Positions 1-64,000 of a stretch of DNA of 64,000 nt are shown in pieces. The stretch's first letter is position 1. The number at the start of each line of letters is the position of its first letter. Under the pieces are notes generated by a model, which worked only from the letters and a program-made list of their open reading frames with translations, was not told the origin of the DNA and made no database searches. The stretch comes from Sulfurimonas sp. GTDB lineage: Bacteria; Campylobacterota; Campylobacteria; Campylobacterales; Sulfurimonadaceae. The translations under genes were made by a program, and so were the position numbers. The DNA lies in assembly GCA_028687935.1 (NCBI GenBank), contig JAQTZE010000001.1, forward strand, positions 279,633 to 343,632, in the 5' to 3' direction.

Positions 1-1944
1 GCGTTTAGCAGTAATGGGGAGTATTTTGCAGCAATGAGTTCTGATGAACAAGAGTCAAAACTTTTTAATGTCAGTACAAAAAAAGCTACTGCAAAAATGA
101 ACAGACACCAAGGGGAAGTCTCTTGTGTCTTTATCGATTCAAAAAACAGATATATGCTCTCTGGCGGAGATGATGGTAAGACTTTTGCCATAGATATCAA
201 AAGTGCAAAACTTGCGTTTACTCTTCCAATACATATTGATACGGTCAATGATATCGCCTGCAGTCTCAATGGAAACTGGATAGCTACTGCGAGTTATGAT
301 AAAAAAGTCTCCCTTTTTAACATAGCAACGATGACACCAAAAGATAAGTTTATAGGACATAGCGCTCCTGTTATGAAGCTAAAATTTATTGCAAATAATC
401 GACTTGTCAGTATTGACAAAGAAGCAAACGCAATCATTTGGAGCGTTGTAACTGGGAAAATTATAACAAGACTCCAAGGTATTCATGATGATGTTACACA
501 AATAGTCATCAGTAAAGATAATAAGTTTTTATTTTTAGGAACTGCCCTTGGATACATCATCGCATATGATCTTAAAACCTATCAACTTCTCTCGAAAAAC
601 TTTATCAAACTATCTTCCTCAATTACAGCTTTAGAGTTTGATGGAGCTACAAATGATCTTATTATTGGGACTGAAAAAGGAGATCTGCTTGCTTATTATA
701 TTTACGAGGGTGAGACCTTATTGCATGAGCTCTTAAGTGAAAAAAAATATGATGACATCATCAAGCAATCAGAGATAAACCCGTTTTTATCTTACACAAA
801 AATCTATGAACTTGTTTCTAATCTTTGGGAAAAAACAGTTGCACAGGCCAAGCTCTCTCTTGAAAAGGGAGATAAAAGAACAGCTATCAAACTCTTTGAC
901 AATTTTAAAACGATTCCTGCTAAAAACACTATCATTAAAAAAATATTACTTGAATATGAAGATTTTGACAAATTTTTACTCTTTGCAAAACAAGAAAAAT
1001 ATCCTCTTGCCTATGGACTTGCCAATGCGCATCCTATGTATAAAGAGTCAAAAGTATATAAAATCCTCGAATCAAGATGGAAAAAAGCTTTTTCTTTAGC
1101 GCAAAAGTTTACCATGGAGCCTAAAGGTGCTGAGAAAGCCAAAGAGATTTTATCACCTTATCGTGGTCTGAGTGAAAAAACACAGTTTATTCAAGATCTC
1201 CTCACGCAAGGGGAAGTTTATAAGCGTTTTCGCGTTTCTATCAGCCAAAAAGATTTTAAAATATCGTTTGAACTAATCAAGCAGCACCCATTTTTGATGG
1301 AGTTTGAAGAGTATGATGTTTTGATGCGCTATGCGGATACACTCTATATAAAATCACAGGAATGTATAAAAGCTGGAGATACGCACTCGGCTATCAAAAT
1401 GTTGAGAATTTTGACAGATTTTAGTGACTTTACTGAAGAGGTGAAAACACTTATGGTAGAGATAGAAGCAAAGGAGAAATTTTTTAACGCTGTCAAAGAA
1501 AACGATATGCTTCTTGCCTATAATCTCTTGGACAAAATAGAAGAGTTACAAGATACTCCCGATGGGAAGCTACTTCAAGAGCAATGGAATAGAGATCTTG
1601 CAAGTGCTAGTGAATATGCCGCTAAAGGATCTGTTGCGGGAATTCTTCAAGTTCTCAAGCCCTATATAAAAATACACTCAAAATTTATGTCTTTTGCGAC
1701 ACTCTTTGGTTGGTGTTATATGGTACAACTTGAAAATGCAATCAAGCTCAAAAAAGAGAGAGCAGAGATTGAAAATGGTATAAAAAATTATGTCCTCAAC
1801 TTTGGTATTCAAGACCAGATCGAAAACCTTTTTGCTGTTTTCATAAAACACTATCCAGACACAAAGCTCTCACTTGAACTCCTCTCAAAAGGTTCTCTCT
1901 CTATGTGGAGACCTCCAATGATTGTAAAATCTATTCTTGACTAG
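1..1944 (+). CDS. WD40-repeat protein, 5' end truncated by the window edge
   Basis: The ORF track starts at 34, but codons from position 1 are in frame (AFSSNGEYFAAMSSDEQESKLFNV) and look like a WD40 repeat. Further beta-propeller-like repeats (GGDDGKTFAIDI, ATASYDKKVSLFNI), then an alpha-helical C-terminal half. Confidence 0.75.
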   Translation, partial: AFSSNGEYFAAMSSDEQESKLFNVSTKKATAKMNRHQGEVSCVFIDSKNRYMLSGGDDGKTFAIDIKSAKLAFTLPIHIDTVNDIACSLNGNWIATASYDKKVSLFNIATMTPKDKFIGHSAPVMKLKFIANNRLVSIDKEANAIIWSVVTGKIITRLQGIHDDVTQIVISKDNKFLFLGTALGYIIAYDLKTYQLLSKNFIKLSSSITALEFDGATNDLIIGTEKGDLLAYYIYEGETLLHELLSEKKYDDIIKQSEINPFLSYTKIYELVSNLWEKTVAQAKLSLEKGDKRTAIKLFDNFKTIPAKNTIIKKILLEYEDFDKFLLFAKQEKYPLAYGLANAHPMYKESKVYKILESRWKKAFSLAQKFTMEPKGAEKAKEILSPYRGLSEKTQFIQDLLTQGEVYKRFRVSISQKDFKISFELIKQHPFLMEFEEYDVLMRYADTLYIKSQECIKAGDTHSAIKMLRILTDFSDFTEEVKTLMVEIEAKEKFFNAVKENDMLLAYNLLDKIEELQDTPDGKLLQEQWNRDLASASEYAAKGSVAGILQVLKPYIKIHSKFMSFATLFGWCYMVQLENAIKLKKERAEIENGIKNYVLNFGIQDQIENLFAVFIKHYPDTKLSLELLSKGSLSMWRPPMIVKSILD

Positions 1945-2040
1945 TTGCTTTAAACCTCCAAAAAACTAAACAACACACTTCAATTGCATTGAAGTAGCCT
2001 TTGTTATAATGAAAGCAATTTTTAATTATAAAGGCTGTTT

Positions 2041-2886
2041 ATGAATCTAATGTTTAAAATTTTGACACTTCTTGTGTTATTTGTTCTTCCGAGTACGCTT
2101 TGCGCTGCTGAGGAAGAAACGCAAGGAGTAAAAAAACTATTAGAAAAACCATTAATAGAAAGATATATTTTAGATGAGCTCAAAGATTTACGTTTAGAAA
2201 ATATGAAGCTGCGTAATGAGGTTGAGAGAAGAATCTCCAAGACAGAAGTCGAACAAACCGACCGCGCAGCAAGATATATGACTGATACGATAGGAAATGT
2301 TTTCTACCTTATTGCAGCTGCAACATCCATACTGATTTTTGCTGGATGGAACTCTCTTCGCGATATCAGAAGCAAAACAGAAAGTATCGTTGAAGAGCGA
2401 GTCAATCAGATCACACAAAAATACAACACGCAGATGCAAAGTCTTCAAGATACGATGACGCTACAATCCAAAAAAATACTTGATAACCAAAATAAAATTT
2501 ACAATACCCAATATATTCACTCTCTTTGGATGCGATCCAATCTAGAAACAAGCGCCCAATCACGCATAGATATCTATGATGAGATCATCAAAGTAAACGC
2601 AAATGATGCTGAAGTCTATGCCTACAAAGCAGATGCTGTCCTTGATATGGACGAGTACGAATGGGCTCTGAATCTTAGTAATAAAGCCATTGAAATTGAC
2701 CCCGAATATGGGTATGCGTACTGGCAACGTTCTTGCGCACATGCAGTACTTGGTAATAAGAAAGAAGCTGTAGCAGATTTGGCTACTGCTATACAAAAAT
2801 CACCTAATCTCAAAGATGAAATTGAGGGCGAGGAACTCTTTGAAAACTTGAAAGAAAATGAAGAGTTCAAAAAGTTTTTAAGCTAG
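2041..2886 (+). CDS. TPR-repeat membrane/periplasmic protein
   Basis: N-terminal signal-like segment, internal TM (VFYLIAAATSILIFAGW), C-terminal TPR motifs (AEVYAYKADAVLDMDEYEWALNLSNKAIEIDPEYGYAYWQRS). Confidence 0.7.
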   Translation: MNLMFKILTLLVLFVLPSTLCAAEEETQGVKKLLEKPLIERYILDELKDLRLENMKLRNEVERRISKTEVEQTDRAARYMTDTIGNVFYLIAAATSILIFAGWNSLRDIRSKTESIVEERVNQITQKYNTQMQSLQDTMTLQSKKILDNQNKIYNTQYIHSLWMRSNLETSAQSRIDIYDEIIKVNANDAEVYAYKADAVLDMDEYEWALNLSNKAIEIDPEYGYAYWQRSCAHAVLGNKKEAVADLATAIQKSPNLKDEIEGEELFENLKENEEFKKFLS

Positions 2887-3010
2887 ATACTTTATCTATT
2901 TAAATCTATATTAGAATAAAAAACTATCTCCCCTTTTAACCTCAAATATAGCTCCTTTTTTATATAATAACCGAATTTTCAAAATTAACATTTATAAGAG
3001 GAGACTTTTC

Positions 3011-4705
3011 ATGCAAATTAGTGGCGCACAGATGGTCATTGAAGCTTTGATTGCAGAGGGTGTAGATACAATTTTTGGCTACCCTGGTGGAGCAATCATG
3101 AACGTCTACGACGAAATATACAAGCAAGATGGTTTTCAACATATTTTAACTCGTCACGAGCAAGCTGCAGTCCATGCAGCAGAGGGTTACTCAAAGGCAA
3201 GTGGAAAAGTTGGCGTGGCACTCATAACGAGTGGCCCCGGTTTTACAAACGCAGTGACAGGTTTGGCAGATGCCTATATGGATTCTATTCCTTTGGTTGT
3301 TATCAGTGGACAGGTTCCTATGAGCCTTATTGGTACGGATGCGTTTCAAGAGATCGATGCAGTCGGTATCTCACGTCCTTGTACAAAACACAACTATCTT
3401 GTCACAGATGCCGCTGATTTGGCACGTGTACTTAAAGAGGCGTTTTACATCGCAGCAAGCGGTCGTCCAGGTCCTGTTCATGTTGATATCCCTAAAGATG
3501 TTACAGCACAGATCGCAGAGTTTGATTATTCAAAACCTGTGGAAATTGAGACATACAAACCAAATGTAGTCGGAAATCCTCGCCAAATCAAGAAAGCTAT
3601 TGAGGCTATCGCAAACTCTAAAAGACCACTCTTTTATTTAGGTGGTGGTATTATTAACTCAAACGCAGCTTATCAAGTAAGAGAACTTGTTAAAAAAACA
3701 GGAATCCCTGCTGTTGAGACTTTTATGGCACGTGGAACACTCTCTTATGATGATGAGCTTCTTATCTCTATGCTTGGTATGCATGGTTCTTACGCGGCAA
3801 ATATGGCGATGAGTGAAACAGATATGGTTATCGCTCTGGGTGCAAGATTTGATGACAGAGTTACTGGCAAACTCTCAGAATTTGCTAAAAACGCAGGAGT
3901 TATCCATGTGGATATTGATCCTGCAAGTATCTCAAAGCTTGTAAACGCAGACTTTCCTATCGTTGGTGATGTGAAAAATGTTGTTGAACAGATGCTTGAA
4001 AAGTGTTCAGAGATAGATCCTGATAATTATGAATCATGGAGAGAGACTATCAATAACTTTGATGAGTTGCATCCGCTAACTTTTCATGAAGACACAGACA
4101 GAATTAAGCCGCAATGGGTTGTAAAACGTGTGGGTGAGCTTCTTGGCGATAGTGCAAACATCTCTACTGACGTTGGACAACACCAGATGTGGTCAGCGCA
4201 GTTTTATCCATTTAGCAGACCTCGTCAATGGATAAGCTCTGGTGGTCTTGGCACAATGGGCTTTGGTTTTCCAGCGGCTATCGGTGTAAAAGCAGCAGCG
4301 CCAGATAAAGTAAGTATAAACATTACAGGTGATGGCTCTATTTTGATGAATATCCAAGAGCTGATGACGGCAGTTGAGAAAAAGCTACCAGTTATCAACA
4401 TCATCTTAAATAATAATTATCTTGGAATGGTTCGCCAGTGGCAAACTCTTTTCTATGACAAACGCCATAGTGAGACAGATCTCTCAGTACAGCCTGACTT
4501 TGTAAAAGTTTCAGAAGCATTTGGCGGTATAGGGTATAGAGTTACTACAAAAGAAGAGTTTGATATTGCGCTCAAAGAGTCAGTTGAGAAAAATGTTGTC
4601 TCCATCATCGATGTTGTTGTTGAGAGACTTGAGAATGTTATGCCGATGGTCCCAGCAGGTGGAAGTCTGTTTAACATGATGTTATTAGAGAAAAAGGAGA
4701 AGTAG
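3011..4705 (+). CDS. ilvB: Acetolactate synthase large subunit
   Basis: TPP-enzyme family: GYPGGAIMNVYDE, HEQAAVHAAEGYSKASGKVGV, GDGSILMNIQEL; followed by ilvH. Confidence 0.95.
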   Translation: MQISGAQMVIEALIAEGVDTIFGYPGGAIMNVYDEIYKQDGFQHILTRHEQAAVHAAEGYSKASGKVGVALITSGPGFTNAVTGLADAYMDSIPLVVISGQVPMSLIGTDAFQEIDAVGISRPCTKHNYLVTDAADLARVLKEAFYIAASGRPGPVHVDIPKDVTAQIAEFDYSKPVEIETYKPNVVGNPRQIKKAIEAIANSKRPLFYLGGGIINSNAAYQVRELVKKTGIPAVETFMARGTLSYDDELLISMLGMHGSYAANMAMSETDMVIALGARFDDRVTGKLSEFAKNAGVIHVDIDPASISKLVNADFPIVGDVKNVVEQMLEKCSEIDPDNYESWRETINNFDELHPLTFHEDTDRIKPQWVVKRVGELLGDSANISTDVGQHQMWSAQFYPFSRPRQWISSGGLGTMGFGFPAAIGVKAAAPDKVSINITGDGSILMNIQELMTAVEKKLPVINIILNNNYLGMVRQWQTLFYDKRHSETDLSVQPDFVKVSEAFGGIGYRVTTKEEFDIALKESVEKNVVSIIDVVVERLENVMPMVPAGGSLFNMMLLEKKEK

Positions 4706-4706
4706 T

Positions 4707-5183
4707 ATGACTGAAAATAGTGAAAGAAGAGTAGTTTCAGTTATCGTTGTCAACGAAGCGAGTGTTTTGTCTCGTATTACAGATCTTTTCTCTGGTCGTG
4801 GTTACAACATTACATCTTTAACTGTTGCTCCGATTCCTGATAGCAAGTACTCAAGACTTACGATAGTAACTTCAGGCTCTGTGAGAGTTATTGAGCAGAT
4901 TACAAAACAGTTGCACAAACTTATACCTGTTTTAAAAGTATATGAGCATGCTGACCTTGTTGAAAAAGAGATGGCTTTGGTTAAGTTTCCTATTACTGAA
5001 AATATTAGTGATATAAACGCAATATGTGAAGCATACAACGGCAAAATCGTCAATGTGGGCAATGATGTTATTATCACAATGGTTGCAGATGAGCCAAAGA
5101 GAATTGATCATTATCTTGAAGCCATCAAAAGATACAATCCAAAAGAGATAGTACGAAGTGGTGCTGTTGCGCTCGAGAGATAG
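4707..5183 (+). CDS. ilvH: Acetolactate synthase small (regulatory) subunit
   Basis: N-terminal ACT domain (VSVIVVNEASVLSRITDLFSGRGYNITSLTVAP); directly downstream of ilvB. Confidence 0.95.
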   Translation: MTENSERRVVSVIVVNEASVLSRITDLFSGRGYNITSLTVAPIPDSKYSRLTIVTSGSVRVIEQITKQLHKLIPVLKVYEHADLVEKEMALVKFPITENISDINAICEAYNGKIVNVGNDVIITMVADEPKRIDHYLEAIKRYNPKEIVRSGAVALER

Positions 5184-5186
5184 AGT

Positions 5187-6140
5187 ATGCAGCTTCAAGA
5201 GATAGCATCTCTCCTCGGATGCGAGATCACTTCTAGTAATACGCAGATCACGGGTATGAATACCCTCAAAGATGCTTCAGCTTCTGAAATCTCTTTTATA
5301 GCAAACTCCAAATATATCAAAGAGATACAAACTACCAAAGCTGCAGCGGTTATTATCAATGCTGCCTTGGTGGAACATTTGCCACAGGGATGTGTAGCGC
5401 TTGTTGTGGAACATCCTTACTGGTCTATGGCAGAGCTCTCAAAGTATTTTGCACCAAGTATAGAAGAGCTAAACGCAGCTCCCGCTATAATAGGTGAGGG
5501 CAGTAATATATCTCCAAAAGTAGAACTTGCAAAGGGTTCTGTTATAGGAAAAAACTGCACAATTCTCGCTCATGTCTATGTGGGCGCAAATACACGCATC
5601 GGTGACAATACAATCATCTATCCAAATGTAACAATCTACAGAGACAGTGTCATTGGAAATGATTGTCGTATACATGCAGGCGCTGTGATAGGTGGTGATG
5701 GTTTTGGATTTGCCAGTAACAAACGCGGTGAACACAAAAAGATCTATCAAAATGGAAATGTAGTCATAGAAGATGATGTCGAAATCGGCAATAATACTAC
5801 GATAGACAGAGCTGTTTTTGGAAGCACAATTATCAAAAAAGGTGCCAGACTTGATAATCTTATTCAAGTCGGACACAACTGCGAGATAGGTGAATACGCT
5901 GTAGCGGCTGCTCAAAGCGGTTTTGCAGGTTCGAGTATTATCGGTCGCAGTAATGTCTTTGGAGCACAATCAGGTGTTTCTGGACATCTCAAGATCGCAC
6001 CTTTTAATACATTTGCAGCAAGAACTGGTGTGACAAAAAATGTTGAAGTCAGTGGAAAGACTTTTGCCGGTTTTCCGTTTATGGATCACAAACTATGGCT
6101 TAAAATTCAGGCCAAACTTGCTAGACTTGTTAAACAATAA
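5187..6140 (+). CDS. lpxD: UDP-3-O-acylglucosamine N-acyltransferase
   Basis: Left-handed beta-helix hexapeptide repeats with LpxD N-terminal domain; GGDGFGFA, IQVGHNCEIG, GKTFAGFPFMDHKLWLK. Confidence 0.93.
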   Translation: MQLQEIASLLGCEITSSNTQITGMNTLKDASASEISFIANSKYIKEIQTTKAAAVIINAALVEHLPQGCVALVVEHPYWSMAELSKYFAPSIEELNAAPAIIGEGSNISPKVELAKGSVIGKNCTILAHVYVGANTRIGDNTIIYPNVTIYRDSVIGNDCRIHAGAVIGGDGFGFASNKRGEHKKIYQNGNVVIEDDVEIGNNTTIDRAVFGSTIIKKGARLDNLIQVGHNCEIGEYAVAAAQSGFAGSSIIGRSNVFGAQSGVSGHLKIAPFNTFAARTGVTKNVEVSGKTFAGFPFMDHKLWLKIQAKLARLVKQ

Positions 6141-6159
6141 ATTACAAAAGGAAATTAAA

Positions 6160-6363
6160 ATGTCTCAAACTATTGCATTAAACGGAACAAAAAAAGGTGT
6201 TATTTCTGTAACAAAGATCGATGAGCCATATGGAGCGGGGAGTGCAAGTGTTGCAAGTATCGGTATTTCTTTAGCTGGAAATGCAGATGCACCTGAGTGG
6301 AAAGTTCATATTCCTCTTGAGAACCTTGATGCAGTCATCAAGGCTTTACAAGAATTAAAGTAG
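6160..6363 (+). CDS. Small conserved hypothetical protein (67 aa)
   Basis: ATG at 6160 with RBS-like aaaggaaatt; MSQTIALNGTKKGVISVTKIDEPYGAG... The ORF-track extension to 6040 overlaps lpxD and is unlikely. Confidence 0.6.
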   Translation: MSQTIALNGTKKGVISVTKIDEPYGAGSASVASIGISLAGNADAPEWKVHIPLENLDAVIKALQELK

Positions 6364-6371
6364 GTTTTTAC

Positions 6372-7541
6372 CTACTTTTTAAGTCCTTTTACAAACCCTT
6401 CTATTCTTTTAATTCCTTCACGAATACTTTGGATATCAGTCGCAAAACTAAATCTGAAATAGCCCTCGCTACCAAAACCTACGCCTGGAACAACTGCTAC
6501 ACCTGTTTGAGATAAAAGCTCTTTACAAAATTCCATTGAATCATTACTAACTTTTTTGATATTAACAAAAAGGTAAAACGCACCATCAGGTTTATAAACA
6601 CTCAGACCATCAACGGCATTAAAAAGATCTACTGCTTCATCACGACGTGCTTTAAACGCAACTCTCATCGTCTCAATATCTGCATCAGCATCACCGTTTA
6701 AACCTACGATTGCAGCTTTTTGCGTGATAGAATTGATATTTGAGGTGCTTTGAGATTGGAGTTTTTTCGTTGCTTGAATAAGCTCTGTATTGTGCGCAGC
6801 CATATATCCAAATCTCCAACCTGTCATAGCAACTGATTTACTCAGACCATTGATAGTTACAGTACGTTTGTACATATCTTCACTCACAGCAGCAGCAGAA
6901 GTGAATTCACCTTCATAAAGAAGTTTTTCATACATCTCATCACTTGCTACGATGATATTTGTCCCTTCAAGCACTTTTCCAAGTTCTGTAAGCTCAGCTT
7001 TCGAATAGACTGAACCTGTAGGATTGGACGGTGATGTAAGTACTATCATCTTTGTTTTTGGAGTGATTGCATCTTGTAACTGTTTTGGAGTGATTTTAAA
7101 CGCACTCTCATCACTTGTATGAATCTCAACGACTGTTCCACCGCAGTATAAAACCAACTCAGGATAGGTAACCCAGTAAGGAGCAGGGATGATAACTTCA
7201 TCACCTTTTTGGATTGTTGCAGCAAAAAGATTGAAAAGTGAGTGTTTTGCGCCATTATTTGCAATGATTTGATTCGGTGCATATGTAAGACCGTTGTCTC
7301 TTTTGAGCTTGTTTGCAATAGCTACTTTAAGGGCAGGGATGCCATCAACCGCTGTATACTTTGTAAAACCTTCATTAATTGCTGCAATAGCTGCATCTTT
7401 GATGACTTGTGGTGTATCAAAATCAGGCTCTCCAGCAGAAAAACTAAGGATATCTTTTCCTTCTGCTTTTAGCTCTTGTGCAAGTGTTGAAATTGCGATT
7501 GTAATAGACTCAGATAGTGTGTTAATGCGGTCAGTTAGCAT
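6372..7541 (-). CDS. aspB: Aspartate aminotransferase (class I PLP aminotransferase)
   Basis: SPSNPTGSVYSKAEL and PLP-lysine motif NGLSKSVAMTGWRFGY. Confidence 0.9.
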   Translation of the reverse strand: MLTDRINTLSESITIAISTLAQELKAEGKDILSFSAGEPDFDTPQVIKDAAIAAINEGFTKYTAVDGIPALKVAIANKLKRDNGLTYAPNQIIANNGAKHSLFNLFAATIQKGDEVIIPAPYWVTYPELVLYCGGTVVEIHTSDESAFKITPKQLQDAITPKTKMIVLTSPSNPTGSVYSKAELTELGKVLEGTNIIVASDEMYEKLLYEGEFTSAAAVSEDMYKRTVTINGLSKSVAMTGWRFGYMAAHNTELIQATKKLQSQSTSNINSITQKAAIVGLNGDADADIETMRVAFKARRDEAVDLFNAVDGLSVYKPDGAFYLFVNIKKVSNDSMEFCKELLSQTGVAVVPGVGFGSEGYFRFSFATDIQSIREGIKRIEGFVKGLKK

Positions 7542-7610
7542 AAATACCCTTTAGGTGAAAATAATTTTCGTATTGTACTAAAATAATGTAAAACCTAAGG
7601 GTGTTTGTGC

Positions 7611-8312
7611 CTAATTTTTCATAGCTTTTATAAAAGATTCATAGATTTGTTCCAATTCTAAATCTTTTTCAAGGACGCCTTTGTTATCCTCAACCAATAT
7701 ATGCTCTAAAATTGCAACCCTTTTAAGAAGGTACTCGAACATCTCTTTGTTGATATCAGGAAGCATATTGTGCATAAAAGGATCTTTACATCTTCCTTTT
7801 TCTATGACACTTGCCGGTATACCAATTGCAGTTGAGCAATCTGGAACATGCTTCACGACAACAGAATTTGCACCTATTTTTGCATACTCTCCAATGACGA
7901 TATTCCCAAGAACTTTTGCTCCAGCACCGATAACAGCACCTTTTTTAATAGTAGGGTGGCGTTTACCTTGAATGAGTGAGACACCGCCAAGTGTAACGCC
8001 TTGATAAATAAGAACATCTTCTTCGATAATAGTAGTCTCACCGATCACAACACCGATACCATGATCTATAAAGACTCTTCTACCAATTTGTGCAGCAGGG
8101 TGGATATCAATATTTGTAAGAATTTGGTTGAGTCCCATAATGATTCTAGCTAGGCGTTTGAAGTTATTTGTATGGAGTTTGTGCGCTACCCGGTACCAAG
8201 CAATCGCCCAGACACCAGGATAGTTGAATAAAAAATCTATCCTTGAGTTGAGCGCTGGATCATTATTGTACGCGTTTGCAAAGTCTTCTTTTATATCAGA
8301 AAATAGTCCCAA
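7611..8312 (-). CDS. cysE: Serine O-acetyltransferase
   Basis: Hexapeptide repeats; DIHPAAQIGRRVFIDHGIGVVIGETTIIEEDVLIYQGVTLGG. Confidence 0.93.
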   Translation of the reverse strand: MGLFSDIKEDFANAYNNDPALNSRIDFLFNYPGVWAIAWYRVAHKLHTNNFKRLARIIMGLNQILTNIDIHPAAQIGRRVFIDHGIGVVIGETTIIEEDVLIYQGVTLGGVSLIQGKRHPTIKKGAVIGAGAKVLGNIVIGEYAKIGANSVVVKHVPDCSTAIGIPASVIEKGRCKDPFMHNMLPDINKEMFEYLLKRVAILEHILVEDNKGVLEKDLELEQIYESFIKAMKN

Positions 8313-8334
8313 TGTTTTATCCTAAAATAGTATA

Positions 8335-10164
8335 TTAGTTTGTAGTACGTAAATAGCCGTTTTGCTCTACAAACATCTCTAGTTTTGCAAGTGTATCATC
8401 TTTTTCTTCTGCTGTAATAAATTCACTTTTAAGCAAATCGCCTTTAAGTTTATTTAAAATTTCTTTTTGATCATAGCCAATAGAACCAAGAATACTGAGG
8501 ATACTTTTTGACTTTACTTCTTTCGTGATTTCATACGATGTATCATTGATGGTAACTGTATATTCACCAGGGTGAGTAAAGAGGTTGTGACTCATACCCA
8601 AAGTCTCTTGGTAGGCTCCAACATTGAAAAAGCCTAAAAAATAATCTTCTTCATCCAAGTTGATATCGTGTAAGTAGAGTGGTTTGTCAGGTTTAAAACC
8701 TATCTCTCCATCACTATCACAAGTAATATCCCAAATAGATGCAGCACGAATTGGTGCTGCGTTTAGATGGTGCAATGGCATAACAGGGAAGTGCTGATTT
8801 AAACCCCAATAATCCGGTAAACTCTGAAAAATTGATGCGTTTATCAGATATCTTTCTTGCAATTTTACTTGAAGTTGTGCAAGCTCATTTGTAGGATTTG
8901 CCGATGTCAAATACAATGCTCTTTTAATAATATTATGTACCAATATCTCTGCGTTTGAGCGATCCTGAAGATCAATATATCCTAGATCAAAGAGAGTCAA
9001 GAGCGATTCCATATGGTCAAGCGCATCGTGAAGGAACTCTGTACAGTTTTGGTTGTTAAGAAGCGTATTTAACTCTATAAGCTCTTCAACAAGCGGTGGA
9101 TTCTCTTCTTTGAAGCTCAAAAGTTTCTCATGATAATCCTGAGTAAAAAGTTCAAGAACAGGAGTAATGAGTACGGCATGACTTGCTACGATAAATCTTC
9201 CTGATTCTGTATAGATATCAGGATGTTTAACATGTTTTGCATCCATGATCTCACGGAGTAAGAAAACAACACTGTTTGAGAACTCTTCAATTGAGTAGTT
9301 TCTTGATTTTGACTGAGTATGTTGATCATATTCTATCGCCAAACCACCCCCAATATTGATACTTCCAAGTGAAGTAGCACCCATTTTTTTGAGTTCTGCA
9401 TAGATATTTCCGGCTTCTCTGAGCGCGCGTTTGAGTGGAGCAATATCAGACATTTGTGAGCCAATATGAAAGTGAATCATAGTAAAGTATTGGAGTAAGT
9501 CTGCTTGGGTAAGAAGCGAAATAGCTTCAATTATCTCTGTAGAAGTGAGTCCGAATTTTGCATCCATACCACCACTTTTTGCCCAAATACCGCTTCCAGC
9601 ACTGTGAAGTCTTACGCGAATACCGATTTTAGGAACTTTGAGGCCACACTCTTGCGCAACTTCAATGATAGTCTCAAGCTCGCCAAGACCTTCAATTGTT
9701 ATCGTGATATTATGACCGCTTTGTGCAGCAATAAAGCCAAGCGTAATCATCTCTTTATCTTTAAAGCCATTAACAGTGATAGGTGCTCCATCTGGTGTTT
9801 TGCTCATTGCAAGAATAAGCTCTGCTTTTGAACCAGCTTCCAAACCATAATTATAGTGTGAACCCTGACTCGTTACAGCTTCAACTGCATTTGGAAATTG
9901 ATTTACCTTCAGTGGAAAAACGGCATGAAAACCACCCTCATACTGATTTTCTTGAATAGCTTTTTCAAAATAGGAGTAGAGACTTTTGATCTGTCTTCTT
10001 ATAAGATGCGGAAATCTTATGAGTATAGGCCCTTTAATATCGTTTTGTCTAATCTCTTTTGCTATCTGAAAAAGAGAAGGCATACATTTGTAATTGAGCT
10101 TAAGTTCGCCGTCTTCTATTATAAAATTATTGTTAGACCATATACTGAGACCATAGTTTTGCAT
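8335..10164 (-). CDS. speA: Biosynthetic arginine decarboxylase
   Basis: Fold-III PLP decarboxylase, SpeA-like: FPLKVNQFPNAVEAV, YTESGRFIVASHAV, LFNVGAYQETLGMSHNLF-type C terminus. Confidence 0.93.
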   Translation of the reverse strand: MQNYGLSIWSNNNFIIEDGELKLNYKCMPSLFQIAKEIRQNDIKGPILIRFPHLIRRQIKSLYSYFEKAIQENQYEGGFHAVFPLKVNQFPNAVEAVTSQGSHYNYGLEAGSKAELILAMSKTPDGAPITVNGFKDKEMITLGFIAAQSGHNITITIEGLGELETIIEVAQECGLKVPKIGIRVRLHSAGSGIWAKSGGMDAKFGLTSTEIIEAISLLTQADLLQYFTMIHFHIGSQMSDIAPLKRALREAGNIYAELKKMGATSLGSINIGGGLAIEYDQHTQSKSRNYSIEEFSNSVVFLLREIMDAKHVKHPDIYTESGRFIVASHAVLITPVLELFTQDYHEKLLSFKEENPPLVEELIELNTLLNNQNCTEFLHDALDHMESLLTLFDLGYIDLQDRSNAEILVHNIIKRALYLTSANPTNELAQLQVKLQERYLINASIFQSLPDYWGLNQHFPVMPLHHLNAAPIRAASIWDITCDSDGEIGFKPDKPLYLHDINLDEEDYFLGFFNVGAYQETLGMSHNLFTHPGEYTVTINDTSYEITKEVKSKSILSILGSIGYDQKEILNKLKGDLLKSEFITAEEKDDTLAKLEMFVEQNGYLRTTN

Positions 10165-10172
10165 TGTTATCC

Positions 10173-11897
10173 TTATAAGTGTAATTTTGAGTGGAAGTAC
10201 TCATCAATATTGAAATAAACTTCACCGTTTCTATTTTTAAATGTAAGCAGGGACTTATTGAGTCCTTTGATATTTTTTATACCCATAACTGCCAACACAA
10301 CTTTCATATTTTTTACAAGATTGAGATGGTAGTTGCCTATCTCTTTTCCTTCCTTGATAACCAAATATGAAGCTCTGCGTTTCTCATCTTGAGTAGCCAT
10401 ACCGACAGGGCAGATATGCGAACCAAAGCCAGAGCACATACGCGCTCGAATGCATCCACCACTCATCATAAAACCGCGGGCAATCCCAATGGCATCTGCA
10501 CCCATACTCATCGTGATTATAACATCATCTGGTGTCAGTATCTTGCCACTTGCGATAATTTTTACATCTTGACGTAAATCATACTTGCGAAGCATACTAT
10601 CAAGAACATAAAGTGCATTGTTTGTTGTCATGCCTACAGACTCCATAAGCTCAAGAGGTGCTGTAGCACTACCACCTTCGCCGCTGTCTATAGTGATAAA
10701 ATCAGGAAGATTTTTGCCCTCTTTTTTACGGTTTGCCATCTCAGTCACCATCTGCTCGACCGCATGCGCATCAGAGATAACGATCTTAAAACCAACAGGT
10801 TTTTGAGAGAGTTTTTGCAGAGTCTCAACAAAATCAAGTAAATGTCCCGTTGTATCTGCATAAGGAAAACGGTTAGGAGAGAAGATGTCTTTGCCCTCGG
10901 GAACACCTCTGTAGTAAGCGATATCTGCAGTTACTTTGCTTCCTGCAAGTTTACCGCCTGTTTGTTTTGCTCCTTGAGCAATTTTAATCTCTGTCATGCG
11001 ACAAAAAGTCATTACTTTTTGGTACTTTAGTGGATCAAAAGCTCCGTTTATGTCGCGTACACCGTAAAGACCTGAGCTCATCTGAAAAATCATATTTGGT
11101 ATATCGCTTGGTACTTCTTTGGGGAAAACCGCCAAAGGTGCATCCCATTTTACTCGAAAGAGTACATGCGATGCTGTGTCATAAATATAAGTATTTTGCG
11201 TTTTTTTATTGAGCAAGAAAGTTCTATACCATTTTAGAGCAATTTTACGGTTGAGCACATCTCCTATTTTGAAGATAAACTCTGCCATTTTTGTTGTTTG
11301 AACAATTTCTAAATAGTCACAATTTTTCAAGTCTGGCTTGTGTGTATAGAGATGGTTTGAAGTGAGAGAACCTTCTCCTGTATTAATTGTTAGGTTTGTG
11401 CTTGCTCCTGCGATAGAAAAAGCACGAATTGCTTCAGGGCTAAGAGACCCATCACTCATTGCAGAGCGTATGATAGGTGTATGCGATGTAAATGGATACT
11501 CTCTTTTTTCTCCAAAAACAACACTTACATCTTCATCTACTTCATCCTCATTTAGCACGTTTGAAACATGCTTGATGATAAATCTTGAACTTGAAAAAGG
11601 CTGTGATACTGAAAATGACTGATAATTAGGTACATCTTTTGCAGCTTTATAGACCCAATCTACCTTGTCTTTAGACTCATAAAAAGTCTCTTGCGCAAAA
11701 TATTGACGTAGCGGTTCTCTTAATGCTTCAAAAAGGTAACGAAAACGTCCTATCACAGGATAATTTATCAAAAGTGCATGTTTTCTTTGGATATATTTGT
11801 CATACACATAGAGCAGGGTGATAAGAATAAAAAGAGCTAAAAGAATAAATTCTATAAACTCCAACATATGTGCAACAAGCATATTTAACAGTTCCAA
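10173..11897 (-). CDS. FMN-binding glutamate synthase-family protein with N-terminal TM segments
   Basis: GltB domain-2-like motifs (IKIAQGAKQTGGKLAG, ITIDSGEGGSATAPLELMESVGM, GADAIGIARGFMMSGGCIRARMC). Confidence 0.88.
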   Translation of the reverse strand: MELLNMLVAHMLEFIEFILLALFILITLLYVYDKYIQRKHALLINYPVIGRFRYLFEALREPLRQYFAQETFYESKDKVDWVYKAAKDVPNYQSFSVSQPFSSSRFIIKHVSNVLNEDEVDEDVSVVFGEKREYPFTSHTPIIRSAMSDGSLSPEAIRAFSIAGASTNLTINTGEGSLTSNHLYTHKPDLKNCDYLEIVQTTKMAEFIFKIGDVLNRKIALKWYRTFLLNKKTQNTYIYDTASHVLFRVKWDAPLAVFPKEVPSDIPNMIFQMSSGLYGVRDINGAFDPLKYQKVMTFCRMTEIKIAQGAKQTGGKLAGSKVTADIAYYRGVPEGKDIFSPNRFPYADTTGHLLDFVETLQKLSQKPVGFKIVISDAHAVEQMVTEMANRKKEGKNLPDFITIDSGEGGSATAPLELMESVGMTTNNALYVLDSMLRKYDLRQDVKIIASGKILTPDDVIITMSMGADAIGIARGFMMSGGCIRARMCSGFGSHICPVGMATQDEKRRASYLVIKEGKEIGNYHLNLVKNMKVVLAVMGIKNIKGLNKSLLTFKNRNGEVYFNIDEYFHSKLHL

Positions 11898-13109
11898 TTA
11901 AAAGTCCTCAACCTTAATCGTTGTCTCTGCCTTATTTTCTAGATCTTTTACCCAAATTGTGCCGTCATTTCTCTCATTCTCACCGACAACACAACAAAAT
12001 CTTGCGTTTACTTTATCGGCACCCTTAAGGTGGTTTTTGAGGTTTTTAGATTTGTACTCGACATTGACTTTTGCATCTTTTCTTTTTTGATGAGCCAGAG
12101 TTACAATCATATCTATAGCTTCATCATCCATAGCACCAAGATAATATCCTTCGCGTTTACTCTCAGGCATCACGATAAGCTCCAAAAGTCTCTCAATACC
12201 CATAGCAAAACCAACCGCAGGTGTCGCTTTTCCATCTAAAAACTCTACAAGTCTGTCATAGCGTCCGCCACCTGTAATAGCACTTTGGCTTCCTATATTG
12301 TCACTGACAAACTCAAACGCAGTCTTTGAATAGTAATCAAGCCCACGAACAAGGTTTGTATCGATCTCATATTTGATGTTATTCTGGTCTAAAATAGTCT
12401 TGAGTTTGTCAAAATCACTCTGGCAACCCGCACAAAGATTATCAAGAAGTTTGGGTGCATTGAGATATAAACTTTGGCATTTTTCATTTTTACAGTCTAA
12501 AACGCGGATAGGATTTGTCAGCTTTCTTCTTTGGCAATCTTCACATATCTCATCTTCACAACTCTCTATAAACTTCACAAGACTCTCACGGTACGCAGGC
12601 ATACAGTTTTGATCACCAAGAGAGTTGAGCTGCAGTCTGTAGCCGATTCCAAGCGCGCTTAAAATATCACTTGCCATCATAATCATATTTGCATCTTCAT
12701 AAACGCTATCGACTCCAAAACTCTCCACTCCAAACTGATGGAACTGTCTTAGACGGCCTTTTTGAGGTCTTTCATAACGAAACATTGCTCCATGGTAGTA
12801 AAATCTATGAACACCACCAGCTTTATCAAGTTTTTTCTGTACAAAAGCACGGACAACGCCTGCAGTTCCTTCTGGACGAAGGCATACATCGTTTTCACCT
12901 TTGTCGATAAACTGATACATCTCTTTTCCGACAATATCACTTGATTCACCAACGCTGCGTTTAAAGAGCGCTGTCTCTTCTAAAAGTGGCGTTTGTACAA
13001 AGTGAAAACCATATTTTTTTGCTATCTCTGTTGCAGTCGTTATAAAGTAGGTGAACCTCTCATAATCCTCTGCTAAAATATCGTTCATTCCCCGTAGTGA
13101 GCTAATCAT
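11898..13109 (-). CDS. hisS: Histidyl-tRNA synthetase
   Basis: Class II aaRS motifs: RPEGTAGVVRAF, RYERPQKGRLRQFHQFGVE, VRGLDYYSKTAFE, AVGFAMGIERL. Confidence 0.95.
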   Translation of the reverse strand: MISSLRGMNDILAEDYERFTYFITTATEIAKKYGFHFVQTPLLEETALFKRSVGESSDIVGKEMYQFIDKGENDVCLRPEGTAGVVRAFVQKKLDKAGGVHRFYYHGAMFRYERPQKGRLRQFHQFGVESFGVDSVYEDANMIMMASDILSALGIGYRLQLNSLGDQNCMPAYRESLVKFIESCEDEICEDCQRRKLTNPIRVLDCKNEKCQSLYLNAPKLLDNLCAGCQSDFDKLKTILDQNNIKYEIDTNLVRGLDYYSKTAFEFVSDNIGSQSAITGGGRYDRLVEFLDGKATPAVGFAMGIERLLELIVMPESKREGYYLGAMDDEAIDMIVTLAHQKRKDAKVNVEYKSKNLKNHLKGADKVNARFCCVVGENERNDGTIWVKDLENKAETTIKVEDF

Positions 13110-13686
13110 TTCTGTCCTTCATATTGTTTAGTATTTGCTGTGTTATAGCTTCTCTAGTTTGTGTGGCATCAATCTCTACAAGTTCAATATCTAGTAGATG
13201 TGCAGCTTTGATAAGCGCTTCTTGTATCTTCAAAAGATACTCACTTCCACGAAGTTCTATCCCATCTAGCTCTTTTTGAGAGAGTCTAAACGCAAGCTCT
13301 TTTTGTGTAAGTTTAAGTAAAAAAACCTTCTGCGGATAGATACCGTTTGTAGCAAATTTATTGAGATGAACTATCTCTGTTTCACTGATATCACCTTGTA
13401 TCAAAGCATATGCTACACCACTCACAACACTTCTATCTGAGATGATCAGTTTGTCTAAATTTGGTTCAATAACTTCTTTTATATGCTCTGCACGATCAGC
13501 TAAAAAGAGGAGAAATTCTGCTTTTTTACTCTGCGTTTTAGCGCTGAGCACCATCTCTCTTATCTCTTTTCCAATAGCTGTGGCACCTGGTTCTTTTGTG
13601 ATAATAGCATCTGGAAAATGAGAAGAGAGTGCGGCAATTTGTGTACTTTTACCGGCAGTATCTATGCCCTCTATTGTAAAGTACAT
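13102..13686 (-). CDS. tmk: Thymidylate kinase
   Basis: FTIEGIDTAGKSTQ P-loop variant, DRSVVSGVAY; overlaps hisS start. Confidence 0.92.
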   Translation of the reverse strand: MYFTIEGIDTAGKSTQIAALSSHFPDAIITKEPGATAIGKEIREMVLSAKTQSKKAEFLLFLADRAEHIKEVIEPNLDKLIISDRSVVSGVAYALIQGDISETEIVHLNKFATNGIYPQKVFLLKLTQKELAFRLSQKELDGIELRGSEYLLKIQEALIKAAHLLDIELVEIDATQTREAITQQILNNMKDRND

Positions 13687-14165
13687 GAAGTCATACTCCC
13701 TATGATTTTTTGTACCTCTTGTGGCAGAAGGTGTTCTGTTTTTCCATTAAATTTGAGAAGATTTCGCACGATTGAAGAGCTGATAAACGCATGTTTGAGT
13801 TTTGGCATGAGATAGACTGTCTCTATCGTGTCATCGAGGGAGTTATTGAGATATCCAAGTTGCAGTTCATATTCAAAATCACTGACAGCACGAAGTCCGC
13901 GGATAAGTATACTTGCTCCATGCGTTTTTGCAAGTTCAACAGTAAGATTGTCAAAACCTACGACGCGAACATTTTTGAGCCCCTTAACAGACTCTTCTAC
14001 CATCTCTATGCGCTCATGCAGGGTAAACATAGGCTGTTTATCTTGAGAGATTGCAACAGCGATGATTACCTCATCAAAAAGCCCTAAGGCACGCTCTATG
14101 ATATCAAAGTGACCATTTGTGATAGGATCAAAAGTTCCTGGATAGAGTGCGATTTTATGTGTCAT
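13671..14165 (-). CDS. coaD: Phosphopantetheine adenylyltransferase
   Basis: MTHKIALYPGTFDPITNGHFDIIERAL and LMPKLKHAFISSSIVRNL; start chosen at the conserved Met rather than the longer ORF start 14261. Confidence 0.93.
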   Translation of the reverse strand: MTHKIALYPGTFDPITNGHFDIIERALGLFDEVIIAVAISQDKQPMFTLHERIEMVEESVKGLKNVRVVGFDNLTVELAKTHGASILIRGLRAVSDFEYELQLGYLNNSLDDTIETVYLMPKLKHAFISSSIVRNLLKFNGKTEHLLPQEVQKIIGSMTSCTLQ

Positions 14166-14178
14166 CATTTCTTGCCTT

Positions 14179-14700
14179 TTATTCCCATCTTTTGTAGAGC
14201 GTATTTTCGATACCAAGAAGATCGAACCATTTACCGATGATAAAGTTTTCCATCTCTTCAAGTGTCTGCTGCTCAGAGTAATAGGCCATTACTGGTGGAG
14301 CTATTATTATGCCTAGGCTTGCGAGTTTATGCATATTTTCTAAGGCTATAGCAGAAAAAGGCATTTCACGTGGAGCGAGAATGAGTTTTTTGTGCTCTTT
14401 TATCATGACACTTGCACAACGCGTAATTAGGTTGTCTGAGATTCCGCAGGCAATTTTTGCAAGGGTGTTCATACTGCATGGGGCTATAATCATAGCATCG
14501 ACCCCAAATGAACCTGAAGCTATACTCGCTGCAATATTCTCATTTTTATGCGTTGTGACATTTTTCATCTCTTTATGCATAACGACTTGAGAATTTTTGG
14601 ACATAATGAAGTGTTTTTCAATACTTTGGGGAAGAAGTTCAAGCGTCTTCAAACCGAGGTTTACCCCGCTTGCTCCGCTTGTTGCTACAACTATTTTCAA
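14179..14700 (-). CDS. ubiX: UbiX-family flavin prenyltransferase
   Basis: MKIVVATSGASGVNLGLKTLE, APCSMNTLAKIACGISDNLITR, LILAPREMPFSAIALENM. Confidence 0.93.
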   Translation of the reverse strand: MKIVVATSGASGVNLGLKTLELLPQSIEKHFIMSKNSQVVMHKEMKNVTTHKNENIAASIASGSFGVDAMIIAPCSMNTLAKIACGISDNLITRCASVMIKEHKKLILAPREMPFSAIALENMHKLASLGIIIAPPVMAYYSEQQTLEEMENFIIGKWFDLLGIENTLYKRWE

Positions 14701-15566
14701 ATCGCTTCTCCTCTATTTTTACCCGTTACTTTTATCTTTATCTTTGTACCATTTTGCTTCTGGACTTCAATGATCTGCTCATAGACACCATCTTCGAGTG
14801 CCTCGGCAGAAAAAGAGATGCTCATATTGTCACTTTTTAATAAAACATTTATACTTTCACCGCGTCGAATCAGGGCAAGCTCGACAATATCTCTTGAAGT
14901 TAAAAGAGTGCCTTTTTTTATATTATGCTTGCTCTGCAAAGTGCCATTTGCTATATTTTGCAGTGGCTGTGCGCGAAATTTGTCGAGAATTATACTCTTT
15001 TTTAGTGTGTTTATAGAAGAGAGTTCGGTATTTCTTTTGATGCCATCACGCGCCAAATAGACATCAATTTGTGCTTTTATAATGAAATCAAAGAATATTT
15101 TCTTTCTCTCATTCGTTTTTATGTAGCAAGCACCCTGATTTTTGAGATGACTTTTTGATTGCATCTCTACAGTAAACTCTTTTGGGAGAGATTCAAGATA
15201 TCCTCTTGGGTGGAGTTCAAGACTTTGAATATCTATCTGTTTATAGCGTTTTTTAAATATTTTTTTTATCTCTTCTTCTATTGGACTCATATCTATCGTA
15301 GATTGTTTTGTAAACTGTATATACTCACTGTTTGACTTGAGATCTTTATAGCCATGCGCTACAAGTAGATCTATGAGCTCTTGTGATGGAATTCTTTTTG
15401 AATATCTCCCCTCCGTTATTTCATAAAGAAGGAGATTATTGGAAGTATCTGGAAATATAGAAGAGAGGCTGATCTCATTTGAAGGAATATAGTACTCACT
15501 TTTGAGGACAATACTTGCAAAGAGTGGTAGTGAAAAGAGTAAAAATAGGAGAATTTTTATAAACAT
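14697..15566 (-). CDS. flgA: Flagellar P-ring assembly chaperone FlgA
   Basis: C-terminal SAF-like region (KKGTLLTSRDIVELALIRRGESINVLLKSDNMSISFSAEALEDG), N-terminal signal peptide. Confidence 0.85.
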   Translation of the reverse strand: MFIKILLFLLFSLPLFASIVLKSEYYIPSNEISLSSIFPDTSNNLLLYEITEGRYSKRIPSQELIDLLVAHGYKDLKSNSEYIQFTKQSTIDMSPIEEEIKKIFKKRYKQIDIQSLELHPRGYLESLPKEFTVEMQSKSHLKNQGACYIKTNERKKIFFDFIIKAQIDVYLARDGIKRNTELSSINTLKKSIILDKFRAQPLQNIANGTLQSKHNIKKGTLLTSRDIVELALIRRGESINVLLKSDNMSISFSAEALEDGVYEQIIEVQKQNGTKIKIKVTGKNRGEAI

Positions 15567-15675
15567 TACATTCGCTTTAAATTATTTTTGAGTTTATTCT
15601 AGCATTATTTTCGTGTGAAATATTAATGAGAAAGTAAATATTATAGGGGAATTTATTGTATGATTTTTATCTTTG

Positions 15676-15760
15676 TGGTACCAGAGAGGGGATTCGAACC
15701 CCTAAGCCTCGCAGCATCCGATTTTGAATCGGACGTGTATACCATTCCACCACTCTGGCA
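15676..15760 (-). tRNA. tRNA-Leu (anticodon CAA), CCA encoded
   Basis: Reverse complement tgccagagtggtggaatggtatacacgtccgattcaaaatcggatgctgcgaggcttaggggttcgaatcccctctctggtacca: acceptor pairing, 7-nt loop ttCAAaa, long variable arm, TTCGAAT T-loop. Confidence 0.95.
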
Positions 15761-15880
15761 AAGAAGCGAAATGATAGTGAGTTAATACTTAAAAGTAAAT
15801 AACATTTTGACGATTTATGAAGTATGGAACTTTTATTGCTAGAAAAATAAAAGAAATTAAACAATTTTTGGAGGCTTATC

Positions 15881-17998
15881 ATGCGAGTAACATCAAGTAC
15901 TTATTATGACAATCTTTTTGCACAGAGTAATTCAAAGCTAAGTAATAACCTTTTTGACGTTAATAAACAGATTGCTTCAGGACTAAAAATCCAGTATGCG
16001 GGTGATGATATCGCTACTTTTGTCGGCACTATGCAGCTAGACAATGAGATGACGACACTCTCACAAATCAAACAAAGTGCAGAGAGTGGCTATAAAATAT
16101 CCAATCAGACAGATACGATTTTAAATGACTTTGAAACCTCTATGGATAGAATGCGTACGCTTATGATAAACGCAGCCAATGCCTCGCATAGTACTACTTC
16201 TCGTGATGCTTTAGCTGCAGAAATGAGAGGTCTTGAGAGTCATTTAAAAAATCTTGCAAACACTTCTATCAATGGACAATTTCTATTTTCAGGTACAGCA
16301 GTAGCTACAAAACCTATAAGTGATGATGGAACTTATAATGGTAATAGTGGCTCTTTAAATGCGTTTTTAGGTTCACAATCGCAACAACAATACAATCTTA
16401 GTGGAGCGGAACTCTTTTTAGGAGAAGACATACTTACTTCAAGAATGGTGACGACAAATGTTTCCAATGTAAATTTAAGTGCAAAGTATCCTGACTTTAC
16501 AGATTCTTCTGTGACAGGAACTCCTTTTGTTATTACAGCCGATGACACTATTCGTGATCTCATGGGAGATACAGACAATGTTGTAGATACAGCAAATGCA
16601 AAACACTACTTTTATGTCCGTGGTGTAACAAGTGATGGCACTGCGTTTAATAAACAAATTCCTCCACTCAAAGATGATACTAAAATAGATGAACTCTTGA
16701 CACAAATAGGGAGCTTGTACGGAAATACACCAAATCTAAAAGTTGTCAACGTAAATATCAATGCTTCTGGCGAGATAGTCATAGAAGACAAGATGAAAGG
16801 CTCGAGTAAACTAGATTTTCATATGGTTGGTGCAGTAGATTTTAGTGGTGGTGCTGCAGCGAATGTAACCAATATAGATGCTCTTGATGATGGGGAAACA
16901 AATTTTGATCAAATAATTTATAAAGATGAAACTACTGGTCTGCCTCTCAGTACTGCAACAAATCCAAATCTTTATGTTAAAGAGTTTGTAAAGTCTTCTT
17001 TTACTGCAGCAACAGGAGCAACTTCAAATATAGAAGGATTGCTTTATGATAGAGTTGCGTTTAGTAAAAGTGGTTCTACACTTTCCTCAAATGTGACGCA
17101 AGTACTTAAAGATGGTAACGCTTTTGCATCTCCTTCCACAAAACTCTCAGAAGTAGCAGATCTTTCTCAAGCAAATGCCGGAACGTTGAATGGAACACAG
17201 CTCTTACTTACTGGAACAACTACTAGTGGTGCTGCGTTTAACGTGCAAGTAGATTTAAATAGTGCAGGTTCAACTTTTTCTCTTGATGGTGGAACTACAA
17301 ATTATAATATTTACAACATGGCTACTCCAGCAAGAGCTGCTGTCGCCGCAGATGAAATGACTTACCAACAACTTCTTGATGTTGTAAATTTAGCTGTAGG
17401 TGGTATAACACCCTCTGGGGCCGCAGCGACAGACTACGATGCAGCTATTGAAGCATCAAAACTTCTCTCAAATACAACCCTCAGTTATGATGGAAAACTC
17501 AAAATTACAGATTTAACATCAAGCGATACACAAGCAAGTTTTGCTATGTATGACTCAAACAGCGGCAACTTTGGTGGAGCCTCATCTGCTATGACATTTC
17601 AAGCTAATAATGCGCTCACAATAACAGACCCAAAAACAGACTTCTTTAAAAGCATCGATGAGATGATTAAAGCAGTTGAAGAGCAAAAAATATATCCAGA
17701 TGCTACAAGTGGTGATCCAAGAAACGCAGGTATACAAAATGCGATTGCGATGATGGATAATCTTCAAACACATATACAAAGATCTCACTCCAAAGTCGGA
17801 GCGCAATCAAATGCACTAACAAAATCTGTAGAGCGTACAGAGATATTAGAAATTAGCACAATGTCGCTACGATCTTCTATTATAGATACGGATTTGGCTG
17901 AATCTTCACTCCAACTCTCGCAACTTTCACTCAACTATCAAGCGATGCTTTCGATGGTCAGTAAAGTTTCAAAACTAAGTCTGGTGAACTATCTCTAA
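15881..17998 (+). CDS. flgL: Flagellar hook-associated protein 3 (FlgL), large variant
   Basis: Flagellin-fold N terminus (MRVTSSTYYDNLFAQSNSKLSNNLFDVNKQIASGLKIQYAGDD) and C terminus (RSSIIDTDLAESSLQLSQLSLNYQAMLSMVSKVSKLSLVNYL), 705 aa. Confidence 0.88.
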   Translation: MRVTSSTYYDNLFAQSNSKLSNNLFDVNKQIASGLKIQYAGDDIATFVGTMQLDNEMTTLSQIKQSAESGYKISNQTDTILNDFETSMDRMRTLMINAANASHSTTSRDALAAEMRGLESHLKNLANTSINGQFLFSGTAVATKPISDDGTYNGNSGSLNAFLGSQSQQQYNLSGAELFLGEDILTSRMVTTNVSNVNLSAKYPDFTDSSVTGTPFVITADDTIRDLMGDTDNVVDTANAKHYFYVRGVTSDGTAFNKQIPPLKDDTKIDELLTQIGSLYGNTPNLKVVNVNINASGEIVIEDKMKGSSKLDFHMVGAVDFSGGAAANVTNIDALDDGETNFDQIIYKDETTGLPLSTATNPNLYVKEFVKSSFTAATGATSNIEGLLYDRVAFSKSGSTLSSNVTQVLKDGNAFASPSTKLSEVADLSQANAGTLNGTQLLLTGTTTSGAAFNVQVDLNSAGSTFSLDGGTTNYNIYNMATPARAAVAADEMTYQQLLDVVNLAVGGITPSGAAATDYDAAIEASKLLSNTTLSYDGKLKITDLTSSDTQASFAMYDSNSGNFGGASSAMTFQANNALTITDPKTDFFKSIDEMIKAVEEQKIYPDATSGDPRNAGIQNAIAMMDNLQTHIQRSHSKVGAQSNALTKSVERTEILEISTMSLRSSIIDTDLAESSLQLSQLSLNYQAMLSMVSKVSKLSLVNYL

Positions 17999-18050
17999 AT
18001 CTTCATTTTAAATATGTCAAAATGCCAAAAAAGTCCGTTGTGGAACATTT

Positions 18051-20336
18051 TTGGCTATACTTCCTCTTTATATATATCATCTATTTTTAAGGCTTATACG
18101 TTTGAAAGAGACTCTATTTATCATATTTTTTGGTGTTCTAATATATCTTGGTGCGGCTACTATTTTTGGCGAAAGTGCACTTATGGGCAGTTACGGTTCA
18201 GTTTTTGCGGAGTATAATCATAGATACTTCGGTTACATCTCTTATGTTTACATTTTTGCTTTCTTATTTCCACTCTATTTTGCCTATAAAGAGAGTAGTT
18301 TTGACTTTAGAAAAGCAGAAGTTTCACTCGCAGTTTTACTCTTACTATTCTCTACAATTCTTGCACAAGCTCTCCTTGTTACAGATGATTTTCGAGGAAA
18401 AATCGGTGCAGATTTTGTTGATTTTCTCTCTCCGTTTATAGGTGTTTTTGGTCTTTGGATCTTTTGGTTTATTATTACACTTGTTTCTGTTGTCATCATC
18501 TTAGATAGAAGCAGTTCTGAGCTGGCTAAAATTGGTGCAGAGTTTATGAAAAGATTCGTACCGAGCAAAGATCTCTTTAGTTTCGCCTCAGCTACTACTC
18601 AGACAACTTCCAAAGAAACGCCAGCAAAAAAGAGAGAAGTTGCTAAAAAAGAAGAAACACTCAAAGTTGAAACTCCAAAAGTAGAAAAAAAACTTCCTCA
18701 AGCCACACTTTTTGAAGAAGAGATAGATAAGCCTTCTTATCTGAGAAATGAAGAATTTCAGGCACAAGATGATACACCGGATATACTCGAAGCGCCCGAG
18801 GAGTACAAAGAAGAGAAAAAGCAGACTATTATTGAGCTTGCAGCAAAAGTTAAAGAGCAGAAAAACGCAATCATCATTGATGAGCTTGAGGAAAACGCGA
18901 AGCTTCTTGAGGGGATAGAAAAAGGGGAAGTTGAAAAGCCTAAAAACTTCACACTTCCTTCTGTTGATTTTTTGCAAGTACCTGATGCGACTTCACACAG
19001 TGTAGATGAAAATGAGGTAGATGATAAGATACGTTACCTTATCGAGAAGCTTGCGCACTTCAAAATAGAGGGTGATGTCGTCCGTACTTATGCGGGTCCT
19101 GTAGTCTCTACTTTTGAGTTTAAGCCTGCTGCAAATGTCAAAGTAAGTAAGATATTAAATCTTCAAGATGACCTTGCAATGGCGCTCTCAGCGGAAACTA
19201 TCCGTATACAAGCACCGATTCCGGGAAAAGATGTTGTAGGGATAGAGATACCAAATGACACTGTGGATACTATTTTCTTAAGAGATTTACTTGATTCAAA
19301 ACTTTTCAAGGAATCAAAATCACCACTCACACTTGCTCTGGGCAAAGATATCGTCGGCAAGCCATTTATTACTGACCTTAAAAAGCTGCCGCATTTACTT
19401 ATCGCAGGGACAACGGGAAGTGGCAAGAGTGTGGGGATAAACGCAATGATTCTTTCACTTTTATATAAAAACTCTCCCGATCAGTTGAGACTGCTCATGA
19501 TAGATCCTAAGATGCTTGAGTTTTCTATATATAATGATATTCCACATCTTCTTACTCCCGTAATCACCAAGCCTAAGCAAGCGATAGTTGCCCTTGCAAA
19601 TATGGTGATGGAGATGGAACGCAGATACGAACTTATGAGTCTCACACGAACGAAAAATATAGAAAACTACAATGAAAAAGTAAAACGTGAGGGCGGCGAT
19701 CATCTGCCATATATCGTTGTTATCATCGATGAGCTTGCTGACTTGATGATGACAAGTGGTAAAGAAGTGGAGCATTCTATTGGCCGTTTGGCTCAGATGG
19801 CAAGAGCTTCTGGTATACACCTTATCGTAGCAACACAGCGTCCTTCTGTGGACGTCGTCACAGGTCTTATCAAAGCAAATCTTCCTTCACGTATCTCTTA
19901 TAGAGTAGGGCAAAAAGTTGACTCGAAGATTATTCTTGATCAACAAGGTGCAGAATCACTTTTGGGTCGCGGTGATATGCTCTTCACGCCTCCCGGTGCT
20001 ACAGGTCTTGTGCGTTTACATGCTCCATGGAGTACAGAAGAGGAGATAGAAAAAATCGTTGACTTTATCAAAGATCAAAGAGGCCCTAACTATGACAAAA
20101 GTTTCCTCATAGAAGAGAGTGATGAAATGGGTTCTTCAAGAGAAGTATACGAAGAGCTTGATCCGCTTTATAATGAAGCAAGAAGCGTCATCCTATCTGA
20201 TCGTAAAACATCTATCTCCTATTTGCAGAGAAAACTCCAGATAGGCTATAACCGCTCAGCAAGAGTTATAGAACAGCTTGAGGCTGAAGGTGTTCTCTCT
20301 TCTCCAAACAGTAAAGGGATGCGCGAAATTCTCTAA
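18051..20336 (+). CDS. ftsK: DNA translocase FtsK
   Basis: N-terminal TM helices, Walker A (AGTTGSGKSVGINAMI), Walker B (VVIIDELADLMM), C-terminal gamma-like winged helix (SISYLQRKLQIGYNRSARVIEQLE). Confidence 0.95.
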   Translation: MAILPLYIYHLFLRLIRLKETLFIIFFGVLIYLGAATIFGESALMGSYGSVFAEYNHRYFGYISYVYIFAFLFPLYFAYKESSFDFRKAEVSLAVLLLLFSTILAQALLVTDDFRGKIGADFVDFLSPFIGVFGLWIFWFIITLVSVVIILDRSSSELAKIGAEFMKRFVPSKDLFSFASATTQTTSKETPAKKREVAKKEETLKVETPKVEKKLPQATLFEEEIDKPSYLRNEEFQAQDDTPDILEAPEEYKEEKKQTIIELAAKVKEQKNAIIIDELEENAKLLEGIEKGEVEKPKNFTLPSVDFLQVPDATSHSVDENEVDDKIRYLIEKLAHFKIEGDVVRTYAGPVVSTFEFKPAANVKVSKILNLQDDLAMALSAETIRIQAPIPGKDVVGIEIPNDTVDTIFLRDLLDSKLFKESKSPLTLALGKDIVGKPFITDLKKLPHLLIAGTTGSGKSVGINAMILSLLYKNSPDQLRLLMIDPKMLEFSIYNDIPHLLTPVITKPKQAIVALANMVMEMERRYELMSLTRTKNIENYNEKVKREGGDHLPYIVVIIDELADLMMTSGKEVEHSIGRLAQMARASGIHLIVATQRPSVDVVTGLIKANLPSRISYRVGQKVDSKIILDQQGAESLLGRGDMLFTPPGATGLVRLHAPWSTEEEIEKIVDFIKDQRGPNYDKSFLIEESDEMGSSREVYEELDPLYNEARSVILSDRKTSISYLQRKLQIGYNRSARVIEQLEAEGVLSSPNSKGMREIL

Positions 20337-20728
20337 TGAGTAAGCCTCTCTTTCTCTTCACACAACTTGCAAACTCCTACCGCGTTCATGTGCAAAATCT
20401 CGAATCTCTTACAGTTATGCAGATTCAAGAGATTGAGTCTTTTGTCAAACAAAGAAAAGGTATTTTTGATTTTGTAAACTATACTTTTACCATCCAAAAA
20501 AGAGTTGAATTTTATGAATTTGTATCGCTACTGCAACATCTTGGTATGGATGTCATCTGGAAAGAAAACAACATCATTCAAGAAGATAAACCAAGAATAA
20601 GTTTTGGTCAATACAAAGGAATGTGTTACTTTGAGTTGCCTGACACCTATCTACTTTGGCTCTCAAACAACTATAGAGGTGTAGAAAAAGAGATAATTAC
20701 CCAAGAGTTACAAAGAAGAAAACTCTAA
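20336..20728 (+). CDS. DUF3820-like small protein
   Basis: C terminus ISFGQYKGMCYFELPDTYLLWLSNNYRG matches the family pattern; start overlaps the ftsK stop. Confidence 0.6.
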   Translation: MSKPLFLFTQLANSYRVHVQNLESLTVMQIQEIESFVKQRKGIFDFVNYTFTIQKRVEFYEFVSLLQHLGMDVIWKENNIIQEDKPRISFGQYKGMCYFELPDTYLLWLSNNYRGVEKEIITQELQRRKL

Positions 20729-20851
20729 AGTGTTACGTATATCTACATATTTTTCATAAAATATAGATATTGTGTAGAGTTTAGTAACACACTAAAAATC
20801 ATTGCCTTTCTATTGGATATAATTTTCTAAATTTAATATACAGGAAGAATT

Positions 20852-23443
20852 ATGGCATTTATTGAAGAATATAAAGCACATACGCACGAGAGAGAAACGC
20901 TTGGTGTACCTCCATTACCACTTACAGCTGAGCAAACTGCTGCATTAGTTGAGATGATCAAAGCGGGCGAAGGCGATATGGCTCAAAATATCGACCTCAT
21001 TACTAACCGTGTATCACCTGGTGTTGATGACGCTGCATATGTAAAAGCTGCGTTTTTAAATGATGTTGCAAATGAAAACATTACTGTATCTGCAATCGCT
21101 CCTGAACAAGCTGTCGCTATCATGGGCATGATGCTTGGTGGTTACAATGTGAAACCAATAATCGATACGCTTAGCTCAAAAAATGATAAAGTTGTAGCTG
21201 CTGCAATTGAAGCACTTTCTCATACTTTACTTGTATATGATGCGTTTAATGATGTAGAAGAACTTCACAAAGCAGGAAACGCAGCGGCTACTGAAGTTAT
21301 GACTTCATGGGCAAACGCAGAGTGGTTTACAAGCAAGCCAGAACTCGCAAAAGAGATGACGCTTACTGTGTATAAAGTTCCTGGTGAAACAAATACAGAT
21401 GACCTCTCTCCAGCATCTGAGGCATTTACTCGTTCAGATATTCCTTTGCATGCAAACTCTATGCTTCAATCAAAAATGCAAGATCCATTGACGACTATCG
21501 CACAACTTAAAGAGTTAGGTCATCCTATCGCTTATGTTGGTGATGTTGTTGGGACTGGTTCTTCAAGAAAATCAGGTGTAAACTCTGTACAATGGCACAT
21601 GGGTGAAGATATCCCAGGTGTTCCAAATAAACGTACTGGCGGTGTTGTTATTGGTAACATTATTGCTCCAATTTTCTTCGCAACATGTGAAGATTCAGGT
21701 GCTCTACCACTAGAGATGGATGTTTCTGCGATGGAAACTGGTGATGTTGTTACTTTGTATCCTTATAAAGGTGAAGCACACAAAGATGGAAAATGTATCG
21801 CTACATTTAAACTCAATCCAAATACTATTACTGATGAAGTTAGAGCAGGTGGTCGTATTCCACTTATTATCGGTCGTGGTTTAACTACAAAGGCTCGTGG
21901 TGTTCTTGGTATGGGTGCAACTGATACATTCTTAACTGCTGAACAGCCTGCTGATTCTGGTAAAGGCTTCACGCTTGCACAAAAAATGGTTGGTCGTGCT
22001 TGTGGTATGGACGGTGTACGTCCAGGTATGTATGTTGAGCCAGTAACTACAACAGTTGGTTCTCAAGATACAACTGGTCCAATGACAAGAGATGAGATCA
22101 AAGAGCTTGCAGCACTTGGTTTCTCAGCTGATTTAGTTATGCAGTCTTTCTGTCATACAGCAGCATATCCAAAACCATCAGATGTTACGATGCATCACAC
22201 ATTACCAGACTTTATCTCTAACCGTTCAGGTGTAGCACTTCGTCCAGGTGATGGTGTTATCCACTCATGGTTAAACCGTTTGACTCTTCCTGATACTGTA
22301 GGAACTGGTGCGGATTCACATACACGTTTCCCTATTGGTATCTCATTCCCAGGTGGTTCAGGTATTGTTGCGTTTGCTGGTGTTACAGGTTCTATGCCAC
22401 TTACTATGCCAGAATCAGTACTTGTACGTTTCAAAGGTGAATTACAACCAGGTATCACACTCCGTGACCTCGTAAACGCAATCCCTTACTATGCGATTCA
22501 AGAGGGCTTATTGACTGTTGAGAAAAAAGGAAAGAAAAACATCTTTAACGGACGTATTTTAGAGATCGAAGGTCTTCCAAATCTTAAAGCTGAACAAGCG
22601 TTTGAGCTCTCTGATGCATCTGCTGAGCGTTCTGCTGCTGCATGTACAGTACTTTTAAATGAAGCACCAGTTGTTGAATACCTCAAATCAAACATTACGC
22701 TTATCGAAGCGATGATCAAAGATGGTTATTCTGATTCTCGCACATTGCAACGTCGTGCAGAGAAGATGAAAGAGTGGGTTGCTTCTCCTTCACTTATGCA
22801 GCCAGATGCTGATGCAGAATATGCAGCAGTAATCGAAATCGATTTGAATGATATTACAGAGCCTATTTTAGCTTGTCCAAATGATCCAGATAATGTGAAG
22901 CTTTTAAGTGAAGTTGCTGGTGAAAAAATCGATGAAGTATTTCTTGGCTCATGTATGACAAATATCGGTCACTACCGTGCAGCTGGTGAAGTTATGCGTG
23001 GTGAAGGTAAAGTTGCAGTAGAAAAATTCTGGATAGTACCGCCAACTCGTATGGATGAGCAACAACTTATCAATGAAGGTTACTATGAAGTATTTAAAGC
23101 TATCCAAGCACAAACTGAAGTTCCAGGATGTTCACTTTGTATGGGTAATCAAGCAAGCTCACGTGTAGGTGCGACAGTATTTTCAACATCGACTCGTAAC
23201 TTCGATAACCGTCTTGGAAAAGACACTCAGGTATTCTTAGGTTCTGCAGAGCTTGCGGCAGTCTGCTCTAAATTAGGACGTATTCCAACAGTTGCAGAGT
23301 ATATGGATATAGTTCCTGCGAAACTTGCAGGCAAAGAAGCGAATGTTTATAAATACCTCAACTTCAATGAAATTAGTAATTACAATCTTGAGTCACGTAG
23401 TGTTGCTGAAGAAAAATATGGTGTAACTATCAAAGCTGTATAG
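20852..23443 (+). CDS. acnB: Aconitate hydratase B
   Basis: 863 aa, N-terminal HEAT-like domain, [50 protein letters not shown]. Confidence 0.95.
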
Positions 23444-23450
23444 TCATTCC

Positions 23451-23478
23451 TTGCTTGCCGGAGAACTCCGGTAAGCAA
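23451..23478. terminator. GC-rich hairpin between convergent acnB and lolA
   Basis: ttgcttgccgga-gaac-tccggtaagcaa, about 12-bp stem with one G:T; no clear T-run. Confidence 0.6.
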
Positions 23479-23493
23479 AATCCACCTCTTTTC

Positions 23494-24009
23494 TTATTCT
23501 CTTATCACATCATAATCAGCAGGTAAAATCGGCTCAAAAGTATCTTTACTTATCGCTGCGTTTTGTATCTGTCTTGTAAAAACAATCTTTATTTTATTTT
23601 CAAATTCATCTTGGTAAGAGATAGATTCTATAATGTCTCCCTTTGTTGTGATATCAAAGAGTGTATCTTGATAGGAAGTTTGATATCTATTCTCTTTGAT
23701 CTTTTTCGCCTTACTAATCATATGAAAAAAATCAAAATTAGAATCAACTTTTCGTATAATCACCTGCTCAATCTCTGGTTCTATGATTGTGATGCTTTGT
23801 GGTGACATATAAACATCTTTTTGTACAGGTTTAGTATATTTCCATAGCGCATTTTGTGGCTTAAGAGCCGTGACTTTGCCGCTATAGTTGAGAACTTTAT
23901 TTTTTTCATCCGTTACACTTTGGATGAAGTCCGCCTCAAACGAGTTGATATTTTCGATAGAAGCAAAACTCAAAGAGAAGAGGGCAAAAGGCAGTAATAT
24001 ATAGCGCAT
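23494..24009 (-). CDS. lolA: Outer-membrane lipoprotein carrier LolA
   Basis: Signal peptide then INSFEADFIQSVTDEKNKVLNYSGKVTALKPQNALWKYTKP. Confidence 0.85.
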   Translation of the reverse strand: MRYILLPFALFSLSFASIENINSFEADFIQSVTDEKNKVLNYSGKVTALKPQNALWKYTKPVQKDVYMSPQSITIIEPEIEQVIIRKVDSNFDFFHMISKAKKIKENRYQTSYQDTLFDITTKGDIIESISYQDEFENKIKIVFTRQIQNAAISKDTFEPILPADYDVIRE

Positions 24010-24190
24010 ATGTTTCCTTGTATTTTAAAAAAATTATATCTCATGGGCTGTTTACATATTGTTTAATATGATTTATAAATGAAATCATTATTCTCTCTTA
24101 TGCCTACTATTATTTTTACTGTGCTAAAATAGCAACAATTTCAAGTGTTACTATATAATTTACTATATAGTAGCCACAATAAGGTTGCGA

Positions 24191-26776
24191 ATGCTACAAG
24201 CATTAATGGGTAAGGTCTTTGGAACATCAAATGATCGAGAGCTAAAACGATATTTTAAAAGAGTAAAAAATATAAATGCGCTAGAGGAGAGATACTCTTC
24301 TTTGAGTGACGAAGCACTTCAGGCTGCGTTTTTAACACTAAAACAGAGTGTAATCAATAAAGAAAAAACATTAGATGATGTTTTGGAAGATTCTTTTGCA
24401 ATTACAAGAGAAGCAGGGAAAAGAGTCCTTGGAATGCGACACTTCGATGTACAACTTGTCGGTGGTATGGTACTTCATGAAGGCAGAATTGCTGAGATGA
24501 AGACAGGTGAGGGTAAAACATTAGTTGCAACCTTACCAATAGTGCTAAACGCAATGCAAGGCAAAGGTGTGCATCTTGTCACAGTCAATGATTATCTTGC
24601 TTCAAGAGATGCAAACGATATGGGTAAGCTCTATAACTTTCTTGGTTATAGTGTAGGTACTATTCTTGAAGATATGCATGATGCAGCTCAAAAACGTGAA
24701 GCTTATGGTTGTGACATTACCTATGGAACAAACAACGAATTTGGTTTTGATTATCTAAGAGATAATATGAGCTATTCACGCGATAATATGGCGCAAAGAG
24801 AACATCACTTCGTTATCGTCGATGAAGTCGATTCTATTCTTATAGATGAGGCAAGAACACCGCTTATCATCTCAGGTCCGACCAATAGAGCGATGCAAGA
24901 CTTTGCAGATGCAAACAATATAGCACTACAACTTACAAAAGATGAACACTTTACTGTAGATGAAAAAGATAAAGTTGTTTTGATCACGGAAGATGGTATC
25001 ACAAAAGCAGAAGAACTTTTCAAAGTTGAAAATCTCTACAGCGCAGAAAATCCATCTCTTCCACACGTACTCGATCAAGCGCTCAAAGCAAACTATCTTT
25101 TTACAAATGATGTAGATTATGTTGTAAGAAATGGTGAAGTTGTCATCGTAGATGAGTTTACAGGCAGACTCAGTGAAGGCAGACGTTTTTCAGAAGGTCT
25201 TCATCAAGCGCTTGAAGCAAAAGAGGGCGTTTCTATTAAAGAAGAGACACAGACACTTGCAGATATTACATTCCAAAATTACTTTAGAATGTATGACAAA
25301 CTTGCAGGTATGACGGGTACTGCTGAAACGGAAGCTACGGAATTTGCTCAGATATATAGCCTTGACGTTGTCTCTATACCGACAAATATTCCTATCACTC
25401 GTGCAGACTTAAATGACCTTATCTATAAAACGGAAGTAGAAAAATTTACTGCTGTTATTGAAACAATCAAAAAACTCTCACAAACGGGACAGCCAGTTCT
25501 TATTGGTACTGCATCGATTGAAAAATCAGAACTGCTGCATACTTTTCTCAAAAAAGAGAAAATTGCACACACAGTCCTAAACGCAAAGAACCACGAACAA
25601 GAGGGTGAAATCATCAAAAATGCAGGTGTGAAAGGCGCTGTAACAATAGCTACAAACATGGCTGGACGTGGTGTTGATATCAAGGTAAGTGAAGAAGTCA
25701 AAGCTCTTGGCGGTCTCTATATCATCGGAACTGAGAGACATGAAAATCGTCGTATAGATAATCAGCTTCGTGGGCGTTCAGGAAGACAGGGTGATGCGGG
25801 AACTACACAGTTTTATCTTTCACTCGAAGATACACTTCTTCGTATATTCGGTTCAGACAAAATCAAGTCTATCATGGAGCGACTTGGTGTTGAAGATGGT
25901 GAATATATCGAATCAAAAATGGTAACTCGTGCTGTTGAAAAAGCGCAGAAAAAAGTTGAAAATATGCACTACGAAGGTAGAAAGCATATCGTTGAATACG
26001 ATGATGTTGCAAATGAGCAAAGAAAAATCGTATACAAGTTCAGAAATCAGCTTCTTAGTAAAGAGTTTGATATTGCTTCAAAAATTAATGACATCAGAAA
26101 TGATTATGTCAAAAATATCCTTCTTTTAGCAGATATTTTTGATGGTGGAACGCGTGAAGATTTCAACCTCAAAAAAGTATCAGAGCTGCTTCAAGAACAA
26201 ATCAACTTTAAACTTGAAAGTGAAGAGTTCGCAAGTTTAGAATATGATGAATTACTCGAAGCACTTGTAGCAAACCTCAAAGCTTCTTATGATGCAAAAA
26301 TGGGTGTCTTAGATGATTCTATCCGTCAAGAAATCGAAAAAGAGTTCTATCTCAAAGAGCTTGATAGTGCATGGAGAGAGCATCTTTATGCTATGGATAG
26401 CATGAAAACAGGTATCAGACTGCGTGCATACAACCAAAAAGATCCTCTTGTTGAGTATAAAAAAGAGAGTTTCTCTCTCTTTGGAGATCTTATCAATGAG
26501 ATCAAGTTTAACACTATTAAAACACTCCATATCATTCAGTTTAGAATGGAATCTGTAGAAGATGAAGCAAAAAGACTTGCAGCAAAACTTGCAGAAGAAA
26601 ATAGAAAAAACAATGAAAACATGCATCTCAATCACTCAAGTGAAACAGATGAGCAATATGAAGAGTCTGTTGATAAAAAAATTGCAAGAAATGATCCTTG
26701 TCCATGTGGCAGCGGTTTGAAATATAAACAATGCTGCGGTAAGAGCGGTCCTAAAAAAGGTGCGTTTGCATCTTGA
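24191..26776 (+). CDS. secA: Preprotein translocase ATPase SecA
   Basis: [41 protein letters not shown]-terminal zinc motif [17 protein letters not shown] at 24191 preferred over ORF-track 24185. Confidence 0.96.
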
Positions 26777-27975
26777 AAACATCAATAGTCACTTACCTCG
26801 TCAAACGCTTCTTGCGTTTTGACAAAGAACAACCTTTTATCTTTTTATCTGCTTTACTTGCGTTTCTTGGTATTACACTCGGTGTGATGGTTCTTCTTAT
26901 TGCTATGGCACTTATGAATGGTTTTGACAAAGAGTTCAAGAAAAAACTTACTATTATGAACTACCCTATGACAATCATGCCAAAGTTTTATGGCTCTGTA
27001 GATGAATCACTGCTTATCGATCTACAGATACAATTTCCTGATCTCTCTTTTAGTCCTTATATTCAAACTGCTATTATGTCTCGTAATGGTTCGAGACTCG
27101 AAGGCGGCTATATATTTGGTGTAAACTTCAAAGATGAAGCCAAAGTAAACAGTGTGGTCAGCGAAGGTCTCAAAGATATTCAGATGGATAAATTTGATGT
27201 TTTGATAGGGAAGTCTCTTAAAAATGAGTTTGATCTAGAAGTCGGTGATAAGCTGATGTATCTTTTTACCCATCTTGAACCAGGTGGTTTGGCAGTTACA
27301 CCAAAAATCAAGCGTTTTGAAGTTAAAAGCGTCTTTGATTCAGGTCTCTCTGCTTATGATAAAGCATACAGCTACACAACACTCTCTTCACTGCAAGCAG
27401 TGCTGGGTATTCCTTCAAATCAATACGATGGAATACATGTTTTTTCTGCGAATCCTGAAGCAGATATCTTGCGTATAAAAGAGTTTTTACCAGAGACTGT
27501 CTCTATTAAAGGATGGTGGGAAGATAATCAGAATTTCTTTGCGGCTTTAGAGCTTGAAAAGACTTCACTTTTTATTGTTCTTATGCTCATTATTCTGATC
27601 GCATCCATAAATATCATCTCTTCACTTTTGATGACTGTTATGAATAGAAGAGGGGAAATCGCACTTCTTCTCTCCTTGGGAACAACAACAATTGAGATAA
27701 AAAAAGTATTTTTATACCTAGGTATTGTTATCGGAATCGGTGGCATTCTTGCAGGTGTTATCTTGGGCATGAGCGGTATGTGGGTTTTGGGCAATTTTGA
27801 TATTGTATCTCTCCCTAAAGATGTCTATCCAACTTCTACACTTCCTCTAGATCTGAGTCTTTTAGACTTTTTTCTTATCGTCAGCGGTGCCTTTGTCATC
27901 GTTGTCCTCTCTGCTTACTATCCTGCGAAAAAAGCGAGTGAAGTCGATATATTGACAGTCCTAAGAAACGAATAG
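26773..27975 (+). CDS. Lipoprotein-releasing ABC transporter permease (LolC/LolE family)
   Basis: FtsX/MacB-type TM pattern; [33 protein letters not shown] terminus; [17 protein letters not shown] terminus; TTG start overlapping secA stop. Confidence 0.87.
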
Positions 27976-27989
27976 AATCTCTTCTATTC
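27970..27989. terminator. Hairpin at the convergent ends of the lol permease and AsmA-like genes
   Basis: gaatagaa-tctc-ttctattc, perfect 8-bp stem spanning the stop-codon region. Confidence 0.5.
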
Positions 27990-30900
27990 TTCTTGTACCA
28001 CACTTGCGTTTTGATCCTCATCCCCACCTAAAAGATGTTGCGGTAAAAAGAGTGTTCTTTTTATAATATTTAAAGGGGTCATAATGATCTCAGAAGGCAG
28101 TAGTGAATCAACATCAGGATCACTTAGTTCTCCTGTAACATTGAGAGAAGTAGAGACAGAGCCTTTGTCAAAGAGTAAATAACCCACGATAGGTATTTTT
28201 GAAGCACTGCTTCCCAAGTCTGTTTTGAGATTGAGCTTCAAATCTATGCTGTTGTTTTTGATACTTGCGACACCTCTTCCAAATATATCAACTTCCTCAG
28301 AATCAAGATATATATCACTAACATGAAAAACATCATCATTAAACTTAAATGCCATATATGCAGTTTTAGCAAAAAGCCCGTTTATACTATATGAAGGTAT
28401 AGAAAACGTGACAAGAGAGGGGATAGTGTTGATAAACGCTAATACGTTGTTGAGTACTCTGTATTCGCGGATCGTTGTATCTTTAATATAAAAGATACCA
28501 TCATACTCCTTGAGTGATCCGTTAAGAGAAAAATCAAGAGATCCGCCTTTAAACTTTGAAAGTGCGAAGAGATTTTCCATAAAAACACTTCCAAAACCAT
28601 GCCCATAAAGATGAAAAGTCTCATCACTTAGCCGAAAGCCTGCGTTTCCTTTTTCATGCGTCAATTGTGCAGTCGTGATATTATGAAGATATTGTAGATC
28701 GATTACGTCTGAGACTATACGTCTATTTTCACTAATATAAAGATAGCTATTTGTTGCGTTTAAAACAAGATTGATACTGTTATTTGTATCTTTTGTATCC
28801 TCAGTAGAGTCATTGTTATCCATAAGTTCAACAAGAGCATTGACGTTGATTCCAGAATCTTTTACTTTTACTTTTATACGGTTACCTAAAAACACATCGA
28901 CATTTTTATTGATATTGAGCTGCGTTTTTTGACTCTTGACATCGTATACTCCTGAGAGAAAATACTCTTGTGTCGGAATATCATCACGAAGTAAAACTGC
29001 GTATGGCTGAGTGATATTGGCATCAAAGAAGAGTGAATCGCTACTGAATTCTTTGCTGAGAGTTGCGTTTGCGTTTATTATCTTATATTTTTTCAAAAAA
29101 GGTGAATATTGTTTGAGATTTTCTATAGAGTCTATTTGCAACACCCACTTTTCATCGCTTAAAGCAAAAGTACTTTGCAACTCTTTTGAATCTACTTGTA
29201 AATTATTGTTATCATCAATATTCAGTGAGAATTGGAATGTCTCATCGAGTTGCAAGAACTCTTGCATCTTTGGATTCATTACATGTATATTATCCATCAA
29301 GATATTGGAGAGAGAGTTATTAAAACGGTATTGCCCATGAAGCTTGAACTCGAGTATATCATCGAGTACAATCGAAGCACTTTTTACGTTTGCTTGATCT
29401 GCATCGAGTTCAATATCAAAGTTGTTGAGTGTTACATCCTTATTTTTTATTGCCAGTAAGATCTGATCATTTGAAATAAGTTGCGTTTTTGTGCTATATT
29501 TTAGTTGCAACTGCGCGCTTGATTGTGCCAGTTTTACATCTTTATAGGAGAGAGAAAGCAGGTCGATTTTGAGGTCTGCGTTTGCGTTGTTGATATCCAA
29601 TAAACCAGAGAGATACAAAGATGCCGTATTTTTGAAAACGACCTGTGTTGTAGGAAGATTTGCTTGCATCTTTGCTAGGTCAAAGGGAAGATGGATAGCA
29701 TCAATTGCAATATTTTGTTGCTCTTGTCTCCAAGTTGATTTGCTAATATCAATAAAGTCAGCATCGGGCGCTATATTGTATTTGATGTTCAGAGGCTTTT
29801 TTTGATTTAGAGCAAGACTTAAATCATCAAACGCAATTTGAGTGAAGTCCATATTGATAACGCCTTCGCTGCGTTTGGCATCGTACTCCATAGTTACATT
29901 TGCTTTTGCAATATTTTTATAACGCGCACGCATATTTTTTATCTCAACATCATAATTATTTAATTTTACATAGGCATCATCAACATCAATATTTAAGCCA
30001 AGATAATCAAATGTTGATCCTTTGGTATAAAAATCCCCAACTGCGTTTACATCTATAGTTCTTAGATTGACATCAATTTGAAGATTTGTAGATACTACAC
30101 CGCTTGTTTGCATCAAAGGAAGTTTGATTTTATAGGTATCTAAAATCTTGAGCATATCACTATTTAAAACTCCATTGAAAATCAAAGAGAGTGAAAGAAG
30201 TTCAGCTTTTTGCGTAAAATCTATCTTCAAACGACTTTGAGCTAAATCCTGACCGCAAGAGCGCGGACTTTGAGGAATAATATATAAAACACCTTCTTTG
30301 AACTCTAATACTGTTCTTTGCGAATGCACTGCTTCAAGCGCTGGATGGTAAGTATAATCAAGTTTTTCCAGAGTTGCGTTTGCATAGATGTTCTTATAAG
30401 CATCATCGAGTCGATCATATTCTAACCATCCATATGCTTCATTGAGATACGCTCCCTGCATCTTAATAGCTTCATATACCCAATAATGAACTTCAGGCGG
30501 CATTTGTAAGAGATCAATCGTGTGTGCTGTATTTTTGATCATCTGATCTGAGGTGATTGCATAAAAGAGTTTTTCATCGGTTGCGTTTATAAAAACTTTT
30601 GCGTCAATATCATTATTGACATTTATATTTAAAGCTGCGTTTATATCTATTGTATCAAGATCAAGAGTGAGTGTTGCATTGAGATCAATCTTTCTATATA
30701 TATCCTGAAACTTTTCAATATCAATATGAAATGCATTTGCTTCAAAATAAAACGAGCTCTCAACTACAAACCCTGAAGAGAGAAGCTTGAAAATACCCTT
30801 TTCATTGTCTGTGTAACTAAATGAGCCACTAACATCATCAATCGTGACCTTACTAATAGTGATATTTTCAAACGCATTATTTAAAAGAGGAAGTTTTGAA

Positions 30901-31169
30901 AAATAGTTGTGAATTTTTTTATAATCAGGCGCTTCTAAGCTCTCCTTATCTCTTTGAATCACCAGTTCTTTGAGGGAAAGGTCAAGTTTTTCATTCCATT
31001 TTATGTATAATTGTTTCACCGTTACATTTGGAATAGAGATCTCTTCTATATAAAACCCGTTTTGTAAAATAATAAACAAAGATAAAAGCACAAAAAAAAT
31101 GAAAGATACAAAACTAATAAGTATGAAGTATGTTTTTGAAATGGTTTTGATAATTATTTTGTCAGTCAT
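27984..31169 (-). CDS. AsmA-like / DUF3971-type inner-membrane-anchored repeat protein (1061 aa)
   Basis: N-terminal TM (TYFILISFVSFIFFVLLSLFIIL); long beta-rich repeats; C terminus with VDIFGRGVASIKNNSIDLKLNLKTDLGSSASKIPIVGYLLFDKGSVSTSLNVTGELSDPDV typical of AsmA/YhdP-like proteins. Confidence 0.75.
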   Translation of the reverse strand: MTDKIIIKTISKTYFILISFVSFIFFVLLSLFIILQNGFYIEEISIPNVTVKQLYIKWNEKLDLSLKELVIQRDKESLEAPDYKKIHNYFSKLPLLNNAFENITISKVTIDDVSGSFSYTDNEKGIFKLLSSGFVVESSFYFEANAFHIDIEKFQDIYRKIDLNATLTLDLDTIDINAALNINVNNDIDAKVFINATDEKLFYAITSDQMIKNTAHTIDLLQMPPEVHYWVYEAIKMQGAYLNEAYGWLEYDRLDDAYKNIYANATLEKLDYTYHPALEAVHSQRTVLEFKEGVLYIIPQSPRSCGQDLAQSRLKIDFTQKAELLSLSLIFNGVLNSDMLKILDTYKIKLPLMQTSGVVSTNLQIDVNLRTIDVNAVGDFYTKGSTFDYLGLNIDVDDAYVKLNNYDVEIKNMRARYKNIAKANVTMEYDAKRSEGVINMDFTQIAFDDLSLALNQKKPLNIKYNIAPDADFIDISKSTWRQEQQNIAIDAIHLPFDLAKMQANLPTTQVVFKNTASLYLSGLLDINNANADLKIDLLSLSYKDVKLAQSSAQLQLKYSTKTQLISNDQILLAIKNKDVTLNNFDIELDADQANVKSASIVLDDILEFKLHGQYRFNNSLSNILMDNIHVMNPKMQEFLQLDETFQFSLNIDDNNNLQVDSKELQSTFALSDEKWVLQIDSIENLKQYSPFLKKYKIINANATLSKEFSSDSLFFDANITQPYAVLLRDDIPTQEYFLSGVYDVKSQKTQLNINKNVDVFLGNRIKVKVKDSGINVNALVELMDNNDSTEDTKDTNNSINLVLNATNSYLYISENRRIVSDVIDLQYLHNITTAQLTHEKGNAGFRLSDETFHLYGHGFGSVFMENLFALSKFKGGSLDFSLNGSLKEYDGIFYIKDTTIREYRVLNNVLAFINTIPSLVTFSIPSYSINGLFAKTAYMAFKFNDDVFHVSDIYLDSEEVDIFGRGVASIKNNSIDLKLNLKTDLGSSASKIPIVGYLLFDKGSVSTSLNVTGELSDPDVDSLLPSEIIMTPLNIIKRTLFLPQHLLGGDEDQNASVVQEE

Positions 31170-32043
31170 GTACTACCTAAATATGCCCATAGAAAGTAAA
31201 AAAGTTATTAATATTCCACAAGGCTCGATTAATCAGATTATAGCACATTTGCAAGAGAATAACTTCAATGTTACCAAGCTTGATTCCTACTTGTTAAGAG
31301 TCATCGGCTCTCCGCAAAGCGGATGGATTGATATAGCTGTTACTAAAAGTACAAGAGCAGACTTTCTTTACAAAATGACTACAGCAAAAGCGGCTCTTGT
31401 GGATATCACTTTGATTCCAGGAGAGACGACATATATATTTTTAGATGATCTTACCCTCTCTTTAGAGCTTGATAGAGCAAAGCTAGAACAGGAGTATGAC
31501 CTTCAGTCGGATGTTGCAGAAGGAGCTTTTGTTCCAAATACCTATAAGTTACCAAAAGGTATCACTGAGAAAGAACTCATGAGAATTTTACTTGAGAATT
31601 CTGCAAAACAGATGCAAGCCTTGTCAATGAAGATTTTTGGCACATACAGTAAAACAAAATGGTTTCAATATGTAGCAATCGCCTCTGTAATACAAAAAGA
31701 GTCTGCGAATATCGAGGAAATGCCGCTTGTAAGTTCCGTTATTTATAACAGAATCAAAAAAGGAATGAAGTTACAGATGGATGGAACTCTCAATTATGGA
31801 AAGTTTTCACACATTAAAATCACTCCAAAACGTATTAAAGAAGATAACTCCATCTACAATACATATAAATATAGTGGCGTCCCTAGCGCTCCTGTCTGCA
31901 ATGTAAGCTTTGATGCAATTCGCGCAGCTGTTTTCCCAGCCAAAACAGATTATCTCTATTTTATGAAATCTAAAAATGGTACACACGATTTTTCGTGTAA
32001 CTATTCTACACATTTAGTCAATATAAAGCGTGCTACAAAATGA
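31099..32043 (+). CDS. mltG: Endolytic murein transglycosylase MltG (YceG-like)
   Basis: ASVIQKESANIEEMPLVSSVIYNRIKKGMKLQMDGTLNYGKF; SAPVCNVSFDAIRAAVFPAKTDYLYF. Start uncertain (31099 or 31123). Confidence 0.9.
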   Translation: MKDTKLISMKYVFEMVLIIILSVMYYLNMPIESKKVINIPQGSINQIIAHLQENNFNVTKLDSYLLRVIGSPQSGWIDIAVTKSTRADFLYKMTTAKAALVDITLIPGETTYIFLDDLTLSLELDRAKLEQEYDLQSDVAEGAFVPNTYKLPKGITEKELMRILLENSAKQMQALSMKIFGTYSKTKWFQYVAIASVIQKESANIEEMPLVSSVIYNRIKKGMKLQMDGTLNYGKFSHIKITPKRIKEDNSIYNTYKYSGVPSAPVCNVSFDAIRAAVFPAKTDYLYFMKSKNGTHDFSCNYSTHLVNIKRATK

Positions 32044-32122
32044 AACACTTTAGCAATATAAGTGGATGTTTGTAAAAGCTTTACCAATATTTCCCATCTT
32101 AGTGTTATGATTTATCTCGTAA

Positions 32123-32155
32123 GTTTCCTAGTAGGTTTTATAACCACTAGGAAAC
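32123..32155 (+). promoter_or_regulatory. Strong 5'-UTR hairpin directly upstream of icd
   Basis: gtttcctagt-a-ggtt-ttat-aacc-actaggaaac: about 14 bp of stem with a single bulge, ending 25 nt before the icd ATG; no T-run. Confidence 0.5.
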
Positions 32156-32180
32156 AAAAAAATCAAGATGAGGACATAAC

Positions 32181-34355
32181 ATGTCAAAAATTATTTGGTC
32201 AAAAATTGATGAAGCACCGGCTTTAGCAACTTACTCTCTATTACCTATAGTTAATGCTTTTACTAAAGCAGCAGGCGTAGAAGTTGTAACGAGCGATATT
32301 TCACTTGCGGGTAGAGTTTTAGCAGCGATGGCTCTTGCAGAAGACGAACTCTCAAAACTAGGTGAAGTTGTTTTACAAGAAGATGCAAACATTATTAAGC
32401 TTCCAAATGTATCTGCTTCTGTTGGTCAACTTAAAGATTGTATTGCTGAACTTCAAGGTCAAGGGTATGATATTCCAAACTTTCCTGAAAACCCAGCGAA
32501 TGCTGAAGAAGAAGCAATCAGAGCAAAATACAATGCTTGTCTTGGTTCTGCTGTAAATCCTGTTCTTCGTGAAGGAAATTCAGACAGACGTGCTGCTGCA
32601 GCTGTTAAGAAGTTTGCACAAAAAAATCCTCATAAACTTAGAGCATATGCTGCAAATTCTAAAGCGTATGTTGCTCACATGGAAGGAAAAGGCGACTTTT
32701 ACGGAAATGAGCAATCTGTTACTATGGATAAGTCACAAAAAGTTACTATTAGTATCAATGGTAAAGAGCTTACATCTATAAACGCAGTAGATAAAGAGAT
32801 CTTAGATGGTACTTTTATGTCTGTTAAAGCACTCAGAGCATTTATTCAAAAAACTATTGATGATGCAAAAAAGAATGGCGTTTTATGGTCTATTCACCTG
32901 AAAGCTACAATGATGAAGATATCTGACCCTATTATGTTTGGTCATGCACTTGAAGTATTCTTTGCACCTGTATTTGCTAAATATGCAGCAGAGTTCAAAG
33001 AGTTAAAAGTAAACGCAAACCAAGGTATCTCTGATATTGAGAAAAAAATCAAAGGTCATGCAAAAGAAGCAGAAATTTTAGCTGCGTTTAAAGCTGTAGT
33101 TGATTCTGATAGCCCACAAATTGCAATGGTTGATTCTGACAAAGGAACAACAAACTTCAATGCTTCAAATGATGTAATCATCGATGCTTCTATGCCAGTT
33201 GTGGTAAGAGAAGGTGGTAAACAATGGGATAGAACTGGAGCTGCTGTAGAGTGTGTTGCGGTTATTCCTGATAGTACATACGGAATGTTTCACCAAGAGA
33301 TGGTGGCTGATTGTGTAAAAAATGGTCAGTACGATGTTACAACTATGGGGAACGTTGCAAACGTTGGTCTTATGGCACAAAAAGCTGAAGAGTACGGTTC
33401 TCACCCTACAACATTTGAAATTGCTGAAGCTGGAAAAGTGGAAGTAAAAGATGCTGCTGGTAATGTTCTTATGAGTCATGATGTTGAAGCAGGTGATATC
33501 TGGAGAATGTCAAGAGTGAAAGATATTCCAATCAAAGACTGGGTTAGACTTGCAGTAGAGCGTGCTCGTCTTACAGGTATTCCAGCTATTTTTTGGCTTG
33601 ATGCAAACAGAGCGCACGATGCAGAGATGATCAAAAAAGTAAATGTTTACTTAAAAGATCATAATACAGCAGGACTTGATATCCAAATTATGGATGTTGC
33701 AGCGGCTACAAGATATACAAACGCAAGAGTAAGAAAAGGTGAAGATACTATCTCTGTAACTGGTAACGTTTTACGTGACCACTTAACTGACATGTACCCA
33801 ATCTTAGAACTTGGAACATCTGCAAAAATGCTTTCAATCGTTCCATTACTAGCTGGTGGTGGATTGTATGAGACTGGTGCAGGCGGATCTGCTCCAAAAC
33901 ACGTTGATCAATTTTTAGCTGAGGGTCACTTAAGATGGGATTCACTTGGTGAATTCTTGGCACTTGCCGAGTCTTTAAGATTTATCGGTCAAAAAAATAA
34001 CGATGCAAAAATCACTGCATTAACTGCTGCACTTGATGTTGCAAATGATGCATATCTTGATAACAATAAAGAGCCATCACGTAAATGTGGCGAACCAGAT
34101 AATAAAGCATCTCACTTCTTTGTTGCTCAATTCTGGGCAGATGCACTCGCAAAAGGTGAAAATGCAGAGTTAGCTGCTAAATTTGCTCCTGTTGCAAAGG
34201 CACTTAAAGAAAATGAAGCTAAAATAATTGAAGAGTTATTGGCTGTTGAAGGTAAAGCGCAAGATATCGGCGGTTACTACCATCCAAATGATGCGAAAGC
34301 TGAAGCTGCGATGAGACCATCAGCAACTTTAAACAACATTATTAACAATATCTAA
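32181..34355 (+). CDS. icd: NADP-dependent isocitrate dehydrogenase, monomeric type
   Basis: 724 aa; [76 protein letters not shown]. Confidence 0.95.
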
Positions 34356-34358
34356 ATC

Positions 34359-34394
34359 TTTAGAGAGGCTCTTGTCTCTCTAAATTTTCTTTTT
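34359..34394 (+). terminator. Rho-independent terminator after icd
   Basis: tttagagag-gctcttgt-ctctctaaa followed by ttttcttttttt. Confidence 0.85.
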
Positions 34395-34498
34395 TTATGT
34401 GGATCATTTGAAAGGATTTACATAAAAGGCGAAAGTCTTTGGATGAATTTTAAGTATCTATGTTTAAAATATCAAATACTAAATATCAAGGGGCTTAT

Positions 34499-35455
34499 AT
34501 GAAACAAGGAAAGAGAGTAGGGATAGTCGGTGCCGGAAATGTTGGTGCTACAGTAGCTTATTCTTTAGCAATGCTCGGTTCGTGTCATGAAATCATTCTT
34601 CGTGACAATAAAATTGATGTAGCAAAAGGCAAGGCACTTGATATGTCTCAAGCAGCATCTGCTGTAAGAAGTCATACAGTAGTTACTGTTGCTGAAGATA
34701 TATCTGACTTAACAAACTGTGATGTCGTTGTTGTAACAGCAGGAAGCCCAAGACTTCCAGGTATGAGTCGTGATGATCTGCTTATGATAAATGCAAATAT
34801 CACAAAAGATGTTATCAAAGGTATCGCAAAATACTCTCCTGAAGCTATTATTATTATGGTTTCCAATCCTCTTGATGCAATGACATACGTTGCTCTTAGA
34901 GAGAGCGGGTTTGAGAGAAGTCGTGTGATCGGTATGGCGGGAATACTTGATAGTTCAAGAATGGCTGCGTTTATACAAGAAAAACTTGGTTACGGTGGTG
35001 GACAGATTCGTGCTTCTGTTATGGGAGGACATGGTGATGATATGGTACCTCTTCCTCGCTACTCTACAGTTGCCGGTGTGCCTCTTTCTGATGTTTTAAC
35101 AAAAGAAGAGATAGATGAAATCGTTGTCCGCACTCGTCACGGTGGCGCAGAAATCGTTGGACACTTAAAAACAGGTTCTGCATACTATGCGCCTGCAAAA
35201 TCAGCCGCGATCATGGTTGAAGCTATTTTAAAAGATACAAAACAGATCCATCCTTGTGCAGTTTTCCTTGAAGGTGAATATGGCCATACCAATGTCGTTT
35301 CAGGTGTTCCTGTCATGCTTGGAGCAAATGGTGCTGAAAAGATCATCGAAGTAACGCTTGATGATGCTGAAAAAGAGATGTTTGCAAACTCTTGCAATTC
35401 TGTTCAAACACTTATTGACACTTTAAATAAAAATAATTTTTTTGGAGATAACTAA
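34499..35455 (+). CDS. mdh: Malate dehydrogenase
   Basis: [60 protein letters not shown] track starts at 34460; Met at 34499 fits the family better. Confidence 0.93.
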
Positions 35456-36849
35456 TGGCAAATGTTCGTTTAGAAAAAGATACTATGGGTTCAATCGAAG
35501 TTCCGGTTGATGCTTATTGGGGTGCGCAAACGCAGCGTTCAATAGAAAACTTTAAAATTGGTGAAGAGAAGATGCCATACGAGATTACTCGTGCCTTTTC
35601 TTACCTGAAAAAAGCAGTTGCGCTAGTCAATAAAGATCTTGGAAAACTTGATGCGAAAAAAGCAGATGCTATCGCACAAGCAGCTGATGATATGTTAGCA
35701 GGAAAACTCGATGGAAGCTATCCTTTAGTTGTATGGCAGACAGGTTCAGGTACACAATCAAATATGAACAACAATGAAGTACTTGCAAACCGTGCGACAG
35801 AGATACTTGGCGGGGACTTCCGTGTTGAGAAAATAGTACATCCAAATGACGATGTAAATAAATCTCAAAGCTCAAATGATACTTATCCAACAGCACTTCA
35901 CGTTGCTGCTGTTATCGCTGTAGAAGAGCAAGTTCTTCCAGCAATTGCAAAATTAAAAGCTACACTTCAAGCAAAAAGTGAAGCGTTTAGCCATATCGTA
36001 AAAATAGGGCGTACACATTTACAAGATGCAACTCCACTTACTTTAGGTCAAGAGATCAGCGGTTGGGTAGAAATGCTTAACAAATCTGAGAGAATGGCTC
36101 AGCTTTCTCTAGAGGCAGTCCGTGAACTAGCTCTTGGTGGAACTGCCGTTGGAACTGGTCTCAATGCTCACCCAGAACTTGGAGAGAGAGTTGCTAAAAA
36201 ATTATCAGAACTCACAGGTCATGATTTTATCACAGCTCCAAACAAGTTTCATGCTTTAACATCTCATGATGCTCTCGTATTCTCACATGGTGCACTCAAA
36301 GCACTTGCTGCTGATATGATGAAAATAGCTAATGATGTTCGTTGGTTGGCTTCAGGACCAAGATGTGGTCTTGGTGAGATCACAATCCCTGAAAATGAGC
36401 CAGGCTCTTCAATCATGCCAGGAAAAGTAAATCCTACACAAAGTGAAGCGGTAACTATGGTTGCTTGCCAAGTAATGGGCAATGATGCAACTATCGGTTT
36501 TGCGGCATCTCAAGGGAACTTTGAACTCAATGTCTTCAAGCCTGTGATCGCCTATAACTTCTTGCAATCAGCAAGACTTTTAGCTGATTCTATCGTTTCA
36601 TTTAATGATAATGCAGCTGTAGGAATCATGCCAGTAGAAGAAAAAATAGATCACTATTTACATGATTCATTAATGCTTGTAACTGCACTCAACCCATATA
36701 TCGGTTATGAAAACGCAGCGAAAATAGCAAAAACGGCACATAAAAATAACTCTACATTAAAAGCAACTGCGATTGAGCTTGGTCTTTTAACTGCAGAACA
36801 ATTTGACGAATACGTAAAACCAGAAGAGATGATTGCGCCCAAGGCGTAG
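35455..36849 (+). CDS. fumC: Fumarate hydratase class II
   Basis: [20 protein letters not shown] signature; [17 protein letters not shown] terminus. Confidence 0.95.
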
Positions 36850-36875
36850 TTTCCAACTTAAAACAAGGAGAATAA

Positions 36876-38045
36876 ATGAATATACATGAGTATCAAGCAA
36901 AGCAAATTTTTGCTAAGTATGGTGTTCCAACACCAAGAGGAATTATAGCTAACACGCCTTCTCAAGCGATGACAAACGCGCAAGAATTGGGTGGAAATGT
37001 TTGGGTTGTTAAAGCACAAATACATGCTGGAGGCCGTGGTCTTGGTGGTGGTGTTAAACTTGCTCGTTCATTGGCTGAAGTAAAAACACTTGCTTCAGAA
37101 ATTTTAGGTATGACTTTGGTTACACACCAAACAGGACCTGAGGGGAAACTTGTACAAAAGATCTATATCGAAGAGGGCGCTGATATTAAAGATGAGCTCT
37201 ATCTTGGTATTGTTCTTGATCGTGCTAAAGAGATGCCGGTTATTATGGCTTCTACTGAGGGTGGTATGGCAATTGAAGATGTTGCACACAACACTCCTGA
37301 AAAAATCATCAAAGTAGCGGTTGATCCTGCTATTGGTTTTCAAGCATATCATGGACGTGAACTTGCGTTTGGTTTAGGTCTTGCAAAAGAAGAGCAGGGT
37401 AAATTCATTAAATTTGCCGCAGCACTTTACAAACTTTACATGGAAAACGATGCAGAGATGATTGAAATCAATCCTCTTATCAAAACTGGAAGCGGTGATT
37501 TCTTGGCACTTGATGGCAAAATGGGCTTTGATGATTCAGCACTTGGACGTCACCCTGAGATCGAAGATATGCGTGACCTTTCAGAAGAAGATGCGGATGA
37601 GCGTGAAGCGAGCCGTTATGGTCTCTCTTATATCTCTCTTGATGGTGAAATCGGTTGTATGGTAAACGGAGCAGGTCTTGCAATGGGTACTATGGACACG
37701 ATTAACTATATGGGTGGAACACCTGCAAACTTCCTAGATGTTGGCGGTTCTGCAAACGCAGAGACTGTTGCAAAAGGTTTTCAAATTATTCTTAAAAATC
37801 CAAATGTAAAAGCTATTTTCGTCAATATATTTGGTGGTATTGTAAGATGTGACCGTATTGCTAACGGAATTCTTGAAGCTACAAAACTTGTAGATGTTCA
37901 TGTTCCAGTTATCGTAAGACTTGATGGTACAAACGCACCAGAAGCAGCAGAAATTCTTAAAAATGCAAATATTGCAAACGTAATTGTTGCATCAGATCTA
38001 GCAGATGGCGCAGCAAAAGCAGTACGCGCAGCGAAAGGAGAATAA
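36876..38045 (+). CDS. sucC: Succinyl-CoA synthetase beta subunit
   Basis: [53 protein letters not shown]. Confidence 0.96.
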
Positions 38046-38050
38046 TTTAT

Positions 38051-38929
38051 ATGAGTATATTAGTTAACAAAGATACAAAAGTTATCGTTCAAGGTTTCAC
38101 AGGAAAAGAGGGTTCTTTCCATGCAGAACAATGTATGGCATATGGCACAAAAATTGTTGGTGGTGTTACACCAAACAAAGGTGGTCAGGAACATTTAGGG
38201 CAACCTGTATTTAACACTGTAAGAGAAGCAGTAGCTGCAACAGGTGCTACGGTATCAATGATTTTCGTTCCACCTGCGTTTGTTGCAGATGCTGTAATGG
38301 AAGCTGCAGACGCTGGAATCGAGCTTGCTGTAATTATCACTGAAGGTGCTCCTGTTCGTGATATGCAAGCTGCTAAAGCATTTGCTGTCAAACACGGAAT
38401 GATGACAATCGGGCCAAACTGCCCAGGAATTATCACTGCTGAAGAGTGTAAGATAGGTATTATGCCTGGTATGATTTTCAAAAAAGGAAATGTTGGTCTT
38501 ATCTCTAAATCTGGAACATTGACATACGAAGGCGCAAACCAAGTATGTAAAGAAGGTTTTGGTATCACTACGGCTGTAGGTATTGGTGGCGACCCGATTA
38601 TCGGTCTTTCATACAAACAGCTACTTCCAATGTTTGAAGCGGATCCAGAGACTGAAGCAATCGTAATGATTGGTGAAATTGGTGGAGACCTTGAAATTCA
38701 GGCAGCTGCATATATCAAAGAGCATATTACTAAGCCTGTCGTTGCGTTTATTGCTGGTCAGAGCGCTCCTGCTGGAAAACGTATGGGTCATGCTGGAGCA
38801 ATCGTCTCTGGTGGTGCTGGAACTGCTGCTGAAAAAATGGCGGCGCTCACAGCTGCTGGTGTTAGAGTTGTAGTTTCTCCTGCTGAAATTGGAAAAGCTG
38901 TAGCAGAAGTGCTAGCAAAGAAGAAATAG
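38051..38929 (+). CDS. sucD: Succinyl-CoA synthetase alpha subunit
   Basis: [65 protein letters not shown]. Confidence 0.96.
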
Positions 38930-39256
38930 ATGCTAATTACAGTAGAAGTCAATAATGTCCGTTGTTCGGGCTGTGCGAATACTATCATTAAAACGCTTGA
39001 AAAAGAGGGTTTTGAAGATGTCGCAGTTGACCTCTCGTGCGAGCCTCGCAAAGTAACAGTTAATGCGAAAAATGAGGCGTCATTAGCACAACTTAGACCT
39101 ATTTTAAGAAAATTAGGTTATCCTCTTTGTGACGAGGAAAATAGTCTCGGAGATTCAATTGGCCTCAAGGCTAAGAGTTTTGTTTCGTGTGCTATAGGAA
39201 AATTTAGTATCAATGATAATGCGGGTGAATCTGCAAATAATAAAATAGGAGAATAA
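38930..39256 (+). CDS. Heavy-metal-associated (HMA) domain protein
   Basis: ITVEVNNVRCSGCANTIIKTLEKEGFEDVAVDLSCEPRKVTVNA: CxxC ferredoxin-like HMA fold; start immediately after the sucD stop. Confidence 0.75.
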   Translation: MLITVEVNNVRCSGCANTIIKTLEKEGFEDVAVDLSCEPRKVTVNAKNEASLAQLRPILRKLGYPLCDEENSLGDSIGLKAKSFVSCAIGKFSINDNAGESANNKIGE

Positions 39257-39592
39257 ATGGGAACTGCAATGACTGAAAATGTAAATAATGCACCTGTTTG
39301 GGTAAATACAAGTAACTGTAAAGCTTGCGACATTTGTGTGTCTGTATGTCCATCGGGTGTTTTAGGTATGAGATATGACTCAACATCAACTTTAGGTGCG
39401 ATGATCTCGATAGATCATCCTGAAGCGTGTATTGGCTGTAATGAGTGTGAACTTACATGTCCTGATTTTGCTATCTATGTAGCAGATAAAAAAGATCATA
39501 AATTTGCTAAATTAACAGATGAAGCTAAAGCACGTCAAGAGGCAATTGTAGCGAATAACTATATGTCACTTGACATACAAGGAGTTAAATAA
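39257..39592 (+). CDS. oorD: 2-oxoglutarate:acceptor oxidoreductase delta subunit (2x4Fe-4S ferredoxin-like)
   Basis: CKACDICVSVCPSGVLG and CIGCNECELTCPDFAIYV; followed by oorABC. Confidence 0.92.
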   Translation: MGTAMTENVNNAPVWVNTSNCKACDICVSVCPSGVLGMRYDSTSTLGAMISIDHPEACIGCNECELTCPDFAIYVADKKDHKFAKLTDEAKARQEAIVANNYMSLDIQGVK

Positions 39593-40725
39593 TGGCGACA
39601 AGAGAAGTAATTTCAACGGGTAATGAACTCTCAGCATTAGCTGCAAGAGATGCTGGATGTAGATTTTTTGGAGGATATCCAATTACACCATCAAGTGAAG
39701 TAATGCACGAAATGTCTGACTTAATGCCAGCAGTTGGTGGTACATGTATCCAAATGGAAGATGAGATTGCTGGTGTTGCTGCAGCTATCGGTGCTGGTAT
39801 GGCTGGTGTTAGAACAATGACTGCTACTTCAGGTCCTGGTATTTCACTTAAAGCGGAAAACCTCGGTTTGGCTCAAATGGCTGAAGTTCCTTTGGTTGTA
39901 GTAAACGTTATGCGTGGTGGTCCATCAACTGGTCTTCCAACTCGTGTATCTCAAGGTGACGTTGCTCAAGCAAAAAATCCATCTCATGGTGACTACAAAT
40001 CAATCACTTTATGTGCTGGTTCTTTAGCAGAATGCTACACAGAAACTGTAAGAGCATTTAATCTAGCTGATAGATTTATGCAGCCTGTATTTGTTCTTTT
40101 GGATGAGACTATCGGTCACATGCACGGAAAAGCAATGCTTCCAACGGAAGAAGAAGTAGCTAATGGTATCGTTCCACGTAAATCATTCGATGGAGCACCT
40201 GAAGATTACCGTCCTTATGAGTGTGAACATGATCAACCAGCAGTACTTAATCCAATGTTTAAGGGTTACAGATACCACTTTACTGGTCTACACCATGATG
40301 CAAAAGGTTTCCCAACTGAAGAGATCGAAACTTGTAGAAAACTCATTCAACGTCTTGAAGACAAAGTTGAGCTTCACAAAGATGAAATCGAATACAATGA
40401 AGAGTTTTTTGTTGATGATGCTGAAATTTTGATTATTGCTTATGGTTCTGTATCACTTGCAGCAAAAGAAGCTATTCGTCACCTAAGAGCTGAAGGTATT
40501 AAAGCTGGTTTATTTAGACCAATTACTTTATGGCCAAGTCCACAAGACAGAATGAGAGAACTTGGAGCTAAAATCCCTAAAGTTTTAGTTGTTGAGCTAA
40601 ATATCGGTCAATACAGAGATGAAGTACAACGTTCAACTGGTAGATTGGATATCGATGGTTTATTCAAAGTAAACGGTAGACCAATATCTCCTTATGAGAT
40701 TGTAAGTAAAGTAAAGGAGCTATAA
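39592..40725 (+). CDS. oorA: 2-oxoglutarate:acceptor oxidoreductase alpha subunit
   Basis: GYPITPSSEVMHEMSDLMP; QMEDEIAGVAAAIGAGMAGVRTMTATSGPGISL. Confidence 0.94.
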   Translation: MATREVISTGNELSALAARDAGCRFFGGYPITPSSEVMHEMSDLMPAVGGTCIQMEDEIAGVAAAIGAGMAGVRTMTATSGPGISLKAENLGLAQMAEVPLVVVNVMRGGPSTGLPTRVSQGDVAQAKNPSHGDYKSITLCAGSLAECYTETVRAFNLADRFMQPVFVLLDETIGHMHGKAMLPTEEEVANGIVPRKSFDGAPEDYRPYECEHDQPAVLNPMFKGYRYHFTGLHHDAKGFPTEEIETCRKLIQRLEDKVELHKDEIEYNEEFFVDDAEILIIAYGSVSLAAKEAIRHLRAEGIKAGLFRPITLWPSPQDRMRELGAKIPKVLVVELNIGQYRDEVQRSTGRLDIDGLFKVNGRPISPYEIVSKVKEL

Positions 40726-40726
40726 A

Positions 40727-41584
40727 ATGGCATTTAATTATGATAAATATTTAAGACTAGAAAAAATGCCAACACTATGGTGTTGGGGCTGTGGAGATGG
40801 CGTTATTCTTAAGGCTTTCGTTAGAGCAATCGATAAACTTGGAATCAATAAAGATGACGTTTGTGTTGTCTCTGGAATAGGCTGTTCAGGAAGATTTTCA
40901 TCATATGTTGACTTCAATACAGTGCATACAACACATGGTCGTACAGTTGCGTTTGCAACAGGTATCAAACTTGTTCACCCTGATAAATATGTTATCTGTG
41001 TAGCGGGTGATGGTGATGCACTAGCAATCGGTGGTAACCACACGATTCACGGTTGTAGAAGAAACATAGATATTACTATGATTATCATCAACAACTTTAT
41101 CTATGGTTTAACAAATTCTCAAACTTCTCCAACTACTCCAAAAGGTATGTGGACAGTTTCTCAAAAAGCTGGAAATATCGATCCAACATTTGATACATGT
41201 AACTTAGCTATCGCTGCAGGAGCTTCTTTTGTCGCTCGTGAAAGTATGCTAGATGCGAAAAAACTTGAAAAAGTCTTTATCAAAGCAATTGAGCATAGAG
41301 GTTTTGCATGTCTTGATGTTCTTTCAAACTGCCATATCAACCTTGGTCGAAAAAACAAAATGGCATCAGCTATGGAAAATTTGGAGTGGATCGATAGAAT
41401 CACTACACCAAAGAAAAAATATGATGCTCTTTCTCCAGAAGAACAACTCAATATGTTCCCAACTGGTATTTTAAAAGAAGATACAACAGCTGATGAATAT
41501 TGTGATATGTATGCAGAAATCATCAAAGTACATCAAGGTCAGAGAAAAACTATTTCTCAAGATGACTTTGCTAAAAAAATATAA
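40727..41584 (+). CDS. oorB: 2-oxoglutarate:acceptor oxidoreductase beta subunit
   Basis: WCWGCGDGVILKA; GIGCSGRFSSYVDFNTVHTTHGR; TPP motif GDGDALAIGGNH. Confidence 0.94.
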   Translation: MAFNYDKYLRLEKMPTLWCWGCGDGVILKAFVRAIDKLGINKDDVCVVSGIGCSGRFSSYVDFNTVHTTHGRTVAFATGIKLVHPDKYVICVAGDGDALAIGGNHTIHGCRRNIDITMIIINNFIYGLTNSQTSPTTPKGMWTVSQKAGNIDPTFDTCNLAIAAGASFVARESMLDAKKLEKVFIKAIEHRGFACLDVLSNCHINLGRKNKMASAMENLEWIDRITTPKKKYDALSPEEQLNMFPTGILKEDTTADEYCDMYAEIIKVHQGQRKTISQDDFAKKI

Positions 41585-41593
41585 GGAGACACA

Positions 41594-42151
41594 ATGGCTA
41601 GAAACTTAATGAGATTTACAGGTGTTGGTGGTCAAGGTGTTCTTCTTGCTGGTGAGATTTTTGCAGCTGCAAAAATTAAAGCTGGTGGAGAAGGTTTAAA
41701 AACTGCTACCTACACATCGCAGGTACGTGGTGGACCGACTGTTGTTGATATTACATTAGATGATCAAGAAATTTTTTATCCGTATGCAAATGACGGTGAA
41801 ATTGATTTTATGCTCTCTGTTGCACAGGTAAGTTACAACTCTTTTAAAAATGGAGTAACTCCAGGCGGTACAATCGTGGTTGATCCAAATCTTGTACATC
41901 CAACTGCAGAAGATAGAAAAATGTGGAAAATCTACGAGATTCCTATTATCACTATTGCAAAAGAAGAGGTTGGTAATGTTATTACTCAATCTGTTGTTGC
42001 GTTAGCAATTGCAAATACTATGCAAAACGCAATCGACAAACAAGTTCTTGTAGATACTATGCTTTCAAAAGTACCAGCTAAAGTTCATGCTGCAAACTTA
42101 AAAGCATATGAGCTTGGTGAAAAATACGCTAGAGAAGCTATAGCTAAATAG
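41594..42151 (+). CDS. oorC: 2-oxoglutarate:acceptor oxidoreductase gamma subunit
   Basis: GVGGQGVLLAGEIFAAAKIKAG; TYTSQVRGGPTVVDITLD. Confidence 0.94.
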   Translation: MARNLMRFTGVGGQGVLLAGEIFAAAKIKAGGEGLKTATYTSQVRGGPTVVDITLDDQEIFYPYANDGEIDFMLSVAQVSYNSFKNGVTPGGTIVVDPNLVHPTAEDRKMWKIYEIPIITIAKEEVGNVITQSVVALAIANTMQNAIDKQVLVDTMLSKVPAKVHAANLKAYELGEKYAREAIAK

Positions 42152-42158
42152 TAACTCC

Positions 42159-42192
42159 AAAAGACAACTCTCTTTAGGGTTGTCTTTTTTTT
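42159..42192 (+). terminator. Rho-independent terminator after the oor block
   Basis: aaaagacaac-tctctttagg-gttgtctttttttt. Confidence 0.9.
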
Positions 42193-42248
42193 AAACACTC
42201 AAATTAATATTAAATAGTATCTATATTTTTTAGATATTATTTAATATA

Positions 42249-42866
42249 CTAACTTCTAATACTTTCCCAAAAAAATTCAACATGCTTTTCAAACTGTGTC
42301 GATAAACCTGTTGTTGAAATTGCATCATATCGCATAAGTGTGATCTGTAATCTTATGTAGAAGAGGGTGGATAAAAACTCATAAGACAACATCATCGGAT
42401 CAGATGAACGAATCAAATTATTTTGCATCATAATAAAAAAACCTTCTGAGAGCGTTTTAATGTTCTTATCATGAAACTCACTCATAAACTGCTCTCTAAG
42501 CTCTTTATTTTGTAATAACTCAATGAGAAGTATCCTAAACATGCTTTCGTTGTTTTTATCAAAGGTAAGCAGCTTATACTGCATAGCATACTTATTTAAA
42601 AAGAGTTTTCCTTTGAGTGCAGCATCTTTGATCTCATCTGGCGTAAAAGAGAAGGGCGATGAGAATATATCTTTCGCTACTGTTAGGAAAATGTCCTCTT
42701 TATTTTTAAAGTGATTATACAAAGCACTCTCTCTTATTCCTACATCTGAAGCTATCTTTCTGACACTCGTCGCTTTGTATCCATGTTCTGAAAACAATCT
42801 TCTAGAAGAGAGTAATATCTTTTCTTTTGTACTTGGCGTTTTCTCTACAGCCCTATTTTCTTGCAT
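42249..42866 (-). CDS. TetR/AcrR-family transcriptional regulator
   Basis: N-terminal HTH: TKEKILLSSRRLFSEHGYKATSVRKIASDVGIRESALYNHFKNKEDIF. Confidence 0.92.
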   Translation of the reverse strand: MQENRAVEKTPSTKEKILLSSRRLFSEHGYKATSVRKIASDVGIRESALYNHFKNKEDIFLTVAKDIFSSPFSFTPDEIKDAALKGKLFLNKYAMQYKLLTFDKNNESMFRILLIELLQNKELREQFMSEFHDKNIKTLSEGFFIMMQNNLIRSSDPMMLSYEFLSTLFYIRLQITLMRYDAISTTGLSTQFEKHVEFFWESIRS

Positions 42867-42881
42867 TTCTAAGCCTTTATA

Positions 42882-42993
42882 TGAACAGTTGTTTCTATTG
42901 GTAAAATTATATAAGAACAGTTGTTAATTAAAGCTTAGATTAAAAAGTGAACAATCGTTCATTTTACGAGATTCAAAAATGAACGATTGTTCT
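42882..42993. promoter_or_regulatory. Cluster of four TetR-type operators
   Basis: TGAACAGTTGTTT (42882), AGAACAGTTGTTA (42914), TGAACAATCGTTCA (42948), TGAACGATTGTTCT (42980); spacing 32, 34, 32 bp. Confidence 0.75.
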
Positions 42994-43040
42994 TATCATA
43001 TGGAAAGCTATATAAAGTATTTTTTTTGTATTATTTCAAA

Positions 43041-43368
43041 GGTACAACAGATAGTGACTTGAATTTTTATATTCAAGAGGAAAGTCCGAGCTGCTGTAAG
43101 ACAGTGTTCCATTTAACGAATGGCCGTAGTAATACGAGGGAAAGTGCAACAGAGAATTAGACTTCTACTATACATTATAGTAGTAAAGGTGAAAAGGTGG
43201 TGTAAGAGACCACCAGTCTTTATAGTGATATAGAGAGCTTGAAAACCCAACATGGCAGCAAGAAACAGATGGTTAGCGTCTTACATTGCTATTGTTTCGC
43301 TAGAGGTACTATGTAAATGGTACAGTAGATTAATGCTATCTAGACAAAACTCGGCTTATAGTTGTACC
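43041..43368 (+). ncRNA. rnpB: RNase P RNA (bacterial type A-like)
   Basis: Conserved gaggaaagtccgagct, acgagggaaagtgc, gaaaacccaacatg, gctatctagacaaaactcggctta; terminal P1 pairing ggtacaac...gttgtacc. Confidence 0.93.
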
Positions 43369-43454
43369 AAAAGAGCATATATGTATTTTCAATAGAATTT
43401 ACATTATGTTAACCAGTACTATAATATACACCAATCTCACAGGAATACTTGCTT

Positions 43455-43661
43455 ATGACACGAAAAGAACAACTTATCGATGATATAGAAAAACTTCTCA
43501 ATTCATATTCTGGAATCACTTCTACACATATAAGCCCTGCTTTATTAGAATTTATGGATGAAGATACATTAATCAATATTATTGATTCACTCCTTACACA
43601 AAAAGAAAATTTACTCGAATCAAATATAGAATGGCTAGAAAAATTTAAGAAGCAAGAATAA
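43455..43661 (+). CDS. Small hypothetical helical protein (about 68 aa)
   Basis: MTRKEQLIDDIEKLLNSYSGITSTHISPALLEFMDEDTLINIIDSLL...; ATG at 43455. No family recognised. Confidence 0.5.
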   Translation: MTRKEQLIDDIEKLLNSYSGITSTHISPALLEFMDEDTLINIIDSLLTQKENLLESNIEWLEKFKKQE

Positions 43662-43828
43662 ACTCTTTCACAAATAACAATAATCATATAATTTAACACC
43701 TTTCTCTTTCGTAACTTATTCCCTAAAATAGCCACTTTCAAGAATGTTATTAATAGTTTTGTTTCTTCTTGTTATCAATATTAAGAAATTTGATGTATAA
43801 TTTTATAAATTAATAAACAGGAATAATT

Positions 43829-44374
43829 ATGGCAAATGTAGATTTAGTACAATTAACACAAGAGACAAAAAAACTTACTGCAATGATCGTTGAAGATGAA
43901 AAAGTTACGAATGAGCTACTAAGCTCAACATTCAAAAACTTTTTTGCTGATGTACACTCATGCTTTAATGGTGATGAAGCAATCAAGGTATTTAATAGAA
44001 CAAAACCTGATGTTGTTTTCGTTGATATTATCATGCCAGGTATGGATGGTATTGAACTCTCACGTAGAATCCGTGAAGAAAATCCTGGACAAATCATTAT
44101 TGTAATATCTGCAAGTAATGACATTGAAAAGATTTCTGAATCTATCGAAGTTGGTGTAAACAGCTTTATTCAAAAACCAATTGATACGAAAAAAATCATT
44201 GAGCTTTTGACAAACGTTGTGGGTATTATCGCTAAAAAGAAAAAGATAGAGACAAAAACATTTTCTATCTCTCTTCCTCTTGATCTTTATGAGTCTGTAA
44301 ACGAAAACGCAAAGGCAGAAAGTATCTCTAAAAATGCTGTCATAATTAGAGCACTTAGAAGTTTTTACGAATAA
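43829..44374 (+). CDS. Response regulator: receiver domain plus C-terminal ribbon-helix-helix-like domain
   Basis: REC motifs (MIVEDEK, DVVFVDIIMPGMDGIELSRRI, IQKPID) followed by TKTFSISLPLDLYESVNENAKAESISKNAVIIRALRSFYE resembling CopG/Arc RHH. Confidence 0.85.
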   Translation: MANVDLVQLTQETKKLTAMIVEDEKVTNELLSSTFKNFFADVHSCFNGDEAIKVFNRTKPDVVFVDIIMPGMDGIELSRRIREENPGQIIIVISASNDIEKISESIEVGVNSFIQKPIDTKKIIELLTNVVGIIAKKKKIETKTFSISLPLDLYESVNENAKAESISKNAVIIRALRSFYE

Positions 44375-44464
44375 GTTATAAATTTACGAAATTCATATAG
44401 ATTTTATATTTTTTTAAGAATAATTTCTATATAATTTCGGCTCAGTAATTAAGACAACTGAAGT

Positions 44465-44539
44465 GGCCCCGTCGTCTAGCGGTCAGGATCCATGGTTTTC
44501 ATCCATGTTACAGGAGTTCAATTCTCCTCGGGGTCACCA
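44465..44539 (+). tRNA. tRNA-Glu (anticodon TTC), CCA encoded
   Basis: ggccccgtcgtctagcggtcaggatccatggttttcatccatgttacaggagttcaattctcctcggggtcacca; loop ttTTCat; acceptor ggccccg/cggggtc. Confidence 0.95.
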
Positions 44540-44577
44540 CTTTTTCTCTACAACTCCCTATAATAAGCACTTTGCCC

Positions 44578-45612
44578 ATTCAATAATCAAGTGCAACACA
44601 GTTATTTTTATAGTGTAGCTTCGAGTCATCAATCCATTGTGCAATTTTAGCAAAGAATACTTCATCTGGAGTTTTATATCCGAGTATTTTTCGAGGTCTA
44701 TGGTTTAATTTTTCTTCTATTTGAACGATAAACTGATCAGTTATTGTCTCAAACTTCGTCTTCTTTGGGATATATTCCCGTATCAATCCATTTGTATGTT
44801 CATTCAATCCCCGCTGCCAAGATTTATAAGGTTCAGCGAAATAAAACTCAACTCCAAGTCTTCGTTCAATCAATGCATGATTCGCAAACTCTTTTCCATT
44901 ATCACTGGTAATAGTTTGGATTACTCCTCGAAGTGGTTCCATTAAACGCAGAATTGCTTCAGTTACTTCATAGGCTTCTTTGGTAGGTGCTTTACGCATC
45001 AAGGTAAACTTTGAATGTCTATCTACAAGGGTAACAATACTTTGACAGGACGTGTATGGATAGGTTTTGCTCTTGGGATTTTCCCTCGTAACTCATAGAT
45101 CCCCCGTCGGCTTTTATACTTACGGTGTTTATGTCGTAAATAGTGTGAGAGTTCTTTGTGACCTTCTCGCATACGTCGATAGATATACCGATATATAGTT
45201 TCATGACTAAGACTTATCAGTCCATCTACACTCATTCGTCCGGCTATCTGTTCAGGACTCCATCCTTCTTTGAGTTTAGCCAGGATATATCGATGATGAG
45301 CTTTACTCATCTTCAAATTCTTTCTCTTCTTTTGATATCGAAGTCTTGCACTCACTTGGGCATAGTGGGCAATATAATCCCCACTATCCAACTGATTTCT
45401 CCGTATCTCTCGTCCTATTGTTGATCGATGAACACCAAGTATTTTTGCTATCGCACTTTGGCTTACTCGCTCTCTAATTAAAGCTTCTATTTGGTATCGT
45501 TGTACCATGGTCAATTGGTTGTAGCTCATGAAAGTCCCTTTATCTCTCGTCGGATAAAATCGACTCTAATCTACAACCTCTTGATCATCCCTGTTGCACT
45601 TTAAATTTGAAT
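44578..45612 (-). mobile_element. IS30-family insertion sequence, degraded
   Basis: IS30-like transposase fragments flanked by imperfect inverted repeats ATTCAATAATCAAGTGCAACACAG (44578-44601) and, on the other strand, ATTCAAATTTAAAGTGCAACAGGG (45589-45612). Confidence 0.8.
44580..45529 (-). pseudogene. IS30-family transposase, disrupted between the HTH and DDE domains
   Basis: N-terminal ORF 45023-45529 (MSYNQLTMVQRYQIEALIRERVSQSAIAKILGVHRSTIGREIRRN) and C-terminal ORF 44580-45002 (TITSDNGKEFANHALIERRLGVEFYFAEPYKSWQRGLNEHTNGLIREYIPKKT) lie in different frames. The expected first-Asp segment (GDWE-like) is missing at the junction. Confidence 0.8.
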
Positions 45613-45716
45613 TGGCGAAAACATTCCTATTTACTACACAAGCAGGACTGAACTATGGCTACTTATCTACTTGAACGAATTAGTTTCAAGTTAGTTGTGT
45701 CCTTTTACCAGTCATA

Positions 45717-45746
45717 AAAAGACTAGTATTGAGCTAGCCTTTGAGA
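45717..45746 (-). terminator. Rho-independent terminator downstream of glnS
   Basis: Minus strand: aaaggctagctcaatactagtctttttatg; GGCTAG/CTAGTC stem then T-run. Confidence 0.55.
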
Positions 45747-45755
45747 ATTGGCGAT

Positions 45756-48011
45756 TTATTTTAACTTTTCAGCGACAAGTTCATTTACTACTTGTGGGTT
45801 TGCTTTACCCTCTGTAATTTTCAGTACCTGCCCTACAAAAAAGCCTAATAGTTTTGTGTTCCCTGCTCTAAACTTCAGTACATTATCTGGATTTTTTGCA
45901 ATTACTTCATCAATAATCGGTAAAATTTTAGAAGGATCACTTATTTGTACAAGCCCTTTGGCTTCAACTATTTGTGTTGGATTTTCTCCTGTTTGGGCCA
46001 TCTCTTCAAATACTTGTTTAGCAATTTTATTTGAGATAATTTCATCATCTATCATTTTTACAAGCTCTGATATCTGCTTTGCATTAAATTTAGGTTTATC
46101 AGCCTGTATCTGTTTGAACTCTCTAGCTACCTCATTAGCTATGATGTTAGCTAAGGCTATAGGACTACTTAACACAGATAAAGACTCTTCATAAAATGAT
46201 GAGAGTTGCTTATCGCGAGCTAGAGTATTAGCTACTTCACTGTTGAGTCCAAATTCACTTGTGTACTTATCAAATAATGCTTGCTCTTCTTTATTCATAG
46301 GCACTACTTCACCATCTACATGCACTTTTTGAATTTGAGTTTTGCGTTCACCATTGTGTCTATTCTCAGTTGTTTGGTTTTTAGCCCAAGAATCTTTAAG
46401 ACCTACAATTTTATTAAACACAGGGGTTTCATCAGTAGAGTCGATAGGATCAGCATAGAAATATCCATGTCTTTCAAACTGAAATCTTTCATCAGGTTTG
46501 TCTATGACAACAGCTGGCTCAATAAGAGCATTTTTGATAATTTCTAAAGAGTCTGGATTAATATCTTCTAATCCTTCGGGAGCTTCATCTTTAAAAAGTC
46601 TATCATATACTCTTACTTCAATTTTTTTAGCTGCTACCATATCTACCCATTGAATAGCGCTTTTAACTTGGATACCGCTAGTATCTGAGCCACTTTTAGA
46701 TTCAGGATAATATTCTGCTTTTATTTCAGTGATATTGCCGTTGGCATCTTTTATGACTTCCTTACAAGTGATGATATAAGCATGTCTAAGTCTTACTGAC
46801 TGTTCTGGTGTAAGGCGGAAGTAATCTTTTGGAGGATTTTCCATAAAGTCATCACGTTCAATATAAATTTCTCTTGATAAAGGTATCTTTCGTGAACCCT
46901 CTTTAGGCACATCGTGTGGATAGTATGAAGCATCAATGTCTTCAGAACCCACATAGTTCACGATAGTGACTTTGAGTGGATTAAACACACACATAACACG
47001 TGGTACTTTAGTATTAAGGTCATCTCTGATACAAAACTCAAGTTGTGAAACATCGACTGTTGAGTTTGCTTTTGCAATACCTATTTGATCACAAAAGTTG
47101 ATAATAGACTCCGGCGTGTAACCTCTTCTTCTATATCCAGCGATTGTCGGCATGCGAGGGTCATCCCAACCATTTACTTTTCCTGTATTAACCAACTCTA
47201 AAAGCTTTCTTTTACTCATAACAGTATAGTTAATACCGAGTCTAGCAAATTCGTGCTGATAAGGTCTTGGTGCTGTAAGTCTGAGTGTATCAAGTACCCA
47301 ATCGTAAATATCACGATTGTTTTCAAACTCCAGCGTACAGATAGAATGCGTAATACCTTCAATATAATCAGATAAACAGTGTGCGAAGTCATACATTGGG
47401 TAGATATTTGCATCTCCAGCTCTATAGTGATGCGTATGTCGAATACGATATAAAAGAGGATCTCGCATCTTCATATTGGCTGCAGACATATCAATCTTAG
47501 CTCGAAGGACATGTGCACCATCTTGAAATTCACCTTTTTTCATTCTAAGAAAAAGGTCTAGATTTTCTTCAATGCTGCGCATGGCATACTCGCTGCGTTT
47601 TCCAGTCTGTGTCACTGTGCCCCTATATTCTCTTATCTCTTCTTCATTGAGACTATCGACGTAAGCCTTACCCATTTTGATAAGTTCAACAGCATAATCA
47701 TATAATTTTGGAAAGTAATCAGAAGTAAAACGCACATTGCCATCCCACTCAAAACCCAGCCAATCTACAGCATCTTTGAGAGCTTCAACATATTTCGTAT
47801 CTTCGGTTGTTGGATTGGTATCATCCATTCTTAGATTACAATGACCATGGTAGTCCTGCGCTATACCAAAGTTTATACAGATAGATTTAGCGTGCCCTAT
47901 ATGTGGAAATCCATTGGGCTCAGGCGGAAATCTTGTTACAACCTCTTTATATTTGCCTGACTTTAAATCCTCTTCTACTATTGTTCGTAAAAAATCTTTG
48001 TTCTCACTCAT
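45756..48011 (-). CDS. glnS: Glutaminyl-tRNA synthetase with C-terminal YqeY/GatB-tail domain
   Basis: RFPPEPNGFPHIGHAKSICINFG, MDDTNPTTED, VMSKRKLLELV; C-terminal about 190 aa resembles the YqeY/GatB tail (ANIIANEVAREFKQIQADKPKFNAKQISELVKMIDDEIISNKIAKQVFEEM). Confidence 0.92.
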   Translation of the reverse strand: MSENKDFLRTIVEEDLKSGKYKEVVTRFPPEPNGFPHIGHAKSICINFGIAQDYHGHCNLRMDDTNPTTEDTKYVEALKDAVDWLGFEWDGNVRFTSDYFPKLYDYAVELIKMGKAYVDSLNEEEIREYRGTVTQTGKRSEYAMRSIEENLDLFLRMKKGEFQDGAHVLRAKIDMSAANMKMRDPLLYRIRHTHHYRAGDANIYPMYDFAHCLSDYIEGITHSICTLEFENNRDIYDWVLDTLRLTAPRPYQHEFARLGINYTVMSKRKLLELVNTGKVNGWDDPRMPTIAGYRRRGYTPESIINFCDQIGIAKANSTVDVSQLEFCIRDDLNTKVPRVMCVFNPLKVTIVNYVGSEDIDASYYPHDVPKEGSRKIPLSREIYIERDDFMENPPKDYFRLTPEQSVRLRHAYIITCKEVIKDANGNITEIKAEYYPESKSGSDTSGIQVKSAIQWVDMVAAKKIEVRVYDRLFKDEAPEGLEDINPDSLEIIKNALIEPAVVIDKPDERFQFERHGYFYADPIDSTDETPVFNKIVGLKDSWAKNQTTENRHNGERKTQIQKVHVDGEVVPMNKEEQALFDKYTSEFGLNSEVANTLARDKQLSSFYEESLSVLSSPIALANIIANEVAREFKQIQADKPKFNAKQISELVKMIDDEIISNKIAKQVFEEMAQTGENPTQIVEAKGLVQISDPSKILPIIDEVIAKNPDNVLKFRAGNTKLLGFFVGQVLKITEGKANPQVVNELVAEKLK

Positions 48012-48139
48012 TCTTATTAAACCTTTTTAGTTTTAAAACTCTTATTATTGCTTGTATCTTATCAAATTCGAACTTATAGCTCAATTTTTCTCTTAGCTAA
48101 AACTTGTTAAAATTCCAAAAAAATTATGCAGGGATTATA

Positions 48140-49438
48140 ATGCTAAGATTTTCATCCAGCCCTATAGGTGATATGCATATAGGCAATTTAAGAGTTGCCC
48201 TACTCAGTTATATTATCTCACAACAAAAAAAAGAAGATTTAATAGTTAGAATTGAAGATATGGACAAAGAGAGAAATATAGTAGGTAAAGATCAAGAGAT
48301 ACTAGACATACTTGATCTTTTTGAAATTAAATACTCTCAAACGATTTACCAAAGTCAAAATGCCCGTTTTTATTCTGCTATGGCTCTACAGCTTATGCAT
48401 GACAAAAAAGCATTTAGCTGTTTTTGTTCTCCTCAATGGCTTGAGGGGAAGCAAGAAGAAGCTAAAGCTGCAAACAAACCTTACAGATACGATGATGCCT
48501 GCGCTACTCTTCCGGCAGAGCTTGTCATAGATAATACCAACCCCTTTACAGTGAGAATTAAAAAAACAGAAAATTCAATCACTATAAAAGATCACATTAA
48601 AGGTGAAATGACATGTACGCCTCAAGAGTTAGATAGTTTTGTCATCCTTAAACATGATAAAACTCCTACTTATGATTTTGCATCTGCAATTGATGATATG
48701 CTGAGTGATATATCACTGGTCATTCGTGGTGAAGGACATATGAGCAGTACCCCCAAAGAGGATATGATCAGAACAGCTCTTGGGTATGAGAAAAAAATTG
48801 AGTATGCTCACCTGCCAATAATTTTAAATGATTCTGACGATAAAATGAGCGAAAAAGGTGATGCATCAAGCGTTATCTGGCTTTTAAAAGAAGGATTCCT
48901 CCCCTCTGCGATATCAAATTATTTAATATCAATGGGGAACAAGACTCCAAAAGAGATATTCACGCTAGAAGAATCTCTAGAGTGGTTTGGCCTTGAAAAT
49001 CTCTCCAAGTCCCCTTTTTGCTTTAAAATGGATACGCTGAGACATATAAACAAAGAGCACTTGAAAAATATGCAAGCCAAAGAACTTTCAAGATATGTCG
49101 GGTTTGCTGATGAAGAAATTGGCAAAGTAGCAAAAGTTTACTTGAGCGAAGCAAGCACTACTAAAGAGCTTAAAAGCAAGATAGAACCAATATTTGCACC
49201 TAAAGTTATCCCTGCTGATGCTAAGGAACAAACACAAAGTATGGCTGAGTGTATAAAAAATGCACCCTACTTTGATACATATGAAGATTTTAAAAATCAT
49301 ATCATAAAAGAAACAAGATTAAGTGAGAAAGACTTTATTAAATCATTGCGTTTATTGCTAACGGGTGCTGAGTTTGGTCCAGATATTTCAGAGCTTTATC
49401 AGCATCTTAAAAACTACCTTGGAGAAATTGTAAAATGA
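48140..49438 (+). CDS. gltX: Glutamyl-tRNA synthetase, epsilonproteobacterial type
   Basis: MLRFSSSPIGDMHIGNLRVALLSY; RIEDMDKERNI; DDKMSEKGDASSVIWLL. ATG at 48140 preferred over 48104. Confidence 0.88.
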   Translation: MLRFSSSPIGDMHIGNLRVALLSYIISQQKKEDLIVRIEDMDKERNIVGKDQEILDILDLFEIKYSQTIYQSQNARFYSAMALQLMHDKKAFSCFCSPQWLEGKQEEAKAANKPYRYDDACATLPAELVIDNTNPFTVRIKKTENSITIKDHIKGEMTCTPQELDSFVILKHDKTPTYDFASAIDDMLSDISLVIRGEGHMSSTPKEDMIRTALGYEKKIEYAHLPIILNDSDDKMSEKGDASSVIWLLKEGFLPSAISNYLISMGNKTPKEIFTLEESLEWFGLENLSKSPFCFKMDTLRHINKEHLKNMQAKELSRYVGFADEEIGKVAKVYLSEASTTKELKSKIEPIFAPKVIPADAKEQTQSMAECIKNAPYFDTYEDFKNHIIKETRLSEKDFIKSLRLLLTGAEFGPDISELYQHLKNYLGEIVK

Positions 49439-49731
49439 GTGATTTAGGTTTAGTTATAGTACAACTTGGTGGGCTTTTTACAAGTCTTATCAATATTTAT
49501 ATTTGGGTTGTGATTATCGCTGCACTGCTTAGTTTTGTCAATCCTGATCCCTATAATCCTATAGTTCAGTTTTTACGTAGAGTGACGGATCCTGCATATA
49601 AGCTTGTTCGTCGTTATATCCGCACAAATATCAATGGAATTGATCTAGCACCTTTAGTGATAGTGATAGGATTACAAATTATCACGATTTTATTAAGTTA
49701 CATCTTTAAAACTTTGGCGCAAAGTATCTAA
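49435..49731 (+). CDS. YggT-family membrane protein
   Basis: YIWVVIIAALLSFVNPDPYNPIVQFLRRVTDPAYKLVRRYI; overlaps gltX stop. Confidence 0.88.
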   Translation: MSDLGLVIVQLGGLFTSLINIYIWVVIIAALLSFVNPDPYNPIVQFLRRVTDPAYKLVRRYIRTNINGIDLAPLVIVIGLQIITILLSYIFKTLAQSI

Positions 49732-49759
49732 ACTTTTTTCACCCTATTATCTAGGGTGT

Positions 49760-50224
49760 TTAGGACTTTTTATAAGTCAATACCATCGATTGATATGTGT
49801 CACTTTTGATTTGAAGCTGTATCTCTCTCTCTTCATTACTTTCAAATTCCATCAAATAGCAGCTGTTCCAGCTGTTTTGCATCTCTATTAACTCTTGAAA
49901 TGAATATGGATCTTCTATTTTCTCAATTAAAAGAGCTTCATTTGCATTAGATCTAAACTGTAAATCTTTTGGATTCATGTCATCTTTTGTATACAAACAG
50001 ATAAGAAACGCATCGTTTTGCGTATATACTTCAGGATAGATATTATTGAGATAAACTGCAGTGAAAGCACCTTCAACTTTGTCTGGTGCGACTATTTTGG
50101 CTCTCTGGGTGTTTGAGATAGAAAATTCTTGTGCCCTTGTGAGCTCAAAGTTAGAAAAAGCGCTTTTTTGCGAACATCCTCCCAAAAAAATAGAAAAAAC
50201 AGCCAAAATAGGTATAAAATTCAT
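49760..50224 (-). CDS. Putative lipoprotein
   Basis: MNFIPILAVFSIFLGGCSQKS lipobox; otherwise unrecognised. Confidence 0.65.
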   Translation of the reverse strand: MNFIPILAVFSIFLGGCSQKSAFSNFELTRAQEFSISNTQRAKIVAPDKVEGAFTAVYLNNIYPEVYTQNDAFLICLYTKDDMNPKDLQFRSNANEALLIEKIEDPYSFQELIEMQNSWNSCYLMEFESNEEREIQLQIKSDTYQSMVLTYKKS

Positions 50225-50312
50225 AACACATCCCAAAAAAATTATCATGAATTATATCTTATTAAACTACCTTTTTGTATAATCGCCTAAATTTAAAAAC
50301 ATAGAGTTTATT

Positions 50313-50816
50313 TTGAATAAAAGACTAGCAGTTGCATTTACGGGGCCTTCAAACAGTGGTAAAACTACGCTTATTTTAAAAATAGCGCGTAAACTGATCC
50401 ATGAACACAATCTAGAAGTAGCTATCATCAAGCACGATCCTAAAGACAAAGCACGTTTTGATGTCGAAGGTAAAGATAGTTATAAGTTTTCTGATACAGG
50501 TGCTGAAGTTATCGTCACTTCTCCATCGAGAACAACATACTTTTCACAAAAGAACAAAGAGCTTGATGAGATGATACGTCTTTTTAACACTTTTGATATA
50601 CTGTTAGTAGAAGGTCTCAAAAACCTCCCTCTCCCACGTATCAGTGTCTTTAGAGATGCACTCGATGAGGATTATTTTCCTTATATGGATGCTTTAGCAA
50701 TAGATGAAACTATTGATACAAAAACGTATGCTCTGCCAGAAGGTATTGCCATACTCGATCTTAACAACCCGGATGATGTAATATCTTGGATTTTAAAAAA
50801 CGCAAAGGAAGTATAA
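50313..50816 (+). CDS. mobB: Molybdopterin-guanine dinucleotide biosynthesis protein MobB
   Basis: VAFTGPSNSGKTTLILKIARKL P-loop; VAIIKHDPKDKARFDVEGKDSYKFSDTGAEVIVTSPSRT; TTG start. Confidence 0.88.
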   Translation: MNKRLAVAFTGPSNSGKTTLILKIARKLIHEHNLEVAIIKHDPKDKARFDVEGKDSYKFSDTGAEVIVTSPSRTTYFSQKNKELDEMIRLFNTFDILLVEGLKNLPLPRISVFRDALDEDYFPYMDALAIDETIDTKTYALPEGIAILDLNNPDDVISWILKNAKEV

Positions 50817-50819
50817 AAA

Positions 50820-51662
50820 ATGAGAGATGTATTTGATGCAATTCAAAGATGTGCGAAAAGAATTAAAACGGCTATAGATGTAAAAGACATAGGGTATTCT
50901 CAACAAGAAAACTCTTCTGGAGAAACGCAGCTACAGCTTGATATTCAGTGTGATATGATTATCGAAGAGGAGTTCTCAAGAGTAGCTTCTATTCATACTA
51001 TTGCCAGTGAAGAGAAAGAACTTCCAATGGCAATGAATGCAGGCGGAAAGTATTTTATTGCTTATGATCCTCTCGATGGTTCTTCGTTAGTAGATGTAAA
51101 CCTCAGTGTTGGTTCTATTTTTGGTATCTATGAAAACGCTTTTGGTGCGAAAAACATGGTTGCTTCATGCTACGTTGTGTATGGTCCTCGTGTTGAGATG
51201 GTTTTTGCTGAAAACAAAACAAAACTCTATCTTCTTCAAGCAGGTGAGTTTGAGTTTGTAAAAGAGATTCGTCTCTCTGAAAAAGGCAAACTTAACGCTC
51301 CTGGCGGAACACAACAAAACTGGGCACCGTACCATAAAGAGCTCGTTGATAGTTTCTTTGCTGAGGGATATCGTCTGAGATATTCTGGCGGTATGGTTCC
51401 AGATTTGCACCAGATCCTTTTAAAAGGTGGTGGACTTTTCAGCTATCCAGGTACATCAGATAAACCAGAAGGAAAACTTCGTAAACTTTTTGAAGTATTT
51501 CCTTTTGCCTACATCTACCAAAAATCAGGTGGAGACGCGATTGATGGGTACCAAGATCTTATGACACTTGAATATGCACATATCCATGATACTGCTGTAT
51601 GTTTTTTTGGTTCAAAATACGAAATCGCAAGAGTAAAAGAAGTTTATGCAAAACAAAGATAA
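50820..51662 (+). CDS. fbp: Fructose-1,6-bisphosphatase class I
   Basis: [59 protein letters not shown]. Confidence 0.93.
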
Positions 51663-51837
51663 ATTTGAGCTCTATCTTGATGAGATGATCATCAAAATAG
51701 AACTTTGTCAAAAAGAAAAAGAGCTGAACTCATGCAGTGATTGTGAACATTTTTTCTCTTGTGAACTGCGTTTAGACTACGTAAAAGCCGTCTACAATAG
51801 CATGTCCAAGGGAGAAACTGGTGGCTTTGAATTTTAA
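51646..51837 (+). CDS. Small Cys-rich protein (63 aa)
   Basis: [38 protein letters not shown]; overlaps fbp 3' end by 17 bp, compact context with metG. Confidence 0.6.
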
Positions 51838-51868
51838 AATTATGCAAGATTTATACTAAGGAAACAAA

Positions 51869-53818
51869 TTGAGTAAATACATTACAACCCCTATATACTA
51901 TGTAAATGGTGAAGCACACATCGGTCATGCTTATACAACGTTTATCGCAGACACAAAAACTCGATATGAGCAGCTCAAAGGTGAAGATACATATTTCTTA
52001 ACTGGAACAGATGAACATGGTCAAAAGATAGAAGAATCAGCACAAAAAAGCGGCAAGCCTACAGCGCAGTTTGCAGATGAGATTAGTGCTACTTTTAAAA
52101 ATCTATGGGATGAGTTTGGTATCTGCTATGATAAATTTATCCGTACAACGGATGAAGACCATAAGATAGGTGTACAAAAAGCATTTGAGACAATGTATGC
52201 TAAGGGTGATATTTACAAAGATTTTTATGAGGGTCACTACTGCGTAAGCTGTGAGACTTTCTTTCCTGAAACGCAGCTCATAGATGGCGAATTCTGCCCT
52301 GATTGTGGGAGAAGTACAAGTATCGTCAAAGAAGAAAGCTACTTTTTTAGACTCTCTAAATATGAAGATAAACTTTTAGCGCATTATGCAAATAATCCTG
52401 ATTTTATCCTGCCTCGTTCCCGTGCAAATGAAGTCATCAACTTCGTAAAAGGCGGACTTCGTGACCTCTCAGTAACACGTACATCGTTTACTTGGGGTGT
52501 GAAGATGCCGGCTTCACTGCAAGATGATAAACACGTTATGTATGTTTGGCTCGATGCACTTCTCAACTACATCACAGCACTCGGATATGGCAAAGATGAT
52601 GCGAATATGAACTACTGGCCTGCTTCTGTGCAATTTGTTGGTAAAGATATTCTGCGTTTTCATGCTATCTACTGGCCTGCGTTTTTGATGAGTCTTGATC
52701 TTCCACTTCCACAGCATATCGGTGCACACGGTTGGTGGACAAGAGATGGCGAAAAGATGTCCAAGTCTAAAGGTAATGTTATTGCTCCTAAAGAGGTTGC
52801 AGACGCTTATGGCGCTGAAAATCTTCGCTACTTTATGCTTAGAGAAGTTCCATTTGGTCAAGATGGAGACTTTTCTCAACGTGCATTTATCGACAGAATC
52901 AACTCAGAACTGAGCAACGATCTCGGTAATCTTCTCAACCGTATCATCGGTATGAGTGGTAAATACTCTGACTTTGAAATCGATAGCGTTGATGTAGCGA
53001 AGTACCATACAAAAGAGCTTGATGCAATGCATGAGACGCTTGATTCACTTGATGCATATATGGAAAATCTTCAAACGCATAGATATCTTGAGGAACTTTG
53101 GAGACTCTTTGCTATCGGGAACAAGGCTATCGAAGAGCATGCTCCTTGGGTAAAGATGAAAGAAGGGAAAAAAGATGAAGCACTTGCGACTGTAGCGCTT
53201 GTGGCAAATATATTGGCAAAAGCCTCTATCATGCTTCACCCTGTTATGCCAAAGATCACCAATACTATAGCAGATGCACTTGGTTTTGAGATCAACAATG
53301 AAAGCTACAAAGAGCTTGTTTTAGGTAAAAAACTATTAAAAATATTTAATATCAAAGTAGTTCCACCACTTTTTCCTCGTATTGAAGAGCCTTTAATGGC
53401 AGAAGCTCCTGCTGCACATCCTAATGAGCCAGAAGTAGCAAAAAAAGAAGTCAAAGAGAGTCCAAAAGCTGTTTCAAACGCAAGTGAAGACAATCTTATA
53501 GAGATAGGACAATTTTTTGAAACATCTCTTAAAATCGGGACTATTGTAGAAGCAGAAGAAGTTCCTAAAAGTAAAAAACTTCTCAAGCTCCAAGTAGACG
53601 TTGGCGGAGAATCACCAAGACAGGTTGTAGCTGGAATACGTGAGTTTTATGCACCGCAAGATCTTGTCGGTACGCAAGTGTGTGTTGTTGCCAACCTCAA
53701 ACCTGCAAAACTGATGGGAATGCTCTCTGAGGGTATGCTTTTAGCTTCAAAAGATGAAGAGGGACTCTGTCTTATCCGACCTGAAAAACCTAAAAAAGCG
53801 GGCACGCCTATTGGATGA
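51869..53818 (+). CDS. metG: Methionyl-tRNA synthetase with C-terminal tRNA-binding domain
   Basis: TTPIYYVNGEAHIGHAYTTF; GEKMSKSKGNVIAP; C-terminal EMAP-like domain (DNLIEIGQFFETSLKIGTIVEAEEVPKSKKLLKLQVDVG). Confidence 0.95.
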   Translation: MSKYITTPIYYVNGEAHIGHAYTTFIADTKTRYEQLKGEDTYFLTGTDEHGQKIEESAQKSGKPTAQFADEISATFKNLWDEFGICYDKFIRTTDEDHKIGVQKAFETMYAKGDIYKDFYEGHYCVSCETFFPETQLIDGEFCPDCGRSTSIVKEESYFFRLSKYEDKLLAHYANNPDFILPRSRANEVINFVKGGLRDLSVTRTSFTWGVKMPASLQDDKHVMYVWLDALLNYITALGYGKDDANMNYWPASVQFVGKDILRFHAIYWPAFLMSLDLPLPQHIGAHGWWTRDGEKMSKSKGNVIAPKEVADAYGAENLRYFMLREVPFGQDGDFSQRAFIDRINSELSNDLGNLLNRIIGMSGKYSDFEIDSVDVAKYHTKELDAMHETLDSLDAYMENLQTHRYLEELWRLFAIGNKAIEEHAPWVKMKEGKKDEALATVALVANILAKASIMLHPVMPKITNTIADALGFEINNESYKELVLGKKLLKIFNIKVVPPLFPRIEEPLMAEAPAAHPNEPEVAKKEVKESPKAVSNASEDNLIEIGQFFETSLKIGTIVEAEEVPKSKKLLKLQVDVGGESPRQVVAGIREFYAPQDLVGTQVCVVANLKPAKLMGMLSEGMLLASKDEEGLCLIRPEKPKKAGTPIG

Positions 53819-54816
53819 GACTCGAAAATGTACTCGCACTCACAAACGCAAAACTGATAAACAAGCCTTTTGTTAACAGTTTTGAAAATATAGTATTTGA
53901 AGCTAAACATGTTAAACGCGGCGATCTTTTCCTTGCGTTTGACGAGAGTGAAATAGAGAGTGCCATCTTAAATGGTGCTTATGGCATCATCTTTGACAAA
54001 CCTGTACAGATAAGTGATAGTGAAATTGCTTGGATAAAGGTAGAAGAGATAGAAGACGCACTCAAACGTCTACTGCGTTTTAGACTTATTGAAAAAGAAG
54101 TCACCACCTACGAATGTAATGAGATCATTCTCAAATTAGCCCTTCAAGTGATAACTGAGCCAAATTTCATCGTTGTAAACTCCGATATGCAGAACATATC
54201 CAAGATGCTATGGAATTGTGAACAAAAAAGCACCCTTCTCTTTTGCCCTGCTCTTTGCTCAAGTGATATCTTTACAGATGTTAAACAAATTACTACGAAC
54301 CCTCTGCATAGCATCAGTGTAGTCGAACAGACACTTTTTGAGACCTCGTTTATCTATGATGATATCTTTTATGAAAGACAGCTTTTATCTCCATTTTTTA
54401 TTCCCTATCTTGAAGAGCTGTTGCATCTTTTTACAACACTCAAGGTAAACTATCGTCTGAGAAAATTTACACAGATTGACCATTTTCAAGCAGTTTTTAC
54501 AAATAAAAACTTTGAAATAAAAGAGTTTGGGACAAGCGATAAAGTGCTCATTTTTGAAAAAAATGCAAAGCTTGTATTTTCGGAAATTGTTTTTTTACAA
54601 GAAAATGCATCTTGGGCAAAGATAATTTCTATCGTTCCAAGCACAATGCGTGATGCCTTTGAGAAGAGTGAGCATATCTACACATACATCAATGAAAAAG
54701 ATATTTTTGATATTTTAAGACGAAAAGAGTTTCACTTTGCGTTTATCGCCGGCGCAGACAAGTCAATTCTTTCAAATGCTCGTGTAGCCCACAAGCAGCT
54801 TACTTTAGATTTTTAG
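53815..54816 (+). CDS. MurF-like protein apparently lacking the Mur ligase ATP-binding domain
   Basis: N terminus VFEAKHVKRGDLFLAFDESEIESAILNGAYGIIFDKPVQISDSEIAWIKVEEIEDALKRLLRFRL resembles the MurE/MurF N-terminal domain; no GxxGKT/S motif follows. Confidence 0.5.
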   Translation: MRLENVLALTNAKLINKPFVNSFENIVFEAKHVKRGDLFLAFDESEIESAILNGAYGIIFDKPVQISDSEIAWIKVEEIEDALKRLLRFRLIEKEVTTYECNEIILKLALQVITEPNFIVVNSDMQNISKMLWNCEQKSTLLFCPALCSSDIFTDVKQITTNPLHSISVVEQTLFETSFIYDDIFYERQLLSPFFIPYLEELLHLFTTLKVNYRLRKFTQIDHFQAVFTNKNFEIKEFGTSDKVLIFEKNAKLVFSEIVFLQENASWAKIISIVPSTMRDAFEKSEHIYTYINEKDIFDILRRKEFHFAFIAGADKSILSNARVAHKQLTLDF

Positions 54817-54824
54817 GAGACCCT

Positions 54825-55958
54825 ATGAACCGCAGAGATTTTTTAACTACAGCAACCCTTGCATCTGGAGCTTTGGCACTAGGAGCTTGCAATGACTCAA
54901 ACCGTCAAGCGATAGATCACTCAAAGCATCCTGCTGCTAAAGCTGATGAGACAAAAAGAGTCCATGTCAATAAGAATAAAAAAACAATCATCAAACTAGC
55001 AACAAGCTGGCCTGCACATTTTCCTATCATGGGAACAAATGTTGAGAAGTTCGCACAAAGAGTCAAAAATATAAGCGGCGGTTCTTTAGAGATAAAACTC
55101 TATCCTAAAAACACACTAGTCCCTGCTCTTGCCGTTTTTGACGCATGTTCAAGTGGACAAATCGATGCGTTTCACTCAGGACCTTACTACTGGAAAGGCA
55201 AAAACTCTGCGTTTTCTCTTTATAGCGGTATCCCTTTTGGCTTTACTTCTGAAGAGATAAACTCTTGGATGCTCTTTGGAGGTGGCCTTGATTTGTGGCG
55301 TGAGCAGTATGCAAAGTACAATCTGCACCCGTTTATGGGCGGTAACACAAACATACAAATGGGCGGCTGGTTTAGAAAACCTATCAAATCACTGGCAGAT
55401 ATGCAAGGTCTGAAGATGCGTATTCCAGGACTTGGTGGAGAAGTATTCGCAAAACTCGGTGTCAATCCTGTGCTTTTGCCTGCTGGAGAGATTTATACTT
55501 CCCTTGAGCGTGGTGTGATCGATGCGACTGAATGGGTCGGACCAGCACTTGATATGAAGATGGGCTTTTATAAAGTGGCTCCATATTACTACTCAGGTTG
55601 GCATGAACCAGGTTCTATTTTGGAACTTACTTTTAATAAACACGCTTTTGAAAAGCTCTCTTTTGAACATCAAGCTATTATCGAAGTTGCTTCGAGTGAG
55701 TTAAACTCAAATATGACTTATGAATTTCACGCAGAGAACATATTGGCACTCCAACAACTTCGTGCATTAAACGTAGAGATTTTACAATTGCCACAAGATG
55801 TCACAAACGCAGGAAAAGTGGCGCTCAAAGAGGTTATAGAAGAACTCAGTGCGCAAAATGAAGATTTTAAAAGAGTCTATGCTTCCATAAACAAACATCT
55901 TCAGCTCTCAAAAGAGTGGAGCGATACGAGTCTGCGCTATTTCCTAAACGCAAGGTAG
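54825..55958 (+). CDS. TRAP transporter substrate-binding protein (DctP family), Tat/lipobox-like signal
   Basis: MNRRDFLTTATLASGALALGACND; SWPAHFPIMGTNVEKFAQRVKNISGGSLEIKLYPKN; LERGVIDATEWVGPALDMKMGFYKVAPYYY. Confidence 0.9.
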   Translation: MNRRDFLTTATLASGALALGACNDSNRQAIDHSKHPAAKADETKRVHVNKNKKTIIKLATSWPAHFPIMGTNVEKFAQRVKNISGGSLEIKLYPKNTLVPALAVFDACSSGQIDAFHSGPYYWKGKNSAFSLYSGIPFGFTSEEINSWMLFGGGLDLWREQYAKYNLHPFMGGNTNIQMGGWFRKPIKSLADMQGLKMRIPGLGGEVFAKLGVNPVLLPAGEIYTSLERGVIDATEWVGPALDMKMGFYKVAPYYYSGWHEPGSILELTFNKHAFEKLSFEHQAIIEVASSELNSNMTYEFHAENILALQQLRALNVEILQLPQDVTNAGKVALKEVIEELSAQNEDFKRVYASINKHLQLSKEWSDTSLRYFLNAR

Positions 55959-55964
55959 CATTTT

Positions 55965-56642
55965 TTAGAGATGTATCGATTTTAGAACTTTTCTGAGCTC
56001 TTTTGAGTAAGGAAGAAATCTCTCTACATGTGCATGAAAATCTTTTGAGTGGTTCATATACACTAAATGCGCAAGCTCATGAACCACAACATAATCTATC
56101 AACTCTTTTTTTACCTTTATTAATTGTGTGTTAAGTGTGATGATTTTTTTCGAATCACAGCTTCCCCACTTGCCTTTAAACTTTTTAAAAACAAGAGCGC
56201 GATATTCAAGTCCCATCATCTGGGCAAAATACTCTACTCTTTTTGGCAAATATTCCTGTGCACATTCAAGATAAAAAAGATCATAAGATTTTTGTATTTT
56301 CAGGGCTGCGTTTATAGGTATATTTTCTAGTTTTTCTCTTAATTGTCTCGCCTCATCACTATCAATACTATAGATCTCGCCAAAGAGTAGCACTTCATCT
56401 TCAAAATTTATCTCTTTTGGTTTTGTCTTTTGAAATTTGAGTATCTGCTTACGCATCCAAGATTCTCGGCTTTTGAGGAGTTCATCTATATATTTTTGAG
56501 AGACTTTTGGGGTTTTGAGAACTATTTTTGCACCCTGAGCTGCGTTTGGCTCATAATTTGGTTTGATGCTTATGTAGCTGTGCTTGAGCTTCGGATTTAA
56601 ACTATGTTCAATCCTAAGCTCTTTGAAAAAAATTTCATTCAT
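55965..56642 (-). CDS. YgjP-like metallopeptidase domain protein
   Basis: WGSCDSKKIITLNTQLIKVKKELIDYVVVHELAHLVYMNHSKDFHAHVERFLP. Confidence 0.88.
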   Translation of the reverse strand: MNEIFFKELRIEHSLNPKLKHSYISIKPNYEPNAAQGAKIVLKTPKVSQKYIDELLKSRESWMRKQILKFQKTKPKEINFEDEVLLFGEIYSIDSDEARQLREKLENIPINAALKIQKSYDLFYLECAQEYLPKRVEYFAQMMGLEYRALVFKKFKGKWGSCDSKKIITLNTQLIKVKKELIDYVVVHELAHLVYMNHSKDFHAHVERFLPYSKELRKVLKSIHL

Positions 56643-57315
56643 ACTCTATGGGATCTTGAGTTTTTGCGAGCGCAAATCCACCCAGTCTGAGTCTACAGCT
56701 ATCACAGACACCACAAGCTTTCTCTTCATTTTTATAACAGCTCCAGGTGAGCTCAAGAGGCACATGCAGTTCAAGTGCTTTTTGCACTATCTGAGATTTT
56801 TTCAGATGCACAAGCGGCATCGCAATCTCTATCTGCGTTTCATCTTTTGTACCGAGGTTGATACTCTGCTGCATACTTGCGATATAAGATTCCCTGCAAT
56901 CAGGATAACCGCTACTATCTTCTTCGACAACACCGATAGAGATAACACTTGCACCCTCTTTTTCAGCAATTGCCGCTGCCATACTCAAAAATATACCATT
57001 TCTAAAGGGCACATACGTTACAGGGACACCCTCTTCTATGCCACCTACAGGTACATCTATAGTGCTATCTGTTAGCGCAGAAGCTCCAAGCTGTTTAAAA
57101 AAACTCAGATCTAAAACATATTTTGTCTCTATCGCAAGTTCTTTACATATCGCCTCAAAACACGCAAGCTCTTTTGTCTGTGTTCTTTGATCATAATTAA
57201 AATGCACCGCTAATAGCTCATAACCTGCTTCACGCATCATAAACGCAGCCAAAGTTGAGTCCATGCCTCCGCTCATAACGCAGAGTGCTTTTTTCTTTTT
57301 TTCTTCTCTATTCAT
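56635..57315 (-). CDS. queC: 7-cyano-7-deazaguanine synthase
   Basis: CVMSGGMDSTLAAFMM; VPFRNGIFLSMAAAIAEKEGA; TWSCYKNEEKACGVCDSCRLR. Confidence 0.94.
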   Translation of the reverse strand: MNREEKKKKALCVMSGGMDSTLAAFMMREAGYELLAVHFNYDQRTQTKELACFEAICKELAIETKYVLDLSFFKQLGASALTDSTIDVPVGGIEEGVPVTYVPFRNGIFLSMAAAIAEKEGASVISIGVVEEDSSGYPDCRESYIASMQQSINLGTKDETQIEIAMPLVHLKKSQIVQKALELHVPLELTWSCYKNEEKACGVCDSCRLRLGGFALAKTQDPIEYE

Positions 57316-57371
57316 AATAGGATTTTAGCATATTTTCAAAAATATAGCTCCCATTCGATATAATTGCGTTT

Positions 57372-57794
57372 ATGATTGAACTAGATAACAGAACTTCACT
57401 TGAAGTCAACGAAACCCTTTTAGAAACCATTGCAAAGCATCTTACAAAAAAAGATATTGAGCTCGTTATCACTACCAATGAAGAGATTCAAGAGATAAAT
57501 AAAGAGTTTAGAGGTATCGACAAAGATACAGATGTACTGAGTTTTCCTTTTGTAGATATGCCTATGTCTACGCTACTTGGAAGTATTGTCATCTCAATCA
57601 CACATGTAGAGGAAAAGTCCAAGGAGCTCTCTCACAGTTGCGATGATGAACTTGCCCTGCTTTTTATCCATGGAATGCTCCATCTACTTGGATATGATCA
57701 TGAAGTAGACAAAGGAGAGATGCGCGAAAAAGAGGCTGCGCTCATCCATACATTCCATCTCCCCCAAAGCCTTATTATACGTACACAAGGATAA
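57372..57794 (+). CDS. ybeY: Endoribonuclease YbeY
   Basis: IHGMLHLLGYDHEVD (HGxLHLxGYDH) and INKEFRGIDKDTDVLSFPF. Confidence 0.94.
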   Translation: MIELDNRTSLEVNETLLETIAKHLTKKDIELVITTNEEIQEINKEFRGIDKDTDVLSFPFVDMPMSTLLGSIVISITHVEEKSKELSHSCDDELALLFIHGMLHLLGYDHEVDKGEMREKEAALIHTFHLPQSLIIRTQG

Positions 57795-57796
57795 AA

Positions 57797-58726
57797 ATGG
57801 ATTTTTTAATATTTATAGCCGCTATGTCAGCTTTGGTTTATGGAGCTGATTTCATCATCAAAGAGTCAGAACGTATAGCACTTCACTACAATATCTCTCA
57901 ATTTGTTATCGGTGCGACACTCGTTGCGTTTGGAACTTCACTGCCTGAAATGGCTGCATCTTTGATGGCAGCAGGACATGGAAAAACTGATATGGCAATA
58001 GCAAATGTAGTAGGAAGCGTGACATTTAATATCGTTCTCATTTTAGGTTTAGTCTTTATAATCGCTAAAAATATGAATCCAAAAAGAGATCTTTTTGCAC
58101 TCGATAGCGCTTGGGTTGTCGTTCCTGTAGTATTATTTTTGATTATGATTCAAGATGGTGTTATCAGCAGATTTGATGGCGTTTTATTTTTACTGCTTAT
58201 GGTTTCTTATCTTCTATTTTTGTTTAAAAACGCAAAAGGAGATCTTGATGGTGAGATTGATGAAGAACTCTTAGTAGAAAAATTCAATTGGCTAAAAACA
58301 GTAGCTCTCCTGCTAGTCGGTTTTGCTTTTGTTATCGGCGGCGCACACTTCGTTGTAGAGAGCGGTTCAAATATTGCAAGAGAATTTGGTGTGAGCGAAT
58401 GGATCATCGGTCTTTTTATGATTTCACTCGGTACATCTTTGCCAGAACTTGTAGTCTCTTTAGTAGCCATTAGAAAAGGAAACGCAGATATGAGTATCGG
58501 GAATATCATCGGCTCAAATGTTGCAAATTTTTCTATGGTTTTAGGTTCTGCATCTTTACTTATGCCTCTGAGCATAGATCTTGTAGCAACAAAATTTGAT
58601 ATTTTTATTATGGTAGCAGCGTCGGTGACCCTACTCTTTATCTTAGCGAATAAACTTTATTCAAAAGCAGGCGGAATATTTTTACTCACAATTTTGGCAC
58701 TCTTTGTACAAAACTATCTCGTTTAA
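57797..58726 (+). CDS. Calcium/sodium antiporter (CaCA family)
   Basis: Two alpha repeats: GATLVAFGTSLPEMAASLMAAGHGKTDMAIANVVGS and GLFMISLGTSLPELVVSLVAIRKGNADMSIGNIIGSNVAN. Confidence 0.92.
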   Translation: MDFLIFIAAMSALVYGADFIIKESERIALHYNISQFVIGATLVAFGTSLPEMAASLMAAGHGKTDMAIANVVGSVTFNIVLILGLVFIIAKNMNPKRDLFALDSAWVVVPVVLFLIMIQDGVISRFDGVLFLLLMVSYLLFLFKNAKGDLDGEIDEELLVEKFNWLKTVALLLVGFAFVIGGAHFVVESGSNIAREFGVSEWIIGLFMISLGTSLPELVVSLVAIRKGNADMSIGNIIGSNVANFSMVLGSASLLMPLSIDLVATKFDIFIMVAASVTLLFILANKLYSKAGGIFLLTILALFVQNYLV

Positions 58727-60531
58727 CGTTTCGTTTTAGTTTTCTCCTCTTGTATATAATCAAGTTCTAAAAGCTTGTTAAATATACTTGAGACCATATC
58801 TCCTGCCGCTGCACCACCATGCCCTCCATGCTCTACCAAGACTGATACAACATATTGAGGATTTTTATAAGGTCCATAGGTTGTAAACCAAGCATGTGAT
58901 CTACTGTAGTAGTCCATCTCATGTTCAAGTTGTCTTTTCTTGATGTCTTGCTTGATCGCTACAACTTGCGCTGTTCCTGTCTTTCCAGCAAGGATAACTT
59001 TAGACTTCTTTACATAATTGACAGCTGTTCCACCCGGCATATTACACACCTCAAACATCGCTCTTTGTATCTTTGGAAGTTTTTTGAGTTCCTCTTCTGT
59101 GAGGACATCATGAGGCTGAGGCGCATATACAGTATCTCCTATCTTCTTTGCAAAATGAGGCACTGGAAGTTTTCCCGTAGCCATAAGTGCCGTGTATTGC
59201 GCTATTTGCATAGGTGTGGTAAGAAAATCCCCTTGACCTATTGAGGTATTGATTGTCTCACCAATATTCCATGAGCGATTATATTTTTTTCTCTTCCATT
59301 CACGTGATGGAACCACTCCGATAAACTCATTTGGAAGATCCACTCCTGTTTTTTGACCAAGGCCATAACGAGTCAGACCTTCACTCATCTTTTCATTCCC
59401 TACAATCAAACTTCCCTTGTAGAAGAAATCATCGCAACTCTCACGGATAGCCTTATTAATCTCCGTTTTGCCATGTCCATGCGTTTTCCAACATCTAAAA
59501 ACGCGGCCACCCAAAGGAAGATTAGCCTCACAATTTACACTCCATTTTTCATCGAGTTCTGTTGTAATATAGAGCAGTCCTAAACCCGTTTTGATAGTAG
59601 AACCTGGAGGATAGAGACCATTTACAAGTTTATTAGTAAAGGGATGTTCTAAACTTGCAGAGAGTTCAGAGTACATATTTTGAGACATTCCTGAGACAAA
59701 TATATTGAGATCGTATTCAGGGTAACTACTTGCAGCAAGTATAGAACCATTTACATCCATCACAATAACGGATCCTGACTGTCCTGCAAAAAGTCCTGAG
59801 ATATATTTTTGTAACTCAATATCTATATTGAGTATGAGTTTTTTATCTTCTATGGCACTCTTATAAGAGAGTTCTTCTATCTCTTTGTTATTTGCATTTA
59901 CTTTAATCTCTCTGCGCCCTTCTTCACCCTGAAGATATCCGTTGTAATATTTTTCTAAACCACTTTTACCCGTGTAGCCAATCAATTCAAGTGAACTATC
60001 TTCGTCTATATCTTTTTGGTTTGCACGCGCAACATAGCCGATAATATGTGCAGCAATATCACTATAAGGATAAAATCTTTTTGGAGAAGGAACAATATTG
60101 ACATTATCACGCAGATTTAAGATGGCGTAGACAGGAATAATATCTCCATACTCTATAAAACTGACAACCTCAATAAAAGAATGGTTGTAATAAGAATCTA
60201 CTTTTTTATAGTTTTTAATGATCGATTCACGATCAAGTTGTGGCAGAAGTTTCAGTAATAGATCTAACTCTTCATTAAAACTATCTATATTTGCATCAGA
60301 CATCAAATGTGGTTTGAGTTCGATTTTAAATCCAAGTTTATTGATAGCGATAGGTAGATTATTTCTATCAAGGATTTCACCTCGAACTGGAGCTATTTTT
60401 TCACTCTTAATAGTATTGTTTTGTGAGAGTTTGTCATAGTAGGTGTTAGATTCTACTGCAAGATAAAAAACGCGTCCGATAAGTGCGAGCCAGATTATAG
60501 AAAAGAGCGCAACTATAAATTTTATTTTCAT
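58723..60531 (-). CDS. mrdA: Penicillin-binding protein 2
   Basis: RGEILDRNNLPIAINK; NGLYPPGSTIKTG (SxxK); SIGQGDFLTTPMQIAQY; AGKTGTAQV. Confidence 0.93.
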   Translation of the reverse strand: MKIKFIVALFSIIWLALIGRVFYLAVESNTYYDKLSQNNTIKSEKIAPVRGEILDRNNLPIAINKLGFKIELKPHLMSDANIDSFNEELDLLLKLLPQLDRESIIKNYKKVDSYYNHSFIEVVSFIEYGDIIPVYAILNLRDNVNIVPSPKRFYPYSDIAAHIIGYVARANQKDIDEDSSLELIGYTGKSGLEKYYNGYLQGEEGRREIKVNANNKEIEELSYKSAIEDKKLILNIDIELQKYISGLFAGQSGSVIVMDVNGSILAASSYPEYDLNIFVSGMSQNMYSELSASLEHPFTNKLVNGLYPPGSTIKTGLGLLYITTELDEKWSVNCEANLPLGGRVFRCWKTHGHGKTEINKAIRESCDDFFYKGSLIVGNEKMSEGLTRYGLGQKTGVDLPNEFIGVVPSREWKRKKYNRSWNIGETINTSIGQGDFLTTPMQIAQYTALMATGKLPVPHFAKKIGDTVYAPQPHDVLTEEELKKLPKIQRAMFEVCNMPGGTAVNYVKKSKVILAGKTGTAQVVAIKQDIKKRQLEHEMDYYSRSHAWFTTYGPYKNPQYVVSVLVEHGGHGGAAAGDMVSSIFNKLLELDYIQEEKTKTKR

Positions 60532-60980
60532 AACATACTCACTAAAAAGAATTCAATTACTATATAGTAAATTATATAGTTGCTCAGTAAAGGCTCCTCA
60601 AGATCAAAAGCACTCGAAACAAGAAGAGAAAAAAGATAAAAACCTACATAAGCGAGCAAAATATAGGTGAAACGAATACAAGCTTCGCATCCAAAATTTT
60701 TCACAATCTTAGGTATAACGAATTTGTATATAAGTGAAAAATAGACAATGGAACTAAATGCAAGATACCCTTTGTCCGCTTCATAAACCATCAAACAAAA
60801 CGCAATAGTAAAAACAAAAAGAGCATCATCCTGCTTTACTTTATGCATAAAAAGTACAAATAAAACACCAAATAATGGAGGTAAAATAAGATATATATTG
60901 CTAATGCTTTCGTATATAATAAAAAATATTATATACGAAGCAAGGGCTAGAGGTTTTTGATTAAAGATACTTCGTTGCAT
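60528..60980 (-). CDS. Small polytopic membrane protein, MreD-like by position
   Basis: 150 aa, multiple predicted TM helices; overlaps the mrdA start by 4 bp. Confidence 0.5.
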   Translation of the reverse strand: MQRSIFNQKPLALASYIIFFIIYESISNIYLILPPLFGVLFVLFMHKVKQDDALFVFTIAFCLMVYEADKGYLAFSSIVYFSLIYKFVIPKIVKNFGCEACIRFTYILLAYVGFYLFSLLVSSAFDLEEPLLSNYIIYYIVIEFFLVSML

Positions 60981-61408
60981 ACAGGAAAGTGTTTACACTT
61001 GATACAGTCAGCCCAAATTTTATGTTCTGGAAGAGACTCTTTTGGGATCTCAATAAATCCCAATCGCTCAAAGAAACCTTGTCGATAGGTAAGCGTGAGC
61101 ACTCTTTGCAATCCAAGCGCACTTGCTTCTTCAATACATCTATTAACAAGTTGTTCGCCTATTTTCTGACCTCTAAGACTCTCTTTAACTATCAAAGAGC
61201 GCACTTCTGCAAGCTCTGAAGTATGTACATGGAGTGCACAAAAACCGACAAGCTCACCCTCAAGATATGCTAGAGTATAAGATCTGATATTTGTAGCAAT
61301 TTCATCCTCACTGCGCGCGAGTATGATTCCTGATTCTACTTCAGGAGCAACAAGATCTTGCATCATTTTAATATTACTGAGATTTGCTTTTTTGAGTTCA
61401 ATCTTCAT
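60947..61408 (-). CDS. GNAT N-acetyltransferase (ArgA-like)
   Basis: LVGFCALHVHTSELAEVRSLIVKESLRGQKIGEQLVNRCIEEASALGLQRVLTLTYRQGFFERLGFIEIPKESLPEHKIWADCIKCKHFPVCNE. Confidence 0.85.
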   Translation of the reverse strand: MKIELKKANLSNIKMMQDLVAPEVESGIILARSEDEIATNIRSYTLAYLEGELVGFCALHVHTSELAEVRSLIVKESLRGQKIGEQLVNRCIEEASALGLQRVLTLTYRQGFFERLGFIEIPKESLPEHKIWADCIKCKHFPVCNEVSLIKNL

Positions 61409-62033
61409 CTATTTCACCATTGTCACTATTTTCACTATTGAGCATCTCATAAACAGTCTGTATAGCTTTACTTAAACCGCGTTTTTTAGAGCTTGAGACC
61501 ATAAGCGCATGAGGAAATTCTCTACGCAATGCACTCTGCTCTTTTTGGTTTAGCTTATCAACTTTTGTAAATATCTGTAAAATAGATTGATTTTCTCGAC
61601 AATTTTCTAATAAAAATTCTGTTACAGATCTGTCAATATCCAAATCTGGATGTCTTGAGTCGATTAGATGGATAAAAAGTTTGATCTGTTCACGTTGTGC
61701 AATATAATCCGTAAGATTTTTCTCCCAGTCACTTTTGATAGACTTAGAGACTTTGGCATATCCAAAACCAGGTAAATCCACAAATTTTGCATAACTTTTT
61801 TCTTCTGTATCTCTATTAATAAATGTCACGTCAAAATAGTTTATAAGACGTGTTTTTCCTGGAGTTGAAGAGACTTTTGCCAAGCCTTTATGATTTGTAA
61901 ACGCATTTAAAAGTGAACTCTTGCCCACATTGGAGCGAGCCATAAAAACAACTTCATTCTGTTCAAGAGACTCAGGAGCACTCTGCACATTTGGAGCTGA
62001 AGTGATAAATGTTGATTCTACGATTTCGACCAT
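61398..62033 (-). CDS. engB: Ribosome biogenesis GTP-binding protein YsxC/EngB
   Basis: FMARSNVGKSSLLNAFTNHKGLAKVSSTPGKTRLINYF; VDLPGFGYAKVS; TKVDKLNQKE. Confidence 0.94.
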   Translation of the reverse strand: MVEIVESTFITSAPNVQSAPESLEQNEVVFMARSNVGKSSLLNAFTNHKGLAKVSSTPGKTRLINYFDVTFINRDTEEKSYAKFVDLPGFGYAKVSKSIKSDWEKNLTDYIAQREQIKLFIHLIDSRHPDLDIDRSVTEFLLENCRENQSILQIFTKVDKLNQKEQSALRREFPHALMVSSSKKRGLSKAIQTVYEMLNSENSDNGEIDED

Positions 62034-62035
62034 AA

Positions 62036-62509
62036 TTATTCTCCCTCTTCTTCTTGATTTTGCACATTAAAGATCATGACCACAGGACCATCTTTCTTTC
62101 CTTTTGCATGTGCTTTGCCTTCTGTTGCTTTAAGCACCACTTCATCACCGATGATCTCTTTATTTTCATCAAGCTGTTTGAGATGCACATTTTTATAAAA
62201 ATAGTACTCTTTCTTTTCTGGAAGATAGAGCACTTTTTGCGCAACTCCTTTATAGATTGAACCACTTTTTGTCTCGATGTAGAATGAGACATCACCAACG
62301 GCTACAAACTTCAGAGGCTTATGATTGGCATCTGTATATACTGTCACTTCTGTTGCGTTTAGCTCGTCATTAGCTTTGATAACATTAACACTACCTGTAA
62401 AAATAGAAATGCCAGACTTCTCATCTGCTGAAAATGAATCCGCTTTTATCTTTAATTCTTGCGAATAGAGTGATAGTGCTAAAAAAAATGTTACATATAT
62501 TATACGCAT
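62036..62509 (-). CDS. lptA: LPS transport periplasmic protein LptA
   Basis: LKIKADSFSADEKSGISIFTGSVNVIKANDELNATEVTVYTD; OstA-like domain; adjacent to lptC. Confidence 0.88.
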   Translation of the reverse strand: MRIIYVTFFLALSLYSQELKIKADSFSADEKSGISIFTGSVNVIKANDELNATEVTVYTDANHKPLKFVAVGDVSFYIETKSGSIYKGVAQKVLYLPEKKEYYFYKNVHLKQLDENKEIIGDEVVLKATEGKAHAKGKKDGPVVMIFNVQNQEEEGE

Positions 62510-63036
62510 TATAATTTTTCCTCTTTGAGTTGATATACTATATTTACTTTTGTCGATTCTAATTTCTTATCTTCACTTTGATATTTCAAAGAAGTGCCTT
62601 TCATGCTACTTTTTCCCATAAACGCCGTATAATCAGTTGGTGAAGAAGCAACTTTGGCAATTCTGTCATAATTAGCTTTTTGAGTTTTAAAAACTAAACC
62701 GTCTTCTCTATTATAGACAATATTGCCACTTAAATTGACAATATTATCTTTATATATTCCACTATCTGCGAGCATCGTAGCTCTATATTTTTTTGCATTG
62801 TCTGTATAGTCGATCTTTGCAACCACATAACGATCATCAAATCTCAGAGCACTCTCACCGTGCATCAATGTCGTTATACCTACCGTGTCAAGTTCATAAA
62901 GCGTAAATGTTTGAATATCAAGCAGCGGTGTCTCTACAAAATCCTGCGTTTTAATATTTAAAGGTTTAAAGAGTGTGAAAATCATCGTTAAACCGATAAA
63001 AATCAGAATAAAAAAACCGTTTATATTCATATCCAC
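62509..63036 (-). CDS. lptC: LPS export protein LptC
   Basis: Single N-terminal TM then LptC-like beta domain; operonic with lptA and kdsC. Confidence 0.82.
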   Translation of the reverse strand: MDMNINGFFILIFIGLTMIFTLFKPLNIKTQDFVETPLLDIQTFTLYELDTVGITTLMHGESALRFDDRYVVAKIDYTDNAKKYRATMLADSGIYKDNIVNLSGNIVYNREDGLVFKTQKANYDRIAKVASSPTDYTAFMGKSSMKGTSLKYQSEDKKLESTKVNIVYQLKEEKL

Positions 63037-63521
63037 AAAGCCATAAACTCTTTTTTCTGACCATTGGAAGCGATAAGAATATCTACCATCTCTCTCACTG
63101 CACCATCACCACCATTCTTACTCAAAATAGTATCAACTATCTCTTTGATTTCAGTGACTCCATTTTGAGGTGTAAAACTTTGTGCAACAGACTGGAGCAT
63201 CTTAAAATCATTAAGATCATCTCCAATCGCTGCAACTTGACTTGATTCAAGAGACAATGACGCTAAAAGATCTTTTAATATTACATCTTTATTTTTGATA
63301 CCTTGAAAAAGATGTTGCACACCAAGTTCTTTGGCACGTTTAGAAACAATTCCTGATTTTCTACCTGTGATAATCGCAACTTCATTTCCAAGACGTATCC
63401 ATGAAGTGATTGCAAGACCATCCTTTACATTAAAATGCTTTATCTCATCACCATTTTCCGAATAAACTATACTTCCATCGGTAAGACAGCCATCTACATC
63501 CAAAACAAGAAGTTTGATCAT
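63027..63521 (-). CDS. kdsC: 3-deoxy-D-manno-octulosonate 8-phosphate phosphatase
   Basis: LLVLDVDGCLTDGSIVYSENGDEIKHFNVKDGLAI; IITGRKSGIVSKRAKELGVQHLFQGIKNK; GDDLNDFKML. Confidence 0.94.
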   Translation of the reverse strand: MIKLLVLDVDGCLTDGSIVYSENGDEIKHFNVKDGLAITSWIRLGNEVAIITGRKSGIVSKRAKELGVQHLFQGIKNKDVILKDLLASLSLESSQVAAIGDDLNDFKMLQSVAQSFTPQNGVTEIKEIVDTILSKNGGDGAVREMVDILIASNGQKKEFMALWI

Positions 63522-64000
63522 AGCACGTCTTTAGTACTTGGGATACCTACTCTCTCATTTTTAGCCGTTGCTCTACGAAGAGCCACAGCCAAAGACTTAA
63601 ACGCAGCCTCAATAAGGTGGTGTCTGTTTTTTCCTCTATGAGTAACAATATGTGCACTGATTCTTGCGTTGAGGACAAAAGCTCTAAAGAACTCTTCCAC
63701 AAGTTCTGTATCAAAATGCCCTACTTTGCCATGTACATCTACTTCATAAACTAAAAATGGTCTATTACTTAAATCAAGATCACAGCCAACGCAAGCTTCA
63801 TCCATAACGATATTGGCACTTCCAAAACGCTCCATTCCTACGATTGGATAGAGTGCATCCGCGACTAAAGAGCCTAGCACGATACCAATGTCTTCAACAC
63901 TGTGGTGATCATCGATGTGCGTATCACCTTTACAGTCGATAGTAATATCTATAAGAGTGTGTTTTGAAAAGCTCGCAAGCATATGATCTAAAAAACCTAC
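63518..64000 (-). CDS. hisB: Imidazoleglycerol-phosphate dehydratase, N terminus beyond the window
   Basis: DDHHSVEDIGIVLGSLVADAL; RFGSANIVMDEACVGCDLDLSNRPFLVYE. The frame stays open to the window end (VGFLDHM...). Confidence 0.94.
   Translation of the reverse strand, partial: VGFLDHMLASFSKHTLIDITIDCKGDTHIDDHHSVEDIGIVLGSLVADALYPIVGMERFGSANIVMDEACVGCDLDLSNRPFLVYEVDVHGKVGHFDTELVEEFFRAFVLNARISAHIVTHRGKNRHHLIEAAFKSLAVALRRATAKNERVGIPSTKDVL

Follow-up and report, generated by a model that had tools for sequence, protein, structure and literature searches.

The 64,000-nucleotide stretch of Sulfurimonas DNA analysed here (the window) carries secA and mrdA on opposite strands, and the dif site lies between them, located with the published Sulfurimonas denitrificans dif as reference (PMC2731167; Table 1). 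A sequence-only reading had reported two identical 23-mers, on the plus strand before secA and on the minus strand before mrdA, and both are present exactly there (0 mismatches), with dif falling between them. Copy 1 occupies the predicted secA leader as claimed; copy 2 does precede mrdA, but it sits within the mreD-like open reading frame (ORF) and is not intergenic. A scan of the window with ≤3 mismatches gave no third match to the 23-mer (0.00 expected from shuffled sequence), and a search of the 2.58-Mb genome for the 20-mer with 0–3 mismatches returned the two window copies and one place with 3 mismatches.

The immediate surroundings of dif include rnpB (the RNase P RNA gene; 43039–43374), with dif directly downstream of it, and a transposase remnant at 44580–45529, 1.2–2.1 kb from dif, that is split into one ORF with the integrase core and another with the helix-turn-helix part. 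A gene for a protein with the unusual pairing of a receiver domain and a ribbon-helix-helix domain is also close by (Table 1).

Table 1. Positions of the dyads, dif and associated features in the window.
Feature	Position	Strand	Remarks
Terminus dyad copy 1	24150–24172	+	core ACTATATA-ATTTAC-TATATAGT at 24150–24171; predicted secA 5' leader; 19.2 kb from dif
Terminus dyad copy 2	60558–60580	-	in 3' end of mreD-like ORF; 26 nt before mrdA ATG; 17.2 kb from dif
Predicted extended -10 promoter of secA (TGTGCTAAAAT)	24120–24130	+	upstream of dyad; kept in 30/30 secA upstream regions
secA	24191–26776	+	
dif core AATAGAATTTACATTATGTTAA	43391–43412	+	identical to published S. denitrificans dif; single copy in genome
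Receiver + ribbon-helix-helix protein	43829–44374	+	0.4 kb from dif; possible terminus-binding candidate
mrdA (penicillin-binding protein 2)	58723–60531	-	
mreD-like membrane protein ORF, 150 aa	60528–60980	-	holds copy 2; named by position; no Pfam match

Architecture and occurrence of the motif

The ideal motif consists of two tandem 12-bp palindromes, (TACTATATAGTA)x2, and is observed in the form ACTATATA-N6-TATATAGT. The consensus from 68 exact sites is TTACTATATA-RTWWAY-TATATAGTAA, with the core form ACTATATA-RTWWAY-TATATAGT. The outer half-boxes are retained and one of the inner halves is looser; 64 of the 68 sites have a complete GT or AC inner half-box on at least one side. The ideal form is seen at mrdA of one genome, G009 (core ACTATATAGT-AT-ACTATATAGT), and a third, overlapping box occurs at secA in G009, G031, and G071. 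Across relatives the arms (ACTATATA...TATATAGT) are retained, and the central hexamer varies and even flips. The identical centres of the two window copies are not a general feature: ATTTAC is simply the most frequent centre (26/68 exact sites), and the two copies of the nearest relative, G016, differ in theirs. Because the dyad is near-palindromic and relatives show the opposite orientation of the central hexamer at secA, the equal orientation of both copies relative to the downstream gene, correct as an observation in the sequence-only reading, has little meaning. The motif ACTATGTA-N6-TACATAGT was considered as a general replacement and rejected, being confined to G032. A literature search for ACTATATAGT returned only papers that, judged by title, concern unrelated subjects.

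Contigs related at mrdA bear the name Sulfurimonas, the closest (JAQTWZ010000008.1) being 90% identical, which places the genome analysed here in Sulfurimonas. Of 63 near-complete Sulfurimonas genomes, 31 carry the exact motif, at 54 sites vs. 3 for the reversed control; many genomes in this comparison are metagenome assemblies. Most bearers have 1–3 exact sites, one clade has about ten when looser matches are included, and most genomes, including the window's own, have just two good sites. About half of the near-complete genomes have no exact site, although dif, secA, and mrdA remain wherever site-less genomes were examined, and the function is therefore dispensable or replaceable. Among 199 genomes sampled from the order, the only bearers outside the genus are two genomes of the sister genus g25 and a single further genome. 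With 0–1 mismatch it is also found inside a putatively WD40-like gene of 705–713 aa (L238 in G089, L221 in G007, L218 in G075, and L213 in G015).

The dyad could in principle be a chance AT-rich repeat: it is AT-rich, and loose matches (≤3 mismatches) in its own genome number 46 vs. 63 for the reversed control. Yet the excess of exact sites over the control across the genus, the conservation of the same positions, and the synonymous-codon constraint in mreD described below make the probability of chance negligible, in agreement with the sequence-only reading. Since loose matches in this genome are no commoner than in the control, they give no hint of a larger regulon, and that idea was dropped.

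The copies at mreD and secA

Copy 2 encodes NYIIYYIV within the mreD-like ORF, and at most Sulfurimonas mrdA loci the element likewise lies at the 3' end of mreD. Among 33 mreD sequences, 16 contain an exact site, vs. a mean of 0.19 after synonymous randomisation with the window's codon usage. The arm isoleucine codons are ATA in 24/24 and 29/29 cases, although the window genes used have ATA for 25% of their isoleucines. Where most other MreD-like proteins have Tyr, those of the window and its nearest relatives have Asn; the AC of the site is nonetheless kept. Selection at the mreD copy acts on the DNA itself.

At secA, the predicted promoter (consensus TRTGNTARAAT) precedes the predicted leader that contains the dyad. 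The dyad starts 17–19 bp downstream of the extended -10 in 21/21 dyad-bearing secA regions, and 17–20 nt separate it from the secA ATG in 21 of 30 genomes, which are all of the bearers. The promoter is retained in the nine genomes that lost the secA dyad, two of which (G020 and G036) have a shortened leader. The SecA tree, with 6 changes, shows a widespread secA dyad that was lost several times.

The sequence-only reading had taken the dyad for an operator overlaid on a promoter and common to secA and mrdA. A conserved, selected DNA element of operator-like form is indeed present, but the promoter operator is contradicted by the position of the secA promoter upstream of the dyad and of copy 2 inside mreD codons. 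A broader version, in which a transcriptional or leader operator co-regulates secA and mrdA while other copies are further targets or noise, draws on both being envelope genes, on the distance of 17–20 nt to the secA start codon, common to all bearers, and on the ability of the secA dyad to form a leader hairpin (folding scores of z -3.4 here and -4.2 in G025), of which the outer flanking pairs are still complementary in several species despite base changes. Against these points stand the promoter's conservation even after dyad loss, the coding location of copy 2, the clustering round dif of other copies that are intragenic or between convergent genes, and the placement of the exact sites of the sister genus elsewhere near dif; we judge co-regulation quite unlikely. 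The same dyad before two genes need not mean a regulon.

A leader hairpin as the only reason for the secA copy was rejected, folding scores being weak in genomes without the dyad (single-sequence folding of dyad-less leaders, z -0.1 to -1.9). Dyad-less secA leaders can carry, in the same place, another inverted repeat of the GRGTGC...GCACT type (G004, G005, G012, and G021); this repeat (cf. window 24137–24190 and L021, L025, L026, and L033) hints at a conserved leader hairpin.

Association with dif

Chromosome-scale contigs contain 20 exact sites, of which 19 are ≤60 kb from dif, where 5% would be expected; the sole far site is that in the putatively WD40-like gene of G089, about 1.03 Mb away. 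Exact sites flank dif not only in the window but also in G002, G009, G010, G011, G016, G031, G071, G085, G088, G089, and G092, and in many genomes the flanking sites are 12.7–35.7 kb from dif on each side. Such paired sites would suit a replication fork barrier of the Tus-Ter or RTP-Ter type flanking the terminus. However, known barriers are polar, asymmetric sites in a fixed orientation, whereas the dyad is a near-palindrome in which the asymmetric centre flips at secA between relatives and holds no steady orientation to dif (on the plus strand, ATTTAC/GTAAAT here and GTAAAT/GTAAAT in G011), and a fork barrier is thus highly improbable.

The secA and mrdA sites are inherited vertically near dif and would not by themselves prove a terminus role; the independent weight therefore lies with the extra sites and the sister genus. 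In G031, a single 2.26-Mb contig, 11 of 16 sites with ≤2 mismatches are no farther than 150 kb from dif (P about 5e-7), as do 9 of 14 when the secA and mrdA sites are set aside (P about 1e-5); the genomes are related and these P values ignore shared ancestry, so that they are indicative only. Many of these loose sites are intragenic, the GC skew of G031 switches sign at the dif region, and G071 has a corresponding cluster. In draft genomes, 6 of 14 extra sites map to the terminus by gene order, the remainder being about as many as the reversed control predicts. A recurrent third site directly follows an ankyrin-repeat gene and lies in some cases where two genes converge; in complete genomes its distance from dif is about 29–55 kb. 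Many further copies are likewise found within genes or where two genes converge.

In the sister genus g25, G185 has exact sites at -33.9 and -5.8 kb from dif and a 1-mismatch site at +2.7 kb, and G233 has an exact site at -34.8 kb. These exact sites have other neighbour genes; mrdA of G185 is present without the motif, and secA was not located in g25. The motif is therefore separate from secA and mrdA, and tied to dif. Closeness to dif is what the dyad copies have in common: the conserved motif is under selection as DNA and is associated with the terminus.

Putative role and comparison with known systems

The dyad is best explained, with reasonable though not high confidence, as a matS-like recognition site of the terminus region in Sulfurimonas and its sister genus, read by a putative protein binder. 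Each 12-bp box would be bound by a protein dimer, probably with two dimers per site; this is the simplest reading of the symmetry of two boxes. Bound sites would lie at places around dif, and the probable task of the complexes is to mark, cluster, or condense the terminus, to tether it to the divisome, or to unload SMC at this location. A protein that organises or separates finished chromosomes would thus probably dock on the dyad; we infer the existence and identity of this protein, as well as its role. The near-constant spacing of the secA copy to promoter and start codon would fit a local role too, which counts against the terminus reading, as do the low number of good sites in most genomes and the lack of exact sites in about half of the genus.

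The main rival to a matS-like site is Xer binding, because the dyad weakly resembles dif: the dyads would be pairs of dif-like half-sites to which XerC/XerD bind in the neighbourhood of dif. A parallel would be the XerD sites of Bacillus subtilis, in which the unloading of SMC at the terminus by XerD is established (cited in PMC12322038). The terminus location agrees with this, as does the geometry (6-bp centre, arms of about 10–11 bp). Dyads centred on ATTTAC agree with dif at 19 of 28 positions, a score that about 0.2–0.3% of shuffled palindromes reach, and 50 distinct exact sites have a mean identity to dif of 16.5 vs. 13.1 when the arms are shuffled (about 2% of controls). The symmetry centre, however, is 1 bp off relative to dif; the XerC arm of dif differs among species (AATAGAA/AAGAGAA) while the dyad arms are unchanged; dif is retained where dyads are lost; and the arms alone are only slightly like the XerC and XerD arms (5.75 vs. 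4.74 and 5.21 vs. 4.64 of 11). We give Xer binding a small chance.

As to the putative binder, MatP (PF06303) was found in 0 of 31 genomes searched, including the window's own, with a positive E. coli control. The receiver/ribbon-helix-helix protein, encoded near dif in the genomes examined, is a possible, unproven candidate. Its DNA-binding domain is the same in G012 and G032, which have no exact sites, and co-variation therefore does not support it as the binder. The TetR regulator next to dif was rejected, the region upstream of its own gene having a different palindrome, GAACRATYGTTC. Two palindromes, GAACAATCGTTC/GAACGATTGTTC, at 42949–42992 upstream of the TetR gene (42249–42866) are probably its own operators.

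Terminus marking and its coupling to division are little understood outside enterobacteria; ZapB and MatP are described as confined to enteric bacteria (PMC7188993). The odds are about even that the MatP-less Sulfurimonas group of the Campylobacterota has evolved an independent terminus-organising system, in which a putative protein binds tandem 12-bp palindromes flanking dif and as few as two sites are enough. A sharp, nearly exact motif of which a small genome has only two copies, on either side of dif, offers direct bait for the binding protein, by which a Ter domain in Campylobacterota becomes a question for a few experiments.

Among known systems, the tidL/tidR insulators of E. coli are two 12-bp palindromes that flank the terminus domain, one of them in a gene's 3' end (PMC3330122), and the dyad box is likewise a 12-bp palindrome; tidL/tidR (GYTGACGTCAGC) lie 50–130 kb outside the Ter domain, whereas the dyads are mostly ≤35 kb from dif. 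ZapT of Caulobacter crescentus, a non-MatP binder, has terminus-biased sites, mostly in ORFs (PMC7188993); no consensus motif was found for these, unlike the dyad, which is a clear motif. The dyad resembles dif/XerCD and the B. subtilis XerD sites in lying at the terminus, in having inverted arms on either side of a 6-bp centre, and in a weak similarity to dif, but a true single-copy dif is separately present, and the dyads occur in several copies and are almost completely symmetric. The 13-bp matS site (GTGACRNYGTCAC) of the Ter macrodomain in E. coli and related gammaproteobacteria differs from the dyad consensus, the dyad being 22–26 bp long, built as two boxes, and unrelated in sequence. 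E. coli has 23 matS sites over 800 kb (PMC3330122), far more than the exact sites of most dyad bearers, and MatP is missing from the 31 genomes searched. Like matS, the dyads are short palindromic sites concentrated at the terminus region around dif (19/20 exact sites within 60 kb) and independent of promoters.
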